DNA of 64,000 nucleotides from Roseovarius sp. EL26 (lineage in GTDB: Bacteria > Pseudomonadota > Alphaproteobacteria > Rhodobacterales > Rhodobacteraceae). The translations under genes were made by a program, and so were the position numbers. Location: the NCBI RefSeq assembly GCF_900327775.1, contig NZ_OUMZ01000002.1:59-64058 (forward strand). Direction: 5' to 3'. This document shows, in pieces, positions 1 to 64,000 of this stretch. The notes beneath the pieces were generated by a model that saw only the letters and a program-made list of their open reading frames with translations, had not been told where the DNA came from and did not search any database. Numbering within the stretch: position 1 is the first letter of the stretch; every line of letters starts with the position of its first letter.

Positions 1-252
1 TACTTCGTCGAGATGCCATTTATCGCTGGACCGATTGCGGCTTGCGCGGATCCGTTTCGCGATTCCAGGACCGAGTTTTTTAACCCACGCGCGGATCGTT
101 TCGTAGCTGACGGTAATACCTCGTTCAGCGAGCAGATCCTCAACATCCTGCAAGCTGAGAGCAAAGCGATGGTAGGCCCAGACCGCGTAGGAAATGATAG
201 AAGTTGGGAAGCGGTGACCCTTCAGGCGGGATGGGGAGATCGTACAAATCAT
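1..252 (-). CDS. IS6-family DDE transposase, N-terminal part (continues beyond the window)
   Basis: Reading the minus strand from the ATG at 252 gives 84 codons with no stop, up to the window edge. The product contains the helix-turn-helix portion (RLKGHRFPTSIISYAVWAYH) and reaches KWHLDEV, which carries the first catalytic Asp of the IS6/IS240 DDE domain. It closely matches the first part of the complete transposase at 17987-18697. The remaining catalytic residues lie outside the window, so intactness cannot be judged. Confidence 0.85.
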   Translation of the reverse strand, partial: MICTISPSRLKGHRFPTSIISYAVWAYHRFALSLQDVEDLLAERGITVSYETIRAWVKKLGPGIAKRIRASRNRSSDKWHLDEV

Positions 253-302
253 CGGAGTGGGCTACGTATGTGTCGGCCACAGGTCAACAAGTTGACGATG
301 CC
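1..302 (-). mobile_element. IS6-family insertion sequence, partial (runs off left edge)
   Basis: The outer end is at about 302: on the minus strand it begins GGCATCGTCAACTTGTTGAC, the terminal-repeat type that recurs at 18872, 41115 and 56630. The transposase start lies about 50 bases inside, as in the complete copy at 17937-18748. The element ends inside an RTX protein gene, so it interrupts that gene. Confidence 0.85.
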
Positions 303-1844
303 GGTGATGGTGTTGATACGCTCGACTTCACGCATTCAGGTAACAACGTTTCCATTGACCTCTCACAATCTCTGGTGACTTCGGAAAGCGGCACTATAGA
401 ACAGGTTCTGAACATCGAGAATGTCATTGCAGGCTCTGGCGACAATGACATCACTGGCTCCAATGTTGATAACGTATTGGCTGGCGGCGCAGGTGACGAC
501 ACGCTGTCTGGCGGTGCAGGCAACGATACCTACATCTACGCACAGGGCAACGGCAACGATGTCATCAATGATGCAGGTATCGGCGGCGGTACGGACAGGT
601 TGCATCTGACGGATCTAAATGCCGGTGATGTTGGGTTCTCGAGAAGTGCACAGAATGCCCTTGTAGTGACGGTTCTTCTGACACTGGAGACAATCACGAT
701 CACTGAGTATTTCGAGGAAAGTTCTGAGGGTATCGAAAGCATTCTGTTTGCCGATGGTACCATCTTGGATGCGGCTGGCATTCAGGCGAAGTTTGAAGCG
801 GAAAACCCGGTAACAGATGCTCCGCCACCCACAGATGACCTGTTTGAGGGCACAGGTGCGAGCGATACGTTCACGTTTGAGGCCGGGCACGGTAACGATA
901 GTATCAGTTCGTCAACTAACAATTCCGGTGAGGTCGATCGCATTATTTTTGGCGATGGCATTACAGTGGATGATATCTTTGCGGAATATGTCGGCACTGA
1001 CCTACGTATTAGCCATGAAACAGAGGATGGCTCACTTACAGTGATCAACGATGCCGATGACAGTCGTTATGCTGAGATCCATCAAATCGAAGCCTATGAG
1101 TTCTCGGACGGCACAACGCTGAACCGTCAGGAGTTCCTGGCACAAGTGCTTGGGACAGACGGCGACGATGTGTTCAATGCCTCGGGTGAGAATGACACCT
1201 TCAGTTTCCGGGGTGGGGAAGGCGATGATCGGATCGACTCGTATTCCAACAACTATGAAGAGACGGATCGGATCAAGTTTGGTGATGGAATTACGGCCAA
1301 CGACATCTACGCTGAATACGTCGGCGCTGATCTGAAGATCAGCCATAAGACACTCGGCGGTTCAATCACGATTGTTAAAGATGCCGATGACAGCCGATAT
1401 GCTGAGATCCATCAAATCGAAGCCTATGAGTTCTCGGACGGCACAACGCTGAACCGACAGGAGTTCCTGGCACAGGTGCTTGGGACAGACGGCGACGATG
1501 TGTTCAACGGCTCGGGTGAAAGTGATACCTTTAGCTTCCAAAGCAACCAGGGTGATGATCAAATCGTCTCGGTTTCCGACAACTCAGGTGAGGTGGATAC
1601 CATCGTGTTCAAAGACGGGATTGGTGTCGATGACCTGACCTCACAACGTTTGGACGTAAACGCTGATGGTGTTGATGACCTGGTCATCAGTCAGATTGGT
1701 CAGGACGGATCTTTAACGGTGATCAGCGCCTACTCTGGTGACAACTATGCCAACCTCTATGCGGTGGATCAGTTTGTGTTTGAAGATGGAACGGTTCTGA
1801 ACCAGGCTGACTTTATTACGGCAACGGATGAGCTGCTGGCTTAA
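204..1844 (+). CDS. RTX calcium-binding repeat protein, 5'-truncated by an IS
   Basis: Only the part after about 303 is original gene sequence. The first ~33 residues of this open frame come from the IS6 element read backwards, so the native N-terminus is lost and the ORF is probably a gene remnant or accidental fusion. It contains glycine-aspartate nonapeptides (GGAGDDTLSGGAGND, near residues 94-108) typical of calcium-binding beta-rolls. Three tandem units of about 110 residues follow, each with a DTFSF-like start and an IxAYEFSDGT-like end. Such proteins are normally exported by type I secretion through a C-terminal signal, and the C-terminus here is intact. No type I transporter genes are nearby. 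The adhesin or enzyme role of the full protein is unknown. Confidence 0.75.
   Translation: MGSGDPSGGMGRSYKSSEWATYVSATGQQVDDAGDGVDTLDFTHSGNNVSIDLSQSLVTSESGTIEQVLNIENVIAGSGDNDITGSNVDNVLAGGAGDDTLSGGAGNDTYIYAQGNGNDVINDAGIGGGTDRLHLTDLNAGDVGFSRSAQNALVVTVLLTLETITITEYFEESSEGIESILFADGTILDAAGIQAKFEAENPVTDAPPPTDDLFEGTGASDTFTFEAGHGNDSISSSTNNSGEVDRIIFGDGITVDDIFAEYVGTDLRISHETEDGSLTVINDADDSRYAEIHQIEAYEFSDGTTLNRQEFLAQVLGTDGDDVFNASGENDTFSFRGGEGDDRIDSYSNNYEETDRIKFGDGITANDIYAEYVGADLKISHKTLGGSITIVKDADDSRYAEIHQIEAYEFSDGTTLNRQEFLAQVLGTDGDDVFNGSGESDTFSFQSNQGDDQIVSVSDNSGEVDTIVFKDGIGVDDLTSQRLDVNADGVDDLVISQIGQDGSLTVISAYSGDNYANLYAVDQFVFEDGTVLNQADFITATDELLA
816..1805 (+). repeat. Three tandem 330-bp units in the RTX gene
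   Basis: The phrase starting at 1051 recurs at 1381, and the phrase starting at 1146 recurs at 1476, giving an exact 330-base (110-codon) period. Units 1 and 2 are almost identical for more than 100 bases around 1051-1160 and 1381-1490, which implies recent duplication or gene conversion. The third unit is more diverged. Confidence 0.85.
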
Positions 1845-1993
1845 GCGGTGATTTAAAACAAGCGTGCTGCGCGACTATTAATGGCGTGCGGCACGCAACA
1901 TGTAGAAGATTGACTGATCTTAAGCCTTTGAGCGTGGGTGGCCATTCAGGGAAATTTAGGTCAGTGCCAATTACTTATTTAACATAATAAGCA

Positions 1994-2227
1994 TTATAGG
2001 CTTTCAATTTCCGCCATAAAATCTGCGATGGATACACCCAATTGCTGGCATATCGCTGCCAGCACAGTAAGTGTTGGTTGCCTATTTTGAGTTTCAAGCA
2101 ATGAAATGTAACTCATCGACAACTCAGTCCTGAACGCCAGTTCTTCTTGCGATAAACCAGCCGCCCTCCGTCTTTCCTTCAAGACGGTGGCAAATGCTTT
2201 TATTAGTTGGGTGTTCTTGCGCTCCAT
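1994..2227 (-). CDS. XRE-family HTH transcriptional regulator
   Basis: This 77-residue protein is essentially one Cro/C1-type helix-turn-helix (residues ~9-64). It has the usual 'RRAAGLSQEELA' helix 2 and 'SMSYISLLETQNRQPTL' recognition region. There is no effector or peptidase domain, so it is a minimal repressor of the plasmid or antitoxin kind. It is transcribed divergently from the ParA-like gene at 2309. The intervening sequence holds two copies of an ACTATAGT palindrome that are good operator candidates, so autoregulation and control of the neighbour are likely (inference). Confidence 0.9.
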   Translation of the reverse strand: MERKNTQLIKAFATVLKERRRAAGLSQEELAFRTELSMSYISLLETQNRQPTLTVLAAICQQLGVSIADFMAEIESL

Positions 2228-2264
2228 TTATAAACTTATTGGAGAGCTTGACCGTTTCGTCTAA

Positions 2265-2293
2265 TGACTATAGTCATATATATACTATAGTCA
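2265..2293. promoter_or_regulatory. Tandem palindromic operator, XRE/VirC1-like intergenic region
   Basis: TGACTATAGTCA (2265-2276) is a perfect 12-base palindrome. ACTATAGTCA (2284-2293) repeats its core 19 bases further on, after an AT-only spacer. Both lie between the divergent genes at 2227 and 2309, where two repressor dimers could bind on nearly the same face of the helix. Confidence 0.65.
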
Positions 2294-2308
2294 GTGAAAG
2301 AGTATCTA

Positions 2309-3076
2309 GTGCACACCATCACCATTCACGCATCCAAAGGCGGATCCGGGCGGACGACGGCAGTAATGGCGTTGGCGTCGGGATTTCTGGCTTTGGGCAA
2401 GTGTGTGATGGTGATGGATTGCACCAGCCAGGCCTACAGGAGCCCTAAATGCCAAGACCCTTCCACATTACAGACATGGCTGGCGGCAATGGAGGCCTGC
2501 CGGTTACGGCCGCCTCAACTAGAATTTGTTGAATGTCCGACAGACGAACGCGTGGAAGATGCCCTGGCCGGTGCCTCGACGCGCGGCATTGATATTGTTT
2601 TGATCGATACACAGGTCTATCCAGAAAACGCCCGGATGGTGGCACTTGCCAAGGCCGATCTGATTGTCGTGCCCGCCACAGGGCCGCTGGAAGCGCGTTT
2701 CTCATCGCAGAGCATCAGTGAACAGTTCGACTGCCCCGAACACATATTTGGCCTGATCACCGGCCATCGTCACGGTGAAGCAGAAGCTGCTGAGATCCGC
2801 GCGGCTTTTGGGACACTTCCCGTCTTCCAATCAGAACTCCCCGGTTCAGAGGCCTTGGCAGATCAAATCCTGCATGGCGATGTCGCACATTTCACCTCCA
2901 TGTTGGTCTGCAAGCCTGGCCAGCCCGGATATGCCCGCTATCGCGAAGCGCGGGCAGCTTGGTCTGAAGTGCTTGCGCTGACCATCGAGCTTCAGTGGGC
3001 TCTGCAAGGCTTGCGCCTAGAAGCCTTTGAAGGCGATACCTCCCCCTATTCGTACATAAGAAAGTCAGTTGCATGA
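2309..3076 (+). CDS. VirC1/ParA-like P-loop ATPase
   Basis: The product has the deviant Walker A motif KGGSGRTT (residues ~10-17), then 'VLIDTQVYPENARMV' as the Walker B region. This is the MinD/ParA superfamily, VirC1-like branch, which in Agrobacterium helps bring T-DNA processing complexes to the cell pole. The frame is open from a GTG at 2294, but that codon abuts the operator and has no ribosome-binding site. The GTG at 2309 has AAAGAG six bases upstream and gives the family-like N-terminus V-HTITIHASKGG. The stop overlaps the next start (ATGA). A partition or DNA-transfer role is inferred from family and from the relaxase 2.7 kb downstream. Confidence 0.8.
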   Translation: MHTITIHASKGGSGRTTAVMALASGFLALGKCVMVMDCTSQAYRSPKCQDPSTLQTWLAAMEACRLRPPQLEFVECPTDERVEDALAGASTRGIDIVLIDTQVYPENARMVALAKADLIVVPATGPLEARFSSQSISEQFDCPEHIFGLITGHRHGEAEAAEIRAAFGTLPVFQSELPGSEALADQILHGDVAHFTSMLVCKPGQPGYARYREARAAWSEVLALTIELQWALQGLRLEAFEGDTSPYSYIRKSVA

Positions 3077-3918
3077 CCCGTTTTTCATTTGCACTTGGGT
3101 TTTCCCTTTCGTTTGCCTCAGTTGGTTTCGCGGAAGATACTCTGGCCACTATGTCCGCACCTGCAGAGCGGCCATATCCCTATGAGATCCTCGGTATGCA
3201 ACCCGGCGATCCGTTGGATGATGTACTTGTCGTCTACGCCGAACGCAGCGACGCTGCCCCAACAAGCGAGAGCGAAGTTCTGCGGATACAATCTCCAGAC
3301 GGCGCGATGTTTGAGTTCACCTATCAATTGTTCTCCCGGATCGGCGATGTTGGCATCGATGGTCGTCTTGCCGGGGCAGCGCAGGATCAGGTGACAGCCC
3401 GCTTGTCCTCGGTTGTGATGGAGCAACGCCCGATGGCGATCTATCGCAGCATTCGCCAGCCGAGTGATGATCTGCCCGAACCGCTGGAACTGAAAGCACA
3501 GATTGAGGAGACCTATGGGCCGCCCTCCCGCGTTGAGATCAATGGGCGCGACATGGTGCTGACCTATGCCTGGAGCATGGACGGGTTCATTCCTGACCTC
3601 GATGCGCTTGGACCAATTAGACGTGAGGAAACGACCAGTTCTGGCGGCAAACTCATTTCTGAATATGAGCTGTGTGGTCCTGCCCAACATTACCGCAACA
3701 ATGTTGAATATCGCTTTGAGCACCCGCGCGACAAGCTGATCAAACCGGGTTGCGTCGCCACCTTCAAAGTCAGCTATCGTGGTGAGCCGGGCATAACCTC
3801 TATCAACTTTTCTTTGGAGGACTATGAGCTTGGTCGGATGCACACCGAAGAACTGGATCGCCAAATTGTGGGCGCGCTGACCGACGAGGAGGTCGAAGCC
3901 TCGGACATGGATCTGTGA
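3073..3918 (+). CDS. Secreted protein of unknown function
   Basis: The first ~20 residues (MTRFSFALGFSLSFASVGFA) form a signal peptide with a VGFA-ED cleavage site, so the product is probably periplasmic. The remaining ~260 residues are acidic with two cysteines (CGPAQH and GCVATF, about residues 197 and 223) that could form a disulfide. No enzyme motif was recognised. The start overlaps the stop of the VirC1-like gene by four bases, so the two are translationally coupled and probably act together. An exported partner for a cytoplasmic ParA-like ATPase would be unusual. Confidence 0.7.
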   Translation: MTRFSFALGFSLSFASVGFAEDTLATMSAPAERPYPYEILGMQPGDPLDDVLVVYAERSDAAPTSESEVLRIQSPDGAMFEFTYQLFSRIGDVGIDGRLAGAAQDQVTARLSSVVMEQRPMAIYRSIRQPSDDLPEPLELKAQIEETYGPPSRVEINGRDMVLTYAWSMDGFIPDLDALGPIRREETTSSGGKLISEYELCGPAQHYRNNVEYRFEHPRDKLIKPGCVATFKVSYRGEPGITSINFSLEDYELGRMHTEELDRQIVGALTDEEVEASDMDL

Positions 3919-4116
3919 GTTCTCGGATAGCCAGGCGGGCTCCAAGCCGCTATGAACGCCACATGATCACAGTACGCGCACATATCACCCTATTTTAGCG
4001 CCCGCAGAATGGCGGGCGGCTTCGAGCTGTTTGCCACGCGATGATCCCCCATCCCTGCACTGTCTCTGACGCCGCCACCACCAGACATAACGGACCGGCA
4101 TGACGGAGTTAAAGAC

Positions 4117-4683
4117 ATGACCAATTGGTATACAGCAGACCCCCATTTCGGGCACGAGAACATCATCAAGTTCTGTGACCGACCGTTCCGCTCGGCGAAC
4201 CATATGGATGCGGTTCTGATGCAAAACCTTTGGGCAAAGGTCGGCCCCAAGGATGCTCTGTGGATCGTTGGCGACTTCGCCTTCGGACAGAAAGCAAAGG
4301 ACCGCGAATGGCTCACCAAACTGTTTGCCAAGCTGCCGGGCGCGGAGAAGCACCTCATTGTCGGCAACCACGATCTTGAGCCGACGCTGGCCCTGCCCTG
4401 GGACAGCATCTCGTATTTGGCTGAGGTCAAAGATGGCCCTGACAACCAGATGCACCCCCTATGCCACTATCCCATGATCACCTGGAACCGCGCCCGACGC
4501 GGCGCGCTCCAGATATTCGGCCATGTGCACAAGAACTGGAAGGGCTCCAGCAACAGCGTCAATGCGGGCGTTGATGTCTGGGACTACATGCCCGTGCGGT
4601 TCGAAGATCTCGCGCGCCGTGCCAAATCGCTGCCCCAGAACAAGCACTGGCAGGATGTCGAGCATAATGTGAGGGAGTTCTGA
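4117..4683 (+). CDS. Calcineurin-like metallophosphoesterase
   Basis: This 188-residue protein has the full set of metal-binding motifs in order: D8-x-H10, GDFAFG (D53), GNHD (N84-H85), H117 and GHVH (H136, H138). It is compact, with no extra domains, like the phage- and plasmid-borne metallophosphatases often annotated as metallophosphoesterase or 2',3'-cyclic phosphodiesterase. The substrate cannot be predicted. GGAG lies at a suitable distance before the ATG. The next gene starts one base after this stop, so it heads a small operon with the genes at 4685 and 4944. Confidence 0.85.
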   Translation: MTNWYTADPHFGHENIIKFCDRPFRSANHMDAVLMQNLWAKVGPKDALWIVGDFAFGQKAKDREWLTKLFAKLPGAEKHLIVGNHDLEPTLALPWDSISYLAEVKDGPDNQMHPLCHYPMITWNRARRGALQIFGHVHKNWKGSSNSVNAGVDVWDYMPVRFEDLARRAKSLPQNKHWQDVEHNVREF

Positions 4684-4684
4684 C

Positions 4685-4942
4685 ATGGCACAACCTACAT
4701 ATTTCGGTGTTGATATTATCGAGGGTAAAGGTGTGCGCGAGAGCGATATCCGCAGCCTGCCCTTCTATGCATTCTGGTATGAAGGCGCGGTTGAAACAGA
4801 AAGGCTGAAGGATCCCGAAACGGGCGACATCTACGTGCCCGCTCGTGATTGGATCACCTTCTGTCAGCTATTCATCCTCACCGGTCGTCATCGCAACATG
4901 CCCCTGCCCAATGAAGCCGCCGAATTTGATTGGGAGATTTAG
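4685..4942 (+). CDS. Hypothetical protein, 85 aa
   Basis: No recognised domain. It is a small acidic protein with several aromatic residues (FYAFWYEG, DWITFCQLFIL) and no signal peptide or clear membrane helix. It begins right after the metallophosphoesterase stop and is followed one base later by the gene at 4944. The tight spacing argues for co-expression and a real gene. Confidence 0.6.
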   Translation: MAQPTYFGVDIIEGKGVRESDIRSLPFYAFWYEGAVETERLKDPETGDIYVPARDWITFCQLFILTGRHRNMPLPNEAAEFDWEI

Positions 4943-4943
4943 G

Positions 4944-5171
4944 ATGTCCCGCTCCGATCGCAAAACACCCATCTATGGGATGACCACTGCCGCCAGCGAC
5001 AAGGTCTGCACGAAAGCCGAGCACCGTCGCGCACGTCGGCAATTGAAAACCATTGATTTGCAGCGCAACGACCCGCCTGCACCAAAGGTCTACGGCAATT
5101 CCTGGCCCAGCGAAAAAGATGGCAAGCAGTGGTTTGATGCCGTGCGCTGTCCAGATCTGGTGCGCAAGTAG
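4944..5171 (+). CDS. Hypothetical basic protein, 75 aa
   Basis: The frame is open from further upstream, but the ATG at 4944 is the sensible start: it sits directly behind the stop of the preceding gene, and AGGATG places a weak Shine-Dalgarno close by. The product is Arg/Lys-rich in its middle (KAEHRRARRQLKTIDLQR) and may bind nucleic acid. It has no recognised domain. Last gene of the metallophosphoesterase group. Confidence 0.5.
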   Translation: MSRSDRKTPIYGMTTAASDKVCTKAEHRRARRQLKTIDLQRNDPPAPKVYGNSWPSEKDGKQWFDAVRCPDLVRK

Positions 5172-5223
5172 AGCGTACTTGCTGCATCGGTATACGTGGT
5201 AACGCTTCGCGCAAGACAGGCTA

Positions 5224-5538
5224 TCAGTGATCATCACCTGATATGACACGCTGAACAAGAACTCCAAATGCTGCAGCACTGATTGTTGCGAATGGCAAAG
5301 CGACCAAACCAACGCCGAGGAACACAGCTATGAGGGCAAAAAGAACTCCATAATCTGCGACATCCTGAGGTGGGTATTGATTTACAATACCCATGGCTTC
5401 AATCGCAATCGGAACGAAAAGCCCACAGCATACCATAATCGGAAAACAAAGTATAACTATGAGGTTCAGCTGCCAACGCGGCAGTTCATTGTAGGATTTG
5501 ACTTTCCTGTTGGCGAGTGATTTCAGAAGGTCTTTCAT
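5224..5538 (-). CDS. Hypothetical membrane protein, 104 aa
   Basis: A short basic N-terminus (MKDLLKSLANRKVK) is followed by two or three hydrophobic segments: residues ~25-48 (LIVILCFPIMVCCGLFVPIAI) and ~65-97 (VLFALIAVFLGVGLVALPF...AAFGVLV). AGGAGTAACGGAT precedes the ATG at a workable distance. No family was recognised. It is transcribed away from the relaxase, and the region between them carries a candidate oriT. Confidence 0.55.
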   Translation of the reverse strand: MKDLLKSLANRKVKSYNELPRWQLNLIVILCFPIMVCCGLFVPIAIEAMGIVNQYPPQDVADYGVLFALIAVFLGVGLVALPFATISAAAFGVLVQRVISGDDH

Positions 5539-5698
5539 ATCCGTTACTCCTGTTCTTGTTACCTATAGTTCAGCAATCAATGCTCGTGTTTTTCTGCTCA
5601 CATTCAGGGGTGTCGGGGCTTGCCCTGACCATCGCGCGGCCGCGGATGATGGGGGTGTCGGGGGGAGGCTGCGTAGCTGTTCCCCCTGATCCCAGTTG

Positions 5699-5742
5699 AC
5701 ACTCCAGCGTATGTGGAGTTTCATTATGGGCAATAAAACTCC
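5699..5742. other. Candidate oriT / relaxase-gene operator
   Basis: ACTCCA (5701-5706) and TGGAGT (5714-5719) form a hairpin with a 7-base loop. A second arm, AAACTCC (5736-5742), can pair instead with GGAGTTT (5715-5721). Alternative hairpins sharing one arm, about 20 bases upstream of a Mob/Pre relaxase, are what known MOBV origins of transfer look like. The nick site cannot be identified from sequence alone. Confidence 0.4.
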
Positions 5743-5763
5743 GATAACAGAGTTCTAAATCTG

Positions 5764-7044
5764 ATGGCTCGCAAAAAGCGCAAACAAAGACAACCAAGAG
5801 CTGCCAGAAAGATAGCAGGTACAGGTTCAATTGTCACCAATTTTGAAACCGCAACACGCGCAGAAATTCGCGGTGCAAGTAAGCATCAGCTGATCCGCAC
5901 ACCTGACGGTTGGTCCGCTGTTGACCCGACACGTTCACATTTGAATCAGGTCATCATTGGCACCGGCATGGACATCGACCTAGATGTCGAAAATTACCTC
6001 AATACCATTGTTGTGTCTGAGGCAAAAAACGCCTCTCCTGATCCTTTTGTGACGATCATTTTGTCCGCGTCACCCGAATACTTCCGGCCAGATGGTGAAG
6101 ACCCAGGAAATGAAGATCCGGATCGATTGAAGACATGGGAGGAAAAGACCATTGCCTGGGTGAAGGAGACATTTGCCGAAGATGCCGTCTCCCTTATCAG
6201 CAACCTTGATGAAACCACCCCACACATGCATCTGGCGGTGGTTCCGACTTACCTCAAGAAACCCCGGAAACCTGATCGTAAAAAAGCTGGCGAAAGCGAT
6301 GAGAAGTTTACCACTCGTGTTGAAGAGGCCCTTTCTCATCCCGGGGTCAAAACACTAAGCCGATCGCGCAACAAAGTCTTTGGCCGCTACAACAGCTTCA
6401 AACTTTTGCGCGAGTCTTATGCCCGTGCCATGGCGCCTCTTGGGTTGGAGTATTCGCTTGAAAGTTTTGACCCCGGGATGCCTGCGGATCCACGCAGCGC
6501 GCGCGAATATGCCGAAGCCCGGGTTGAGGAGGCCAAGGAAAATCAGGCCGAACTCAGTCGGCAGGAAAAAGAGATCAGTGAAGAACTGGCCCGACGCGAA
6601 GACCTACTCAACCAACGAGAGGCCGAGCTGGCAGATCTGGAACAGCGCCTTGCGGAACGCACACGCGAACTCGATCAAGAAAGGCAAACGCTGAATACGC
6701 GTGAAAAAGACGCCGAAGCCAGAGAGCGCAAAACCACCAAAGCTATTTGGGACGCCTTTGTGCTGATGGCCGATATCTTCAACGGAATTATTGCTGGCCA
6801 CATCCACAAAGATCAACAATCTAAAAAATGGATTTTACCAGAGGACTTTAAGGAGCAGCACCCGAACGTCGTAAATATTTGGTCGCGGGTGGAGCCGGCA
6901 TTGGATCGCCTCGGGACGTTGTGGATCAATTTGACCAGGCTATTGAGCCAGAAAGAACAAACGGCAGTTGCAAAAGACACCCGCTCAGATTTAGAGGCCG
7001 CCAAAATGGCACCTCCAAATACCAGCAACAAATTCAGAATGTGA
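5764..7044 (+). CDS. Mob/Pre-family (MOBV-type) plasmid relaxase
   Basis: The protein carries the family's metal-binding signature LDETTPHMHLAVVP (residues ~148-161), the HxDExxPHxH-type motif of pMV158-like relaxases. An N-terminal region with RSHLN near residue 58 may correspond to motif I. Residues ~245-330 form a long coiled coil rich in Glu, Arg and Leu, also usual for this family. Relaxases of this type nick plasmid oriT and allow mobilisation by a helper conjugation system. The ATG lies about 20 bases after the candidate oriT. The gene at 7055 follows 10 bases later. No coupling protein or type IV secretion genes are visible, so the replicon would be mobilisable rather than self-transmissible. 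Confidence 0.85.
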   Translation: MARKKRKQRQPRAARKIAGTGSIVTNFETATRAEIRGASKHQLIRTPDGWSAVDPTRSHLNQVIIGTGMDIDLDVENYLNTIVVSEAKNASPDPFVTIILSASPEYFRPDGEDPGNEDPDRLKTWEEKTIAWVKETFAEDAVSLISNLDETTPHMHLAVVPTYLKKPRKPDRKKAGESDEKFTTRVEEALSHPGVKTLSRSRNKVFGRYNSFKLLRESYARAMAPLGLEYSLESFDPGMPADPRSAREYAEARVEEAKENQAELSRQEKEISEELARREDLLNQREAELADLEQRLAERTRELDQERQTLNTREKDAEARERKTTKAIWDAFVLMADIFNGIIAGHIHKDQQSKKWILPEDFKEQHPNVVNIWSRVEPALDRLGTLWINLTRLLSQKEQTAVAKDTRSDLEAAKMAPPNTSNKFRM

Positions 7045-7054
7045 CAAGAGCAAT

Positions 7055-7642
7055 ATGGTTGATCTTAGAAAATCCAAAGATGCGGCACTTTCGAAACTCG
7101 AACAGGATCGGCTGGCAGCGTATCGTGAGCAGTTGGACACGCATTCGCAAGAAGCGCTTAACCATTTTGAAGAGATCAAGCAGCAACATTTGGCGCAACA
7201 AAAACATCAGATGCATTCTATACATCAGCATTATCTCGAAGAGACGAGCGGCGCATTCAACGAGAGCTCCCGCCATATCAAGCAGCTGAATTCCAAAATC
7301 GACGCCATCGAAAAATCGTTCAGCGATACAGGGCTGCCAACGCGTCTGAAATTATACATCGCTGCGGCCGCGATTGCCGGTATCGCTGCCCTAGCGATCA
7401 TGCTTTTGAGCGCCAGTTTTGTCTCTGTGAAACGACATCAACTCTCGGAACTCAAATCCCAGGCTGCCGCACTGGAGGCCAGAGTAGCATTGCTCACGGA
7501 CGCGAAACGCATCGGAACTCGCATTGCCTTTGAAAGCGGCCGGTATGTGTTTCACTTACCCTCCGGGCATAAATTCAAACGCCACGTGTCCGTGAATGGG
7601 CTACAAAACCTCGGACGCAATGCCTGGTATATCGATGAGTAA
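7055..7642 (+). CDS. Coiled-coil membrane protein, probable mobilisation accessory
   Basis: The 195-residue product has a long N-terminal coiled coil (~1-95), one transmembrane helix (~104-126, LYIAAAAIAGIAALAIMLLSASF), another short coiled segment (~133-150) and a small globular C-terminus. Start 10 bases after the relaxase stop implies an operon. The layout resembles MobB/MbeB-type accessory proteins that anchor relaxosomes at the membrane, but sequence similarity to them is not evident, so this is inference from context. Confidence 0.65.
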   Translation: MVDLRKSKDAALSKLEQDRLAAYREQLDTHSQEALNHFEEIKQQHLAQQKHQMHSIHQHYLEETSGAFNESSRHIKQLNSKIDAIEKSFSDTGLPTRLKLYIAAAAIAGIAALAIMLLSASFVSVKRHQLSELKSQAAALEARVALLTDAKRIGTRIAFESGRYVFHLPSGHKFKRHVSVNGLQNLGRNAWYIDE

Positions 7643-7716
7643 ACGGCCCATAGGAGACATTTGTTGCTAGAAGAATTCATCAAGCCGTCTTCTACGAAGC
7701 AGACCTTGGTGTGGAG

Positions 7717-7754
7717 CGTAGCATTTGCTGGCCACTTTGGCAGCAAATGCTACG
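7717..7754. repeat. Perfect 14-bp inverted repeat between convergent genes
   Basis: CGTAGCATTTGCTG (7717-7730) and its exact complement (7741-7754) enclose a 10-base loop. It lies between the converging mobilisation operon and htpG. No T-run follows on either strand, so it is not a classic terminator, though it could still stop transcription or protect mRNA ends. It may instead be the end of a mobile element or a protein-binding site. Confidence 0.6.
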
Positions 7755-7786
7755 TGCGAAGGATAGTTACATTCTCAGCGTCGCCT

Positions 7787-9643
7787 CTATATGGCGAAAG
7801 CCCGCGCCATAACCATTCCTAGGCGTCGAGCAAATTCTGGCGGATCAGATGGCGTTTCGCCTTCAACAATCCGCGCCTGATCAAGCAGCAGATGCGCTGC
7901 ATCTTTGAGCAAACCATCTTCACTCGCTCCCTCACCCTGCGCGCGCTCTGCCAGCTTAGTGACTAACGCATGGCCAGGGTTCAATTCCAGCACCCGTGGC
8001 GCGCCGTGCTGCAATTGACCGTGGCGTTTGAGTAGGCGTTCAAGGCTAACGTCCATATCGCCGTCATCAGCAATCAGGCAAACGGGACTGTCGGTCAAGC
8101 GCTTGGACGGGCGAACATCTTTGACGGCCTCGCCTAGTTCAGCCTTGATGCCAGCAATCAACGCTGACAGGTCTGCTTCGTCAGCTTGATCCTCTTCCTT
8201 GTCATCTGCAGTGACATTATCCAGATCCGCCGCTCCGCGCGTGATGGATTTGAAAGGTCTACCGTCAAACTCGGTGATATGCTGCAACCAGAATTCGTCC
8301 ACGTGGTCAGACAGCAGCAGCACTTCAACCCCTTTGGCTTTGAACCCTTCCAGATGCGGTGACTGGGCCAGTTTGGCAGCATCATCACCTACAATGTAAA
8401 AGATCGCCTCTTGCCCTTCTTTCATGCGCGTCACGTAGTCGGCCAGACTGGTCAGCGCCCCTTCAACTGTGGATGCAAAGCGGCAAATCTCTAGGATACG
8501 GTCGCGCAGGGCGGCGTCTTCGACGAGACCCTCTTTCAGCACAGCACCAAAATTACCCCAGAACTGAGCATAGTCCTCCGGCGCCTTGTTGGCATTTTTC
8601 TTCAACTCGCTCAGCACCTTCTTGCTGATCTGCGTCTTGATCTTGGCAAGCTTCGGATCGCTCTGCAGCATTTCCCGTGAGACATTCAATGACAGGTCCT
8701 GACTGTCCACCACCCCGCGTAAAAAGCGCAGGTAAGCGGGGATTAGATCCGTCGTCGTCTCTGTGATAAACACCCGATTGACGTGAAGCTTAATGTGGCT
8801 TTTGCGCTCAGGTTCAAACAGATCAAGTGGCTGGGTGCTGGGCACAAACAAGAGGCTGGTATGGTTCAGTGTGCCTTCGACCTTATTGTGCAACACATGC
8901 CACGGCGCATCAAACGCGTGGGACGTCTGGCGATAAAACTCGGCATATTGCTCCTCTGTGATGTCCTTGGCTGGCCGCGTCCAGAGTGCCTCTGCCGCGT
9001 TCAGCGGTTCTTCCCCCAGTTTGACAGGAAAGCTGATATGTTCCGAGTAAGTCTTGATGATATGGCGGATGCGTGCCTCTTCGGCGAATTCCTTGGCGTC
9101 TTTCTTAAGGTGCAACGTGACAGTGGTACCCGCCCTCGCACGCTCGGCAGATTGGATTGAAAACTCCCCCTTGCCATCAGATGACCAAAGCCAGCCTTCA
9201 GTCTCGCCCGCCTTGCGCGTCAGGACGTCCACATTGCCGGCAACCATGAATGCCGAGTAAAAGCCAACGCCAAACTGACCGATCAAACCGGGCTTGTCGT
9301 CGTCAGCTTTGAGCGCCTCGATGAAAGCACTGGTGCCAGACTTGGCGATGGTGCCCAATGTCGCCAGCAGATCGGCGTGGTTCATGCCGATACCGTTATC
9401 CGAGATCGACAGCGTCTTTTTCTTAGCGTCTATCTCTAGCGAGATCACAAAATCTTCGGCAGGCGCAAGCGATGCATCTGTCAGCGCGGCATAGCGGAGT
9501 TTGTCGCAGGCATCCGACGCGTTAGAGACCAGTTCACGCAGAAACACCTCGCGGTTGGAATAAAGCGAGCCAGCGACGATCTCCAAAAGCTGACCCACTT
9601 CCGTCTGGAAGGAAAAGGTTTCTTTCTTAAGGGTCTCTGTCAT
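7787..9643 (-). CDS. htpG: Chaperone protein HtpG (Hsp90)
   Basis: From the ATG at 9643 the protein has 618 residues, normal for alphaproteobacterial HtpG. N-terminal GHKL ATPase motifs are intact: SNASDA (40-45), DNGIGM (82-87) and GQFGVGF (122-128). The middle domain contains VDSQDLSLNVSREMLQ, and the C-terminal dimerisation domain is present. The open frame continues 11 codons upstream, but MTETLKKETFSF is the conserved start. HtpG is an ATP-dependent cytoplasmic chaperone for client proteins under stress. It is flanked by plasmid mobilisation genes and a repeat-bounded segment, so it appears as cargo; a second chromosomal copy would be expected. Confidence 0.97.
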   Translation of the reverse strand: MTETLKKETFSFQTEVGQLLEIVAGSLYSNREVFLRELVSNASDACDKLRYAALTDASLAPAEDFVISLEIDAKKKTLSISDNGIGMNHADLLATLGTIAKSGTSAFIEALKADDDKPGLIGQFGVGFYSAFMVAGNVDVLTRKAGETEGWLWSSDGKGEFSIQSAERARAGTTVTLHLKKDAKEFAEEARIRHIIKTYSEHISFPVKLGEEPLNAAEALWTRPAKDITEEQYAEFYRQTSHAFDAPWHVLHNKVEGTLNHTSLLFVPSTQPLDLFEPERKSHIKLHVNRVFITETTTDLIPAYLRFLRGVVDSQDLSLNVSREMLQSDPKLAKIKTQISKKVLSELKKNANKAPEDYAQFWGNFGAVLKEGLVEDAALRDRILEICRFASTVEGALTSLADYVTRMKEGQEAIFYIVGDDAAKLAQSPHLEGFKAKGVEVLLLSDHVDEFWLQHITEFDGRPFKSITRGAADLDNVTADDKEEDQADEADLSALIAGIKAELGEAVKDVRPSKRLTDSPVCLIADDGDMDVSLERLLKRHGQLQHGAPRVLELNPGHALVTKLAERAQGEGASEDGLLKDAAHLLLDQARIVEGETPSDPPEFARRLGMVMARAFAI

Positions 9644-9810
9644 GGCTTGTACTTCCGATTTCTGATCGCGACGCAAATGGTAATTCGTCGCGTTTGTTTC
9701 AACTATTCGAATAAGATATCTCCTGACGGATGGGTGACGTCAACCGGACATCGTCGCAAATCAAGGTGTTGGCATCGCAATCTCCAGAGCCAACCGTATT
9801 CGCTTAAAGA

Positions 9811-9924
9811 CGGCCCAAACCGGTCACTCAATGTGTGTCTTTAATTCTGCGGTCGCAGCCCACATTGCAGACATTCGCCGCGAGTGCAAAATCCAGCTAT
9901 CATCGAACTCACAGTCTGCGGGAC
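9811..9924. repeat. 114-bp direct repeat, left copy
   Basis: It matches 13890-14003 over 114 bases without gaps, with about eight substitutions. It begins CGGCCCAAACCGGTCACTCA and ends ...GGGAC. The two copies bracket the Hint-protein and HEPN-protein genes in the same orientation. Confidence 0.8.
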
Positions 9925-10216
9925 AAATTGAGCGTTCGCTGCGGTTGCACCAATGGCCGTTGTTGTGAAAATCCTCGGCCACAACTGCGCATGACAAGAT
10001 TGGAGGAGCCGTGTAGAGTCACCCGTCGAACAGAGTTCGGCTCAAAGGGCATCACTTTCACAGTCCAAAAACTTGCCACAAAAAGCGCTATTTTCGGTGT
10101 ATAAGGTGGTTTCGGCGACCCTGTTTCGATATGCAGCAGCGCAGACAGGATGCCGCGAGCAGTTGGCGTTTGCCCATATATTGAGGATCGGGACGGCTTT
10201 AAGCCCCGAAATTGAA
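9925..10216 (+). other. Intergenic region upstream of the Hint-protein gene
   Basis: No RNA gene or terminator was recognised. The Hint-protein frame is open from a TTG at 10073, but that upstream part (residues 1-48 of the long frame) lacks the composition of a domain or signal peptide. The stretch therefore probably contains the promoter and leader. Confidence 0.3.
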
Positions 10217-11659
10217 ATGGCGATTGGTGAATCAGGCAGTTTTGTAACGGACGGGTCGTTTGACAATCCGCCGACCTTTACCATCACCCTGACGGAACCT
10301 TTGACCGATCCGGTCTTTGCTTTCTCTGCGACAGGAAACGGCGGCGACGGTTTCAACCTGCGGCTTACCAATCAGACACTCGATTCTGACGGTAACACGA
10401 CGTCCTTCACCGTTACCCTTGAAGAATGGGAATATCTGGATGGCGCGCATCCGGCTATCGAAACTATAAACTGGCTTGCAATCGAAGAGGGCGTGCACAC
10501 GCTTCCCGACGGGCGCATCATCGAAGCTGGGACGAGTACAATCGGAAGTACCGGTCAGAATACCGGTGGCGCCGAGACGTTCAGTGCGGGCTTTACTGAT
10601 CCGCCAGTGGTTCTGACATCTGTGATGTCGAACAATGACGGCACCACCGTCGACAGTGACCCGTCGAATGTAACATCCACTGGATTTGATCTGACCCTTC
10701 AGGAAGAAGAAGACGAGGACGGTGTCCATGGCGCGGAAACCATCGGCTGGATCGCGATTCAGGCGGGCGGTGATACGACAAGTGGTACCGCCAGCGTTTC
10801 TGGCGACACGGTGACCCACAATACAAGCACCCTTGGGCTGGGTGACACGTTCACCAATGGCGTTGTGCTGGCCGAAACCCAAACAGTTGACGGCGGCGAT
10901 ACAGCGGTTGTTTCGATTGCCAACCAGACCGGCACCACGGTCAGCGTCTATATTGATGAAGAACAATCAGCTAATTCCGAGACAAATCATACCACCGAAG
11001 TGGTTGGGATTGTCGCCTTTGAAGAGGGTCTTATCCCCTGCTTCACCCGCGGGGTACAAATCACTGTGCCCGATGGCACGCGGCTGATTGAACAGCTTTC
11101 CGTGGGCGACGCTGTCCTAACACGCGGCAATGGCCCTCAGACGATCCGTTGGATTGGGTCGCGCGCGTATAGTCTTGACGCATTGGCGCGAAACCCGAAG
11201 CTCCGCCCGATACGGATTGTGGCCGGCGCTTTGGGCAATGGCTTGCCGGAACGGGATCTTCTGGTCTCGCGCCAACACCGGATGGTGGTTAGTTCCAAAA
11301 TTGCCGAACGTATGTTCGCCACCCACGAAGTCCTGATCCCTGCAATCAGACTCACTGCTTTGCCAGATATCTTTGTCGATGAAGGCGTCGAAGCCGTGGA
11401 GTACTTCCACCTGCTGTTTGACCGGCACGAAGTTATCTATGCCGAAGGTGCGCCCTCGGAGAGCCTGTTCACAGGACCTGAAGCGTTGAAAGCGCTTAAC
11501 CCTAAAGCTCGCGCGGAAATTGAGGCGATTTTTCCGGAAATTTGTGAGCCGGATTTCGTTCCATCCCCAGCTCGCCTCATTCCCGAAAACGGAAAACAAA
11601 TCAGAAAGCTCGTGGCACGCCACCAAAGAAACTGTAAACCGTTGTTTACCAAAACCTGA
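10217..11659 (+). CDS. Hint-domain (Hedgehog/intein-like) protein
   Basis: The ATG at 10217 is the only Met in the N-terminal part and gives MAIGESGSF, the sort of start seen in these proteins. It was preferred over the TTG at 10073. Residues ~1-265 are acidic and Thr/Gly-rich, in two or three related beta-rich repeats (ETINWLAIEEG at ~82, ETIGWIAIQAG at ~174, VVGIVAFEEG at ~262). The Hint_2 domain follows from Cys275 (CFTRGVQITVPDG, then SVGDAVLTRGNGPQTIRWIG and [11 protein letters not shown]). Hint domains can autoprocess, with the first Cys as nucleophile. Such proteins are common and usually secreted in Rhodobacterales, but their role is not established. A paralogue lies at 56696-58381. 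Confidence 0.8.
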   Translation: MAIGESGSFVTDGSFDNPPTFTITLTEPLTDPVFAFSATGNGGDGFNLRLTNQTLDSDGNTTSFTVTLEEWEYLDGAHPAIETINWLAIEEGVHTLPDGRIIEAGTSTIGSTGQNTGGAETFSAGFTDPPVVLTSVMSNNDGTTVDSDPSNVTSTGFDLTLQEEEDEDGVHGAETIGWIAIQAGGDTTSGTASVSGDTVTHNTSTLGLGDTFTNGVVLAETQTVDGGDTAVVSIANQTGTTVSVYIDEEQSANSETNHTTEVVGIVAFEEGLIPCFTRGVQITVPDGTRLIEQLSVGDAVLTRGNGPQTIRWIGSRAYSLDALARNPKLRPIRIVAGALGNGLPERDLLVSRQHRMVVSSKIAERMFATHEVLIPAIRLTALPDIFVDEGVEAVEYFHLLFDRHEVIYAEGAPSESLFTGPEALKALNPKARAEIEAIFPEICEPDFVPSPARLIPENGKQIRKLVARHQRNCKPLFTKT

Positions 11660-12008
11660 CGCACCGCCGATTGTAACGCCTTGCCAAGGTCAGTTCATTC
11701 ACAAGGCAACGAAACCCATGCAGCAAAACTCCGGTTGGTTTTGACAGATTTTTGAACGTAGCCCCATCTGAAGCTGTCATTCATGCACCACGCAGCATCG
11801 GTTAGAATGGGGCTCGCTGCTGCCGTTAGATCGGTTGCAGAAAATTCGGCTACGGGGTCTCAAGCCGCTGTCGTTGACGGCCCATACCTGCCGTTGGCTA
11901 AATCTAAGGGTTGCTGCGTCTGCAACCCGCTTAGCCGCCATTCACTGCAAGTGCGCGATCGCGATTTTTGCGAACTCACGGCCCGCAGACAATCGTAACC
12001 GCGCACAA
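11660..12008. other. Intergenic region between convergent genes
   Basis: No gene found. Sequence around 11860-11990 (GTCTCAAGCCGCTG...CATTCACTGCAAGTGCGCG) faintly resembles the end of the 114-bp direct repeats, so it may be a diverged member of the same repeat family. Short matching arms AGCCCCAT (11761-11768) and ATGGGGCT near 11807-11814 could fold into a weak hairpin. Confidence 0.3.
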
Positions 12009-13391
12009 TTAGTCACGGCTTCCGGTATCACTCAGAAGCATCTTGAACAGTGCCTGCTGGGTCAGATTGAGGCCGCTGATAAATGCGCTTTGGCGGTCCT
12101 CCAAATTGCGCTTGCGCCTTGCGTCGGTTGCGCCATGCACGATCGCTGAGCGGACGTCATAGAACTGTTTGATTGCAGCTCGTATGTCGTCCTTATGTGC
12201 TTCATCGACACCCAGCAATTCTGCCATCCCATTTTGGAGTTGTTGGCTGATCCGACCGCCTTTGGGCCTAAACATCAACTCCAACGATTGCGAAATGTCC
12301 AGAATTCGGTCGTTGGCACCAAAACGCCCCGAGCGAGCCAAAGCTTCTGTAAGGCGATGAATGACTGGCGCAAGGCGTTCAAATTCCTCATCGCTCCGGT
12401 TGTTATAGGCTTGTTTAGCCAAATCAACCGAACTGTTCTGGAGTTGTGGAGGCTCTCGAAAAGGATCGTGCCGACGTCCAACTTGACGGATCGGCTGGGA
12501 CCCGCCTTGACAGTGGGATAAACCCAACAAGCCATGTGCGGATCGATGCACACATCCGTGCATCAAAGTGAAAGGTAAGATCGGCGTCTGGTTGGCAACG
12601 GATAAGATCTCAAGAAACGTGAGAGCGTCATCCTCAAATCTCAGTGGCCAGCTAGCCCGCTCCTCCCGATAGTCAGCCTTATTCCGAAACACCGGTCGCC
12701 AATGGAACGGTCGCAGCACAGCGCCAATCTGCCGCCAATCACGTCGATCCATCTCTCTTGGCACAAAATCCCGGATCCAATGGCGCTCCAGATAGTCTGA
12801 GAGCATGGCCGCGGGTTTAACGATCAAACCTTCCTGAATCTCAAATTCGTTGTGAATTTCCGGACCATGGAAGAGCAGTAGATCGTAACCCACATCGAGA
12901 CCGTTCGGGACATCAACATCTAAGGTCGTCGAACTCAGTTCAAGGATCGCTCCAAGTTCATTCGCAGCTTTCCTAAACCCACGATCTCCGTGATCATGTG
13001 CGCATTCCATTAGACCGGCCACGATCTGTGTTAGCCAAGTCAGCGATGTCCCGTTCAATATTCTGACGTGAAACTCGTCATTTCCGATACGGTTCCCAAG
13101 CGCCCTAGCGAGTGAAGGGTGCGACCTCAGGATGCCCCTTACCGGGTCTAGGGCCTCGCGAAGAGGCTTGTAATACTTACTTTCGGCGGATCGTGAGGCC
13201 AAGCGCGCGAGATCATAGAGGTCAGCCACGTCATCTTTTGGAAAAGGTGTTTCATCTACTCCATTGAATGACACGCGCGTGGGGTGCGAGTTCACCTGCC
13301 AATATGCTTCAAGAAAAGGCACTTGAACCTTCGCGAGTTGGCTCAGTGCTGTTCCCAAACGGTCGCACCATGTATCCAAAGAGTATGTCAT
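12009..13391 (-). CDS. HEPN-motif protein (ApeA-like C-terminus), possible defence gene
   Basis: The last ~100 residues match the Apea-like HEPN pattern: a helix with 'LDISQSLELMF', then 'IRAAIKQFYDVRSAIVHG', where R-S-A-I-V-H fits the R-x4-6-H signature of HEPN RNases. The first ~350 residues have no recognised domain, as in many HEPN-containing abortive-infection proteins. Established HEPN effectors cut RNA, often tRNA, during phage infection or toxin-antitoxin action; the role here is inference. The frame is open back to a TTG at 13433. The ATG at 13391 is chosen, though neither has a clear ribosome-binding site. The gene lies inside the segment bounded by 114-bp direct repeats. Confidence 0.65.
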   Translation of the reverse strand: MTYSLDTWCDRLGTALSQLAKVQVPFLEAYWQVNSHPTRVSFNGVDETPFPKDDVADLYDLARLASRSAESKYYKPLREALDPVRGILRSHPSLARALGNRIGNDEFHVRILNGTSLTWLTQIVAGLMECAHDHGDRGFRKAANELGAILELSSTTLDVDVPNGLDVGYDLLLFHGPEIHNEFEIQEGLIVKPAAMLSDYLERHWIRDFVPREMDRRDWRQIGAVLRPFHWRPVFRNKADYREERASWPLRFEDDALTFLEILSVANQTPILPFTLMHGCVHRSAHGLLGLSHCQGGSQPIRQVGRRHDPFREPPQLQNSSVDLAKQAYNNRSDEEFERLAPVIHRLTEALARSGRFGANDRILDISQSLELMFRPKGGRISQQLQNGMAELLGVDEAHKDDIRAAIKQFYDVRSAIVHGATDARRKRNLEDRQSAFISGLNLTQQALFKMLLSDTGSRD

Positions 13392-13410
13392 CAGGTTCGT
13401 ATAGCTGAAA

Positions 13411-13860
13411 ATGGTGGAGATGACCCGGCCCAAAGTCGACCTTGACCGAGGATCACGATGCTGCGCTGCGGCTCATCCTAATTCGTCATCCTCACGCGGC
13501 TTGTTTTCCGTCATTCTTCTATTTAACGTATCAATAAGATTGACCTTCGGAGGAGTTGCGGGTTCGATTCCAATTGCTGTCGTCACACTGCTCATCGTCA
13601 TAAATTTTTTAACCTTTCTGAGCTTGCTTGGAGAATCAATTAAAGGAGGAATGAAGATGGAAAAAAGCAGTAAAGAAGTCCGTGAAGAGAAGACCGAGAC
13701 TTGTGAGAACAACAAAGCAACAAAGCACATACGTTTCTATAAACGATACATCGCTCAATTTATTGAGATCACCGTGTCGATGAGCGTTAGTGTGATGGCG
13801 GCTGGTTCCGCCTGCCTCATCCTAAATGTCAGGGCTGCGTCTCCCCGCAGCCCTGTCTAA
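13411..13860 (+). CDS. Doubtful small membrane protein
   Basis: An open frame of 149 codons with one strongly hydrophobic stretch (residues ~50-72, GSIPIAVVTLLIVINFLTFLSLL) and a possible second (~117-138). Against it, the N-terminus resembles random translation, the end runs through a strong GC hairpin at 13830-13855, and no convincing ribosome-binding site precedes the ATG. Base composition is lower in GC than the neighbours. A shorter gene starting later in the frame is possible. If it is not a gene, 13392-14163 is intergenic apart from the hairpin and the second direct repeat. Confidence 0.25.
   Translation: MVEMTRPKVDLDRGSRCCAAAHPNSSSSRGLFSVILLFNVSIRLTFGGVAGSIPIAVVTLLIVINFLTFLSLLGESIKGGMKMEKSSKEVREEKTETCENNKATKHIRFYKRYIAQFIEITVSMSVSVMAAGSACLILNVRAASPRSPV
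13830..13855. terminator. Strong GC hairpin, possible terminator
   Basis: CAGGGCTGCG (13830-13839) pairs perfectly with CGCAGCCCTG (13846-13855) across a 6-base loop. No long T-run follows, so an intrinsic terminator is possible rather than certain. Confidence 0.45.
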
Positions 13861-13889
13861 TCTGATTAGCACAAGCAAAAATCACTGAT

Positions 13890-14003
13890 CGGCCCAAACC
13901 GGTCACTCAACGTGTGTCATTAATTCTGCGGTCGCAACCCGCATTGCAGACATTCGCCGCGAGTGCAAAATCCAGCTATCTTCGAACTGACACTCTACGG
14001 GAC
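13890..14003. repeat. 114-bp direct repeat, right copy
   Basis: Same length and orientation as 9811-9924, with about 93% identity by eye. A small open frame (13963-14157) running out of the repeat is not convincing as a gene. Confidence 0.8.
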
Positions 14004-14163
14004 GGAGCAGTCGCTCACGACATCGGAGCCAATGACGGCTTTAGAAATTGACGGCTTAATCTTTCGTAAGAATGCTTTTGCGGCAACAGCCCTCAATGGA
14101 CACGCCTTGCATTTAAATCGCTTCTGCGTGACATTTGAAGGGCAACAGGAGATTTAGAATACC

Positions 14164-15057
14164 GTGGACTTCAATCAGATAAGGTATTTCCTGGCACTCG
14201 CTGACACTCTGAACTTCACGCGGGCAGCCGAGCAGTGCTTTGTTTCTCAACCGGCATTGACACAAGCAATTAAACGGTTGGAAACGGAGCTAGGCGGAGA
14301 TTTAATCTGCAGAGATGGTCGCGACAATGAACTGACCGAACTTGGCAGGTCGTTGCGGGCTCATTTTGAACAGATTGATCGTACCCGGCATATGGTTCGG
14401 GCAACTGCCAAGGCTGTAAATGCAGGCGAAATCGCGGAATTGAACATAGGACTGATGTGCACAGTTGGCCCTGGTGTGCTGGCTCCGATGCTGGATGAGT
14501 TTCGCATCAGTCATCCAATGGTCTCTATTTTGCTGCACGACGTTGCACCCGCCTCCATACCAGATTTACTGTTATCCGGAGCCTTGGATGGCGCATTCTG
14601 CGCCCGACATGGTCCACCGCATCCTCAGCTGGATTATATTGACCTGTTCGAGGAACCAATGGTCATCGCCTTTCCGTCCGATCATGCGTTTTCAAAGCTT
14701 GAGGCAGTACCTTTACGTGACATTGCAAAGCAGCAATATGTTGAGCGGCTCCACTGTGAATTTCGCGAAGAAGTTCTGGAATTTTACAAAGAACAGGACC
14801 TTGAACTTGAAGTTGCTTTCAGAAGTCAGCGAGAAGATTGGATACAGGGGTTGGTCAGGGATGGCGTGGGTGTCTGCTGTATCCCCCGCTATTCACTACT
14901 AAGGCCTGAACTGGAGCACCGGCCAATTGTCGAGCCCACACTGTCGAGAAAGGTCTCCTTTGCCACTGTAGGGCAATCGACACCAACACCCGCTTTGCAT
15001 TCGCTTGCTCAACTGGCTGAGGGGCACGAATGGCCGGAGTATCGGCCCGCCGATTGA
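14164..15057 (+). CDS. LysR-family transcriptional regulator
   Basis: This 297-residue protein has the classical LTTR layout: an N-terminal winged helix (MDFNQIRYFLALADTLNFTRAAEQCFVSQPALTQAIKRLE, residues 1-40) and a ~200-residue effector-binding domain. It starts with GTG at 14164, preceded by AGGAG about 11 bases upstream. LTTRs usually bind a small metabolite and control an adjacent or divergent gene. The nearest downstream genes are MsrB-like, DUF4331 and cytochrome P460, so an oxidative-stress or similar regulon is conceivable but not shown. Confidence 0.92.
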   Translation: MDFNQIRYFLALADTLNFTRAAEQCFVSQPALTQAIKRLETELGGDLICRDGRDNELTELGRSLRAHFEQIDRTRHMVRATAKAVNAGEIAELNIGLMCTVGPGVLAPMLDEFRISHPMVSILLHDVAPASIPDLLLSGALDGAFCARHGPPHPQLDYIDLFEEPMVIAFPSDHAFSKLEAVPLRDIAKQQYVERLHCEFREEVLEFYKEQDLELEVAFRSQREDWIQGLVRDGVGVCCIPRYSLLRPELEHRPIVEPTLSRKVSFATVGQSTPTPALHSLAQLAEGHEWPEYRPAD

Positions 15058-15422
15058 CCAATAGGTATCAATCTACTGTACCAGACCCGTTTATAGATCA
15101 ACTCACGACCATAAGCGGTGCCTATCGTCGTCGATCAACTCGATATTTCCGTTCGAATTAGCTGTGGCATACGATCTGTTTAACAACAGGCGCTTGCGTC
15201 TGGGTCAGGCTCAAGGAGGATCATAAGACACATCTGCTAAGGAGTGGCTAAAACGGTAGAAACCCCTGCGAAAGTTTCGGCACATGCGACCGTCTTGCCC
15301 TAATGGCAAGACAAATTGGCTGGAACAGAACGTTCCGTCTATTTTGTAGTTTACGATCCGCGGCGGAGAAACCTTCACAGGCTTGAAGTGAATCAAAGCA
15401 CTCGGATGCAGGAGCAAGTCAG
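15058..15422 (+). other. Region upstream of msrB-like gene
   Basis: No complete gene seen. MsrB proteins normally have an N-terminal segment before the position where the open frame at 15423 begins, and that part is not readable here in any frame. Part of the region may therefore be degraded msrB 5' sequence. AAGGAGG at 15213-15219 is a good Shine-Dalgarno with no long frame behind it. Confidence 0.3.
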
Positions 15423-15761
15423 TTGCCAGCGGATAGAGTAGAAACCGCGTTCGACAACGAATTCTGGGATCACTGGGATGTCGGCATCTATGTCGATGCC
15501 ACCAGCGGAGAGCCTTTGTTCTCTTCCGAGGAAAAGTGCGATGCCGGAACTGGATGGCCAAGCTTCTTGGGTACGATTGCAGCTGACATAATTAAGGAAA
15601 TCAATGAGCGCGAGCATGGATTGATACGCATCCAGTTGTGTTCAAAGACAACAAACCGGCACATCGGGTATCTGCTCCTAGATGGGCCGGAGCCTACGGG
15701 GTTGATCTACTGTATCAAGTCTTCGGCGCTTCGCTTCGTGCCAATTGCCGACCTGCCGTAG
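15423..15761 (+). CDS. msrB: MsrB-like methionine sulfoxide reductase, N-terminally short
   Basis: The core motifs of MsrB are present: AFDNEFWDHWDVGIYVD, GTGWPSF and the catalytic-Cys segment IYCIKSSALRF near residue 97. MsrB reduces methionine-R-sulfoxide in proteins using thioredoxin. The usual 'SHLGHVF' is changed to RHIGYLL, so one active-site His is a Tyr. The conserved N-terminal ~20-30 residues are missing and the only start available is TTG at 15423. The frame is stopped upstream at 15384-15386. It may be a decaying copy rather than an active enzyme. Confidence 0.65.
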   Translation: MPADRVETAFDNEFWDHWDVGIYVDATSGEPLFSSEEKCDAGTGWPSFLGTIAADIIKEINEREHGLIRIQLCSKTTNRHIGYLLLDGPEPTGLIYCIKSSALRFVPIADLP

Positions 15762-15847
15762 CGACGACATCGCCCCGCAGAGTTTTTCACACGGCACGGA
15801 GACATGCCGAGTTTCAAAACCTACACAATTCATATGGGAGAACCACA

Positions 15848-16921
15848 ATGAAACATCAAATTGGGTCTGTATACGCGACCTTCACAACAGCGTCCCTAGC
15901 GGCAGTGAGCGTCGCTGGAATGGCGCTGGCATCTGGTCATTTTATTTCGGGATTGCAGGGGCAATACCCGGAATACGACCTCAACGACACTTATGTCTTT
16001 CAATCCAGCAATGACGGCTACACAACCATTATTTCTTCTGCGAACCCCAGCACGCCCGGTTCAGTGGACTCACCTGCGGGTGTCACATTCGGCAATGATG
16101 GTCTTTATAATATCCATATTGCAAAGGATGATAGCTTTGAAACCGGCATGACATTTGCATTCACTTTTGATGGTGACGACATCGAGGCCCACAAGATCGG
16201 CTCTCCCAATGCAGAGGTTGGTGAAACGGGTGAAGCTCTTGGTCAAGGGGATGTCGGCGACCTGTTGACCCTGCCTGATGATATTCGAGTTTGGGCCGGG
16301 CGCGGCGAAGAACCGTTTTTTGGCAATGGTGTCGGTTTGGCCAAATTCAATGCCGCCAAGCAGGACGGAACGTTTTCACCAGAGATCTTTCAGGAAGACG
16401 GAGATTTGTTCCTGGGTGCAACCGCCAGCTTTATCGTCCTTGATATACCGAACTCAATGCTGGGCGACGAGATCAAGGTTTTCACAACGACGGCCGTTCC
16501 GCACAAAGGCGAGTGGAGCCAAGTTGATCGACACGCTAACGTTCTGTTCCCCTACGTATTCCTGTCTGACACGCCCGCGGTTCAGGAAGACCACGAACAA
16601 CATCGACCAGACCTTGACGTGGAAGAACGACGCCAAGCCATCGTCAATAATGTGTTCTGGGCGGTTTCTGCATCCAAAGCAGATGTCGGCAACGGCGTAG
16701 ATTACGCGGAGAAAGTAGCGGATTTGGTCATGCCGGACGTGATTTCGTATCGCACGGGCTCAGAGGCCAGCTACGCTGTCGAGAACCTGAATGGGCGCGC
16801 CCTCCAAGATGATGCGATGAACACCGTGTTGCAGCTCATGATGGGTGTACCGGTCGACGACAATGCCAATGACAGTCACCGCTACACTTCTGAGTTCCCA
16901 TACATCCTACCAGCGAATTAA
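15848..16921 (+). CDS. DUF4331 family exported protein
   Basis: The ATG at 15848 (after GGGAGAACCACA) gives a signal peptide (ATFTTASLAAVSVAGMALAS), then 'GHFISGLQGQYPEYDLNDTYVFQS', the recognisable beginning of DUF4331 domains. The frame is open further upstream, but that part overlaps msrB. DUF4331 proteins are acidic, beta-rich, predicted periplasmic proteins of unknown function. The cytochrome P460 gene follows 75 bases later on the same strand, and the pair may be co-transcribed. Confidence 0.8.
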   Translation: MKHQIGSVYATFTTASLAAVSVAGMALASGHFISGLQGQYPEYDLNDTYVFQSSNDGYTTIISSANPSTPGSVDSPAGVTFGNDGLYNIHIAKDDSFETGMTFAFTFDGDDIEAHKIGSPNAEVGETGEALGQGDVGDLLTLPDDIRVWAGRGEEPFFGNGVGLAKFNAAKQDGTFSPEIFQEDGDLFLGATASFIVLDIPNSMLGDEIKVFTTTAVPHKGEWSQVDRHANVLFPYVFLSDTPAVQEDHEQHRPDLDVEERRQAIVNNVFWAVSASKADVGNGVDYAEKVADLVMPDVISYRTGSEASYAVENLNGRALQDDAMNTVLQLMMGVPVDDNANDSHRYTSEFPYILPAN

Positions 16922-16996
16922 CTAAAGCTATGCTCATCCAAAATCCCGGCTGCTGAATTTCGTGGCCGGGCTAATCAACTAAGCCGGAGAAATATC

Positions 16997-17563
16997 ATGA
17001 GAAGGATTGTTGCTGGCGCAGCCATTCTGGCCTGTTTTAGTGCTGCATCATTGGCCGAAGAGTCAATAAAGTTACCTGTGTCTTTCAATGCGGATGGAAC
17101 CGTAAACCGCCCTTTGAATCACAGGCATTGGGTAAATGTTGGCACAACTTTAATTCCCCACGGCGAAATCAACATTATCGACGATCTTCCGATACAGACG
17201 AGGGAGTACATCGATACTTACGTCGAACCTATGGCGTTCGCCATTTACATGGCCACCGGAACTTGGCCCAATGGTACGCAGATCGTGAAAGAGTTCACTG
17301 CCATAGAGCAAGCTGGTGAAGGCGAAGTCTTGATCGAAAGCCATTACAACGGATTGGCCATGCTGGTGAAAGACGCACAACGGTTCCCTGCAGAAACAGG
17401 CTATCTGGGATACTTCAACTTTGGGCATCATCCTGAACCCTATGAGAGCATATCACAACTTCTGCCTCGCGAGCAATGTTCGGCGTGTCATGAGGCGTTG
17501 GCCAGCGAACAGCAGTTCATATTCTCTGACCATCACATTGGACTAACGCGAAAGCAAAACTGA
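16997..17563 (+). CDS. Cytochrome P460-family c-type haem protein
   Basis: A signal peptide (MRRIVAGAAILACFSAASLA) is followed by the family pattern 'HWVNVGTTLIPHGEINIIDDLPIQTREYIDTYVEP' and a single haem c motif CSACH near residue 161. Cytochrome P460 of nitrifiers and methanotrophs oxidises hydroxylamine using a haem cross-linked to a lysine. Many relatives in other bacteria are uncharacterised, with suggested NO or hydroxylamine roles. The nitric oxide reductase operon elsewhere in this window makes a nitrogen-oxide role plausible but is not evidence of one. AGGAGA-like spacing before the ATG (CCGGAGAAATATC) supports the start. Confidence 0.8.
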   Translation: MRRIVAGAAILACFSAASLAEESIKLPVSFNADGTVNRPLNHRHWVNVGTTLIPHGEINIIDDLPIQTREYIDTYVEPMAFAIYMATGTWPNGTQIVKEFTAIEQAGEGEVLIESHYNGLAMLVKDAQRFPAETGYLGYFNFGHHPEPYESISQLLPREQCSACHEALASEQQFIFSDHHIGLTRKQN

Positions 17564-17936
17564 CCCGATGTCTGGGTGTATGCAGGGGCTGTGAAGCATT
17601 AAACGGCAGCCATTCACACAGATTGCAGCAGTTGTTAGTTTGGGCTCCTGCCGACCACCGAAGCAGCGCTGCATCTGCATCTGCATCTGCATCTGCATCG
17701 TAATACGCAAAATCTTACGACGTAAACGGCCCATTGCTGCTATTCCGCGCAAAGCTGATATGCCGCAGCGCAGCCAGTCATAGCAGACCTTCGAGAATAA
17801 TGTCGGAGACAGCTTTAAATGTGGACTTTTGTTCTGTACGAAACCGAACGATCAACTTTTGCCGGACAGGATCAGCTAAGTTGGACGCTTCCACCGTAGT
17901 CTCAACGATTGCGCTCTTCCCGTCCAAGTCCTCAGC
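17564..17936. other. Intergenic region left of the complete IS6 element
   Basis: No gene recognised. It contains a short GCATCT microsatellite at 17671-17700. The remainder may be gene debris left by IS insertion, since the IS6 element begins at its right end. Confidence 0.3.
17671..17700. repeat. GCATCT microsatellite (five units)
   Basis: Four exact GCATCT units are followed by GCATCG. They lie in non-coding sequence downstream of the cytochrome P460 gene. Confidence 0.9.
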
Positions 17937-18748
17937 GGGATCGTCAAGTTATTGACCACAATCCCAATAGTCCGTAACGCCTGCTGATGATCTGCCAAGT
18001 TTCCCAACTTCGCCTGAAAGGCCACCGCTTCCCACGTTCGATCATTTCTTTCGCAGTTTGGGCGTATCATCGTTTTGCGCTCAGTCTGCGCGACGTCGAG
18101 GATCTGCTCGCTGAACGAGGTATCATTGTGAGTTATGAAACGATCCGAGCATGGGTCAGAAAATTAGGAGCTCAGATTGCGAAACGCGTCAGGACGGCGC
18201 GCAAGCAGCCATCGGACAAATGGCATCTGGATGAAGTTGTGATCATGATCCGCGGTGTGAAACACTGGCTATGGCGCGCCGTGGACAGCAATGGTGAGGT
18301 TCTCGATATCTTGGTGCAAACACGTCGAAATGCGCGCGCGGCAAAACGGTTCATCGCCAGATTGATAGCCCGCTGGGGGAAGCCTCGGATCATAGTGACA
18401 GACAAGCTGCGTAGCTACGGTGCCGCCTTTCGCAAGCTCGCACTGGACGTGGATCACCGAGCCCATAAAGGATTGAACAATCGGATCGAGGGGTCGCATA
18501 GGCCAACGCGCAAACGAGAAAAAATACAGGGCCGTTTCAAATCAGCCCGTCAAGCGCAGAGGTTTCTGACAGCCCATGATGAAACGGCGAACTTGTTCCG
18601 ACCACGCCGCCACAAGATGACCGCCTCTACCTATCGCCAGAAACGAGCAACTGCATTTCTCCACTGGAATCAATATGCTACAGAACTGCACCCTTGAAGC
18701 GACACGGATAGAAAATTTCGCTGCCGCTGAAAATAACCTGACAATCCC
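17937..18748 (+). mobile_element. Complete IS6-family insertion sequence (812 bp)
   Basis: The left end GGGATCGTCAAGTTATT (17937-17953) and the right end, whose complement reads GGGATTGTCAGGTTATT (18732-18748), form the terminal inverted repeats. The transposase fills the interior. The 812-bp length is normal for IS6-family elements. No 8-bp target duplication was found, which fits IS6-type rearrangements or deletion of one flank. Confidence 0.8.
17987..18697 (+). CDS. IS6-family DDE transposase
   Basis: At 236 residues this is full length for the family. The N-terminal HTH (VSQLRLKGHRFPRS...ERGIIVSYETIRAW) is followed by the DDE catalytic domain: Asp in KWHLDEVV, Asp in IIVTDKLRS and Glu in NRIEGSHRPTRKRE. 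The enzyme forms replicon-fusing cointegrates. It is the only complete copy in the window; related fragments lie at 1-302, 18749-18872, 56122-56630 and 58497-59110. Confidence 0.95.
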   Translation: MICQVSQLRLKGHRFPRSIISFAVWAYHRFALSLRDVEDLLAERGIIVSYETIRAWVRKLGAQIAKRVRTARKQPSDKWHLDEVVIMIRGVKHWLWRAVDSNGEVLDILVQTRRNARAAKRFIARLIARWGKPRIIVTDKLRSYGAAFRKLALDVDHRAHKGLNNRIEGSHRPTRKREKIQGRFKSARQAQRFLTAHDETANLFRPRRHKMTASTYRQKRATAFLHWNQYATELHP

Positions 18749-18872
18749 CCCAGACCGCGTAGGAAATGATAGAAGTTGGGAAGCGGTAACCCTTGAGGCG
18801 GGACGGGGAAATCGTACAAATCATCGGAGTGGGCTACGCATTTGTGGCCACAGGTCAACAAGTTGACGATGC
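18749..18872 (-). mobile_element. Fragment of an IS6-family element abutting the complete copy
   Basis: The minus strand from 18872 reads GCATCGTCAACTTGTTGACC and then about 26 codons of transposase N-terminus before it is cut by the right end of the complete IS at 18748. It matches 175-302 closely, so it derives from the sub-type seen at the left edge of the window. Confidence 0.8.
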
Positions 18873-18890
18873 TCCTAGGCCTCATAAGCC

Positions 18891-20012
18891 TTAAATAGAC
18901 TTCCTATTGTTGCCCACGTTCAGCCAATAGCGCGTGTATCGGCGCTCACCGGTGCGATTGAGGGCTCCCTTGTCAACGAGGTCTTGCAGGTCTCGTGTCG
19001 CGGTTGCCCGGGAGGTTCTTGTGATAGAAAGGTAATTTTCCGCGCTGAGTCCGCCCGTGAACCCGTCAGGTCCTTCCCTAAACATCCGTTCGATTGCCTT
19101 GGCTTGCCGGTCGTTGAATTTATCCCGATGCTGATCGTAGAAATGTGCCTTCGAGATGAAGAACCCAACGCGATCAAGGGTTACTTGCTGTGCCGTCAGC
19201 ACGACTTCGGCAAACCAAACGAGCCATGCCGTGACATCAAGTGTTTTCTGATGTTGCTCCAATTGGTCATAATACGCCCTCCGCTCACGCTCGATAGTGA
19301 AGGCGAGCGCGATGAGGCTGGGTTGACCGAGATTCTGTGCCAGGGACTTTTCTGCCAATGCCCTGCCTAGCCTGCCGTTACCATCCTCGAAGGGATGGGC
19401 GCTCTCGAAATAGAGATGACTGAGACCCGCCCGGGTCAGGGCGGGTAACGGACCGGCGGATCCGGGTGTCGTCCTATTGAACCACTCCATAAACCGCCCC
19501 ATCTCGGCAGGTATCTGCCCTGATGGGGGTGCCTCGAAATGCACCGTTGGACGGTCAATGCGGCCAGAGACGATCTGCATCGCATCTGCATGACGCCGAT
19601 AAGCGCCAATCGTTTCAAGCTGGCGATCATGAGACAGAAGCATGCCGTGCCACCGAAACAGTGTCTCATGTGTAAGTGGCTCAGAGTAGGTGGAATAGAC
19701 ATCGACCATCATCTCCGCGACCCCCTGCTCCCGCGGCTTTGCCGGGTAGCTATCGGGGGTCAGGCCAAGCTGGCGGCGCAATGAAGACTGGACGCTCAAC
19801 CGATCCAGCATCTCGCCCTCTATGGCACTGGTTTTCATCGCCTCGTCGCTCAGCAGGTCGATGCGTAATTGATCACGCTCGGATGGGCTGACATGGTGCA
19901 CGGCACCAAGGATTTCGCCCGAAGATAGCAAAAACCGCTGTTCCAGCGGCGCGAGTTCCGTCATGTCGTACCGAAAGTCCGGCCAATCTGGTAATTTCCA
20001 GTTCCATTTCAT
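18891..20012 (-). CDS. Fic-domain protein with built-in inhibitory helix and C-terminal winged helix
   Basis: The active-site loop HPFEDGNGRLGR (residues 206-217) is complete, so the protein should transfer AMP or another nucleotide group to hydroxyl side chains of target proteins. TSAIEGE (61-67) fits the (S/T)xxxE(G/N) inhibitory motif, which classes it as a self-inhibited Fic protein. Residues ~305-365 look like a winged-helix DNA-binding domain (ENYLSITRTSRATATRDLQDLVDKGAL). A 35-base palindrome just upstream of the start suggests autoregulation. Targets cannot be predicted. Confidence 0.92.
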   Translation of the reverse strand: MKWNWKLPDWPDFRYDMTELAPLEQRFLLSSGEILGAVHHVSPSERDQLRIDLLSDEAMKTSAIEGEMLDRLSVQSSLRRQLGLTPDSYPAKPREQGVAEMMVDVYSTYSEPLTHETLFRWHGMLLSHDRQLETIGAYRRHADAMQIVSGRIDRPTVHFEAPPSGQIPAEMGRFMEWFNRTTPGSAGPLPALTRAGLSHLYFESAHPFEDGNGRLGRALAEKSLAQNLGQPSLIALAFTIERERRAYYDQLEQHQKTLDVTAWLVWFAEVVLTAQQVTLDRVGFFISKAHFYDQHRDKFNDRQAKAIERMFREGPDGFTGGLSAENYLSITRTSRATATRDLQDLVDKGALNRTGERRYTRYWLNVGNNRKSI

Positions 20013-20030
20013 GAGTGATAGAATCCCTTT

Positions 20031-20065
20031 CTATAGCTCATATGTAAATCATATTTGAGCTATAG
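20031..20065. promoter_or_regulatory. Palindromic operator upstream of fic
   Basis: CTATAGCTCA (20031-20040) and TGAGCTATAG (20056-20065) are perfect inverted arms around a partly symmetrical AT-rich centre. The site lies 19 bases upstream of the Fic start codon, which is where a repressor such as the Fic winged helix itself could block transcription. Confidence 0.65.
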
Positions 20066-20188
20066 GGGTCAATACTATCGATCAGCTACGCTATGGCAAT
20101 ATCCGGTAGATTTCGCTGCCTGAAGGACTTCGTATTCCCTAGTGGCCAACAATTGGTCGAAACGTTAGATCAACGATTGCGGTGTGTG

Positions 20189-20437
20189 TCAGATAGCGTG
20201 CTGCATTTCACACAAGTAATACCCACGGCGGCATTTCTGATTGGATAGTTTATTGAGGGCGGCTTCCGCGTCCGCTTTTGAGGCAACGTAATCGGCCATC
20301 CTCTGTCCACCTCGGGAACCAATCCGCCCCCATTCACGGATAAGACACCATTCGCCAAACAGGGTTTGGGCGATGCGCATCACATAGAACCGTTTTTGCC
20401 GCTTTGCCGGGTCGATCTTTTCAAGCCGGATCTGCAT
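20189..20437 (-). CDS. WGR-domain protein, 82 aa
   Basis: The product is a single WGR domain: 'KRFYVMRIAQTLFGEWCLIREWGRIGSRGGQRMADYVASKADAEAALNKLSNQKCRRGY', with the name-giving WGR changed only at its edges. WGR domains bind DNA or RNA ends in PARPs and are found alone in many alphaproteobacterial plasmids and genomic islands. The ATG at 20437 overlaps the end of scpB by 17 bases, so it is the third gene of the DUF1403-scpB-WGR operon. The open frame extends upstream to 20545, but that part lies inside scpB. Confidence 0.8.
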   Translation of the reverse strand: MQIRLEKIDPAKRQKRFYVMRIAQTLFGEWCLIREWGRIGSRGGQRMADYVASKADAEAALNKLSNQKCRRGYYLCEMQHAI

Positions 20438-21035
20438 CTGTGCCCCCTGCCCCGGCGATCCCCGCATCTTCCAGCATTTCCTTGTCGGGCAGGTCGCGCA
20501 GGCTTTGCAGATCAAACGCCACCAGAAACTGCTGGGTTGTGACAAAGGTATAGGGTGCGCCGCGGCGGGGGCTGCGCGGGCCGGTGGAGATCAGGCCACG
20601 GGCATGTAGACGGCCGATCAGGTCGCGGCTGATGTCCTTGCCAAAGATGTCTTTCAACCTGTCGCGCGTAATAGGCTGGTGATAGGCAATCGCCGCCAGC
20701 ACCGCGACATCAAATGCGCGCAGATCCAGGTCCTGTGCCCCCACATCCGCCGTGGCACGGATCACATCCGCATAGACGGGGCGTGTGCGCAGCTGCCAGG
20801 CCTCACCAACGGCCGCAATCTCATAGGGTCGCTCCATCAAATCTGCCTTCAGATCCTCAAGCAACAGATCAACCGACACCCCCTGCCCCACCACGCGCGC
20901 CAGATCTGCGCGCGGCACCGGCGTGGCCGAGGCAAACAGCACCACTTCAATGCGCCGCATCCACTCGCGCCAGCGTAACTCCGGCGGCAGGTCTTCCAAC
21001 TCTCGATCAAATCCGACATCAGGATGATCTTTCAT
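20421..21035 (-). CDS. scpB: ScpB-like condensin accessory protein
   Basis: Two winged-helix segments of the ScpB family can be followed: 'WREWMRRIEVVLFASATPVPRADLARVVG' (residues ~22-51) and 'AFDVAVLAAIAYHQPITRDRLKDIFGKDISRDLIGRLHARGLI' (~107-149). ScpB normally joins ScpA and SMC to form bacterial condensin, but neither ScpA nor SMC is nearby. The 204-residue length is usual. Located between a DUF1403 gene and a WGR gene and facing a tyrosine recombinase, it appears to be a plasmid or island version working in segregation or recombination (inference). Confidence 0.85.
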   Translation of the reverse strand: MKDHPDVGFDRELEDLPPELRWREWMRRIEVVLFASATPVPRADLARVVGQGVSVDLLLEDLKADLMERPYEIAAVGEAWQLRTRPVYADVIRATADVGAQDLDLRAFDVAVLAAIAYHQPITRDRLKDIFGKDISRDLIGRLHARGLISTGPRSPRRGAPYTFVTTQQFLVAFDLQSLRDLPDKEMLEDAGIAGAGGTDADPA

Positions 21036-21037
21036 GG

Positions 21038-21955
21038 CTACACCCCATAGATCCGGAACGTCTCGCGCCCGGTCAATTCGCGCACCGCCCCCAGTTCGAC
21101 CAGACGCTCACAGAACCGTCGCGCACCCCGATCCGACAGACCTGTTCCGCTTATCGAGGCGGACAATTCCGCCGGGGTGACGGCATCCCTGCATAGAAAC
21201 ATTTGCGCCGCGGTCCCTGCCCCCTTGGCGCGCAGTTTCGGAGTGACCGCCTGTAAGCGCGCCGTCCGTCGGGTCAGATCCGCGGCCAAAGGGTGGGCGC
21301 CCTGCACCGCCGCCAAGACCGCCTGATGGCAAGCCAATCGCAGGGCCGTGCCCGTCTTACGCCAGTCGCTAGGCTTCAAGCCAACAGCCAACAATGGCAC
21401 GATGTGGTCCCAGCCCAACGCCTGCGCCAAGGTCGCATCCGCCAGAATAGCTGCCGTGACCTCATCCTGTGGATGCGCCCTTAAGACAGATTCCAACACA
21501 GTCGCGGCGCGTGCAACCGTATCACCCTGCCCTCTTATCTGCCCAGCATCCAACCATTCCGCAATCTCTTCGCCCTGCATCTTTGACAAAGCTCTCGCCA
21601 CCGCGCCCACAGAGACAGGGTGCTCCACTGCTTTTTGCCATTGGATCAATGTGGCCCCTGCCGGGCCAGGCTGATCACCCGGGCGCAGCAGATGCACCTC
21701 ATCGCGCAACGCCCCTGCCCGCTCTGATCGTCCCGATAAAGCCACACAGGCCTCGGCCGCTTGCAGCGCCAGACGTGCCCGCAGTAAGACCAGAGGGACA
21801 CCGGAGCCGTGTAGAACATGGTGCAGAAAACTCAATGCGGCCCCCGACAAAAACACCGCATCTTCAGGGGAATCCACGCCTACCTGGGTGATCCAGGGTG
21901 GCATCTGGGGGAGGGTCTCAAACTCGTCGTGCATATCAACGTGGGCATATGTCAT
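21038..21955 (-). CDS. DUF1403 family protein
   Basis: The start 'PPWITQ...EDAVFLSGAALSFLHHVLHGSGVPLVLLRARLALQAAEACVALSGR' matches the DUF1403 pattern known from alphaproteobacterial plasmids and islands. Function is unknown. The C-terminal third (residues ~245-300, LCRDAVTPAELSASISGTGLSDRGARRFCERLVELGAVRELTGR) resembles a winged helix. It is first in a tight three-gene operon with scpB (two-base gap) and the WGR gene. Confidence 0.8.
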   Translation of the reverse strand: MTYAHVDMHDEFETLPQMPPWITQVGVDSPEDAVFLSGAALSFLHHVLHGSGVPLVLLRARLALQAAEACVALSGRSERAGALRDEVHLLRPGDQPGPAGATLIQWQKAVEHPVSVGAVARALSKMQGEEIAEWLDAGQIRGQGDTVARAATVLESVLRAHPQDEVTAAILADATLAQALGWDHIVPLLAVGLKPSDWRKTGTALRLACHQAVLAAVQGAHPLAADLTRRTARLQAVTPKLRAKGAGTAAQMFLCRDAVTPAELSASISGTGLSDRGARRFCERLVELGAVRELTGRETFRIYGV

Positions 21956-22029
21956 GCCACTACACTAACTCATGACGGCGCTTATGACCACTATATACTG
22001 TAATAACCGCCGCACTTTACAGAACACCT

Positions 22030-22062
22030 TTATGTCCAATAAGTTTACATTATCGGACATAA
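22030..22062. promoter_or_regulatory. Inverted repeat between DUF1403 operon and recombinase
   Basis: TTATGTCCAATAA (22030-22042) and TTATCGGACATAA (22050-22062) are inverted with one mismatch and a 7-base spacer. The site lies in the only promoter region for the two divergent units and ends 18 bases before the recombinase start. It is a good common operator. Confidence 0.6.
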
Positions 22063-22080
22063 TAAAAGCAGCGCAGCACC

Positions 22081-23184
22081 ATGCCGGAAAACACCGAGAA
22101 ATCGAGCTCAGGACCATCATTCCAACCTGATGAGGTTCATCACGACGAAAGCGATGCCGCTCTCGCCCTGCCCTCCCATGTTGCAGGGTCCGGGACACTG
22201 GATCGGCTGATCGAGAACGCCCGCGGTTACGCCCGCCAAGCCGCCTCTGAGAACACGTTAAAGGCCTATGCCCGGGACTGGGCACATTTTAACCGCTGGT
22301 GCAGGCAAAAGGGCACGGACCCCCTGCCCCCCTCGCCCGAGATGATTGGGCTGTATCTGACCGATCTGGCAGCTCCCACTGGCCCCTCCCCTTCGCAGTC
22401 GGAGCTCCGCCCCCTATCCGTTAGCACAATTGAACGCCGGCTCTCAGGCCTTGGGTGGAATTATTCACAGCGTGGCTTCACTTTGGACCGCAAAAATCGC
22501 CACATCGCCGCCGTGCTGGCCGGGATCAAGCGCAAGCATGCCCGTCCGCCGACACAAAAAGAAGCGATCACGCCCGAAGATATTCTGGCGATGGTCAGTA
22601 CCCTGCCGTTTGATCTGCGCGGGTTACGGGATCGGGCGATCCTGTTGATTGGCTACGCCGGTGGGCTCAGGCGCTCTGAAATTGTCAGTTTGGATCTGGG
22701 CAAGGATGACACCCCGGATTCTGGTGGCTGGATCGATATCCAAGACCCAGGTGCCCTCCTGACGCTCAATGCCAAAACCGGTTGGCGCGAGGTTGAGATT
22801 GGCAGAGGATCCAGCGAACACACCTGTCCCGTGCACGCGCTGGAGCAATGGCTGCACTTCGCCAAGATCAACTTTGGTCCGGTCTTTACCCGTACCTCGC
22901 GCGATGGCAAACGCGCGCTGGAGCATCGCCTGAATGACAAACACGTGGCTCGGCTGATCAAGTCCTGCGTGCTTAAGGCTGGGGTCCGTGCGGACCTGCC
23001 TGAAAACGAACGCCTAAAACTCTTCTCTGGCCACTCTTTGCGCGCGGGCCTCGCCTCCTCTGCGCAGGTTGATGAGCGGTATATGCAAAAACACCTTGGT
23101 CACGCCACTGCCGAGATGACGCGCCGCTATCAACGCAACAGAGACCGGTTCAAAATCAACCTCACCAAAGCCGCAGGACTGTAA
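22081..23184 (+). CDS. Tyrosine recombinase/integrase
   Basis: The N-terminal SAM-like core-binding domain (residues ~42-150) is followed by a catalytic domain with the family residues in order: Arg in GYAGGLRRSE (197/198), Lys near 232, H318-x-x-R321 in GHSLRAG, His341 in HLGHATAE and Tyr350 in MTRRYQR. It should therefore be active. At 367 residues it resembles plasmid resolvase-type and XerC/D-type recombinases more than phage integrases. No adjacent tRNA or att duplication was seen, so dimer resolution or cassette recombination is as likely as integration. Confidence 0.92.
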   Translation: MPENTEKSSSGPSFQPDEVHHDESDAALALPSHVAGSGTLDRLIENARGYARQAASENTLKAYARDWAHFNRWCRQKGTDPLPPSPEMIGLYLTDLAAPTGPSPSQSELRPLSVSTIERRLSGLGWNYSQRGFTLDRKNRHIAAVLAGIKRKHARPPTQKEAITPEDILAMVSTLPFDLRGLRDRAILLIGYAGGLRRSEIVSLDLGKDDTPDSGGWIDIQDPGALLTLNAKTGWREVEIGRGSSEHTCPVHALEQWLHFAKINFGPVFTRTSRDGKRALEHRLNDKHVARLIKSCVLKAGVRADLPENERLKLFSGHSLRAGLASSAQVDERYMQKHLGHATAEMTRRYQRNRDRFKINLTKAAGL

Positions 23185-23187
23185 CCA

Positions 23188-23790
23188 ATGCGAAAACCCA
23201 AATCAATGAAAGGCTTGGAGGAACTTGGGCGTGTGCGTCTCAGTCAGAACTTCTATTTGAGGGATTTTCTAATGTCGGAGATCGCGAATTTCTACGGCAT
23301 TCCTAACATTCCGGAAGACCCAGATCTTGCGATTGAAACCGGGACCCAGCTTTGCCAGGCCCTTTTGGAACCCCTGCAGGCCAAATTCGGTCGCATTGCT
23401 ACTCGGTCGGGATACCGCTCTGCCAAGGTGACCGCCTTCGGCAATGCCCGCAAACATGGGGCAAGCGTCAAATACAATGCGGCTTACCACATCTGGGATA
23501 TGCTGGACGATCAGGGCCACAAAGGCGCTGCCGCTTGCATCGTCATTCCCTGGTTTGCCGATCGCTATGCCAAAGGTGCAGACTGGCGCGCCCTCGCTTG
23601 GTGGGTACATGACCACCTGCCCTATGCTCATCTGGAATTCTATCCCAAGCTCTGCGCCTTCAACATCCTGTGGAATGAGAACCCAAAACGCCGGATCGAC
23701 AGTTTCATCCAACCGAGAGGTTGCTTGACCAAACCCGGGATGGACAATCATGCAGGCGATCACTCCAAATGGTATTCAGAGTTCCCCTAA
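23188..23790 (+). CDS. Peptidase M15-like protein of unknown role
   Basis: The N-terminus 'RVRLSQNFYLRDFLMSEIANFYGIPNIPEDPDLAI' and the 'IATRSGYRS' and 'HLPYAHLEFYP' elements resemble the fold of M15-type D,D-peptidases, but the usual SxHxxGxAxD motif is only approximate (AYHIWDM). No signal peptide is visible. It starts three bases after the recombinase stop and is probably co-transcribed with it. Cell-wall hydrolysis is possible, but the metal ligands are not certain. The end overlaps the convergent doc gene by 15 bases. Confidence 0.6.
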   Translation: MRKPKSMKGLEELGRVRLSQNFYLRDFLMSEIANFYGIPNIPEDPDLAIETGTQLCQALLEPLQAKFGRIATRSGYRSAKVTAFGNARKHGASVKYNAAYHIWDMLDDQGHKGAAACIVIPWFADRYAKGADWRALAWWVHDHLPYAHLEFYPKLCAFNILWNENPKRRIDSFIQPRGCLTKPGMDNHAGDHSKWYSEFP

Positions 23791-24174
23791 AGGGCTGCTC
23801 CTCTGCTCCAACCACGCGGCAAACTGCGCCTCAGAAACATCGCTAGAGGCCAGCATTTCCATCATGCGCACACCTTCCACCGGGTCGGGACGGAAGGACA
23901 GGCCATTAAGCCGCAAGAACGTCACCGCCGTCACAAAGGCAGTCCGCTTGTTGCCATCAACGAACGCATGTGCTTTGGCGATTCCGAATGCATAAGCGGC
24001 GGCAATCTCATGCAGTGTCGCTTGCTCGTTATAGGTCGCAAGGTTCAGCGCCCGGGCACAACCCATTTCCAGCAAGGCCGCATCCCGCAGGCCAGAGCCG
24101 CCGCCGTGGCGAGAGATCTGTCGGTCATGTACGGTAACAATGGCGCGCAGCGGAACCCAAATCAGGCCTGTCAC
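23776..24174 (-). CDS. doc: Doc-type toxin (Fic fold)
   Basis: The active-site loop HAFVDGNKRTAF (residues 69-80) is the Doc variant of the Fic motif, in which the kinase-like reaction phosphorylates elongation factor Tu and stops translation. At 132 residues the length is normal. It starts with GTG and overlaps the antitoxin stop by four bases (GTGA), the standard arrangement for toxin-antitoxin pairs. Doc usually pairs with Phd; here the partner is of AbrB/MazE type. Likely serves plasmid maintenance. Confidence 0.92.
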   Translation of the reverse strand: MTGLIWVPLRAIVTVHDRQISRHGGGSGLRDAALLEMGCARALNLATYNEQATLHEIAAAYAFGIAKAHAFVDGNKRTAFVTAVTFLRLNGLSFRPDPVEGVRMMEMLASSDVSEAQFAAWLEQRSSPLGEL

Positions 24175-24395
24175 GCAAGCGCCTCAAGCAGATCACGGTT
24201 TTCATCCATAACAATCTCAGCCGCAGCCAGAGCTTCGGCCACCGCAGGGTCATGGGTCATGATTTTAAGCGATCCATCATCACCACGAACAACAAACAAT
24301 GTGTCGCCCTCTTTCACATCCAGCATGGTCAACATTTCTGCGGTCAACGTCATGACCGCTGAATTTCCAACTTTGCGAATTTTGGTTTCAATCAT
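24171..24395 (-). CDS. AbrB/MazE-type antitoxin
   Basis: From the ATG at 24395 the 74-residue product has an N-terminal swapped-hairpin DNA-binding domain (METKIRKVGNSAVMTLTAEMLTMLDVKEGDTLFVV, with I at position 2). An acidic tail follows that would bind and neutralise the toxin. The open frame runs upstream to 24482, but MIETKIRKVGNS is the family start. It precedes doc with a 4-base overlap. Antitoxins of this kind usually repress their own operon together with the toxin. Confidence 0.85.
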   Translation of the reverse strand: MIETKIRKVGNSAVMTLTAEMLTMLDVKEGDTLFVVRGDDGSLKIMTHDPAVAEALAAAEIVMDENRDLLEALA

Positions 24396-24541
24396 CTGCA
24401 GGTCTCCGATATACGCATGTATATACCAATCAGAATGCAAATACAAACACCCTGCCCGCTCCGCCGCTCGTATCAGACACAAATCAATCGCTTAGACCTT
24501 ATAGTTTAACGCCTGCATATGTTATGCCCAGTCTGTGATGG

Positions 24542-24564
24542 CTAGGTTTCGCAGCGAAACCTAG
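24542..24564. promoter_or_regulatory. Candidate parS site 1
   Basis: CTAGGTTTCGC (24542-24552), a central A, then its exact complement (24554-24564) form a perfect 23-base palindrome overlapping the parB stop codon. The core GTTTCGCnGCGAAAC recurs at 25609 and, with one change, at 27177. Confidence 0.65.
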
Positions 24565-25685
24565 TGGGATTTTTCCAACAAAGCTTGAATTTCCGTCATC
24601 AGAGAATCCATCAGATCAGCATCCAACCCAGCCCCCTCAAAACGCAGAACATAGCCCTTGCTGTCTTGCAGCTTGCGCAGCGTAATCCCGGCAGACGTGT
24701 GCAGAGTATCGGCATTCTGCCAACCCAGTGCCTGAGGTGTTTTGGATTTAGGTCGTCCGCCACGGCTGGCGTCACGTGGAGCAATTTCTGTGGCATCCAG
24801 CGCCACCTCAAGCACCTCCCACTCGTCATCTCCATTGGTCGCAGATTGTTGAGACAAGGCCTCGCGCAGCGTGCCCTCTGCCCCCGAGCGCAGCGCCTGT
24901 GCCAAACGCAGGCCGCGCTTTTCTGTCAGTTGTTCCGGGAACGACAGCATATCGCCCAGTTCTTCAAAGATCATCGCAAATGATCGCACTTTGGAGCGTT
25001 TAGCCTTTGACGCCGTGGCATACAGTTTGTTGACCGCGTCTTCGACATTCACAAAGGCGCCCTGCTGGGCTGATATCACGGCAATGCGGCCACGTTCGAA
25101 ATGGCTCAGCTCGGAGCGCACTTCGTTTTCTTCAACCATGGCCACAAAAGCTGCGTCCGCATCTGAACGCGGTCGGATGATCGCACGAATCTGTGTATAG
25201 ATGTCTTTCTCGGTCAATTCGTGCAAGGCCTGCACTGCTTTGAAACGACGGTAACCGGAAATCAACGCGTATCGGGCACCATTGGGGCGCGGCTCTGGTA
25301 GCTCAAAAACCTCGATTGGGAGGCGCAAGCCGTTTGCTGCGATCGACAGGCGCAGCTCCATCAGGTCTGCCTGATCCAGATCGATCCGGTCGCGGATCAT
25401 CGCATCAGCATCTATTTCCGTCAGCAGTAAATTGGCCATCAAAAGACCATCTGATCGAACCTTAGCCAACTCTTTGGCGTCTGCTGCATTGCGGGCATTT
25501 TCCGCGCGTTGCTCTGCTGGTACAGCTTGGGACATTGCCGCTGTATCCGCTGCAATTTGCGCAATTGGTGCCACTGCAGATCCCGGACCCGCAGGTGCCC
25601 GACCAGAGGTTTCGCGGCGAAACTCATCCTCGATTTTATTCAAATCCGCTGCACTTGGCGTTTCTAGTTTTCTCCGTTTAGCCAT
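24561..25685 (-). CDS. parB: ParB-family plasmid partition protein
   Basis: Residues ~85-200 form the ParB/Srx domain, with 'ALISGYRRFKAVQAL' and 'FVAMVEENEVRSELSHFERGRI', the latter being the conserved box that contacts ParA/CTP and starts the HTH region. A central HTH and a C-terminal dimerisation part complete a normal 374 residues. ParB binds parS, spreads along DNA and is pulled by ParA. The start overlaps the parA stop by eight bases. A parS-like palindrome lies within its own 5' coding part and another at its stop codon. Confidence 0.92.
   Translation of the reverse strand: MAKRRKLETPSAADLNKIEDEFRRETSGRAPAGPGSAVAPIAQIAADTAAMSQAVPAEQRAENARNAADAKELAKVRSDGLLMANLLLTEIDADAMIRDRIDLDQADLMELRLSIAANGLRLPIEVFELPEPRPNGARYALISGYRRFKAVQALHELTEKDIYTQIRAIIRPRSDADAAFVAMVEENEVRSELSHFERGRIAVISAQQGAFVNVEDAVNKLYATASKAKRSKVRSFAMIFEELGDMLSFPEQLTEKRGLRLAQALRSGAEGTLREALSQQSATNGDDEWEVLEVALDATEIAPRDASRGGRPKSKTPQALGWQNADTLHTSAGITLRKLQDSKGYVLRFEGAGLDADLMDSLMTEIQALLEKSH
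25609..25623. promoter_or_regulatory. Candidate parS site 2 (inside parB)
   Basis: GTTTCGC-G-GCGAAAC is a perfect 15-base palindrome within the beginning of parB. It is identical in its arms to site 1. Confidence 0.55.
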
Positions 25686-27090
25686 TGCTCATTTCCTTCT
25701 GCTCTTGTTCTGCGGCGTCTTGTTGCGCCTCTTGTAGATCTCGATACCATGCACCCAGGATCAACTCTTTGACCTCAGCCCAAGACCGATCAAATGTTTC
25801 GCGACCGCGCACATAGGTGTCTCTGTTGAACTCGCGGTAATCAGCCTCATAAATTCCATTAACCTGTTCACCAGCCTGTCCAACCATGGCGGTGACCTCT
25901 TGCCGAAAGGTTGTCATGAAGTCGCCAAAATAGGCCTGAATCACATTGGCCAGATCAGTTTGCTGATTGGCATCAAACCGCGTGATCAACGCCCGAACGG
26001 CATCCCACTCAAACCGAAACTCTGGCAGGCCCTCGCGGCGCCGGGCAGCGTTTTCACCGTCTTCGATGCTGGCAAAGGTGGAATAGAGCATATCAAAGAA
26101 TCGACCTGTTGAATCGAATTCCAAAAATGAAGCCCCCAGAGGAACCAACAAAATGTCGGCGGCTGAAAGCGCGTTGATGGTCAAGTATCCCAAAGCCGGT
26201 GGAGTATCGATCAGGATGATATCGTAGTCGTCAACGATGCGTTCGTTAGTCAGCGCATTGGTCAACGCATCCCAGAGCGGCCAGCTGCGCAGGCCCATGC
26301 GCCAGACCGGAATTTGAAATTCAGCCCAGTACAAATTGAGCTGAGCACCGAGCAAGTCAATATTTGGCCAGTGGGTGGTCTGAATGATATCGCGGGCCGA
26401 GACATTCGAAGCCTCGGTCAATGTTTCATCGAAGGGTAGGGGGGGTGTCCCCGCCGCGCTGCGCACCTCATTTTCTGCTTGCATCGCCTTGGCATAATCC
26501 TTGGCCATCAAGGGAAAGGCCGTGGACCATTCATCCGGGACGTCGCCACCCATGATCGAGGTCAGCGAGCCCTGACTGTCCAGATCAATGACCAGCACCT
26601 TGTAGCCATCCAAGGCGGCAGACATCGCCAGATGGGCGCAGGTTGATGTTTTGCCAACACCGCCTTTGAAATTGGCAACGGCAATGATTTTGGCGGGCAG
26701 ACCTTCGGGGCGCCAGGGCATGTATTCCCGGTCGGCAGCCCCTTCGCTGGCAAAGTGGTGACGGAGGGCCAATACGTCTTCGATTGAGAACCATTTGGAA
26801 TTTCCCTCACCCTGTCCTTGGGGTAGGGTTGGGTTCTTTTTCAACACGCGTCTGAAATGGGCCGGAGCGACGGGGATGAGGTATCGGCATATTTCCCAGG
26901 TAGAAAACCGGCGCAGTCGTTTTTTTCCGTCGGGGGCATAGCCACGTTTTGCCAGATCTTCACGACCGCGCCCCGCAAAAGCGGCGGCTTTCGCGAATCG
27001 GGCCGTATCGATAGGGTCAGAAAGACGTTCTGCCGCTGCAGCAGGATCAATGTTGAAATATGGTGGAAGGTGATCTTTGCCTGATGTCAT
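25678..27090 (-). CDS. parA: ParA-family plasmid partition ATPase
   Basis: From the ATG at 27090 the protein has 470 residues: an N-terminal HTH/linker region (~1-130) typical of large type Ia ParA proteins, then the deviant Walker A KGGVGKT (142-148), a Walker A' with VLVIDLDSQGS, and Walker B with 'DIILIDTPPALG'. GAGGAAG lies five bases before this ATG, so it is preferred to the one at 27120. ParA moves ParB-parS complexes to segregate the replicon, and its HTH usually autoregulates the operon. parB follows with an 8-base overlap. Confidence 0.95.
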   Translation of the reverse strand: MTSGKDHLPPYFNIDPAAAAERLSDPIDTARFAKAAAFAGRGREDLAKRGYAPDGKKRLRRFSTWEICRYLIPVAPAHFRRVLKKNPTLPQGQGEGNSKWFSIEDVLALRHHFASEGAADREYMPWRPEGLPAKIIAVANFKGGVGKTSTCAHLAMSAALDGYKVLVIDLDSQGSLTSIMGGDVPDEWSTAFPLMAKDYAKAMQAENEVRSAAGTPPLPFDETLTEASNVSARDIIQTTHWPNIDLLGAQLNLYWAEFQIPVWRMGLRSWPLWDALTNALTNERIVDDYDIILIDTPPALGYLTINALSAADILLVPLGASFLEFDSTGRFFDMLYSTFASIEDGENAARRREGLPEFRFEWDAVRALITRFDANQQTDLANVIQAYFGDFMTTFRQEVTAMVGQAGEQVNGIYEADYREFNRDTYVRGRETFDRSWAEVKELILGAWYRDLQEAQQDAAEQEQKEMSNG

Positions 27091-27175
27091 CGTGCTTCCT
27101 CTGAGATGTGCGCTATTCATTGCAATTTACTGACATCTATCGCACATCAATCCTCAGAAGGGAATCATTTCTCGC

Positions 27176-27192
27176 GGTTTCGCGACGAAACC
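27176..27192. promoter_or_regulatory. Candidate parS site 3 (upstream of parA)
   Basis: GGTTTCGCGACGAAACC is nearly palindromic, with one mismatch from the core of sites 1 and 2. It lies about 85 bases upstream of parA, between the partition genes and the origin. Confidence 0.6.
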
Positions 27193-27239
27193 AATCAATT
27201 CAAACTAAAATGACATCAACAAAGTTGTAGAGTCTTTAG

Positions 27240-27600
27240 TAATATTTAGAATCTTTGCGATGAAAAAATAATTTTTTATCAGATACTTAGCGTAGTTTAG
27301 GAACCTGTTTACAGGTGGATAAGTACCAGTTTACAGGATAAAATGGCCCCATATACAGGAGGAAGGGGCCCGATTCGCAGGATTTACGGAACCAGAGTCC
27401 GGTTTGCGTGGTTTAGTGTCTAATTCAGTAACAATACGTTGGAAGTGTTGGCCTGATATCCCGTATATTGGTACCTTTCGTTGTTCTTGGATAGGTTCTT
27501 TTTAGTATAGGAACCCATTTACAGGGCCACCGTTCGCATCATTAAGAACCTATTGGTGAATTGACGATGGGTTCCTAAAAAGGCATATTTACGGAAGAAT
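27240..27600. other. Plasmid origin of replication (oriV) with iterons
   Basis: TTTACAGG-type cores occur at exact 22-base steps: 27308 (TTTACAGG), 27330 (TTTACAGG), 27352 (TATACAGG) and 27374 (TTCGCAGG). A further TTTACAGG stands at 27518, just after GGAACCCA. Inverted GGTTCC units near 27569 and TTTACGGA-like variants lie closer to rep. A DnaA-box-like TTATCCACC is on the minus strand at 27315-27323. AT-rich sequence (27240-27290) flanks the array. This is the usual plan of a Rep_3 iteron origin. Confidence 0.85.
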
Positions 27601-27601
27601 A

Positions 27602-28801
27602 ATGAGGCGAGCAATGGACGAGATTCCACGGGACCGTTTGACCGGCTCCCTACGGCGAGCAGCAGTAAAAAAACATGTGGCGGCGATTCACGTGTCGGGC
27701 AAGCTGACGCTGTTACAGCGTAAGTTATCGAATGTCTTGCTTTTGAACGCTTACGATACCCTTTCAAGTCAGACACGGCATCAGATTGACGCGCGGACGT
27801 TGTGTTTGATGATTGGCTATAACTCCAATGACTTTCAAACACTGAAACAATCCTTGCGCGGGTTGGCGGAAACCGTTGCGGAATGGGACATGCTGGATGA
27901 AAAAGGTCGACAGGAGTGGGGGGTGTCCAGCCTGTTGAGCTATGCGAAGTTGAAAGACGGTGTTTGTGAATATGCTTATTCGCCGGCCTTGGCGGAAAAG
28001 TTGCATGATCCAAAGGTCTTTGCTTTGATCAATCTGAACATCCAGCGGCGTTTTACCAGTGGTCACGCACTGGCGCTTTATGAAAACTGCTATCGGTTTG
28101 TGCGCACGGGCAGTACAGGTTGGTGGTCTTTGGAAATGTTTCGCAGGCTAATGGGGTTGGACGATTCCAACTATTACGAAAGCTATAAACACCTGAACGC
28201 CAAGGTGATCAAACCAGCCGTGGCTGAGATCAATAAAACCAGCAATATCATGGTGACACCGGAAACGCGCAAGCGGGGCAGGGCGGTGACGGACATCCGG
28301 TTTAAGATTCAGGAAAACCCACAATTGGCTATTCTGGATCTGGATGATGGGGCAGGGCTGCGCCATGGCGCGATATACACTAAGCTGCGCGAACTTGGCG
28401 TCAGCGACCGTCTGGCCCGCCAGTGGTTGCAGGTGCACGGTGAAGATGTGGTGGCGCAGAAACTGGATTATGTCAGCCAACGTCAAAATGTCGAAAGCAT
28501 GGTTGGGTACTTGAGCGCCGCATTGAAAGATGATTTTGGCGGGGCAGGGCAGGGGGCTGCACAAGCATCACCACAGAGTGCCAAAGCAAAGCGGCTGGGG
28601 CGGGTGCAAGAGGCCGTTCTGGCCCGTACGCCAACACAAAGAGACGCAGACAAACGTCTTTTCCTCAGTCGGATCGAAGACAGCGGTGCGCGTGCCGATT
28701 TTGAACGTTTCGGCTGGATGTCACCTATGAATATCAAAGAGGTCGCGACGTTTTGGGAAGACCTTGTTCCGGGTATCTTTGATGATGTTGATCAAGGGTA
28801 G
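27602..28801 (+). CDS. Rep_3-superfamily plasmid replication initiator
   Basis: The protein shows the two winged-helix halves of Rep_3 initiators. The start 'KHVAAIHVSGKLTLLQRKLSNVLLLNAYDTL' (residues ~21-51) and 'RRFTSGHALALYENCYRFVRTGSTGWWSLEMFRRLMGLDDSNYYESYKHLNAKVIKPAVAEIN' (~147-209) are the conserved parts. In roseobacters such initiators are called RepB-type. The ATG at 27602 follows GGAAG with good spacing; an ATG four codons later is possible. It would bind the adjacent iterons and open the origin. Together with parAB it defines the replicon. Confidence 0.92.
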   Translation: MRRAMDEIPRDRLTGSLRRAAVKKHVAAIHVSGKLTLLQRKLSNVLLLNAYDTLSSQTRHQIDARTLCLMIGYNSNDFQTLKQSLRGLAETVAEWDMLDEKGRQEWGVSSLLSYAKLKDGVCEYAYSPALAEKLHDPKVFALINLNIQRRFTSGHALALYENCYRFVRTGSTGWWSLEMFRRLMGLDDSNYYESYKHLNAKVIKPAVAEINKTSNIMVTPETRKRGRAVTDIRFKIQENPQLAILDLDDGAGLRHGAIYTKLRELGVSDRLARQWLQVHGEDVVAQKLDYVSQRQNVESMVGYLSAALKDDFGGAGQGAAQASPQSAKAKRLGRVQEAVLARTPTQRDADKRLFLSRIEDSGARADFERFGWMSPMNIKEVATFWEDLVPGIFDDVDQG

Positions 28802-28888
28802 GTTAGGGGGAGACATCAGTGATGGCGTTGACCCGCCACGCACATATTCCTAGCAGATTACAGGTTTCTTTCGCTCAGCAGCTCGCGC

Positions 28889-29431
28889 CTATAAGGTGTT
28901 TTTCCATTTGGCTTGGGTCACATAAACGATGCTATCGTCGACGCTGACCATCACGTCACCGTCCTGAATGTTGACCTGCAGCTTCATTGAGCGACTTGCA
29001 AGGTTTCCCAAATCGTGGGTATCCGTCTCTGAGAAATTGACCACCTTGAGGTTGTCAAACCGGGTGGTGCTGTTTTTGATTTTTTCCCACCACACCTCAG
29101 CCGTTCTACCATAACTGTAGATGATTACCTCTTTGGCTTTGCCACAAGATTGACGAACAATCTTCTCGCTTGGAAGTCCTAACGCCACCCACAATTCAAG
29201 CTCGCCACTCAGGCTTTTCTGCCAAATGTCCGGCTCATCATCAGTTGAAAGGCCCTTGGTAAGTTCCAAATGTTCATTGGCATTCAATGCAAAAGCGAGA
29301 AGACGCACCATCAGCCGCTCATCCGTCTCAGACGGGTGTTTGGCAACGGTCAGCTTGTGGGTTTCATAGTAGTGACGATCCATGTCGGAAACGGAAAGCT
29401 CAACTTTATAGATGGTGGATTTTTGCGCCAT
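28889..29431 (-). CDS. yaeQ: YaeQ family protein
   Basis: The N-terminus MAQKSTIYKVELSVSDMDRH and the phrases 'TVAKHPSETDERLMVRLLAFALNA' and 'GELELWVALGLPSEK' are diagnostic of YaeQ, a small PD-(D/E)XK-fold family of unsettled function. Homologues were once linked to transcription antitermination in enterobacteria. The ATG at 29431 (after GGGAAAG) gives 180 residues, the normal length. The open frame to 29500 is not part of the protein. Confidence 0.93.
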   Translation of the reverse strand: MAQKSTIYKVELSVSDMDRHYYETHKLTVAKHPSETDERLMVRLLAFALNANEHLELTKGLSTDDEPDIWQKSLSGELELWVALGLPSEKIVRQSCGKAKEVIIYSYGRTAEVWWEKIKNSTTRFDNLKVVNFSETDTHDLGNLASRSMKLQVNIQDGDVMVSVDDSIVYVTQAKWKNTL

Positions 29432-29797
29432 GATCTTTCCCGGACTATCGTAGATAGGGTTGTTTAGAGCGCAGCGAGGCTGTGCGAAAGCGGAAAGCAA
29501 CGGACATCGTTCCGAAACATTCTTGGTTTAGGTCATCACAGTGCTGAACCTGTGCTTGAATGGCTGGTCTGGGGAAGCTGCGGCGCAGCGTTTGCCAAAC
29601 CCGACAACAACAAGAAGGGGTCTATTTGGCTGCGGCAATAACATTCGAATTCAATTTGTTTGCCATTTAGAGAGAAGGCGAAACCTTAAACGAACTCAAG
29701 AGATTGCGTTAACTCGGGTGTCGTGGGCACTTGGGCCCTAGTTTGCATAGATTGTTCAACACAGTCATAATTCTACCCATTGGCGTGGAGGATTGTG
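29432..29797. other. Intergenic region between divergent yaeQ and KAP genes
   Basis: Contains the promoters of both genes. No RNA gene, terminator or clear palindrome was recognised; a 66-codon open frame at 29541-29741 looks random. Confidence 0.3.
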
Positions 29798-32101
29798 ATG
29801 AAAAACCCGGCAGTAGATGCCTATGAGCTTGCGCAGCAGCGTATTTCACTTGCCTCGAAAGCTCACTCAACGGGCCTCAACTTATCCACAAGAACAATGG
29901 AGATTGACGGAGACAGCCATAAAGGAGACCCACGTTTCAAGGCGTTGAATGAACTTCCGCCGGAGATCGCTAAACTTCAAGAGCTTCGCGCTTTGCGACT
30001 GGCGAACACAGAAATTTCCGACATCACCCTTCTCAGAGGTTTGGAAAAGCTTGAAAAGCTCAATTTGGACGGGACTGGGGTCCGCGATCTCGGGCCACTA
30101 ACAGAATTGGGAAATCTGAAAGAGCTGCGTTTTAGCGACACGCCAGTGCTTAATGCCGATCCTGTGCTTGCCTCATTGCTCAAGATCAATCCTCAGGCGC
30201 GGCGAACAGAGAGCATACTCGACTATTTGAGGCGTTCGTCAGACTGGAGGGTGGCGGCGCTAACGGCGCTGCAGCACGGACTGGCAGATACCGGTCAATA
30301 TGCGGGTCCTTTGGATGGTGTTCTTGGGCCGCAAACATTGGAAGCCTTGGCTCTCATTGAATTTCCCGACGCGCCCGATATCGAGCGTCAAGTATCAAGC
30401 AGATTTCCAAAAATGAGGCAAGATATAGTTTACGACGTCGCCGAAATTCTCGAAGGGCATACGGACTCGCCTACACTCGCGATTAAGGAGGGGCTTTTTT
30501 CGGACATGGCTCCTCCGTCGTCGAACTTTACTCAAAACCAACCTAAGCGGCGCGTGAAAGCACCAGTTACATCACCGCCTAGTGAAACCGCGCCTTTCTA
30601 TCCAGACCGGCCTGCCGTTGAGGACCAGTTGAACCGTAAGGCCGTCGCAGAAACACTCGGTACGATCATCGACGAGGTCTGGAGCGATCATGATTCAACC
30701 CGAGAGGACAATAGCTTTATCGTTCATCTGCACGGGCGTTGGGGTTCTGGGAAGACATCGATTTTGAATTTTTTGCGTGACGTGCTTTTGTCAGGCAAGA
30801 TTGCGCCTCAAAAACCAAAAGATCCATGGCTTAATGCTGAGTCAGGTCCGCCATGGGTCATTGTCGAATACAATGCTTGGCGTAACCAAAACCTAGGGCC
30901 CGCATGGTGGACCCTGATGGATTCTGTCTACCGGCAAGCACACAAACAACTGGGTGATTGGTCGGGAAAAGATGGTTGGCGCGTACGAATTCGCCACCTA
31001 AGCTGGCAAGTTCGCACGGGATGGGCGCCAACTATAGCAGGTCTGTTGGTTGGTCTTGTGGCCCTGTATCTCGTTTTTTTTCACAAATTGCCGAACGATA
31101 GCAACTGGGGTGAAACCACTAAAAACCTCACAGGTTTGATCGGATTAATAGGATCGTTTTTTCTTGTGAAGGGAGAAATGACTTTTTTTAATGCTCGTGC
31201 TGCCAAACGCTATGTAGAGCTTACTCGTGATCCACTGGGTCCGTTGACACAACGTTACGAGGCAATGGTCGGCGAGATCGGGCGCCCAGTTGCCGTATTT
31301 ATAGACGATCTTGATCGTTGCGATGCAAAGTTTGTTGTCGAATTATTACAAGATATCCAGACACTCTTTCGCCGTGCTCGCGTGTTGTATGTAGTCGCTG
31401 CTGATCGAGATTGGATCTGCTCCTCTTATGAACAGATATATAAATCATTCAGTGAACCAATTGCCGAGCCAGGTCGAACACTTGGGCATATGTTTCTGGA
31501 AAAGATGTTTCAACTTTCGATCGAGGTTCCACACCTGGTACAGGTTCAGCGCGACGAATTCTGGAATCAACTAGTTCTCAAACAACAACCGACATCTTCC
31601 GACGAACGTGACGCGATTGATCGCAAAATCACTGAGCAGCTTGAATTGGCAAACACTGAGCAAGAGATAATCGAAGTCGTCGACCAATTTCGATCCGACC
31701 CTTCTCACGCCGCTATCGCAGGTGCACGGGCTTTCCAGCGCATGCAATCGAAAGATCTGACCCGCGAACGTGAACACTTTTTGGGGCAATACTCCCATCT
31801 GCTCGAGCCTAATCCACGTGCGATGAAGCGGCTCTTGAACGCCTATGGATTTCGGCGTGGATTTGACATCCAATCAAGTCATCGCTCCGATCCTGACGCA
31901 TTAGTGCGTTGGACAATTCTCGAGAACCGCTGGCCGGTACTGGCCGATCATCTTTCTGGGCGTACCGCAGGTCGTGCAGATTCTCGACTTGTCGAACAAC
32001 TGCTGCACAATTCTGAAGTCAAGACGGTCGCAGGAGAAATGACCTGGGAAATGCTGCGCCATGTTGCCAGCGCGCCTCGACACGCACCCAAGCAGAAATA
32101 G
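29798..32101 (+). CDS. LRR-KAP P-loop NTPase, membrane-anchored
   Basis: GGAGG six bases before the ATG at 29798 fixes the start (767 residues). Residues ~50-125 are leucine-rich repeats of the 'LxxLxxLRLANTEISDITLL' type. Residues ~155-190 resemble a peptidoglycan-binding fold (TGQYAGPLDGVLGPQT). A KAP NTPase domain follows, with 'DRPAVEDQLNRKAVAETL', Walker A GRWGSGKTS (313-321) and Walker B VFIDDLDRC. Two hydrophobic segments (APTIAGLLVGLVALYLVFF and LTGLIGLIGSFFLVKG) are inserted between the Walker motifs, as in other KAP proteins, so the domain sits at the membrane. KAP NTPases with sensor repeats occur in phage-defence loci; that role here is inference. Confidence 0.85.
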   Translation: MKNPAVDAYELAQQRISLASKAHSTGLNLSTRTMEIDGDSHKGDPRFKALNELPPEIAKLQELRALRLANTEISDITLLRGLEKLEKLNLDGTGVRDLGPLTELGNLKELRFSDTPVLNADPVLASLLKINPQARRTESILDYLRRSSDWRVAALTALQHGLADTGQYAGPLDGVLGPQTLEALALIEFPDAPDIERQVSSRFPKMRQDIVYDVAEILEGHTDSPTLAIKEGLFSDMAPPSSNFTQNQPKRRVKAPVTSPPSETAPFYPDRPAVEDQLNRKAVAETLGTIIDEVWSDHDSTREDNSFIVHLHGRWGSGKTSILNFLRDVLLSGKIAPQKPKDPWLNAESGPPWVIVEYNAWRNQNLGPAWWTLMDSVYRQAHKQLGDWSGKDGWRVRIRHLSWQVRTGWAPTIAGLLVGLVALYLVFFHKLPNDSNWGETTKNLTGLIGLIGSFFLVKGEMTFFNARAAKRYVELTRDPLGPLTQRYEAMVGEIGRPVAVFIDDLDRCDAKFVVELLQDIQTLFRRARVLYVVAADRDWICSSYEQIYKSFSEPIAEPGRTLGHMFLEKMFQLSIEVPHLVQVQRDEFWNQLVLKQQPTSSDERDAIDRKITEQLELANTEQEIIEVVDQFRSDPSHAAIAGARAFQRMQSKDLTREREHFLGQYSHLLEPNPRAMKRLLNAYGFRRGFDIQSSHRSDPDALVRWTILENRWPVLADHLSGRTAGRADSRLVEQLLHNSEVKTVAGEMTWEMLRHVASAPRHAPKQK

Positions 32102-32165
32102 GCACGGTAAAATGGTATTTAGGATTGTAGCGGGCCTATTTCTGCTTCCGATAATGGAAGTAAAA

Positions 32166-34535
32166 TCAAGATCGGGGTCGGGTTTTCTGCGGATCATAGT
32201 GCGAAAGCGGAACAATGGTAGCAGGCAGGCGTTTTTGGTGCCCGTCGAGCTTCCCAATCTCGACCTTGGTGCCAATAGCATGATGGGTCACGTCCACACG
32301 GGCCAGCGCGATGTTTTTACCCAGAATTGGGGACCGCATGGAGGAGGTAATTTCACCAATCTGGGCGCGTCCAATGTGAATGCAATCCCCATGCGCCACG
32401 TCCACGGCGCTTTCGATATCAAGGCCAACTAATTTACGAGCAGGCGTTTCCTTGCGTCGGATGAGCGCCTCGCGTCCGATGAAATCATCGGTTTTGGATT
32501 TGAGCGGCACGGTGAAGCCGATCCCGGCTTCAAAAGGATCGGTTTGATCACTGAAATCATAATCAGCGAAGATCAAACCGGCCTCAATCCGCACCATATC
32601 CAGCGCTTCCAGACCCATGGGCCTGATGCCGTGATCTTGCCCCGCTTTCCAGACCGCGTCGAAAACCTCGCTTGCGTGCTTGGGATGGCAAAAGATTTCG
32701 TAGCCGAGCTCTCCGGTATAGCCCGTGCGGCTGACCACAACAGGGACGCCCTGATCATGACCAATGCGTGCAGGGGTGAAACGGAACCAATCCAGATCTT
32801 CGAAATTAGGCTGGTGCGGCGCGGTCCAGATGACCTTGTTCAGCAGGTCCCGGCTTTCGGGGCCCTGAACGGCGATGTTGTGTTGCATATCTGTGGAAGA
32901 ACGCACCAGCACCTTTAGGCCCAGTTCCGCTGCCTTTTCACGGATCCATTCTCCGCCATAGTCAGAGCCACCAATCCAGCGAAAGTTGTCCTTGCCCAGC
33001 CGGAACACCGTGCCATCGTCGATCATGCCGCCGTGTTCGTAACACATGGCGGTATAAACCACGCCACCAACCGGCAGGGTTTTCATATTACGGGTAAAGA
33101 CATACTGACATAGGGCCTCGCTATCGGGGCCGGTGATTTCGAATTTGCGCAGTGCGCTGAGGTCTAGCACGACGCATTTTTGGCGGCAGGCGTGGTATTC
33201 CTCGATTGGACCGGCGGTGGAGGTGCAATTGGCCAGCCAAAACCCATTGTATTCGATGAAGTTTTTGGTGAACCGGGCAAAGTGGTCATGAAAGCCTGTT
33301 TCTTTGGTCATTTTGGGTTCCGCATCTGGGGTGGGACGATAGGCGATTGAGCGCTGAAAGGATTGTGAGCAGCTGTAGACGCGCACATGAATGTCTGTGG
33401 GGTTCCAACCGTTGGCGGCCGAGGTGTCATCAGGACAGGCGGAGCTGATGCAAACCAGATCGGTCAAGGCGCGCAGCAAGACATAGTCACCAGGGCGCGA
33501 CCAAGGTTCATCCGAGGTCAGAACGCCGTGTTCGTCCAGCGCTGTGTTGAAGAAAAAGTTCGTAGCCATCCAGCCGGGGCGGGGGGGTACACCATGCTCG
33601 GCCAGAACGGCATTGAAATTATCGGAACAGTTGACATGTCCGGGGTAGCCGATGTCGTCGTAGTATTTCGCGGTACAGGCCAGCGCAAAGGAATCGTGCC
33701 GTCCACAGGTGTCTTGTATCACCTCAACCAGTGGGATCATGTCTTGATCATAATATTTTGCGTGCAGCCCCGGCATTGCATAGTTGTGATGTAAAACGGT
33801 GCGCGTGGTGGTGACATCCAGTGGATGCACAATCCCCTTGTCCAGTTTGCGGACCGAAAAACATTGAAAATCAGTGCACTGGCGGCCATCTACATCCTGA
33901 ATCTGGATGTAGTCGCCAGCTTTGACAAAATATGCCTCTGCAGTTGCCGAATGTATTCTGATACTTTGCAAGGGTTCTGCAAGAGGATCAGGCAGCTCGA
34001 ACTTTGGATGCCCCTTGATGACAGCGCGACGCACATAGATGGTTAAGGGTGTTGCGGTGTTTTGTTGTTCAAAGTCCATGATATCGCCGGGGGCTGCGAT
34101 GATCGCGTGGCATTCATCTTGCGTGGTGAATGTCTCGGTGGTGCGTGCGAGGGTTTGCTGGTCAAAGAGCTTAACGGCGCTGGCATTCGAGATATCCAAA
34201 CCACGTGCTTTGATACCTAATTGTAAACCGTGTAGGGCTTGATCGTTTGACGCCAACAAGGTTTGCAAGCCAACAGCGGCCCCACCATCGATGGCACCGA
34301 TCAGCCCGGCATCAAACCGGCCGCTGGGGTCGGCGCAGGTGATCTCGCAGGGTTGCCCGCCTTCGGTGTTTTCAATCTCCATTTGGTCACCCGGTTCCAG
34401 CCGAATGAGGATGGCGGTAGCACCATGGACCACGTAGCGCTCGGTTCCCGGGGGCAGGGAAAAGACTGCCGGTTCAATAATGACGCTTGGTTTCGGCGGT
34501 CCGGGAATGACTTCAGGATAATTTGAGACCAACAT
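32166..34535 (-). CDS. tdm: Trimethylamine-N-oxide demethylase (Tdm)
   Basis: Tdm converts TMAO to dimethylamine and formaldehyde, passing one-carbon units to tetrahydrofolate. The 789 residues show the characteristic fusion: an N-terminal DUF1989 part (to ~400, with conserved Cys in VDGRQCTDFQCFS near 220-225 and DTCGRHDSFALACTA near 277-287) and a C-terminal GcvT-like folate-binding part (from ~430, with EYHACRQKCVVLDLSALRKFEITGPD and SRTGYTGELGYEIF). Its ribosome-binding site (AGGAGATATAAGTC) lies inside the end of the upstream LysR gene, so the two are coupled. tmm, the previous pathway enzyme, lies upstream on the same strand. A GcvT-family dimethylglycine enzyme is the alternative, but the DUF1989 fusion and tmm argue for Tdm. 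Confidence 0.9.
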   Translation of the reverse strand: MLVSNYPEVIPGPPKPSVIIEPAVFSLPPGTERYVVHGATAILIRLEPGDQMEIENTEGGQPCEITCADPSGRFDAGLIGAIDGGAAVGLQTLLASNDQALHGLQLGIKARGLDISNASAVKLFDQQTLARTTETFTTQDECHAIIAAPGDIMDFEQQNTATPLTIYVRRAVIKGHPKFELPDPLAEPLQSIRIHSATAEAYFVKAGDYIQIQDVDGRQCTDFQCFSVRKLDKGIVHPLDVTTTRTVLHHNYAMPGLHAKYYDQDMIPLVEVIQDTCGRHDSFALACTAKYYDDIGYPGHVNCSDNFNAVLAEHGVPPRPGWMATNFFFNTALDEHGVLTSDEPWSRPGDYVLLRALTDLVCISSACPDDTSAANGWNPTDIHVRVYSCSQSFQRSIAYRPTPDAEPKMTKETGFHDHFARFTKNFIEYNGFWLANCTSTAGPIEEYHACRQKCVVLDLSALRKFEITGPDSEALCQYVFTRNMKTLPVGGVVYTAMCYEHGGMIDDGTVFRLGKDNFRWIGGSDYGGEWIREKAAELGLKVLVRSSTDMQHNIAVQGPESRDLLNKVIWTAPHQPNFEDLDWFRFTPARIGHDQGVPVVVSRTGYTGELGYEIFCHPKHASEVFDAVWKAGQDHGIRPMGLEALDMVRIEAGLIFADYDFSDQTDPFEAGIGFTVPLKSKTDDFIGREALIRRKETPARKLVGLDIESAVDVAHGDCIHIGRAQIGEITSSMRSPILGKNIALARVDVTHHAIGTKVEIGKLDGHQKRLPATIVPLSHYDPQKTRPRS

Positions 34536-34538
34536 GAC

Positions 34539-35582
34539 TTATATCTCCTGCGCGGGGTCACCAATTTGGCATTTGTTTCTGTGCTTTTGAGTGGGCGAAC
34601 GTATTGTTGCGTCAAGGTCGTCATATCGTTTGCGATCTGCGCTAAGACGAAGAAGCCATTCTTTGACGATGCGTTTTTCGGGGAATGATTCACATAGGGG
34701 ATTGCTGAGCAGGTAATACGCTGATCGTTCCCGTATTGAAGTATCGCCCAAGGGGCGGACCAAGGCGCCACTGTCCAATAGTGCATCAACCAGATGAGCA
34801 GATCCTAAGGCAATGCCCAGACCTTCGACGGCAGCTTGCACTGATAGAGGGTTGGTGTTGACCGTCATCACATTATCCATGGGAAATGTCGGATGTCCGG
34901 TGCTGCGCGGCCATGCATCCCATGTCATCGACCCGGTGTGGGAGCTCTCGACGTCGATCAAGTCCAGTTGCAACAGGGCTGCGGAATCCATGGCTTCTGG
35001 ATGGCGCTCTAAATAGCTAGGGCTGCACACCGGAAAGATTGTTTCACCGAAGAGAAACTGCGCCTCGTATCCCGGCCAGTGTCCGTCTCCGTGTGCGATG
35101 ATCAGATCCATTGCGTCGAGCATGCAATCGGCGGTGTTGTCAGAGGCGGTTACTGACACACGTATACGCCCGATGGTGTTTTTGAATTTGCACAGTTGCG
35201 GCGTTAACCACAGGGACGCCACGGAATTAGGCGCCGCAATAGACACCGTATTGTCCAAATAATGTGTGGGCACGTCCGGGCTGACATCGCGCAGCAGATC
35301 TAAAGATTGTTCAGCTGCCGCCAGTAGAACTGTGCCTTTTTGAGTGAGTGAGATTGAGCGGTGCCCATGGATGAACAAGGGCATGTCGTAGTATTTTTCC
35401 AAAAACCGAACTTTGCGGCGGACCGTCGTTTCTGAAAGATTCAGGGCCTCACTAGCGCGCGCAAAGTTTTGCATCTTTGCGGCGGCTTCAAACGCCAGAA
35501 GGTAGTCTGTGGCTGGAAAGGCTTTTGAGGGATTTACGACCTCTTTTGGCCTGCCGGATGTAACGTTAATCTGAGATGCCAT
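34539..35582 (-). CDS. LysR-family regulator of the TMA module
   Basis: An N-terminal HTH is visible (AFEAAAKMQNFARASEALNLSETTVRRKVRFLEKYYDMPLFIHGHRSISLTQKG split over residues ~28-82), followed by a GcvA-type effector domain with 'GLGIALGSAHLVDALLDSGALVRPLG'. It is 347 residues long with a slightly extended N-terminus and tail. Sitting between tmm (108 bases upstream) and tdm (tdm starts four bases after the stop), it probably controls them and responds to TMA, TMAO or a product (inference). Confidence 0.88.
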   Translation of the reverse strand: MASQINVTSGRPKEVVNPSKAFPATDYLLAFEAAAKMQNFARASEALNLSETTVRRKVRFLEKYYDMPLFIHGHRSISLTQKGTVLLAAAEQSLDLLRDVSPDVPTHYLDNTVSIAAPNSVASLWLTPQLCKFKNTIGRIRVSVTASDNTADCMLDAMDLIIAHGDGHWPGYEAQFLFGETIFPVCSPSYLERHPEAMDSAALLQLDLIDVESSHTGSMTWDAWPRSTGHPTFPMDNVMTVNTNPLSVQAAVEGLGIALGSAHLVDALLDSGALVRPLGDTSIRERSAYYLLSNPLCESFPEKRIVKEWLLRLSADRKRYDDLDATIRSPTQKHRNKCQIGDPAQEI

Positions 35583-35689
35583 GTTCTAACACCCAAGTGT
35601 GAGGGCTTTGCCAGCGCGGTTGGGGATGCGGGAGTGGGCAACAGATTGAAGGGTTACTTATCTGCTGCCCCGAAAGTGCCGCGCGGATC

Positions 35690-37039
35690 TTAGTTCTTAA
35701 GATAGGCGCCCATACTGTCGTCCAGCGCTTCTTTCCACGGGGTGTGGTGAACTGGCGCCATGGTGCCCGTGATGACCGATTTGTAGCGGTTGTTGCGAAA
35801 GCCCATGATGTCTTCGGACTTGTGCTTTTTCCATTCAAAGAAGGCTTCGCAGGCGCCATCGATATCGAAACTGGGATAATCGGTTTCGGACACGAGTTCC
35901 TTGACGTAATCCGCCTGATAGCGAATGGCGTATTTTACGTCATCATCATCATCTTCACGTGTTTCACGCTCTTTCACGTCCGCAAGCATCTCATCTTTGG
36001 AGATGCCCGAGATGTCGATTTTGCCAAGGATGGCATCGCGAACCCACCAAGCCTGTGCGTCGAACATGTTGAAGGTGAACCACTGGTCCTGCATGCCCAG
36101 ATAGAACATTTTGGGATTATGGACGTAAACAACACCCTTGTAGAGTTCCGCCGAGGCCAGCCGGTTGGCAGTTTTCAGGCGCAGATCGTCGGGCAGGAAG
36201 TTAAAGAAGTGTTTGTAGCCGGTGCACAGGATGATCGCATCAACATCCTTGGTGGTGCCATCCGAGAAATAAACCGTGTTACCGCTGACCTTTTCCATTG
36301 CGGGCTTTTCTTCCCAGTTGTCGGGCCATTTGAAACCCATGGGCGCAGAGCGATAAGAGCTGGTGATGGTTTTCGCGCCATATTTCCAGCATTGCGATCC
36401 GATGTCTTCGGCAGAGTAAGAGGAGCCCATAACCAGAATATCCTTGCCTGCGAATTCACGGGCATCACGGAAGTCATGGGCATGCACAAGGCGACCGTTG
36501 AAGGATTCGAAACCCTCGTAGTAAGGCACGTTTGGTGTTGAGAAGTGGCCTGAGGCACAGATCACGTGGTCGAACTCCTCCGACGTCGTACTGTCGAGGT
36601 TGTGGTCATGCACTGTAATGGTGAACTTGCCGCTGTCTGCATCATAACTGACCCAGCGAACCGCATGATTGAAGCGGATCCAATCCCGAACATTGGCCTT
36701 CAGCACGCGACCCTCAATATAGTCAAACAACACGGCGCGTGGAGGATAAGAGGCAATTTGCTTGCCGAAATGTTCCTCGAACGAGTAGTCGGCGAATTCG
36801 AGACCTTCTTTCGGACCATTAGACCATAGGTAGCGATACATCGAGCAATGCACGGGTTCGCCGTTTTCGTCCAGGCCGGTGCGCCATGTGTAATTCCACA
36901 GGCCTCCCCAGTTGTCCTGTTTTTCATAGCAGACGATTTCCGGGATCTCCTCGCCTTTTGCGGTGGCGGATTGGAAGGCACGCAGCTGCGCCAGGCCAGA
37001 TGGCCCAGCCCCGATAATGGCGATACGCTTATTGGTCAT
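35690..37039 (-). CDS. tmm: Trimethylamine monooxygenase (Tmm), flavin-containing
   Basis: Tmm uses NADPH, FAD and O2 to oxidise trimethylamine to TMAO. The 449 residues are the usual length. FAD-binding GAGPSG (10-15), the FMO fingerprint [13 protein letters not shown] and the NADPH motif [10 protein letters not shown] are intact, and the C-terminal part ([20 protein letters not shown]) is typical of marine Tmm. RBS and promoter lie in the 37040-37212 region shared with the divergent binding-protein gene. Together with tdm it forms a TMA-to-DMA pathway; dimethylamine monooxygenase genes (dmmDABC) were not recognised in the window. Confidence 0.93.
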
Positions 37040-37156
37040 CGTTTTCTCCGTGTTGGTATTTATTGGTTCTATTGGTTTAGACCAGTTGATGATATTTGGC
37101 CCTTCGGAGTCAAGTTATTTTCTCTACAGGAAAGAATTATTCGTATTTGGCTAGTG

Positions 37157-37170
37157 AACCTGTGCAGGTT
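37157..37170. promoter_or_regulatory. Palindrome between tmm and the binding-protein gene
   Basis: AACCTG-TG-CAGGTT has perfect six-base arms and lies in the divergent promoter region, 43 bases before the ATG at 37213. It is a plausible site for the LysR or GntR regulator nearby. Confidence 0.4.
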
Positions 37171-37212
37171 CTTTTGGTTTTGACATGATTGGTTGGAGTG
37201 GTAGAAAGAGGC

Positions 37213-38502
37213 ATGCTAACATCTAGTTTCGCGTACCGCATTGCTATGTCGTCGTTGCTCCCGAATGATCAGGTCGGGACGGATGAAGTCATTAAAATTG
37301 GGTTTTTGGCCCCCCTGTCTGGGGACGTGAGCTCATGGGGGTTGCCTGGTCTAAATGGTTGCCGCCTGTGGCAAGATTGGTTGAATCAGGCTGGAGGCTT
37401 ATTGATAGGTGCGCGCCGCTATCCTGTTGAAATTGTCCCCTTTGATTGCGGGTATGACGCCGATCGGGCTATGGCGGGCGCGCGGCATCTGGTTCAGTCT
37501 GAAAACGTGAAACTTCTGATGATGTTGGGCGGGGATACCTTAACAAAAGCACGCAGATTTCTGACGGAAAACAAGGTGTTAACCTCGACTTTACTACCAA
37601 GTGACCTATCCCCGGACACGCGATACCTGATCTCACCGTCAGAGGTGCATCCGCTCTATAATGTCACTGGTGTTGATTGGTTGGCACGCAAACACAAATC
37701 GGTGCACCGCGTTGCTCTTTGCAGTCAGAAAGACGCGCTTGGCCTGCCGTCCATCGCCACATATCGTGCAGCATTCGAGGCGGCAGGAATTGATGTGGTC
37801 AAAGATGTGCTTTACGATCCCGAGGAAACCGACGTCGCGGGGATTGTGCAGCCCATGCTGGATGCCAAACCGGATCTGGTTTGCTGGTGTACCAGTTACA
37901 CACCAATGGTTCACGCGATGACCGAATATGCCCATGCGCAGGACTATGGCGGTAAAATTATGTCCTGCACGCTAGATGATTATCAGCGGCTTGTTGCGCG
38001 GACTTCGGTGGAGTTCATGGAAGGAACCATTTTCCAGTTCCCTGATTTCGATGACCCCAAGCTGGCCAAAAATGCAACGTTTGTGAACAAGCCAAGCTCG
38101 TTTTTCAAGGAATATAACGCACGCTATCCCGGTACTTGGAGTGCAGTAAGCTGGGAATACGTTGCAATTCTGGACATCTGGCACGCGGCTGTTGAAAAGG
38201 TGGCCTCGGTGCATCCGGTGTCGGTGCTGGCAACCATGAAACAGATGGACCCGGTGACCCATGCCTTTGGCCCGGCACGCTGGTGGGGCGAAAGCGTGTT
38301 TGGTATTGATAATGCGCTGATAGGCGATTGGCCGGTGGTCACCATCAAGTCAGGCAAGGCCCGTATTGCCGAGTTTGTGTCAATTTCGGATTGGTTGGAT
38401 CAGCATGAAAAGCTGTTTCGCCATCATATGAAGCAGATGGGGCTGCTTTGGCAGCAACGCATTGAAAATCCAGAACATATTGCCAGCGCAGTGTTTGGGT
38501 GA
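37213..38502 (+). CDS. Branched-chain-amino-acid/amide-type ligand-binding protein
   Basis: The sequence from 'IKIGFLAPLSGDVSSWGLPGLNGCRLWQDWLNQAGG' is a Peripla_BP_6-type periplasmic-binding fold related to AmiC, UrtA and FmdD. No convincing signal peptide precedes it (MLTSSFAYRIAMSSLLPNDQVGTDEV), and no ABC permease or ATPase gene is nearby. It may therefore be a cytoplasmic sensor like AmiC rather than a transporter part. The ligand could be an amine or amide, by neighbourhood. The start is uncertain: the frame is open from a TTG at 37189, and ATG 37213 or 37246 are alternatives. Confidence 0.75.
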   Translation: MLTSSFAYRIAMSSLLPNDQVGTDEVIKIGFLAPLSGDVSSWGLPGLNGCRLWQDWLNQAGGLLIGARRYPVEIVPFDCGYDADRAMAGARHLVQSENVKLLMMLGGDTLTKARRFLTENKVLTSTLLPSDLSPDTRYLISPSEVHPLYNVTGVDWLARKHKSVHRVALCSQKDALGLPSIATYRAAFEAAGIDVVKDVLYDPEETDVAGIVQPMLDAKPDLVCWCTSYTPMVHAMTEYAHAQDYGGKIMSCTLDDYQRLVARTSVEFMEGTIFQFPDFDDPKLAKNATFVNKPSSFFKEYNARYPGTWSAVSWEYVAILDIWHAAVEKVASVHPVSVLATMKQMDPVTHAFGPARWWGESVFGIDNALIGDWPVVTIKSGKARIAEFVSISDWLDQHEKLFRHHMKQMGLLWQQRIENPEHIASAVFG

Positions 38503-38514
38503 ACCCGAGTTATC

Positions 38515-39234
38515 TTAGCTTTCATGCATGAAAAGCTTTTGCTCTTCCACAAGGTGTAGCTTAGTAATTTCTACTGCCGCTTCAAGGTCGCGCGTGGCAA
38601 TCGCATTGAATAATGAATTGAACCGCGTCTGGAAATCCTGAATGCGATCTGGGGTCAGATGTTTGCGCATCAAGGCGGCGCGAAAACTTTGCCGACACAC
38701 CTCGATCATCATCTCGTAGCAAGATTCCAACAGCGGATTGCGCGTGGCCTGGGCGATCTGACGATAGAATTCTTCCTCAAGCCGGATGAATTCGTTCAGA
38801 TCTGTGCGAACGGCTTCGATCTGGGCAATGGTCTGCGACAGCCGTTCTAGCTGCTTTGGTGTCATGTTCATCACTGCCAAACGGGTCATTTCCGGCTCGA
38901 TGATAGAGCGTACGATCAAGTGGTCCAATGGACTGGACCGCTCTCCAACGGATCCGGGGATAGGGGCTTCGACCTGTTCGGTCTGGAAAATTACGAAACT
39001 GCCGCTGCCCTGCCGACGACGGATCATTTTGCGCATCTCCAAAACGTCCAGCGCTTCGCGCACGGTGTTGCGTGAAACGCCAAGCTCTGCAGCAAGCGCA
39101 CGCTCACTGGGCAGCCTCGATTCTGTGGGGTATTCGCCTGACTGTATGCGTGCGAACAACGTGCCCATCACTATACGAACGGTCTCGCCGATTGCTGGTG
39201 CTTCGGGCAGATCCGCATTTATTGTCTGGCTCAT
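38515..39234 (-). CDS. GntR-family regulator, FadR/FCD subfamily
   Basis: The N-terminal winged helix (IQSGEYPTESRLPSERALAAELGVSRNTVREALDVLEMRKMIRRRQGSGSFV, in two runs from ~31 to ~82) is followed by an all-helical FCD ligand-binding domain (to residue 239) with 'EEEFYRQIAQATRNP'. FCD proteins bind carboxylic acids, often with a metal. It lies tail-to-tail with the binding-protein gene and upstream of amt on the same strand, so it may control amt and perhaps tmm. Confidence 0.92.
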   Translation of the reverse strand: MSQTINADLPEAPAIGETVRIVMGTLFARIQSGEYPTESRLPSERALAAELGVSRNTVREALDVLEMRKMIRRRQGSGSFVIFQTEQVEAPIPGSVGERSSPLDHLIVRSIIEPEMTRLAVMNMTPKQLERLSQTIAQIEAVRTDLNEFIRLEEEFYRQIAQATRNPLLESCYEMMIEVCRQSFRAALMRKHLTPDRIQDFQTRFNSLFNAIATRDLEAAVEITKLHLVEEQKLFMHES

Positions 39235-39316
39235 TTAGTGCTCCGCCGCCTTTTTGGCGTATCATTGGGTTCCACTTTAGAACATGCGGTATCCGAAGTT
39301 CAAGCAACCCATATGA

Positions 39317-39348
39317 AAAGGCCCCGCTATGATTGGAGCGGGGCCTTT
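39317..39348 (-). terminator. Intrinsic terminator downstream of amt
   Basis: AAAGGCCCCGCT and its exact complement (39317-39328 and 39337-39348) form a 12-base stem with an 8-base loop. On the minus strand it ends in CCTTTT. It lies about 25 bases after the amt stop. Confidence 0.85.
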
Positions 39349-39373
39349 GGTTTAGTTCAGATCATATGGTTGA

Positions 39374-40738
39374 TCAGGCGCTGTCGGCGTGAGTGACAAC
39401 ATCGGGCTGCAGGTCCCAGAATTTTTGATCCAGACCGTCGATTTGATCGTCTTCATCGACCCGCAAGCCAATGGTTCTTTCCAGAATGAACGACAGGATC
39501 ATGGCGGTAACAATGCCGGTGCCGATGCATGTGGCAACCCCAGCGATTTGCATGATGAGTGAGATTTCACCATGCTGGAAGGCATAGGCCCCTTCCTCGA
39601 CACCGAAATATCCACCGCGAGGTGTGCCCGCCTTGAATATTCCCAAAACCAGCATGCCAAAGGTGCCGCAGCCCAAGAACAGGGGGAACAACTTATGTTC
39701 ATCAACGCCGCGCTTAAGTGTGAATTCATACACGGCATAGGCCACGCACGGCGCCGCGAGGCCGACAATGAACGCCTGCCATGGCAGATAGACATCAAAG
39801 CCCGAGGCGCCCGCGACGTAACCCGCAAGTGGGCCAAGCAGTGTATAGGCATAATTACCTGATTTGTATGCGATAATCAGACCAGTGATCGCACCACCGG
39901 CCCAAACCAATGCATAATTGTTAATCGAGATGCCAACGCTCGTATCGGCCATCGTCACGCTAACGGCCAGCGCTTGGGGGTCAAAGAAGAACAGGCACGA
40001 CATGATCACCATCGGTAGGCCTGCAAAGATCAGCAGCAGTCCTGGAGCACACAAGCCGATACTGGGCGCAAGATAGGCTGACACACGAGGGTGAGGTTCC
40101 ATCATGCCGGGACGCGCGCCCAGTTTAGGCGTGAAAACCAAGGCCATGCCGGCAGGGAACAAGTACACGAAGCCAACGCCAAAGAAGTCATGAAACCCGG
40201 CGTTGGTCAAAGGACCAACTGAGCCCCATGTGGCGTAGCTGAGTGCGGACGAGACAACTGCGGCGACGATGCAGGTGATGAAATAGGCTGAGGCTTTCAT
40301 CCGTTCGGACACCGAGAAGTGTAGCAGGATGTTGATGATCCCGGCAAAGGTGGCCAGAAAGAAGATGAAGATCTGGAAGGTGTTCAAACCAGGAAAGGTC
40401 CCCGGATCAGTATGGTGCGCCATGGCGTTGGTCATGTTGCCGCCGATCCACCAATCCTTGATGGAATCCATCATGGTCGCACCTTCCATGATGTAATATT
40501 GTCCCGCCCAAAGGCCAAAACCCACTACGTAGTAGGTCGCAAAGCCAAGGAAGAACCCCAGAGTCTTTTCGATGGTTGAATTGAAGAGGTTCTTGCGTCG
40601 GGCCGTTCCGGCATCAATCAGCAAGAGGCCGACCACCACTAATATGGCCCCAACCGTGCCTGAGGCGTATAGAATATTTTGCACTAATGAGTTTAGTGTG
40701 ACTTGTCCTGCGTGTATCGCGCTCACGTCGAGAGTCAT
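39374..40738 (-). CDS. amt: Amt-family ammonium/methylammonium transporter
   Basis: From the ATG at 40738 (after GGGAAACAACG) the protein has 454 residues with about eleven hydrophobic segments, as in Amt channels. Recognisable parts are 'LFNSTIEKTLGFFLGFATYYVVGFGL', 'NNYALVWAGGAITGLIIAYKSG' and 'LLGPLAGYVAGASGFDVYLPWQ'. The long upstream extension in the same frame is not coding. Amt proteins conduct ammonium or methylammonium. Its place beside tmm and tdm suggests uptake of methylated amines or recovery of released ammonium. Amt genes usually travel with glnK, which is absent here. Confidence 0.9.
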   Translation of the reverse strand: MTLDVSAIHAGQVTLNSLVQNILYASGTVGAILVVVGLLLIDAGTARRKNLFNSTIEKTLGFFLGFATYYVVGFGLWAGQYYIMEGATMMDSIKDWWIGGNMTNAMAHHTDPGTFPGLNTFQIFIFFLATFAGIINILLHFSVSERMKASAYFITCIVAAVVSSALSYATWGSVGPLTNAGFHDFFGVGFVYLFPAGMALVFTPKLGARPGMMEPHPRVSAYLAPSIGLCAPGLLLIFAGLPMVIMSCLFFFDPQALAVSVTMADTSVGISINNYALVWAGGAITGLIIAYKSGNYAYTLLGPLAGYVAGASGFDVYLPWQAFIVGLAAPCVAYAVYEFTLKRGVDEHKLFPLFLGCGTFGMLVLGIFKAGTPRGGYFGVEEGAYAFQHGEISLIMQIAGVATCIGTGIVTAMILSFILERTIGLRVDEDDQIDGLDQKFWDLQPDVVTHADSA

Positions 40739-41152
40739 CGTTGTTTCCCTTTTGATTTCTATATTTCCATCGCTCTGGCGGCGATCATTTTTCTGCGAAA
40801 TTGGGGCACAGTTGGTGCAACCAATATTTAGTAAATGGCACCAATTAAGACCAACACCTGGGCCAAGTACGCATAAATTGATCATGGACCAATATTGGAC
40901 CAAATCAATCATTTTTTTAATTAATAGGAATAAATATTTAATAACAGTGCTGTAGAGTGCGCTCTCGTTGGAATTTCACTACTGATGAGAGAACCAATTC
41001 TGAAATTTATCTGGATATTGCGAATATTGGTTGTCCAATTCTAGATCCGCTAGCGGTTCGATATCCGACATCTGCACCTGTGGATCCGAGTACTGGTCAA
41101 CAAGTTGACGATGCCCACTCTCCTTGCAGTGCAGCTTTGCTAGTTCTTAATT
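40739..41152. other. amt upstream region and IS debris
   Basis: The amt-proximal part contains repeated 'ACCAA' half-sites, with two TGGACCAA copies around the palindrome CCAATATTGG (40889-40898), a possible binding site for the GntR regulator. No gene was seen between 40960 and 41152, where an isolated IS6 end stands. Confidence 0.4.
41092..41115. mobile_element. Solitary IS6-family terminal repeat
   Basis: GGTCAACAAGTTGACGATGCC here matches the ends at 302 and 18872. No transposase sequence is attached. It marks an old insertion or deletion breakpoint between the TMA module and the next block. Confidence 0.6.
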
Positions 41153-42877
41153 CTACCTGATAGAATTCAACCCGGCTTTATCCAAGCTCCGCATCAGCGT
41201 TTCTTTGTACTCTTCTTCTAGCTGCCAAATCGAAAGAATAGTCTGCGCCTCTAAAGCAAAATCCGGCCTAAGTCTAAGAAGCTGCCGCACAGCAGAGTCC
41301 GCGGCTTCATGATCCCCCAGTTCCTCATTCAGCACTGCTTGCCAAAGATGTGTCCAGAAAAAACCCGGCATCTCGATTTCATCTAAAACCTCAAAGGCAT
41401 GTTGGAATTCACCTTGATCATACAAATAAAAAACTCTGGGAAAGTAATACCAATGCGGGTGGGCAGGATTGAGTGCGATAGCCTTGTCCATGATAGCCAA
41501 TCCCTCATCCCAAGAACCACTAAGGGTTAGCCGTAATCCATAGTGAGCCAAAACAGCATTGTCATTTGAGTTCAATTCTATGGCGGTCGCGCCTGATTTC
41601 CTAAAACCGGCCAAATCACCTAATGAAAACCGCACATTTGCTAGCATCAGATGGCCTCCTGCAGAATGCGGGTTCAATTCTACTGCACGGCGCGCAGCTT
41701 CTTCTGCAGATTTGAATATTTCTTGTTCATTACCCCCAAGAGCAAACCGAATTTGCTGCATATAGAGATTTGATAAAACGACCCAAGCATCGGCATAATC
41801 AGGCTCTGATTGAACGGCTTGTTCAATACAGGCTTTCACTTCAGCATGACGAGTCAGATCAATCGATATTTGATAACTGTAGTATTCCAAAACGCATTCA
41901 TAAGCGCTGCGATTGTTTGGTGGAATCCGAGTCGCAGCTTTCATCGCTTCTTTCGAAAAAACCCCATATTTGCCTGCCAGATTGCCGATGACTTCGCGCG
42001 TAATCTCATCTTGCGCTTTGTAAACCTCTTCCGGGCTGCTGGTCGTGTCATAGCTGCGCACCCAGACGTATCTTTCTGTTGTTAAGTCAACAAGACGGGC
42101 AGAGATATTAAGGCCGTGTCCGGTATTTCTGACCGCCCCTTCGAGCACAAAGTCGGCATTAAATTCGTCTCTTAGTACTTTGAACTCTGTTTGGGTGTTA
42201 CGAAATCGTGCCACACTGCCTAATGGCAATACCCACAAATCATCAAACTTGATCAATTCAGTGGTTACTTGCTGTGTAATCCCATCGGCAACATAGCTTG
42301 GCCCATCCCCAAAAGAGGCGAAGGGGAGCACCGCAATGACCGGACCCTTAGGTAATGTTGAAGATACCGTGGCCGGTGCATTGTATTGAGCTTGAAATAG
42401 AAACAACCCAAGCCCGGCAATCATTACCAAAATGCCAACCGCACCCAAAATCAATCTTATTCTCTGGTGAGATTGCACTGGCGTGGTGGTCTTTTGCTGC
42501 GTCGCTGAATCAGCCTCTTGTAGTGTTTCATCATGTTCAAACCGAGGGACATAACTTCCTTTCGGGATCGTGATCCGGATTGGATCATTGCGCCCAGGCC
42601 CCGCATAATACGAATCTATATCCTGACGGAGTCTGCGCGCTTCCAATCGCACAATTGGGTCAATTTGTTGGTCGAAATCTTCATCGCGGCCAAACACTGA
42701 CATTGCGATAGAAATGCCCTTGATCTGTTTTGTTCGCCCCGCCAATGTTTCATCAACAACATAGTTGAGAAACGCCCGTCTTTGGGGTGTTGAAGCAAAG
42801 TCCGGATGATCAAGCAACCTCTGCAATTGGGAGCGAATATCTTGGTCCTTTGGGGTTGGTCCGGCTGCAGATGCCAC
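41153..42877 (-). CDS. wHTH-TolB/FlgO-TPR signalling protein
   Basis: Residues ~10-110 (DIRSQLQRLLDHPDFASTPQRRAFLNYVVDE to IRITIPKGSYVPRFE, in two runs) match a winged-helix-like domain often found at the head of large TPR proteins. One transmembrane helix follows (~140-160, LILGAVGILVMIAGLGLFLF). Then comes a TolB/FlgO-type beta-domain (VIAVLPFASFGDGPSYVADGITQQVTTEL) and a TPR array (~330-560). It resembles membrane-bound CadC-like or adenylate-cyclase-associated regulators, but no cyclase domain is present. Divergent from the alkylsulfatase gene, it may regulate it. Confidence 0.8.
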   Translation of the reverse strand: MASAAGPTPKDQDIRSQLQRLLDHPDFASTPQRRAFLNYVVDETLAGRTKQIKGISIAMSVFGRDEDFDQQIDPIVRLEARRLRQDIDSYYAGPGRNDPIRITIPKGSYVPRFEHDETLQEADSATQQKTTTPVQSHQRIRLILGAVGILVMIAGLGLFLFQAQYNAPATVSSTLPKGPVIAVLPFASFGDGPSYVADGITQQVTTELIKFDDLWVLPLGSVARFRNTQTEFKVLRDEFNADFVLEGAVRNTGHGLNISARLVDLTTERYVWVRSYDTTSSPEEVYKAQDEITREVIGNLAGKYGVFSKEAMKAATRIPPNNRSAYECVLEYYSYQISIDLTRHAEVKACIEQAVQSEPDYADAWVVLSNLYMQQIRFALGGNEQEIFKSAEEAARRAVELNPHSAGGHLMLANVRFSLGDLAGFRKSGATAIELNSNDNAVLAHYGLRLTLSGSWDEGLAIMDKAIALNPAHPHWYYFPRVFYLYDQGEFQHAFEVLDEIEMPGFFWTHLWQAVLNEELGDHEAADSAVRQLLRLRPDFALEAQTILSIWQLEEEYKETLMRSLDKAGLNSIR

Positions 42878-43000
42878 GGCTAAAAATCCTTATGAAACGA
42901 TCATTAGTATATTATTTTTCCTTAGCTATATGAATTATTGAGCAGGTAGCAACATGTTCGCACTTCACAGCTGAAAATCACTTCCTAGGGTGCACAGGCA

Positions 43001-43018
43001 ATTCATCAATTGATGAAT
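43001..43018. promoter_or_regulatory. 18-bp palindrome upstream of the alkylsulfatase gene
   Basis: ATTCATCAATTGATGAAT is a perfect palindrome in the 261-base region between the divergent regulator and the sulfatase gene. It is a good operator candidate. Confidence 0.55.
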
Positions 43019-43138
43019 GCCGAGACGTCGAGAAGAGTAAAATACTAGCATCCTAAGCTCGAGCTAAGCCTCGTGGTGAGAGCCTAAGATGCCTTCTCGT
43101 CGTACTCGTGAAATGCAGCCATAAAGGAGCCGTTTTAA

Positions 43139-45190
43139 ATGGTATGCCGCACCCCCCTCATTCTAACCTCCGCTCTGCTGGCTTTGACCGCAGGGATGGG
43201 CACAGCGCAAGAGCACTTTGACCCCAAGGGCAAGTTGCCTTCGAGTTTCACGACAGAGTTTCAGGAGCAAATGCGCGGCGCACTGCCCTTCGATGATGAA
43301 CGCGACTTCGAAGAAAGTCGTAAAGGGCTCATCGCAACGCCGGATTACAAACAAATTCTAACAGAAGACGGCACTGTTGCGTGGGATATCGGCAGCTATG
43401 AATATCTGTTGGATGGTCAAGATTTCGATTCAATCCATCCTTCGTTGCAGCGTCAGGCGATCCTGAACATGAACTATGGCCTCTATGAAATTCTCGAAGG
43501 CCAGATCTATCAGGTTCGTGGTTTTGACCTTTCAAACATCTCTTTTATTCGCAGTGACAACGGTTGGATCATCTTTGATCCCCTCGCCTCAAAAGAAACG
43601 GCAGCGGCAGCTCTGAAGCTGCTAAATGACACTGTGGGTGAACGCCCAGTCAAAGCTGTAATCTATTCGCACTCGCATGCTGATCACTACGGTGGTGTCC
43701 GCGGTGTGATTTCAGATGAGGACGTTGCGAAAGGTGTGGAAGTCATTGCGCCAGAAGGCTTCATGGAACACGCGGTGTCAGAGAATGTTTACGCGGGCAA
43801 CGTGATGAACCGCCGGCTGTTTTTCCAATACGGAGTTCTTCTGCCACGCAGCCCCTATGGCCATGTAGACCAATCCATCGGTAAGAACATCTCAGCTGGT
43901 ACAACGGGTCTGATCGAGCCGACGCGCTATATCTCGGATGATTACGAAGAGATCACTATTGATGGCGTGAAAATGATCTTCCAAAATACGCCAGGCACCG
44001 AGGCACCTGCGGAAATGAACACCTATTTCCCTGACCTCAAAGCGTTCTGGGCTGCTGAAAACATCACGGGCACGATTCATAACATCTATACACTACGAGG
44101 CGCATTGGTGCGTGATGCATTAAGCTGGTCCAAACATATCAACGATGCTCTTTATGAGTTTGGACAGGATGCAGATCTGATGTTTGCGTCGCATTCGTGG
44201 CCACGGTTTGGCAACGATCGCATTCAAGAAGTGATGCGGGCACAGCGTGACACTTACGCGAACCTCAACAATGGCGTGTTGAATTTGGCAAACAAGGGTG
44301 TGACGGTCAATGAGGTTCACAACGTTTATGAGGTGCCTGAAAGCCTGCAAAACCAATGGGCTGCGCGCAGCTATCACGGGTCGGTTGAACACAACAGTCG
44401 CGCAGTCATCAACCGTTATCTGGGGTATTGGGATGCGAACCCAACGACTCTGACACCGCTTTCCCCAGAGGACAGTGCGCCACTTTATGTTGAGATGATG
44501 GGGGGGGCCGAACCAATTTTGGTCAAAGGCCAGGAGTTGATTGATAGTGGTGAGTATTTTGGCGCGACTGAGATTCTGAACAAGCTGGTCTATGCAGAGC
44601 CGCAAAACCAGATCGCCAAAGATCTGTTGGCGGATGCGTTTGAGCAAATTGGGTACCAAAAAGAAAGCCCATCGGTTCGCAACTCTTTCCTTGGTGCTGC
44701 TTTTGAACTGCGGAATGGCATCCCGCAAGGTGCGACCATTGAAACCACTGGCCCCGACACGATCAAAGCGATGCCAATCACAATGTGGTTGGATTTTCTG
44801 GGGATCCGCGTCGATAGTGCAAAAGCGGCAGATATGGCGTTTACGATCAACCTCAACATTCCTGACCGAGACGAGCAAATCGTGATTGAGATGAGCAATG
44901 CCACTCTGACCCACATCGTTGGACAAACTGACGACGATGCCGAGCTGAGCGTCACAATTCAACGCGCCGACTTGGAGAAAGTCATGGTCGGTGAGGAAAA
45001 ACTGATAGATCTAATCGCAGATGGAATCGCGCAATCTGAGGGTGACACATCAGTCATCGGACAATTGGCCTCGACACTGGATCAGTTCGATCTTGGTTTT
45101 GAGCTTATGCCAGGCACTGGAGCACAAGATCTCACACCTGAATCTAATGATTTTGCCCAACCACCGCTCGCTAATTCCAACGGAGGTTAA
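43139..45190 (+). CDS. Exported alkylsulfatase, SdsA1 family
   Basis: A signal peptide (residues 1-23, ending MGTAQ) is followed by a metallo-beta-lactamase domain with the zinc motif HSHADH (178-183) and conserved 'FLDGQ/LRGALVRDALSW' regions. An alpha-helical dimerisation domain and a C-terminal SCP2-like domain (MWLDFLGIRVDSAKAADMAFTINLNI) complete 683 residues. SdsA1-type enzymes cleave the sulfate ester of alkyl sulfates such as dodecyl sulfate in the periplasm, releasing alcohol and sulfate. No sulfate transporter is adjacent. A strong ribosome-binding site (AAAGGAGCCGTTTTAA) precedes the ATG. Confidence 0.93.
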   Translation: MVCRTPLILTSALLALTAGMGTAQEHFDPKGKLPSSFTTEFQEQMRGALPFDDERDFEESRKGLIATPDYKQILTEDGTVAWDIGSYEYLLDGQDFDSIHPSLQRQAILNMNYGLYEILEGQIYQVRGFDLSNISFIRSDNGWIIFDPLASKETAAAALKLLNDTVGERPVKAVIYSHSHADHYGGVRGVISDEDVAKGVEVIAPEGFMEHAVSENVYAGNVMNRRLFFQYGVLLPRSPYGHVDQSIGKNISAGTTGLIEPTRYISDDYEEITIDGVKMIFQNTPGTEAPAEMNTYFPDLKAFWAAENITGTIHNIYTLRGALVRDALSWSKHINDALYEFGQDADLMFASHSWPRFGNDRIQEVMRAQRDTYANLNNGVLNLANKGVTVNEVHNVYEVPESLQNQWAARSYHGSVEHNSRAVINRYLGYWDANPTTLTPLSPEDSAPLYVEMMGGAEPILVKGQELIDSGEYFGATEILNKLVYAEPQNQIAKDLLADAFEQIGYQKESPSVRNSFLGAAFELRNGIPQGATIETTGPDTIKAMPITMWLDFLGIRVDSAKAADMAFTINLNIPDRDEQIVIEMSNATLTHIVGQTDDDAELSVTIQRADLEKVMVGEEKLIDLIADGIAQSEGDTSVIGQLASTLDQFDLGFELMPGTGAQDLTPESNDFAQPPLANSNGG

Positions 45191-45329
45191 TGGATATCTC
45201 CGGTAACTATCTATACCGTCCCAAAGGCATAGAGCCATTGGGGCGGCTATTCACTGCGAAACACGCTCCAACACATTTCAATTTCAGCTTGCACGGCGCA
45301 GATGTACGCTCCGTTAGCTTCGCAATTTC

Positions 45330-45567
45330 AGGCCCAAACTTTGGCTTTGCGGATCATATGGGCGGTTTCGACCCGGTTATCGTTGCCGCCGCGGAATGAT
45401 ACGCCTTAAAGCCGTGCATTGGCCGGATGATCCACTTGATGAAATGATGATCCGAACCGATCCGGGATGCCGTTGTGCTAATTGCTTGTTTGAAGAACCT
45501 TCGAGCAGCAGTGGCCTCGCGGCGCTCTGACAGCATGCCAGACTAACCACTAAAACTTTGCGACAGA
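45330..45567 (-). mobile_element. Remnant of a second IS6-family type
   Basis: From 45567 the minus strand starts GGCTCTGTCGCAAA, the terminal repeat of the element type at 50736. Transposase pieces follow: 'REATAARRFFKQAI', 'DHHFIKWIIRPMHGFKAYHSAAATI' and, after a frameshift, 'VETAHMIRKA'. Most of the gene is deleted. The rest of 45191-45648 holds no gene. Confidence 0.75.
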
Positions 45568-45648
45568 GCCAATGGGCGCGCGCAGGCTGCATGCTTGAAG
45601 CCGTGGATGATGAAAGTCGAATGTCGCGAATGTGAGCACGGCCCCGGT

Positions 45649-46707
45649 TTAATCATAGCGCAGCGAGATTTTGTCGGAGGTTGCAATGGATTGACAGGTG
45701 AGAATTTGACCTTTGGATACATCGGCATCCTCAAGCGCCATGCGGGCCCGCATATGAACAGTGCCACCTGAAAGCTTCGCGCGGCAGGCACCACAAACGC
45801 CGGACTGGCAGGAAAACGGCGGGGTCAAACCTGCGGAGCGGGCCGCCTCGAGAATTGTCTGACCTTGCGCGATGGATACCTCGTGGGTTTGTCCATTCAG
45901 TAGTATTTGCGCGGTGGCTGCCATGCCCGTGACGTTGTCATCTATGTCAGCCGCACCGCCATAGCTTTCCATGTGGATGCGAGAGGCGGGGACATCGAGA
46001 CTCATCAAAGTCTCTTTGACCGCCTTGTTCATCCCGCCGGGACCACAGATGTAATATTGGGTATCCTGTGCGTAGGGCGGGTTTTCGGTGATCATCGCCT
46101 CGATCGCATCATTATCGATCTTTCCGCTTCGCCAGTATTCAGCCCCTGATAGCCAGCCCGGCTTCGAGAAGATATGATTGACCTGCAGACGCTCAGGATT
46201 GGCATCGACAAGCGCGTTGATTTCTTTGCCCAGCAGCATGCTTTTTTCATTCACATTACCATAGGCGAGATAAGCCACCGATTGCGGCTGTGATGCAAAA
46301 ACAGAGCCTATCATGGCGTAGAGCGGCGTGATGCCTGAGCCCGCGCCAAAGAAATAATGCGTGCAGCGGGCGTTGTCCGACCCGGCCAATGTAAAGCCAC
46401 CAAAGGGGGGCATGACATCGATGACGTCGCCGGCTTTAACCGTGTCGTTGATGTGATTGCTGATCAGGCCGCCCTTGACCCGTTTGACCGTGATCCGAAG
46501 GGGTTCGCCAGTGTCTGGCGAGGACGAGATCGAATAACTGCGCCGGACCTCTTCGCCATCAATGTTAAAGCGAAAGGAAAGGTGCTGACCCGGCTGCCAA
46601 GCGAATGTTTCGCGCAAGTGGCTGGGGACCTCGAACATGACCGTCTTGGCGTGACCGCCAATCTCGGTACGGGTGTCGAGGACGTTTAACTGATGAAAAT
46701 CTTGCAT
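45649..46707 (-). CDS. Flavin/2Fe-2S ferredoxin reductase, Rieske oxygenase partner
   Basis: The order is FAD-binding barrel (RRSYSISSSP, residues ~55-64), NAD(P)H domain (YFFGAGSGITPLYAMI near 119) and a C-terminal plant-type 2Fe-2S ferredoxin with the cluster Cys in PFSCQSGVCGACRAKLSGG and LTCQS. It would pass electrons from NAD(P)H to the Rieske oxygenase encoded in the same operon. The ATG at 46707, four bases after the previous stop, is chosen over the open frame to 46767. The length (352) matches PaaE/GbcB-type reductases. Confidence 0.92.
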   Translation of the reverse strand: MQDFHQLNVLDTRTEIGGHAKTVMFEVPSHLRETFAWQPGQHLSFRFNIDGEEVRRSYSISSSPDTGEPLRITVKRVKGGLISNHINDTVKAGDVIDVMPPFGGFTLAGSDNARCTHYFFGAGSGITPLYAMIGSVFASQPQSVAYLAYGNVNEKSMLLGKEINALVDANPERLQVNHIFSKPGWLSGAEYWRSGKIDNDAIEAMITENPPYAQDTQYYICGPGGMNKAVKETLMSLDVPASRIHMESYGGAADIDDNVTGMAATAQILLNGQTHEVSIAQGQTILEAARSAGLTPPFSCQSGVCGACRAKLSGGTVHMRARMALEDADVSKGQILTCQSIATSDKISLRYD

Positions 46708-46711
46708 TTTA

Positions 46712-47197
46712 TCACTCGTAATTCTGGATGTTTTGATAAGCCTGCACCAGTGGTTGACCTGCGGCACCGCTGATCACGAAGACATCGTTCTCGATCAGAT
46801 CACCGGTGTGATCCTCATAAGAATAGGTGCTGGTCTGGACGGCGTAGACCCTGATGACCTCGCCTACTTCTTCGGTTTTGATGATGCGGTGGCTGAGGTT
46901 GGATTGGGCGAATTTCTCAAGCTCTTCCAACCCGCTGGTGTCGGCATTCATCAGGTCGGTGGCTTTGAAGGTGAAATGCTCATCCGGTACCCAACCGCCA
47001 AATTGCATTGAAATTTTGATCGTGCTGTCCTCGGCAAAAAGTGTGTAAAGCGTGTTCCAATCGTCTTTGGCCGCGGCGTCGTAATAGGATTGCACCAATG
47101 CTTTGGCATCAGAGGTTTGATCCGCCGTCGCGGGGCCAGTGATAGCGGCAAATGTCGCAAGCGCCAGTGCTGGAATTTTTGATTGCAGATAGATCAT
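46712..47197 (-). CDS. Exported NTF2/SnoaL-like protein (second)
   Basis: A signal peptide (MIYLQSKIPALALATFAAIT...ATA) precedes an NTF2-fold domain: 'AKALVQSYYDAAAKDDWNTLYTLFAEDSTIKI' and a C-terminal strand set. It starts with ATG 47197; GGAGAG, overlapping the previous stop, serves as its ribosome-binding site. It is a paralogue of the neighbour at 47199-47726. NTF2 folds serve as small oxygenase subunits or ligand binders. Export to the periplasm would separate it from the cytoplasmic oxygenase, so a binding or carrier role is more likely (inference). Confidence 0.8.
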   Translation of the reverse strand: MIYLQSKIPALALATFAAITGPATADQTSDAKALVQSYYDAAAKDDWNTLYTLFAEDSTIKISMQFGGWVPDEHFTFKATDLMNADTSGLEELEKFAQSNLSHRIIKTEEVGEVIRVYAVQTSTYSYEDHTGDLIENDVFVISGAAGQPLVQAYQNIQNYE

Positions 47198-47198
47198 G

Positions 47199-47726
47199 TT
47201 ACTCTCCAAAATTTTTGTACGACTTCAATGCTGTGATCACTGGACGGCCATAGTAACGTGTAAGGGTGAAGATCTCGTGGCCTGTAGCCTGCCCCTCGTA
47301 ACCCTGAAAGTCATAGTCCGAAGTATGATCAATGCGGATGTGAGTGCCTTTTGGGTTGATAGCGACTTCGCCGGACTCAAATAGCCAATTACTCTCGTTC
47401 AGTTCGGTGCCTGCAGTCGCAAAGCCCCATCCACCACCTGACGTATTGGCCACCTCGGCCCATTCAGTGACCGTGGTATCATAACCATCCGGCTCGGCAG
47501 TGTTGCCGTAGTCGGCACGGACCTCAATTATGGCATTCGGCTGAAATAGGGTCGAAACTGTGGTCCAATCTTCCTCCGCCAGCGCGCTGTAGTAGGTCTG
47601 AGCCAGTTTGCGTGCCTCATTCGCCGAGACTTTGGCCGGACCGAAGATCAACAGATAGGCAAGACACAGGCACATAAGCGCTGAGATGATGCGTTGAATA
47701 ACAAGCGGAGCATTTTCTCGGATCAT
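47199..47726 (-). CDS. Exported NTF2/SnoaL-like protein (first)
   Basis: The N-terminus (MIRENAPLVIQRIISALMCLCLAYLLIFGPAKVSA) is a signal peptide or membrane anchor. The following domain starts 'NEARKLAQTYYSALAEEDWTTVSTLFQPNAIIEVRADYG', clearly related to the next gene. It overlaps the ABC-type gene stop by four bases and the next gene begins at its own stop, so the three are one transcript. The Gly-rich 'NTSGGGWGFATAG' segment has no counterpart in the paralogue. Confidence 0.8.
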   Translation of the reverse strand: MIRENAPLVIQRIISALMCLCLAYLLIFGPAKVSANEARKLAQTYYSALAEEDWTTVSTLFQPNAIIEVRADYGNTAEPDGYDTTVTEWAEVANTSGGGWGFATAGTELNESNWLFESGEVAINPKGTHIRIDHTSDYDFQGYEGQATGHEIFTLTRYYGRPVITALKSYKNFGE

Positions 47727-48601
47727 GCACCCTCCTCCATCAGATCAGAGGTAGAGCGATTGATGCGGTGGGTGATTTCGCTTAACCGTGTCAAGCTTTG
47801 CAGTGCGTATGGCAAGGTGACTGCTGCCCCAAGAAACTGGGTCGAGTAGGTGACGATTGCAAAGATATCGCCGGCAGATGCCCCGCTTTTGGTGGCGGCG
47901 AACCATAGGTTGAACGCGACCATGGCCATCAGCACGGCAAAGATCTTGCCATAAACGATGCTTTCCATGTCCGACAGTTTGACTTCGAGCTTGCGCAAGC
48001 CAAGAAAATAAGCGGCAACCTTTTTGGGGCTGGCACTTTCTAGCGCGGTCACTTGTTGTTCCGCCTGCTCGTTCAACCCGGCATTGGTTCGAAAGAAGCT
48101 GCGTGAAAAGGCCATATAGATCAACAGAATTACGATGGCGGATCCACCTGTTGAGAGGGCAAGCATGGTGTGGAACGACAGCAAGATCACAACAGATGCA
48201 ATGACCTGCACTAGGGCGGTCATGGTGTTGGGGGCTGTGTCTTCGAGAAAATCTACCAGCTCACGGCCCATTAAAACGCGGGCGTTGGTGACACTGACCG
48301 GCGCGCATTCCGAGCGCGCATATTGCGCCTTGCCCAGTTCGACCCGCATGGTGCCATAGGCGCGGGTGTCATAAATACGCCGCCCCGTGGCGACAACCAG
48401 CACCACGACGAACATGGCAATCAGGAACTGAAACGGCAGCCAATCATCTTTCAGCAGGCCATCAATAGACCGGCCAATCATCAGCGGCATCAGCGCAAAG
48501 AACGCGGTTTCCGCCAAGGTCAGCCCCCATGTGATGGCCACCTTGCCCCAAAAAGCGCGAAACAGGGTGCCGATAGACAGGCGGTCGGTGATCGCGATCA
48601 T
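47723..48601 (-). CDS. ABC-transporter six-TM domain protein without ATPase
   Basis: The 292 residues form a single ABC exporter-type membrane domain of about six helices (e.g. FLIAMFVVVLVVATGRRIYD, VQVIASVVILLSFHTMLAL, FAVLMAMVAFNLWFAA). No Walker A, signature or Walker B motif follows, and no separate ATPase gene is nearby. Stand-alone domains of this kind are known in databases but not characterised. The ATG at 48601 overlaps the Rieske stop (ATGA). Confidence 0.8.
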   Translation of the reverse strand: MIAITDRLSIGTLFRAFWGKVAITWGLTLAETAFFALMPLMIGRSIDGLLKDDWLPFQFLIAMFVVVLVVATGRRIYDTRAYGTMRVELGKAQYARSECAPVSVTNARVLMGRELVDFLEDTAPNTMTALVQVIASVVILLSFHTMLALSTGGSAIVILLIYMAFSRSFFRTNAGLNEQAEQQVTALESASPKKVAAYFLGLRKLEVKLSDMESIVYGKIFAVLMAMVAFNLWFAATKSGASAGDIFAIVTYSTQFLGAAVTLPYALQSLTRLSEITHRINRSTSDLMEEGA

Positions 48602-49749
48602 GTTTCGCCCAACCATTTGAGGACGCGTTTTTGGTGCTCGATCACAGGGCTTTCACCCTGCGCAGCGGGGCCGGTTTCAAAGTAGGGCGATTGGAGGGAA
48701 GCCTGCTGTTGCTCACAAGCATAAATGTCCTCGGCGGTGAAATCGCCGCCGGCCATTGGATCGTCTTCACTTGATGCGTCGCCCGCTTCGTATTTACCAC
48801 TCAGACCGAAGTTGTTCCAGAAACTGGCGGATTTCATCGCCTGTTTGGAAAACGCCCAGTCTGAGGCATTGGCCACGCGAGAGCGATTGTGAACACGCGT
48901 CAGCGAGGGCCCTAACGGTTCAATGATGAAAATATTCCAACCATCTTCCGCCGAGCCGATGCCGATTCCGGGCCAGAGCATTGGAACCCAGGCACCGTTC
49001 TGGCCTTCGGGGATGACCCTTGGGGCGGTCAGTTTGGCGTCTTGGTTTTCGGCATACGCGGGAACTGGTGGTTCCCAAAACATGTAGTGATCACCTTGCC
49101 AGTGATATTCAGCCGATTTGTGGTCATACATCTGGAGCGTGCCCGAGTGCAGATGGCTGAGGTGATAGACATCGATGTAATTCTCGACCACGATCTTCCA
49201 GTTCGCTTTGATCTCGTAGCTATTGCGTCCCTCTTCGTATTCGATCAATTCTTCGGGCACATGGGGGCCGATATGCTCCTCGGTCGGGCCGAACCAATCG
49301 GTGATCGGGCCTGCCTCCGGATCGGGATGAACGAAGATCATAGATTTCCAGATATCTACGCTGGCGGGCTTCAGCCCGTGACAAGCCTTGTCGACTTTTC
49401 CAAATTCTTCGTGCTCTTCCGGAACCGAAATCAGGTTACCCTCAAGATCGTACGTCCAGTCATGATAAGGACAGGTCAGGGCTTTTTGGGTTTTGCCGAC
49501 TGCACGGATCAACTGCGTTCCCCGGTGGCGGCAAATATTGTGAAAGGCGCGCAAGCGGCGATCCCGACCCATGACGATGAAGATATTGTTCAGGCCTGCC
49601 TGAACGCTAATGTATTGACCGGGCTCCGAGACATCCTCCATGAATCCGGCATAGCGCCATGTTTTGGAAAAGATGTCGCGCATTTCGCGATCAAACCACT
49701 CTTGCGAGGTATAAGCTGCAGTGGGCAACAGGTGTAACATTGTCGACAT
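48598..49749 (-). CDS. Rieske non-haem iron oxygenase, large subunit
   Basis: The Rieske 2Fe-2S motif is CRH (C73, H75) and CPYH (C93, H96), followed by the catalytic domain with 'NWKIVVENYIDVYHLSHLHSG', which supplies the two His of the mononuclear iron site. At 383 residues it resembles GbcA, stachydrine demethylase and other N-demethylases more than aromatic dioxygenases. Such enzymes use O2 and electrons from the reductase at 45649 to remove a methyl group or hydroxylate the substrate. The tmm/tdm module on the same replicon hints at a methylated amine, but the substrate is open. Confidence 0.92.
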   Translation of the reverse strand: MSTMLHLLPTAAYTSQEWFDREMRDIFSKTWRYAGFMEDVSEPGQYISVQAGLNNIFIVMGRDRRLRAFHNICRHRGTQLIRAVGKTQKALTCPYHDWTYDLEGNLISVPEEHEEFGKVDKACHGLKPASVDIWKSMIFVHPDPEAGPITDWFGPTEEHIGPHVPEELIEYEEGRNSYEIKANWKIVVENYIDVYHLSHLHSGTLQMYDHKSAEYHWQGDHYMFWEPPVPAYAENQDAKLTAPRVIPEGQNGAWVPMLWPGIGIGSAEDGWNIFIIEPLGPSLTRVHNRSRVANASDWAFSKQAMKSASFWNNFGLSGKYEAGDASSEDDPMAGGDFTAEDIYACEQQQASLQSPYFETGPAAQGESPVIEHQKRVLKWLGET

Positions 49750-49773
49750 TTAGGTTTCTCCTCAGAGTGGGGG

Positions 49774-50022
49774 TCAGGCCCAGCCGGGCAAGAAATCGGC
49801 CAAGATCAGCATGATGCCGAGTACGACCCAGGCAAGCTGGATTAACCAGAATAGAATTGGATCTTCCTCGCGCGAGACATCCGACACTAAAAAGGCGTGA
49901 CCTGCATAAAAGTTTGGGATCGTCCAGTAGAGGAACAGCAGCCCCCACAAGGATTGAAACCCAAGCGCGGTGCTGAGCATCAAAACCGCAAACACAACAT
50001 AGTTTAAAACACGAGGTTCCAT
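49774..50022 (-). CDS. Small membrane protein of the Rieske operon, 82 aa
   Basis: Three hydrophobic segments are visible (YVVFAVLMLSTALGF, WGLLFLYWTIPNFYAGHAFLV, FWLIQLAWVVLGIMLILADF). The ATG at 50022 overlaps the last base of the tetR stop (TAATG), and the Rieske gene begins 24 bases after its end. No family was recognised. It may help take up or hold the substrate at the membrane. Confidence 0.7.
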   Translation of the reverse strand: MEPRVLNYVVFAVLMLSTALGFQSLWGLLFLYWTIPNFYAGHAFLVSDVSREEDPILFWLIQLAWVVLGIMLILADFLPGWA

Positions 50023-50612
50023 TATTTCTCTCCGATTGAGTTCAGCAAGGTCTGCGCGGCTTGTTTGGATGTCAGGCGCCAACTGTCTGGAAGGTTAAGC
50101 GGGTTGAGCGATGAGACGTTGAAGAAGATCGCAGTAATACCGGTGGCGACGATGCGAAGGGTCTGCAGATCGGCACTTGCGTGGTCCATGGCAAGAACCA
50201 CGTGGATCTTGTCCTCGAAATCGGTGATCCAATCACGACATTCATGTTGCAGGGCGCTGTCCTCTGCTGCGCGTGCGGTCAGGGCGGCAAAAGCCATCAC
50301 CAAATCGGCTGAGGCGCTTTCGTCGGCGACGAATAGTATGTCGATCAGGGTTTGCGATTTGTGGGTGTCAGGCAGGCTGTCGAACATCGCATGGGCCAGT
50401 TCGGTGAAGGTGCCGAGCACAAAGGATTTCAGCTTTTCCAGCATGTCCTCTTTGTTGCCGAGATGATGCCGGATCAGAGGGCGCGACAGCTCTGCCTGCT
50501 TGGCGATGCGGTCCAGCGTGGCCCCGTCCAAACCATAGCGTGCAACGCAATGCACCATGGCCTCCATCACTTGATGATATCGTTCTTTCTGATTGGATGG
50601 GCGCCCAGCCAT
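50022..50612 (-). CDS. TetR-family regulator of the Rieske operon
   Basis: The N-terminal HTH (YGLDGATLDRIAKQAELSRPLIRHHLGNKEDML) is followed by a helical ligand-binding domain; 196 residues in total, as usual. As first gene of the operon it likely represses its own transcription and that of the oxygenase genes until a substrate is bound (inference from family). Confidence 0.92.
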   Translation of the reverse strand: MAGRPSNQKERYHQVMEAMVHCVARYGLDGATLDRIAKQAELSRPLIRHHLGNKEDMLEKLKSFVLGTFTELAHAMFDSLPDTHKSQTLIDILFVADESASADLVMAFAALTARAAEDSALQHECRDWITDFEDKIHVVLAMDHASADLQTLRIVATGITAIFFNVSSLNPLNLPDSWRLTSKQAAQTLLNSIGEK

Positions 50613-50735
50613 TGTGCCCGCCTTTCTCGTTTTGACCAGGCGTATCTAGGGTAGGTTTAATTTATTGTCAATATTGATAATAAATATAAAGATAGCGTGC
50701 GTGTAATTGAGTATACGGCCCTAGCTAAGTCTGAG

Positions 50736-51223
50736 GGTTCTGTCGCAAACTTTTGGGGTTCATTGTTTGAATCGAAAGGTTTGTGATATCGGCGGCACGT
50801 GATTTCATGCTGTCGAAGCGCCGGAACAAGTCGGCAGCCACAAAGTTCTTCGCTCGTGCGCTCGAAGCGAACGGGCTCCCACGAAAGATTGTCACCGACA
50901 AGAGCGGAGCAAATACAGCCGGTATAACAGCAATCAACAAGATGCTGAGAGGGCTTTGGTTGTCCGATACCGATCTTGATGGTTAGGCGGAAATACCTCA
51001 ATAACATCATTGAACAGGACCATCGGTTCGTCAAACGGCGGATCAGGCCCATGCCGGGCTTCAAGTCTTTCGATTCAGCTGCATCTGCCTTGGTGGTTAA
51101 CATGATCCGTAAAGGGTCAATTCACGTCCGCACTCTGTCCGTTTCAGCAGGTTGCTCTACTGGCTGAATAGTCGACTCGCCAGCTCCATCTATGCTTCAG
51201 TCAGAGAATTTTGCGACAGAACC
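50736..51223 (+). mobile_element. Internally deleted IS6-family element (488 bp)
   Basis: Both ends are preserved: GGTTCTGTCGCAAA at 50736-50749 and its complement at 51210-51223. Inside, two transposase pieces in different frames are readable: 'RNKSAATKFFARALEANGLPRKIVTDKSGANTAG' and 'YLNNIIEQDHRFVKRRIRPMPGFKSFDSAA'. The N-terminal half of the gene is missing, so the copy cannot move by itself but could be moved by an active relative. 50613-51236 contains no other gene. Confidence 0.85.
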
Positions 51224-51236
51224 TTTCCCTTGCTAT

Positions 51237-53354
51237 CTACGAACCGCCACTTTTTGCCGAAATCACGTTTAAAGTCAGTATTCCATATCCTGTTTTATCT
51301 GAATGCGATGACCCCAGTCCCGAAACGATTGCTGAGCGGACCGCTGGGCCATCCACGGGCAACTTGTTCGAACGTTGAGTTTCAACGAACCGTGCGACCA
51401 CACCGGTAGCTTGGGCGCTGGCGGCCGACGTGCCCCCAAAGCCATATTCAGTTGCTTGATGAGAGTATAGCTTGCCGGCGCCTTCCGCATAGCCACCATG
51501 CCCCAGAATATCCGGGGCTGGGACATAGTTGTATTGTGGTTTTTTATCGGCTTGCTCGTTAGATTCTTCGGGTTTTGAGGATATGAAATCCTCATCACGG
51601 TCACTTGGACAAAGTGCACAAAGACCTCTTCCATATTGACTATATTCAGCCGGTACGAGTTCGGAGTTCTTGTTCGTGAGGTCAGAAAGCTTGGCAGATC
51701 CGACGACAATGATGCCGGTTCCTATAAATGGGTCTACACTCGCTTCTGCAGTCGCAGCAGCTTTTGCAGATGGCAAGGTTACCTTCATATCGAACTGATC
51801 AAGCAGCTTTTCAACGGCCAATCTACCGTCTTTGCTGGCAAGTATTTTACGGACTGCAGCAAAGTCGGACGGAGCCCCGGGATAAGAGATCACATTTGTC
51901 CCATCGTTGCCGGATGGGATCACAACGGGAATTTTGAAGCTGGAAACGAAAATGGCCAATGCCAAAGGATCGCAGACTGCGGCATACGAATCCAGATCAG
52001 TATCGTTGGCTAATTCATCAGGATACTGGCCTGATTCCGGGCGAACAAAAGGAGGCCCGATCAAGAGTACATCTGCAGGCTCCTTGAAACCAAATACCGT
52101 TTTTAATATGGCCTCCGCAACAGCCATCCGGTTTGTGTGACTATCGGCAAGTTTGGTTGACACCCGGATTGGGATCAGCCGCGCCTCAGGCGCTGCGCCC
52201 CAAAGCGGGCAGTAATCGCTGTGCGTACCTACAATTAACCCACCCATCGCAGTACCATGACCGCCACCTTTGGAACTAAAGGCCATACGACAGTCGCTTG
52301 AGACTGGGTAATCCACATTGATTACAGATTCTGAATTTTTCCACTTGTCAGGATCAGTGGTGTTGGCAAGCGTGGCACTGATGGCATGTCCGCCGTGGCG
52401 GGTAAATGTCGGATGGGTGATGTCAATTGGTGCATCAACAAGGCCAACAGTGACGCCATTCCCGCCTTTATCAATATTGCCGTGTTGCGCACTGATCCCC
52501 ATACGTTCAAGAGACCATTGTTCAAGCTTTATGTTGGGCTTTGGCGTGGGCAGCCGGTCTAATACCGGGCCATTGCCCAGATAATCGGGGCTGCCACCAT
52601 CGTAGGATTGTACGTCATTGATGGCTTCGACAAAAAGCTCGTCAAAGATATCGCGCAATTGGGTGAATGCGGCTCTGGCGATTGCTGCCCCTGCCACCCC
52701 GTCCGAGGCATAATGAACCCCCGCCCATTCACGGTTTTCCCGGATGCGATATGCGACATCAAACGACTCGGCCATGATGCCAGGATCGTAGCCAAAAATT
52801 TCCGCCATTCCATGAGCTAGCAGCGCAGATTGCGTGGCGTGCCCACTGGGGTAAGCCGCGTGATTGGGTACCGTTACAGTTGGATCGATAGCATGATCCA
52901 TCAGGTGAGGTCTTGGGCGATCGAATTTGTTTTTGTAATGGGCGGCAAGGCCCAAACCAGCAGTCTGCAACAGTGAAAGCAATCGAACAACGCTTGCAGG
53001 TGTCCCTGCCGAATTTTGAAATATAGCCAAGAACGGAGAGATGATGTCATCTACTTCTGCGTCAATTTCGCTTTGTCGCAGTGCGCGTTCCGAGGACCCT
53101 TGTTTTAGGAGTATATCGTCTAGCTCAGCTCGTAAGTTCGAGCCCAAGTAGTCAGGTGCAGCTGGCACTCCTGATTTATCCAATGTCTTGATGATTTGAT
53201 CCAGGCTTTGATAAAGTTGATGCCGATAGCGATCATCTACCACAGACCAAACAGACATATCAGGCAAAGACGATTTTGTTTTTGTCTTCGTTTTTGTCTT
53301 CGTTTTTGTTTTTGTCTTCGTTTTTGTCTTGGTCTTGGTCTTGGTCTTGGTCAT
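51237..53354 (-). CDS. PAP2-phosphatase/haloperoxidase-like plus subtilase fusion
   Basis: The ATG at 53354, with AAGGGG six bases before it, gives 705 residues. After Met come 13 Thr-Lys dipeptides. Residues ~100-230 are a PAP2/vanadium-haloperoxidase domain with all three motifs: KNKFDRPRP (~141-149), PSGH in YPSGHATQ (~169-172) and R-EWAGVHYASD (~208-218). From ~300 follows a subtilisin-like protease with Asp in GLVDAPID (~307), His in GGGHGTAMGG (~366), the oxyanion region PSGND and Ser in GGTSAASA (~643). No signal peptide is visible. The fusion of a phosphatase-type and a protease domain in one chain is not one I recognise as described. It lies about 90 bases downstream of the SARP gene on the same strand. 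Confidence 0.85.
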   Translation of the reverse strand: MTKTKTKTKTKTKTKTKTKTKTKTKTKSSLPDMSVWSVVDDRYRHQLYQSLDQIIKTLDKSGVPAAPDYLGSNLRAELDDILLKQGSSERALRQSEIDAEVDDIISPFLAIFQNSAGTPASVVRLLSLLQTAGLGLAAHYKNKFDRPRPHLMDHAIDPTVTVPNHAAYPSGHATQSALLAHGMAEIFGYDPGIMAESFDVAYRIRENREWAGVHYASDGVAGAAIARAAFTQLRDIFDELFVEAINDVQSYDGGSPDYLGNGPVLDRLPTPKPNIKLEQWSLERMGISAQHGNIDKGGNGVTVGLVDAPIDITHPTFTRHGGHAISATLANTTDPDKWKNSESVINVDYPVSSDCRMAFSSKGGGHGTAMGGLIVGTHSDYCPLWGAAPEARLIPIRVSTKLADSHTNRMAVAEAILKTVFGFKEPADVLLIGPPFVRPESGQYPDELANDTDLDSYAAVCDPLALAIFVSSFKIPVVIPSGNDGTNVISYPGAPSDFAAVRKILASKDGRLAVEKLLDQFDMKVTLPSAKAAATAEASVDPFIGTGIIVVGSAKLSDLTNKNSELVPAEYSQYGRGLCALCPSDRDEDFISSKPEESNEQADKKPQYNYVPAPDILGHGGYAEGAGKLYSHQATEYGFGGTSAASAQATGVVARFVETQRSNKLPVDGPAVRSAIVSGLGSSHSDKTGYGILTLNVISAKSGGS
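53274..53351 (-). repeat. Hexanucleotide repeat coding (Thr-Lys)13
   Basis: Thirteen 6-base units (ACN-AAR on the minus strand) immediately follow the start codon. Each unit lost or gained changes the protein by one Thr-Lys pair without shifting frame. Confidence 0.95.
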
Positions 53355-53442
53355 ATCAATCCCCTTCACTGAGTTATCGCAATTTTTTCAATACTTTCTT
53401 GGTTTTTGTCTTCGGCATATTCAATTTATTCTTGCGTCAATG

Positions 53443-55107
53443 TCAGCCTTCAATCAGGCCCATTTTCAATAATCCATTATTGATAACTTCGCGGCTGCGT
53501 TCTGAGGGCAGTACATAACTTGGCAATGCCATCGCCTTTGTGCCGAATTCCGGATCTAACTCGCGAATGCGTTGATACATCGCTGACGCGGCAGAGGTAT
53601 TATTGATCATTACAAGGCTTGCGAACATATGGCGCATCACCGGAAGAAAGTCCGGCCTACGGGATAGAACCTGGTTGCCGATACGGATCGCATCTTCATG
53701 TTTTTCTTGAAGGGTCGCCACTATTGCCGCAGATGCATCGTAGTAAAACTTATAGGGACTATAGCGCCCAAGGTTTCGGGCTATTTCAGCGGCAGATGCA
53801 CCTGTATTCAGATCACCTGTGTAAATAGCATTCATTGCAGTTGCATCCCAGGCAAAGGCAAGATTGGGAACAAGGCGGCGGCTTTGTGCTAAGTAGTCGC
53901 TGGCAAGAACATGATCGCGATGGACGAAGCTGGTAAAATGCCCAGCAATGGCAAGAACCATCGCATTTGATGGAGACATCGAAATGGCATTCTTGATGTG
54001 CTCATTCGCTTGCCCAAGCTTACGATCGTCGTCGCCATGACCTTCGCCAAGCATGAACATAGCAGCGACCCCAAACCATGCTTCGGTATTGGCTGAATAT
54101 GTCTCATCCATCAGCTGCCTAAGTAGGGAACGGGCATCTCTAATCCCATCGCGTGATAGTCCAAATAATTGATGTACGGCGGTATAAAGAGTCGGCTTGG
54201 TGTTGCGCCCCGATTGTCGCAGGATCAATGATTCAATTGAATCAACCGCACCCATAACAAATTCCATCATGGTCTCTGAGCTGATTAAAGTGGCGGTTTC
54301 ACAATCGTTACTGATGGAGGAGGTCCAAATCACTTTGCCTGTTGCTGGTATCCTAGCCACAATTGAAACTTGGAGTTCTTCACCCAGCAACGATGTGCGG
54401 ACCTCAACAAGAACCGGTGGACGAGAAAGGGAGTTTACATCCCTGTCCTGTACTTGATTGGATGTTAAATCACGTAAATCATAAGTTTCGACATAGCCAT
54501 TTTGCCTAAATGTGTTTTCGATCGCAGTAGCGATGCGCTCAGCAATGACTGAGGCCCGTACGTCGTCAGAAACAACGACAGGATTGCCTATCAATATACA
54601 AGGAAGTGCTGCGATATTCCCTGGTGCGATAGCTGAAATTACTTCACTGCCCATCATGTCCGATTGAGCATCTTGTACGCGCGCAGCAAAGGCTTGGCGT
54701 TCCTCACGCAACCAGTCTTCGCCGGCTTCCCCCAGGTTTGGCGCGTCTTCAAAAAACTCGATGTGCGTATCGCTCCCGGGGTCCATGTGGATATCAACAC
54801 CCTCTAACCAAACATAATCATAGTCGGCTTGAACGACGTCGCTGTGGTGATTTAGAGTTTGGCGCAATGCGGACAAAGCTTGGCGGAGAGAACTACTCGC
54901 GTAAGCTTCTGGTGACCGATCCCAAAGACGTGATCTAAGCCATTCACGAGAGCGGCGGCGATCACGCGATGTCGCTAGCATTACGAGAAGTGTACGCGCC
55001 TTTTTTGAGGGTATTCTAATTGCGCGCCCGTCAGGATCACAGAACCTGAAATTGCCAACCAAAGACAATATTGGCCGGTCTGCATCACTGTTGGAAGTCC
55101 TCCCCAT
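53443..55107 (-). CDS. SARP-type transcriptional regulator with TPR-like C-terminus
   Basis: The N-terminus (ILSLVGNFRFCDPDGRAIRIPSKKARTLLVMLATSRDRRRSREWLRSRLWDRS, in two runs) is an OmpR/SARP-type winged helix, followed by a short BTAD-like portion (ASSSLRQALSALRQTLNHH). A TolB-like or adenylate-cyclase-type middle and TPR-like helices up to residue ~550 come next. The ATG at 55107 has a very strong Shine-Dalgarno (GGGGGGAGG, five bases upstream). The open frame continues to an ATG at 55242 that lacks one. SARP proteins activate nearby operons. The small gene at 55244 lies upstream and the PAP2-subtilase gene downstream on the same strand. Confidence 0.82.
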   Translation of the reverse strand: MGRTSNSDADRPILSLVGNFRFCDPDGRAIRIPSKKARTLLVMLATSRDRRRSREWLRSRLWDRSPEAYASSSLRQALSALRQTLNHHSDVVQADYDYVWLEGVDIHMDPGSDTHIEFFEDAPNLGEAGEDWLREERQAFAARVQDAQSDMMGSEVISAIAPGNIAALPCILIGNPVVVSDDVRASVIAERIATAIENTFRQNGYVETYDLRDLTSNQVQDRDVNSLSRPPVLVEVRTSLLGEELQVSIVARIPATGKVIWTSSISNDCETATLISSETMMEFVMGAVDSIESLILRQSGRNTKPTLYTAVHQLFGLSRDGIRDARSLLRQLMDETYSANTEAWFGVAAMFMLGEGHGDDDRKLGQANEHIKNAISMSPSNAMVLAIAGHFTSFVHRDHVLASDYLAQSRRLVPNLAFAWDATAMNAIYTGDLNTGASAAEIARNLGRYSPYKFYYDASAAIVATLQEKHEDAIRIGNQVLSRRPDFLPVMRHMFASLVMINNTSAASAMYQRIRELDPEFGTKAMALPSYVLPSERSREVINNGLLKMGLIEG

Positions 55108-55243
55108 TAGGACCTCCCCCCCAAATTCATCATCCACATCTATCCCAACGAGACTAGTTTCATCCAAATTATACGTCAGATTTTGTTTCTGTGAAGCGAT
55201 TATGCGTGGATGGCGCGATTTATGGGTGTCAAACAGTGCCATG

Positions 55244-55771
55244 TTATATCAAATTACGAGGGTAGCGGTCGCTATTGAAATCGTAGGGAAGAAGTTCCCG
55301 CGACCAAGGTACATATGTTGCATCAAAATGGGCTACAATGCCGGGCTCATTGGCGGCCAAAAGCGGGCAATCGTTTCTATGCGACCCAGTCTGCGTACCT
55401 GACTCTAATCTTATCACCCCCCCTAAACTGATTGTGTCTCCTGATTGTTGCAGAAAAACGCATCCGTCTCCGCCCACGTGATGACCAATGGTTTCTTGGC
55501 CGTCAGGTAGTTTTCGGTCGACAATAAAGAGCTCACTCTCATTCGGCCCCTGTGAAACAAATGTAGAAAAGATCGCTAAGTCAGCAGTCAACTCCATAGG
55601 AGCTTCGTGTTCGCGCTCTAAACAAGCGCCAGCATTAGAAATGCTTAAGAATTCATTCTTCTTACCTGACCTTTTAACGATGAGGAACTCATTATATCTA
55701 GCCAAGATTGTTTGAGGATGATGATAACTAGCTATTGCGCGTTGATTCTGCATAGCTATGAAAAAACTCAT
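55244..55771 (-). CDS. Hypothetical protein, 175 aa, first of the SARP/subtilase unit
   Basis: No known domain. It has no signal peptide, and the last third (GDTISLGGVIRLESGTQTGSHRNDCPLLAANEPGIVAHFDATYVPWSRELLPYDF, broken into parts) is rich in His, Asp and aromatic residues. AAAGAG precedes the ATG at good distance. The stop lies next to the upstream start codon of the SARP frame, so co-transcription is likely. Confidence 0.6.
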   Translation of the reverse strand: MSFFIAMQNQRAIASYHHPQTILARYNEFLIVKRSGKKNEFLSISNAGACLEREHEAPMELTADLAIFSTFVSQGPNESELFIVDRKLPDGQETIGHHVGGDGCVFLQQSGDTISLGGVIRLESGTQTGSHRNDCPLLAANEPGIVAHFDATYVPWSRELLPYDFNSDRYPRNLI

Positions 55772-55911
55772 TTGTCGATCTCTTTACCGAATTCTCGTGA
55801 TAAAGAAATATATGAGCGGTTGGCGTTAAAGCGATATGGAACCAAACGTTAATGAGGCGTTAAAAAAGTCATGTCGTGGATAATTATTGAACATACTGAA
55901 CGTATTTTATC

Positions 55912-55978
55912 CTACTGGCTGAATAGTCGACTCGCCAGCTCCATTTATTCTTCCCTCAGAGAATTTTGCGACAGAATC
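55912..55978 (+). mobile_element. Right-end fragment of the second IS6-family type
   Basis: These 67 bases match 51157-51223 with only a few changes and end in the same terminal repeat (TTTTGCGACAGAA). Together with 50736-51223 they bracket the whole PAP2-subtilase/SARP unit in direct orientation. Confidence 0.8.
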
Positions 55979-56121
55979 GCATCGAGCATACCTTGTTTAT
56001 AGCCAGGTGACTGACAGTGACCTACAACGTCGAGCACAAATCGGGTTGAACTGTCCGTCATCATATAGTTTGAGACAGAAGACGTTTTGACTTTTAGGAG
56101 TCATCGCTCATCTGTGTTTAG

Positions 56122-56630
56122 TTAAGCAGCGGATTTAGCGTGCTGTAAGCGCCTTAGTTTCATGGTCCTCCTTTTTGTCTTCTCCCGTTTGCGCGTTGGT
56201 CTGTGTGACCCTTTGGTGCTATTATTCAACCGTTTGTGCGCACGATGATCCACGTCTAACTCAAGCTTGCGTAGAGCCGCGCCGTAGCTGCGGAGCTTGT
56301 CCGTTACCACAACCCTCGGATTGACCCAACGGGCCATCAATCTGGAAATGAACCGTTTGGCAGCCCGTGTGTTGCGTCGAGTTTGGACCAGAACATTAAA
56401 GATCTGGTCGTTGCTGTCCACTGCACGCCATAGCCAGTGTTCCACACCCCGAATCATGATGACCACTTCGTCGATATGCCATTTATCGCTGGGCCGAATT
56501 TTAAACCCACGCGCGGATCGTTTCGTAGCTGACAGTAATGCCCCGTTCAGCCAGCAGGGTCTCAACGTCGCGCAGGCTCAAGGCGAAGCGGTGATAGGCC
56601 CAGATCGCTGGTCAATAAGTGGACGATGCC
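56122..56630 (-). pseudogene. Decayed IS6-family transposase and element end
   Basis: The element end is at 56630 (minus strand GGCATCGTCCACTTATTGACC). The N-terminal part 'AYHRFALSLRDVETLLAERGITVSYETIRAWV' stops after a small deletion at about 56500. The remainder (KWHIDEVVIMIRGVEHWLWRAVDSND...LRSYGAALRKLELDVDHRAHKRLNNSTKGSHRPTRK, in pieces) continues in another frame. The catalytic Glu position reads NNSTKGS, so even the frame-restored protein would be inactive. Positions 55979-56121 show no gene. Confidence 0.85.
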
Positions 56631-56695
56631 CGACGGACAGTTCACAGTAACACAGGCCAATTAAAACTATTGCAATAAGAGTTTTCCATTAACGG

Positions 56696-58381
56696 TTAGT
56701 GCGTCGCTACATGACCACTGATGCAATGTGTACTCTCCAACGGAAATTTGTCGTTTTTGTTCATTCGGTACACCAGCTGCTTTTGATGTTTTCCACTGGG
56801 TGTATAACGAGCAAACTTTTGACTTTTCATATCAGACATCACTTGTGGAAATAAGCTCAGAATCTCTTCGATGGCATCCTGCTCCAAAGCGTTCATAGCG
56901 TTAGAACCAAGATAGAAACTCTCAGACTGTAAACCATTTGCAAAGAGGATTTGATGAGATTCAAAAACTAGATGAAAATATTCAACAAATTGAATCGCCT
57001 CATCGATATGGATATTTTCGAACTCTGATAATTTGATAGCGGAAACCAAAACTTCAGCTTCGTCAAACATTCGTTGTGATATGCTAGAGCGCACCAACAT
57101 TCTATGCTGGCGTGAAACAAGTAAATCCTGCCGAGGGAGCTCCTCCCCAAACGCGCCTGCCTTGATCCTAACAGGCCTGAACTTAGGATTCTGGCGCAAT
57201 TCCACACTAGTAACCATGCGACTGAGTGCTAGGCCAAGCGGTTGATACCCATTATCTAGTGTTAGGACTTGGTCACCTGTTTTCAGATTTTCAACTGCGA
57301 CCTCACCCTCCATTGTCTGAATCAATGTTCCGCGCGCAAAGCACGCAATTCCCGTTTGTTCTAGGATGGACGGCGAAGAAGCCCCGCTTAGCCCCGCAAG
57401 ACCTGTGATCGAGCCCCCCAGAGCTGTATTATCAGAATAGTCGCTACCATCTGACTGATTAAGGATACCGTCATCTGCCAGATCGGCCTTAAATTCAGCT
57501 TGGTTCGTGTAAAAAGCAGACAGGTTAATAAAATCATTGTTGGTATTATCGCCGTCATTGGCATTCGTTGACCCCGCGCCAAAATCTGTGATGACTGTGC
57601 CACCATCGCCAGCGTTGTGTACAAAGGTATCATTACCAGTCCCGCCAGTTAGCACATCGGCTCCGGGCCCACCAGTCAGCGTATCGTTGCCACCACCGCC
57701 GGTGAGTGTGTCATCTCCAAGATCGCCGTTGACGCTATCGTCACCAAAAGAGGCGTCGATGACGTCGTTTCCGGCCCCACCCGTAATAACATCATCATCG
57801 ACCAAAGGCCCGACAGCACCTGTCGTTTCAAGCGGCGTTGGCGTCGCGCCAAACTCTGCACCACTGATGTTAACATTTAAATTATCTGGGGTAGCAGTGG
57901 TGTCCTTTGCATAGATGATGACAACATCATGAGCGCCTTCGGTTAGCGTAACAGACCCATTAAAGGTTGCGTTTCCGAAGGATTGAGTGCCGCCAAGTAA
58001 AACCCCGTCAACATAAATTGCCGCAGAATTGTAGAAATCCATATCAAAGGTATACGTTCCACCCTCAACATGAAGCTTAGTTTCAAACCGGTATGCATGG
58101 CCAAAAGTATCACCAAAGCCGATTTGACTATTCAGTGCATTGGGGTCGATGGAATTTGTGTCAGCGTCACCAAATGGATTGACCGCGATTGTCGCCCCTT
58201 CAGGGGTAGTTTGCCCTGTTGCAACATCAATCGATCCGTCGGCCAAGTTAAAGTATGTATCGAGAAGAACGGATTCTAGATTCGTCGTGAGGCCGTTAAC
58301 ATCAACGTATTGAACATTGAATATCCCAATGTCTGTGTTGCTGATCGCGTCGGACCCACTAGTACCATTAATCGTTACCAC
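56696..58381 (-). CDS. RTX/Hint-domain secreted protein
   Basis: Residues ~1-170 include a PA14-like carbohydrate-binding type beta-domain ([38 protein letters not shown], read in parts). Residues ~190-260 hold RTX nonapeptides ([33 protein letters not shown]). The Hint domain starts at Cys near 350 ([33 protein letters not shown]) and contains [13 protein letters not shown]. Export by type I secretion is likely from the RTX part. Autocleavage at the Hint Cys is possible but unproven. The C-terminal region is clearly related to 10217-11659. It is surrounded by IS remnants. Confidence 0.85.
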
Positions 58382-58496
58382 ATCGTTAATCCTTCAATTC
58401 TCGATCGGTCCAATGCCAGAGGCTCACCGAATAAGGCCGTTTGACGATTGATATCGTATTTTCGAGGTATTGGCTATTTGTGAAAACTGAATTTTT

Positions 58497-59110
58497 GGCA
58501 GCGTCAACTTATTGACCTGCTATCGACACATATACTCTTGGGAATTGAGATGCAGGAAGACTTGTTTGGCCATTCAGTGATTGGTGGCAATTGGTCATTG
58601 CCAAGTTATTTGGAAACAAAAGTGGGCAACCACCTGACAGCTGATTACGGGCGCATTTCGCGCGTATATTCGGCCCAAAAATCGAAAACATCGCTTCTTG
58701 CGTGGCGGTATGACTTTGCAAAAAGGCGATATTTGCGGGGACGAAAAAGCATGTTGATTTGGTCATAAGCTGCAAGAAACCTCTGAGCTTGGCGCGGAGA
58801 TCTGAAACGTCCCATGGTCTTTTCTCGTTTTCGTGTGGGTCTATGCGACCCCTCGCAGAACCTGTTTTTCCGCCGTTCCATAACTTCTTAATTTGTCAGT
58901 TATTATGACACGCGGGAGGCCAAATTGGCTAATCAGTTTTTGGAGAAACCGTTTCGCCGCCTTCGTATTCCGGCGCGACTGCATTCGAATATCAAGCACA
59001 TTGCCATCAGTGTCGACCGCGTGTCACAACCAGTATTTGACGCCATTGATCGGAACAACCACTTCATCCAAATGCCACTTGTCACGAGGTTTCGGCCGTT
59101 TCCTGCAGAT
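58497..59110 (-). pseudogene. Decayed IS6-family element with frameshifted transposase
   Basis: An element end lies at 58497 (GGCAGCGTCAACTTATTGACC). The minus strand encodes transposase C-terminal sequence: 'GSHRPTRKREKTMGRFRSPRQAQRFLAAYD' up to 58881, then, in a shifted frame towards 59100, 'NTKAAKRFLQKLISQFGLPRVIITDKLRS' and 'KWHLDEVV'-like text. The N-terminal part is gone. It abuts the 3' end of the nor operon. Region 58382-58496 before it is probably the promoter of the RTX/Hint gene. Confidence 0.8.
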
Positions 59111-59221
59111 ACAATTAGCGAAAAACAGAATCCTTTCACACGGGGCAAGTCAGCTAATTTCTTCATCTCTACCGCTTCGCCGATCATGTGTGCATCAACA
59201 ACTTGGCAATGCCGTACATAG

Positions 59222-59455
59222 TTATTGCTCGGTCTGCGATTTGTTCATCAATCCCCTGATATGGCGTGCAAACAACCATGTTGCCGGTATGCCAAGTGGC
59301 AAGGACACCAAAATCGCATTGAGTGGCGTGATAACAGGCACACCGAGCCATGACAAAATGAGAGAGGCAAAATAGACATTGAGTGCCATTGCGCCTGCCC
59401 CAAACGGGTAAAGCACAGCAGTGATCTTACCTACACCCCAGCCAGTTTGCGTCAT
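59222..59455 (-). CDS. Small two-TM protein at the end of the nor operon
   Basis: The ATG at 59455 overlaps the previous stop (ATGA) and gives 77 residues with two hydrophobic helices (LYPFGAGAMALNVYFASLILSWLG and LNAILVSLPLGIPATWLFA). The longer open frame to 59485 is out of register with that coupling. Small membrane genes after norD are known as norF or nnrT-like in other denitrifiers; which one this is cannot be decided by eye. It may help assembly or activity of NO reductase. Confidence 0.7.
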   Translation of the reverse strand: MTQTGWGVGKITAVLYPFGAGAMALNVYFASLILSWLGVPVITPLNAILVSLPLGIPATWLFARHIRGLMNKSQTEQ

Positions 59456-59628
59456 CGGCGCGACACCAGTTTTTGAACGCCCCACAAGGCAACAATCAGG
59501 GCGAATGATGCGATCAGAAACCAGAGCTCGGCGGTTGCTGACTGGGCTTGAGGAATAGGACGCTCATAAGCTTCGGCATGTGCAAGAAGTGGAGTGAGCA
59601 GAAATGCTACTAAGGCTATGTAACGCAT
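59452..59628 (-). CDS. Small membrane protein of the nor operon, 58 aa
   Basis: Starting three bases before the norD stop region, the product MRYIALVAFLLTPLLAHAEA... has a signal-peptide-like N-terminus, then one transmembrane helix (LWFLIASFALIVALWGVQKLV) and a short basic tail. It overlaps the next gene by four bases. It is too short for most gene callers but fits the operon. NorE/NorF-type accessory proteins are the nearest functional parallel. Confidence 0.65.
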   Translation of the reverse strand: MRYIALVAFLLTPLLAHAEAYERPIPQAQSATAELWFLIASFALIVALWGVQKLVSRR

Positions 59629-59630
59629 GA

Positions 59631-61520
59631 TCAGGTCTCCTGTGTGAGGGATCTATAAATATCAGGAAGGGCGCGAAGCAGGCGCTCAGGCTGGGGGAGC
59701 AGGGTAAAACCGCCGCGCCCGAAAATACGTGCAAACCAGTCTTGCCCGTCTTCATCAACAATGATGCCATGCACAGTCTGGCCAATATTGCGGGCTTCAC
59801 GCACCGCCATGTGGCTGTCTTCGATCCCATGCTGGCCTTCGTAGTGATCAAGATCGTTGGGTTTCCCGTCAGTTAGAACCAACAGAAGTTTGCGGCTGGC
59901 TGGCTCCTTATCAAGCTGCGCGCTGACATGTCGGATTGCTGCCCCAAGACGGGTGTAGTGCCCGGGCTGAAGGCTGCAGATCCGATCCTGCACCTCTTGT
60001 GAAAGCGGCGCCTCAAATGCTTTGCATCGGTTGAGAAACACCCGGTCCCGGCGCAACGACGAAAACCCCCAGATGCCCAACCGATCGCCAGCCGCATCAA
60101 TGCCCCCAGCCAAGGCGGCAAGCGCATCCCGTGCGACGTCAATCACGCTGCTGTCGCCAACGGCTGCCTCGGTGGACCTTGAGGTATCCAATAAGATGGC
60201 CACTGAAAGGTCACGGTCAATCTGGCGCAGGCTTTGGTAGATCCGGTCGCTGCTCTGCCCAGTGGCTTGTAAGTCGATCTGCGCGGCAATCACCGCATCA
60301 AGGTCAAGCTCAGCCCCGTCCAATTGGCGCGGGCGCAGGATGCGTTTGGGGTGCAGGGTTTCAAATTGGCGTCGCACCTCGCGCATACGGCGTTCATTGG
60401 GTACCAGCGCATTGTCGGGATCTGGTACGACCTCAGCATCAAGCACACGACAATGATCGGGCATATAGCTGCGGCTGCGATGGTTCCATTCTGGATAGGT
60501 GTATTCGCCAGCCAACCGTTCGTGGTCGGCATCCGCGGGGGAAAGATCAAGGTGCAGGCGAAGTCGCGTTGCGGCCCGGCGATCATGGCGCGACAAGGTG
60601 ATGTTGTCCTGATCGTCTGCTGCCTTTTGCGCGTTCTCGTCGTCGTCATCGTCCACACTGCGATTAAGATTCATGCTTTCAACCCAGCTTAGGATCGCTT
60701 CAAACCGGTGAATGATGAAACTGTCTTTGCGCATCGCTTCCGATGCGTCTTTGCGTAAGCCAAGTTTTCTGGTTGTGGTGCTGGCTGCAGGTGATTGGTT
60801 GGTGGTCTCTTCTGGGTTTGCGTCAGCCAGACCGCCAGAGCCGGGAGTTTGAAATGACAACCAAAACGGCACCGGTGCAAACGAATGATACTTGTTTGAT
60901 GCAGCAAGGGGTGCCGCCACTGTGAATGCACTCCCCTTCAAAGCATCACAGATCGCAGCTTCCAAATGGCCCTCAGGCGCAGGGCGCTTTACATCCGGGC
61001 GTGTATTGAGCGTTGCGATACGCATTTTTTCATAACTGTGCCGAAGTCCCGGACAACGGGCGTAGACCGCCTCTGCAGCTTTTGAATTAGCCTGCACTTG
61101 CGTCCAATCCGCGGCAAGGGAATCTTTGGGGATTTCTGGACTATCACTAAGCGCGGCTGTGGCCACCAGCCAAAGATAGGTCGCGCGGTTCATGTCTGTG
61201 TCAGGAAAAGTGGCTATCTCAGAGGGTAACAAGAGCTTTTCGCCGTCAAAGCTGGCGCGATACAGACGCAGATCAGCGTTGCCCAGTTTTCGGCGTGTCC
61301 CGATCCGATGTTGTGATCGGGTGGCCGGGGCTGGCGCAATTTCGACGGCCCCTGATCCACCCAAACCGCGAAACAAGAATAGCAAACTGGTGCGCATACT
61401 GTTTAGGGCAACCATCGCCTCTGGATAAGGCAGCGTACAATCGGGCTCTGACACAAGGCCGTGCCAGATATTCCCAACCGTTTCCTCGGGCTCCATCAGA
61501 TCAAGGGGACGCAGCGCCAT
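59631..61520 (-). CDS. norD: Nitric oxide reductase activation protein NorD
   Basis: The C-terminal von Willebrand factor A domain is evident, with the MIDAS motif DTSRS in 'LSVAILLDTSRSTEAAVG' and 'LLVLTDGKPNDLDHYEGQHGIEDSHMAVREAR' (in parts). NorD acts with the MoxR-type ATPase NorQ to insert the non-haem iron into NorB. 629 residues is usual. It starts four bases after norQ. The N-terminal part of the frame (LDLMEPEETVGNIWHGLVS) is family-like, so the first ATG at 61520 is accepted. Confidence 0.94.
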   Translation of the reverse strand: MALRPLDLMEPEETVGNIWHGLVSEPDCTLPYPEAMVALNSMRTSLLFLFRGLGGSGAVEIAPAPATRSQHRIGTRRKLGNADLRLYRASFDGEKLLLPSEIATFPDTDMNRATYLWLVATAALSDSPEIPKDSLAADWTQVQANSKAAEAVYARCPGLRHSYEKMRIATLNTRPDVKRPAPEGHLEAAICDALKGSAFTVAAPLAASNKYHSFAPVPFWLSFQTPGSGGLADANPEETTNQSPAASTTTRKLGLRKDASEAMRKDSFIIHRFEAILSWVESMNLNRSVDDDDDENAQKAADDQDNITLSRHDRRAATRLRLHLDLSPADADHERLAGEYTYPEWNHRSRSYMPDHCRVLDAEVVPDPDNALVPNERRMREVRRQFETLHPKRILRPRQLDGAELDLDAVIAAQIDLQATGQSSDRIYQSLRQIDRDLSVAILLDTSRSTEAAVGDSSVIDVARDALAALAGGIDAAGDRLGIWGFSSLRRDRVFLNRCKAFEAPLSQEVQDRICSLQPGHYTRLGAAIRHVSAQLDKEPASRKLLLVLTDGKPNDLDHYEGQHGIEDSHMAVREARNIGQTVHGIIVDEDGQDWFARIFGRGGFTLLPQPERLLRALPDIYRSLTQET

Positions 61521-61524
61521 TGTC

Positions 61525-62328
61525 TTAACCGTAGACCACTGTGATTAGATCACGCAGGGCCGTTTTGATATCCTCATCATCGGTCAATGGTTCAATAATT
61601 GCAGCCTCTAATGCGTGATTGACGTTCATGCCGGTTTTCATCAACATCGCCGCATAGATCAGCAAACGTGTCGAAACGCCTTCCTCCAGATCCATACCTG
61701 ACAGGTTACGAATATGCCCCGCAAGCCGTACTAGTGAGGTTACGCGTGCATCATCAAGACCAGATTCTTGCACAACGACAGCGGTTTCCGTCTTAGGGTC
61801 AGGAAAGTCGAATGTGATCGACAAAAACCGCTGTCGGGTTGATGGCTTCATGCGCTTCAAAACATTTTGATAACCGGGGTTATAGCTGGCCACCAACATG
61901 AAACCGGGTGGTGCGTGCAGCTCTTCGCCCGTGCGATCAATCATCAATGTGCGGCGGTTATCTGTCAGGGGATGCAGAACCACTGTTACATCTTTGCGGG
62001 CTTCAACCACCTCATCGAGATAACAAATCGCGCCTTCGCGCACCGCGCGGGTCAGGGGGCCGTCGACCCATTCGGTTTCCCCACCACGCAGTAAATAGCG
62101 CCCGATCAGATCCGCGGCAGACAGATCGTCATGGCAAGCCACTGTATAGAGCTTACGCCCGGTACGTGCCGCCATATGTTCAATATAGCGGGTTTTGCCG
62201 CAGCCGGTCGGCCCCTTCATAAGAAGGGGCAGACCACTGTTTTGTGCCGTTTCAAATAAAGTGCATTCATCGCCAGTAGGCTGATAAAACGGCGTATGCA
62301 GATCTCTGACAGGCATGTTCATTATCAT
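61525..62328 (-). CDS. norQ: MoxR-family AAA+ ATPase NorQ
   Basis: Walker A is GPTGCGKT (residues ~39-46) and Walker B is AICYLDEVVEARKDV. Sensor and arginine-finger regions follow in the usual order. NorQ with NorD is a metallochaperone pair for NO reductase. The start codon overlaps the norB stop (ATGA at 62328); ATGs two and four codons later are possible starts. Confidence 0.94.
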   Translation of the reverse strand: MIMNMPVRDLHTPFYQPTGDECTLFETAQNSGLPLLMKGPTGCGKTRYIEHMAARTGRKLYTVACHDDLSAADLIGRYLLRGGETEWVDGPLTRAVREGAICYLDEVVEARKDVTVVLHPLTDNRRTLMIDRTGEELHAPPGFMLVASYNPGYQNVLKRMKPSTRQRFLSITFDFPDPKTETAVVVQESGLDDARVTSLVRLAGHIRNLSGMDLEEGVSTRLLIYAAMLMKTGMNVNHALEAAIIEPLTDDEDIKTALRDLITVVYG

Positions 62329-63674
62329 TCACCTGCAACCTGCGCGGCATCACCCGGGGTGATGACCTCGGATTTGCGGACAACCAGCATGGCGTAAATG
62401 AACACTAGTGCCCCAACGACCACGGCAAATCCTGCCCCAAACCGCATGACATAAAACAGGCTCAATGCGTCTTGCACATCCATGTAGTAATCACCGACCA
62501 CACGTTGCAGGTGGGTCTGGACGGTACCCGCAAAAGTCAGCACAAAGGTCATGAACGCCATGCCACCTGTCATCAACCAGAACGATGCCATGTTAAGCAC
62601 CTGATTGTAGGGCGCACGTTCCCGCAGCATTGGGATCGCATAAGAGAACATCGCAAGGTTCAGCGCGACATAAGCGCCATAAAATGACAGATGCCCGTGT
62701 GCCGCAGTGATCTGTGTGCCGTGACTATAGAAGTTCACGCCGTGCAATGTGTGCAAGAACCCCCAGACACCTGCGCCGAAGAAGGCCACCGTCGATGATC
62801 CAAGAGACCACAAAAGCGCGGCCTTGTTGGGGTGGTTCCGCCGTCCTTTCCAAACCATGACAAACGCAAAACTCATCATCAGGAAGAACGGGATCACCTC
62901 GAAGGTTGAGAAGATCGAACCAATCCACTGCCAATAGCCCGGCAGACCAATCCAGTAAAAGTGGTGACCCGTGCCAAGGATGCCGGAAAACAGCGCGGTG
63001 GCGACGATGACATAAAGCCACTTCTCGACCACTTCGCGGTCTACACCGGTCAGCTTCAGCAGCAAGAAGGCCAGAATTGATGCCATCACCAATTCCCATG
63101 TCGCCTCGACCCAAAGGTGCACCACAAACCACCAGTACATTTTATCCAGCGACAGGTTGTCAGGGTTGATAAAGGCAAAGACCCACAGCAGGCTGAGCAA
63201 CCAAAGCCCCATCAGCAAGACATTGGTGATCGCTGTTTTGCGTCCAGCCAAGACGGTCATTGAGATGTTGAACAGAAAGATCAGTGCGGCAACGAGAATG
63301 CCAAATTTCACCCAAAGTGGTTGCTCTAAGAATTCCCGTCCACCGTGGATGCCAACAAGGTAACTTCCGACGGCACCTAGTGTTCCCACCATCAGCAGGA
63401 TCAACTGGATGTAAGCCAGTTTGACTGAATAGATCTCCTGCTCGCTTTCCTCGGGGATCAGAAAGTAAGCCGCGCCAAAAAAACCCAGCAAGAGCCAAAC
63501 GATCAATGCGTTGGTGTGGATCATGCGGATAATATTGAAGGGCAGCAGTTCCGATAAAAAATTAGGTGAGACGTAAATCCAACCTGCCAATAAACCGCCA
63601 ACGACCTGAATGCCGAACAGGAGCATTGCACAAAGGAAATAGGCGTAGGCCACTTTTTGAGAAGCGTATTTCAT
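62325..63674 (-). CDS. norB: Nitric oxide reductase cytochrome b subunit NorB
   Basis: This haem-copper-oxidase-type protein has about twelve transmembrane helices and the expected His ligands: 'RMIHTNALIVWLLLG' near residue 53 and 'HLWVEATWELV', 'GTGHHFYWIG' and 'AHGHLSFYG' further on. Glu residues of the non-haem iron site are in the VEATWE region. At 449 residues it is a cNOR subunit, which with NorC reduces 2 NO to N2O in the cytoplasmic membrane. GGAATTCCCCC-type spacing from norC suggests they are co-transcribed. Confidence 0.96.
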   Translation of the reverse strand: MKYASQKVAYAYFLCAMLLFGIQVVGGLLAGWIYVSPNFLSELLPFNIIRMIHTNALIVWLLLGFFGAAYFLIPEESEQEIYSVKLAYIQLILLMVGTLGAVGSYLVGIHGGREFLEQPLWVKFGILVAALIFLFNISMTVLAGRKTAITNVLLMGLWLLSLLWVFAFINPDNLSLDKMYWWFVVHLWVEATWELVMASILAFLLLKLTGVDREVVEKWLYVIVATALFSGILGTGHHFYWIGLPGYWQWIGSIFSTFEVIPFFLMMSFAFVMVWKGRRNHPNKAALLWSLGSSTVAFFGAGVWGFLHTLHGVNFYSHGTQITAAHGHLSFYGAYVALNLAMFSYAIPMLRERAPYNQVLNMASFWLMTGGMAFMTFVLTFAGTVQTHLQRVVGDYYMDVQDALSLFYVMRFGAGFAVVVGALVFIYAMLVVRKSEVITPGDAAQVAGE

Positions 63675-63686
63675 TGGAATTCCCCC

Positions 63687-64000
63687 TTATCCGGCATCGT
63701 TGGGCGGCCAGCCCTGAGTGTCAGTTTGATCGGCCCAACGCAGAAATTCAGACAAAGCCCGCATTTCTTCGTCTGTGATTGCAAAACTCGGCATCTGGCG
63801 GCGGCCTTCGATGCCACTAGGCTGAGCATCCATCCAACCTTTGAGCACTTCAAAAGCAGCTTCGGGATCGTCAGCGACACCCCAGCGGGTCATGACGTTG
63901 CCAACTTCGGGCGCGAAATAGGCGCCTTCGCCGTGTAATGTGTGACAGTTGATGCAGCTGTGCCGTTCCCAGACATGTTTGCCCAAGGCAACCTCTTCGG
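63687..64000 (-). CDS. norC: Nitric oxide reductase cytochrome c subunit NorC, partial
   Basis: The C-terminal ~104 residues are present, with the haem c motif CINCH in 'HSCINCHTLHGEGAYFAPEVGNVMTRWG' and the distal Met in RRQMPSFAITDEEM. The frame continues to the window edge without a start (EEVALGKHVWERH), so the N-terminal membrane anchor is outside. NorC delivers electrons to NorB. Confidence 0.95.
   Translation of the reverse strand, partial: EEVALGKHVWERHSCINCHTLHGEGAYFAPEVGNVMTRWGVADDPEAAFEVLKGWMDAQPSGIEGRRQMPSFAITDEEMRALSEFLRWADQTDTQGWPPNDAG

Follow-up and report, generated by a model that had tools for sequence, protein, structure and literature searches.

The fused PAP2–S8 subtilase gene of Roseovarius sp. 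EL26 is almost certainly one version of a widespread three-gene unit that consists of a TPR regulator, a PAP2 enzyme bearing a peptide array, and a protease. This module is apparently undescribed so far. A search of the open-access literature gave no description of it among the matches listed, and to our knowledge no other system combines a regulator and a class-exchangeable protease with a phosphatase-fold enzyme that carries a lineage-specific exact array. The components are familiar; their combination as a linked system appears to be new. The window, which is the whole stretch of 64,000 nucleotides that was analysed, comprises bases 59–64058 of contig C2 in an assembly of 3.9 Mb and seven contigs. 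Its features (window positions) are as follows.

51237..53369, minus strand: fused PAP2 (acid-phosphatase-like)–S8 subtilase protein, 710 aa as listed (ORF, Pfam, motifs)
53274..53351, minus strand: (Thr-Lys)13 array at the N-terminus of the fusion (exact tandem repeat)
52602..53237, minus strand: PAP2 domain, approximately residues 45–256, predicted acid phosphatase fold (Pfam, structure comparison)
51246..52517, minus strand: S8 domain, approximately residues 285–708, with Asp312, His371, Asn488 and Ser648
53443..55242, minus strand: SARP-like regulator, 599 aa, N-terminal winged helix and TPR-like C-terminus
55244..55771, minus strand: SMALL, 175 aa, unnamed family, first gene of the unit
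51157..51221, plus strand: IS6-type end downstream of the unit, resembling Ruegeria IS6 genes
55912..55976, plus strand: IS6-type end upstream of the unit, direct repeat of the 51157–51221 end
50783..51167, plus strand: IS6/IS240-type transposase pieces, two short ORFs (DDE_Tnp_IS240)
56122..56565, minus strand: IS6/IS240-type transposase piece (DDE_Tnp_IS240, 1.2e-25)

The three ORFs lie where the initial annotation had placed them and are read in the order SMALL, SARP-like regulator and PAP2–S8 fusion, with a single base separating SMALL from the regulator. The same order is found at the loci L036, L199 and L200, and the unit is therefore not a chance arrangement. As had been proposed, PAP2 (8.6e-7, 29.2 bits; cut-off 27.2) and Peptidase_S8 (3.2e-13, 50.1 bits; cut-off 21.8) both match above the Pfam cut-offs in one chain. 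The three PAP2 motifs that had been read in this chain are all present (K146-x6-R153-P154, P174-S-G-H177 and R213-x5-H219-x3-D223), and the catalytic residues assigned to the S8 part, D312, H371 and S648, are invariant in an eight-row alignment of homologues, as is N488. The S8 part has the Asp/His/Ser triad and oxyanion Asn in a subtilisin fold, and it differs from the subtilases of MEROPS family S8 in being fused behind a PAP2 domain and in having no signal-like segment. Counting gave exactly 13 Thr-Lys units, the number first reported. The listed start is GTG 53369, but ATG 53354, which sits behind GAAGGGG, is the likelier start; the protein may thus begin MTKTKTK. The earlier remark that no signal peptide is visible agrees with a hydrophobicity count, a measure distinct from a signal-peptide predictor, which found no strongly hydrophobic N-terminal stretch.

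The regulator had been described as a SARP-type activator with a TPR-like C-terminus, a description that its homologues support better than the window protein itself. In the latter, Pfam gave Trans_reg_C (21.6 bits; cut-off 26.2) and TPR_19 (23.6 bits), both below cut-off, and did not report BTAD, and the NCBIfam matches were below their cut-offs as well; among homologues, BTAD is above cut-off in L044 and L096, and TPR in several. The protein resembles SARP and HilA/EilA-type regulators in the winged-helix similarity of its N-terminus, its TPR-like C-terminus and the BTAD of these two relatives. It differs in the sub-cut-off scores of the window protein and in that 22 of 126 regulator matches (E <1e-25) fit a nucleotide-cyclase profile. 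Classified with our own winged-helix and nucleotide-cyclase profiles over the loci read by then, these 126 comprise 96 winged-helix and 20 cyclase matches, two that fit both profiles and eight that fit neither. Pfam confirmed Guanylate_cyc in the regulators of L145 and L057.

SMALL, noted earlier as a small unrecognised gene, indeed has no Pfam family, and a profile search against the PDB gave a best E of 0.98. It has 10 homologues besides SMALL itself and recurs beside some other module loci. At L041 (8922–10030) SMALL lies beside a short 188-aa regulator N-terminus, with no PAP2 match in the 15 kb read, and this is possibly a decayed unit. Elsewhere in the window, a 574-aa TPR protein (41153–42877, minus strand) is weakly similar to the module regulators (2e-8) and has no PAP2 match beside it.

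The matching IS6-type ends that were reported to bracket the unit proved to be 65-nt direct repeats of 94% identity lying beside IS6/IS240-type DDE fragments, and they are the sole two matches across the 3.9-Mb assembly. Examined as a possible composite element, the region has direct 65-nt ends on both sides, and the adjoining transposase ORFs are short pieces. ParA-/ParB-type genes at 24561–27120 suggest that the window is part of a plasmid; IS6 ends and a plasmid-like location fit an accessory, mobile trait. Plasmid records contained no near relative, the best match spanning 22% of the query, and a phage origin was rejected, tblastn giving no match in 50,697 phage records. Adjoining the downstream IS end (48598–50612) are a Rieske ring-hydroxylating oxygenase alpha subunit and a TetR-type regulator, and just beyond the upstream end (56696–58381) is a 561-aa protein with RTX calcium-binding repeats and Hint_2.

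A single-protein query against genome contigs found nothing, and an alignment query gave relatives. With the fused homologues as queries, 75 of 394 genomes of the window's family gave matches at E 1e-20 or better; five places match nearly the whole fusion and the remainder mainly the PAP2 part. We read the surroundings of 82 places, which together with the window make 83 loci and 84 PAP2 genes. A homologue of the SARP-like regulator is present in 79 of the 83. A protease is likewise present in 79, drawn from two S8 clusters (42 and 17 loci), papain-like C1 (10), the fused S8 form (5) and, in 5 more loci, a third S8 cluster. The loci without a protease at first were L063, which is on a 7,275-base contig, L064, a fragment, L075 and L085; later profiles gave a protease match near L063 and L075. 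Trypsin-like genes lie behind the fusions in L037, L038 and L039. A Palleronia record carries regulator, PAP2, S8, haem peroxidase and C1 peptidase, and records of Paracoccus, Rhizobium leguminosarum and Phyllobacterium have the same order of module parts. Within one genome, the stretch L112 holds two modules whose arrays differ, (GS)20 in one and (SAY)10 in the other.

Searches with a PAP2 profile at the level of the class and of the phylum gave matches in 21 of 289 and 33 of 398 genomes, respectively, and 40 places were read, the unread matches being mostly weak. Nearly all strong matches hold the module, including L165 and L166 from a class other than the window's. The exceptions are L172, with an array of only three units, and L177, which has an imperfect array and a neighbour with an HEFGH motif. 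In L172 (7118–7993) the PAP2 gene has three to four GGNWF-like units, below threshold, and its neighbours are an S8 gene and a regulator of the cyclase type. Fifteen weak acid-phosphatase-like loci (L152–L156, L158–L163, L179–L182), grouped post hoc, have no regulator, protease or array by our own profiles. L157, left out of this group, encodes a 481-aa PAP2 protein with an adjoining regulator-like gene, no protease match and no array.

Named genomes were also scanned by motif, and the best 80 of 568 relatives were retained. Among these, 70 have a regulator, 70 a protease, 62 an exact array and three a loose array; all three parts are missing from L218, L221, L259 and L267. In the merged, de-duplicated set of 205 PAP2 genes, all three parts accompany 156, none accompanies 19 and 30 are mixed, counts that lean towards the module because gene calling relied on a mechanical ORF picker and on our own HMMs built from these loci. 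This set unites the PAP2-similarity loci with the 20 chosen by An_peroxidase, and rows with an identical active-site stretch or PAP2 matches weaker than 1e-18 were dropped. Pairwise Fisher tests of regulator, protease and array gave p values of 7e-13 to 6e-16, with genes taken as independent and relatedness ignored.

Class A acid phosphatases carry the signature K-x6-RP / PSGH / SR-x5-H-x3-D, and are normally periplasmic, with a signal peptide. The window protein has this signature except for one residue, Asn replacing Ser before R213, and its PAP2 part is predicted to form a single compact helical domain, as in class A enzymes, where this domain has ~215–230 residues. A periplasmic signal peptide is missing as judged by the hydrophobicity count, on which the enzyme would be cytosolic. 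In structure comparisons of the PAP2 domain folded alone (the VIA-align rows), acid phosphatases were ahead by ~7 Z units, and in fold, as modelled, and sequence the PAP2 part appears nearest to them. Compared with class A non-specific acid phosphatases of the PhoN/PhoC type (e.g. 7f17 and 2akc), the PAP2 enzymes of the module differ in having no signal-peptide-like segment, in their N-terminal peptide array and in being fused or linked to a protease and a TPR regulator; the window enzyme differs further in the Asn before the motif-3 Arg.

A haloperoxidase as the main reading of the PAP2 part was dropped once the domain folded alone ranked nearest acid phosphatases, and it is kept as a rival. 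On that account PAP2 would bind vanadate and make hypohalite and, together with the protease, would form a killing or remodelling mixture loosely like that of neutrophil granules. Acid phosphatases and vanadium haloperoxidases are members of one superfamily and have active-site residues in common. Vanadium haloperoxidases, however, consist of two helical bundles and exceed 400 residues. They align with the window domain of ~220 residues over ~186–213 of their 410–639 residues, and the second helical bundle is absent from the window protein. A Pfam search of this protein gave no match to PF22778, which we take to be the haloperoxidase (vanadium chloroperoxidase) domain; a precomputed PF22778 domain is present on 6 of 17 homologous proteins.

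The neighbours also speak for haloperoxidase chemistry at some loci. Bromoperoxidase homologues adjoin the module in 9 of 83 loci, of which two were compared with the PDB (L039, 5lpc, 5e-102; L095, 4e-19). Animal-type haem peroxidases (Pfam An_peroxidase) occur within 10 kb of a PAP2 match in at least six places against ~0.11 expected, a figure that assumes ~110 An_peroxidase genes, estimated by eye. Several of those adjoining the module have a GQF[IL]DH[DE] motif, of the kind known from myeloperoxidase. In 20 further haem-peroxidase loci, chosen by alignment type with their context unseen and with those six excluded, the full module is present in four (L131, L134, L141 and L142). Neighbour cluster 6, the haem peroxidases, includes the doubtful members L068, L074 and L081, and the one haem peroxidase compared resembles lactoperoxidase only slightly (1.6e-4). 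The peroxidase links look real but are limited to a minority of loci, and with a peroxidase absent from most loci and a phosphatase-like fold we consider a haloperoxidase–protease system unlikely. A commentary on bacterial haloperoxidases (PMC8407465) makes no use of the word protease. On a Palleronia plasmid (L119, 11434–15191), genes for a haem peroxidase and a C1 peptidase come next after the module. L124, L129, L130, L138 and L140 have a regulator homologue close to a haem peroxidase and no PAP2 match in the stretch read; these possibly represent a sister system.

We defined an array as an exact tandem peptide with a unit of 2–5 residues and at least four copies within the first 180 residues. 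Arrays are found in 80 of 84 PAP2 genes and, among the neighbouring genes, in none of the 183 recognised and in one of the 719 others (Fisher 9e-112); three of the four array-less genes have degenerate arrays by eye and the fourth, L064, is the fragment. The 167 arrays contain 83 distinct units, among them TK, NR, NK, SR, GGLN, DGAV, TGN, NSQ and ENW. At the DNA level the units are never all identical (0 of 80 arrays), and 78 of 80 have at least three distinct DNA units; fully identical peptides are often encoded by all-different DNA units (11 of 11 in L084). In 2174 array codons compared with the modal codon, there are 941 synonymous and 15 non-synonymous differences, a count biased by the way arrays were collected, as exact repeats, with extension limited to units of more than two residues. 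The synonymous scatter among identical copies indicates that selection holds the peptide and not the DNA. A DNA-level role of the repeat, as a binding site or for frame switching, was rejected, as the DNA units are synonymously scrambled and consist of whole codons.

This conservation, like the absence of arrays from every recognised neighbour, argues against taking the array as a mere flexible spacer arisen by DNA slippage, with no specific partner. Across 15 Rhizobium records, the NK array comprises six copies (one record), seven (nine) or eight (five); copy number therefore drifts, by single units, as slippage would have it, and the array tail of the fusion is modelled at a confidence below 50. 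Still, a spacer seems improbable. Alternatively, the array could be a multi-copy precursor from which the partner protease frees many identical di-, tri- or tetrapeptides as signals or products. Exactly identical copies of a freely chosen unit, and a unit length tied to protease class, would fit such a precursor, but two-residue units are very short and no exporter was recognised among the neighbour clusters identified. In the R. leguminosarum record L121 (11164–13919), three genes come after the module: a HEXXH gene annotated as 'putative peptide modification', one of ThiF type and a short hypothetical one. It is possible that these modify a peptide, perhaps the array. Such genes adjoin the module in this one record, the other Rhizobium stretches being too short to tell, and we regard a precursor as rather unlikely. 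An unusual export or assembly signal, by which the module would act outside the cytoplasm, is very unlikely. Of three trypsin-like neighbours, one exceeds the hydrophobicity threshold and the other two nearly reach it, and the usual periplasmic location of class A enzymes would agree with export; yet the S8 and C1 partner proteases read start, by eye, with no signal-like stretch, and the neighbour clusters identified include no recognised exporter.

The preferred reading, in which the tail is addressed to the partner protease, draws on the way array and protease vary together. An A4-type (glutamic) protein occupies the protease position at L145, L146, L147, L150 and L169 (Pfam for L147, our own profile for the rest), and in the 205-gene set Peptidase_A4 is the only type beside 32 PAP2 genes. 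In the gammaproteobacterial L206 and L212 the neighbour of PAP2 has HExxHxxGxxHP, the metzincin motif, with at most a weak Pfam match (Reprolysin_5, 0.018). With S8, C1, A4 and metzincin-motif neighbours, the slot thus stays a protease while its catalytic class changes. Where no protease other than a first-type separate S8 or a fused S8 is present, dipeptides make up 45 of 48 units; Lys or Arg occurs in 47, the exception being TH. C1 proteases go with tetrapeptide units (16 of 16) and A4 proteases with tripeptides (22 of 22), while 10 of the 32 genes beside A4 proteases have no exact array, a few of these having imperfect ones; S8b proteases go with tripeptides in 51 of 65 cases, of very varied sequence. 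The array unit therefore follows protease class, a relation confounded by ancestry because protease classes largely coincide with PAP2 clades. Within a class the residues of the unit change, yet its length and charge pattern persist, and the varied units within S8b are not simply predicted by a strict cleavage-site model.

In a PAP2 tree of 139 rows and 223 columns, the 12 fused rows all fall together in a single clade (support 0.84), which joins 20 of the 21 rows with a first-type separate S8 and one fragment (support 0.94); support for some other groups is low (C1, 0.45; S8c with A4, 0.36). One fusion event is the simplest reading. The closest relatives by identity, L036, L199 (uncultured Roseovarius) and L200 (Tranquillimonas alkanivorans), all keep SMALL and the regulator. 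That chance neighbours or a frame error, the latter raised at the outset, produced the fusion, as the separate PAP2 and S8 genes of relatives might suggest, is refuted with near certainty by the 12 distinct fused homologues and the same neighbours across many genomes.

We tentatively propose that the module is a regulator-controlled harmful phosphatase whose tail is read by the partner protease, a mechanism that is plausible but falls well short of probable. The regulator would sense stress and switch the operon on, and cyclase-type regulators would instead make a nucleotide signal. The PAP2 enzyme would act in the cytosol as a hydrolase of broad range, on nucleotides or other phosphates, and in free form would harm the cell that makes it. 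The partner protease would use the repeat tail as a multivalent site for docking or cleavage and may thereby release, localise or remove the enzyme, and when a lineage's protease changed the tail would change along with it. In the window fusion, protease, phosphatase and (TK)13 tail would act in one chain. The likely role would be that of a self-limiting effector in conflict or stress. Module and mechanism, taken together as a single statement, are in our view nearly as probable as the contrary. The mechanism leaves the haem peroxidases and vanadium bromoperoxidases at some loci unexplained, and no link of the module to phage or a defence island has emerged.

A joint function of the domains, suggested initially, gains support in part. 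A defence-system reading was set aside, since PADLOC on the three window proteins gave only a generic 'subtilase' match (1.7e-10). By analogy only, the module resembles bacterial conflict systems with protease effectors in its accessory gene set, exchangeable protease and dedicated regulator, and it differs from them in that the three window proteins match no defence model beyond this generic subtilase. A more specific, and more doubtful, possibility is a two-key effector: a self-harmful cytosolic phosphatase would carry an exact repeated 'keyword' that is read by its own protease alone, drifts between species, is identical within a protein and matches a protease of any class. If true, this would be a new class of effector. 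The module's array–protease pairs form a natural series in which to study the reading of repeat peptides, and genes whose annotation goes no further than 'PAP2 family', 'S8 family' or 'SARP family', among them the pRL12 genes RL_RS36050, RS36045 and RS36040 of Rhizobium johnstonii 3841, become testable as one unit.
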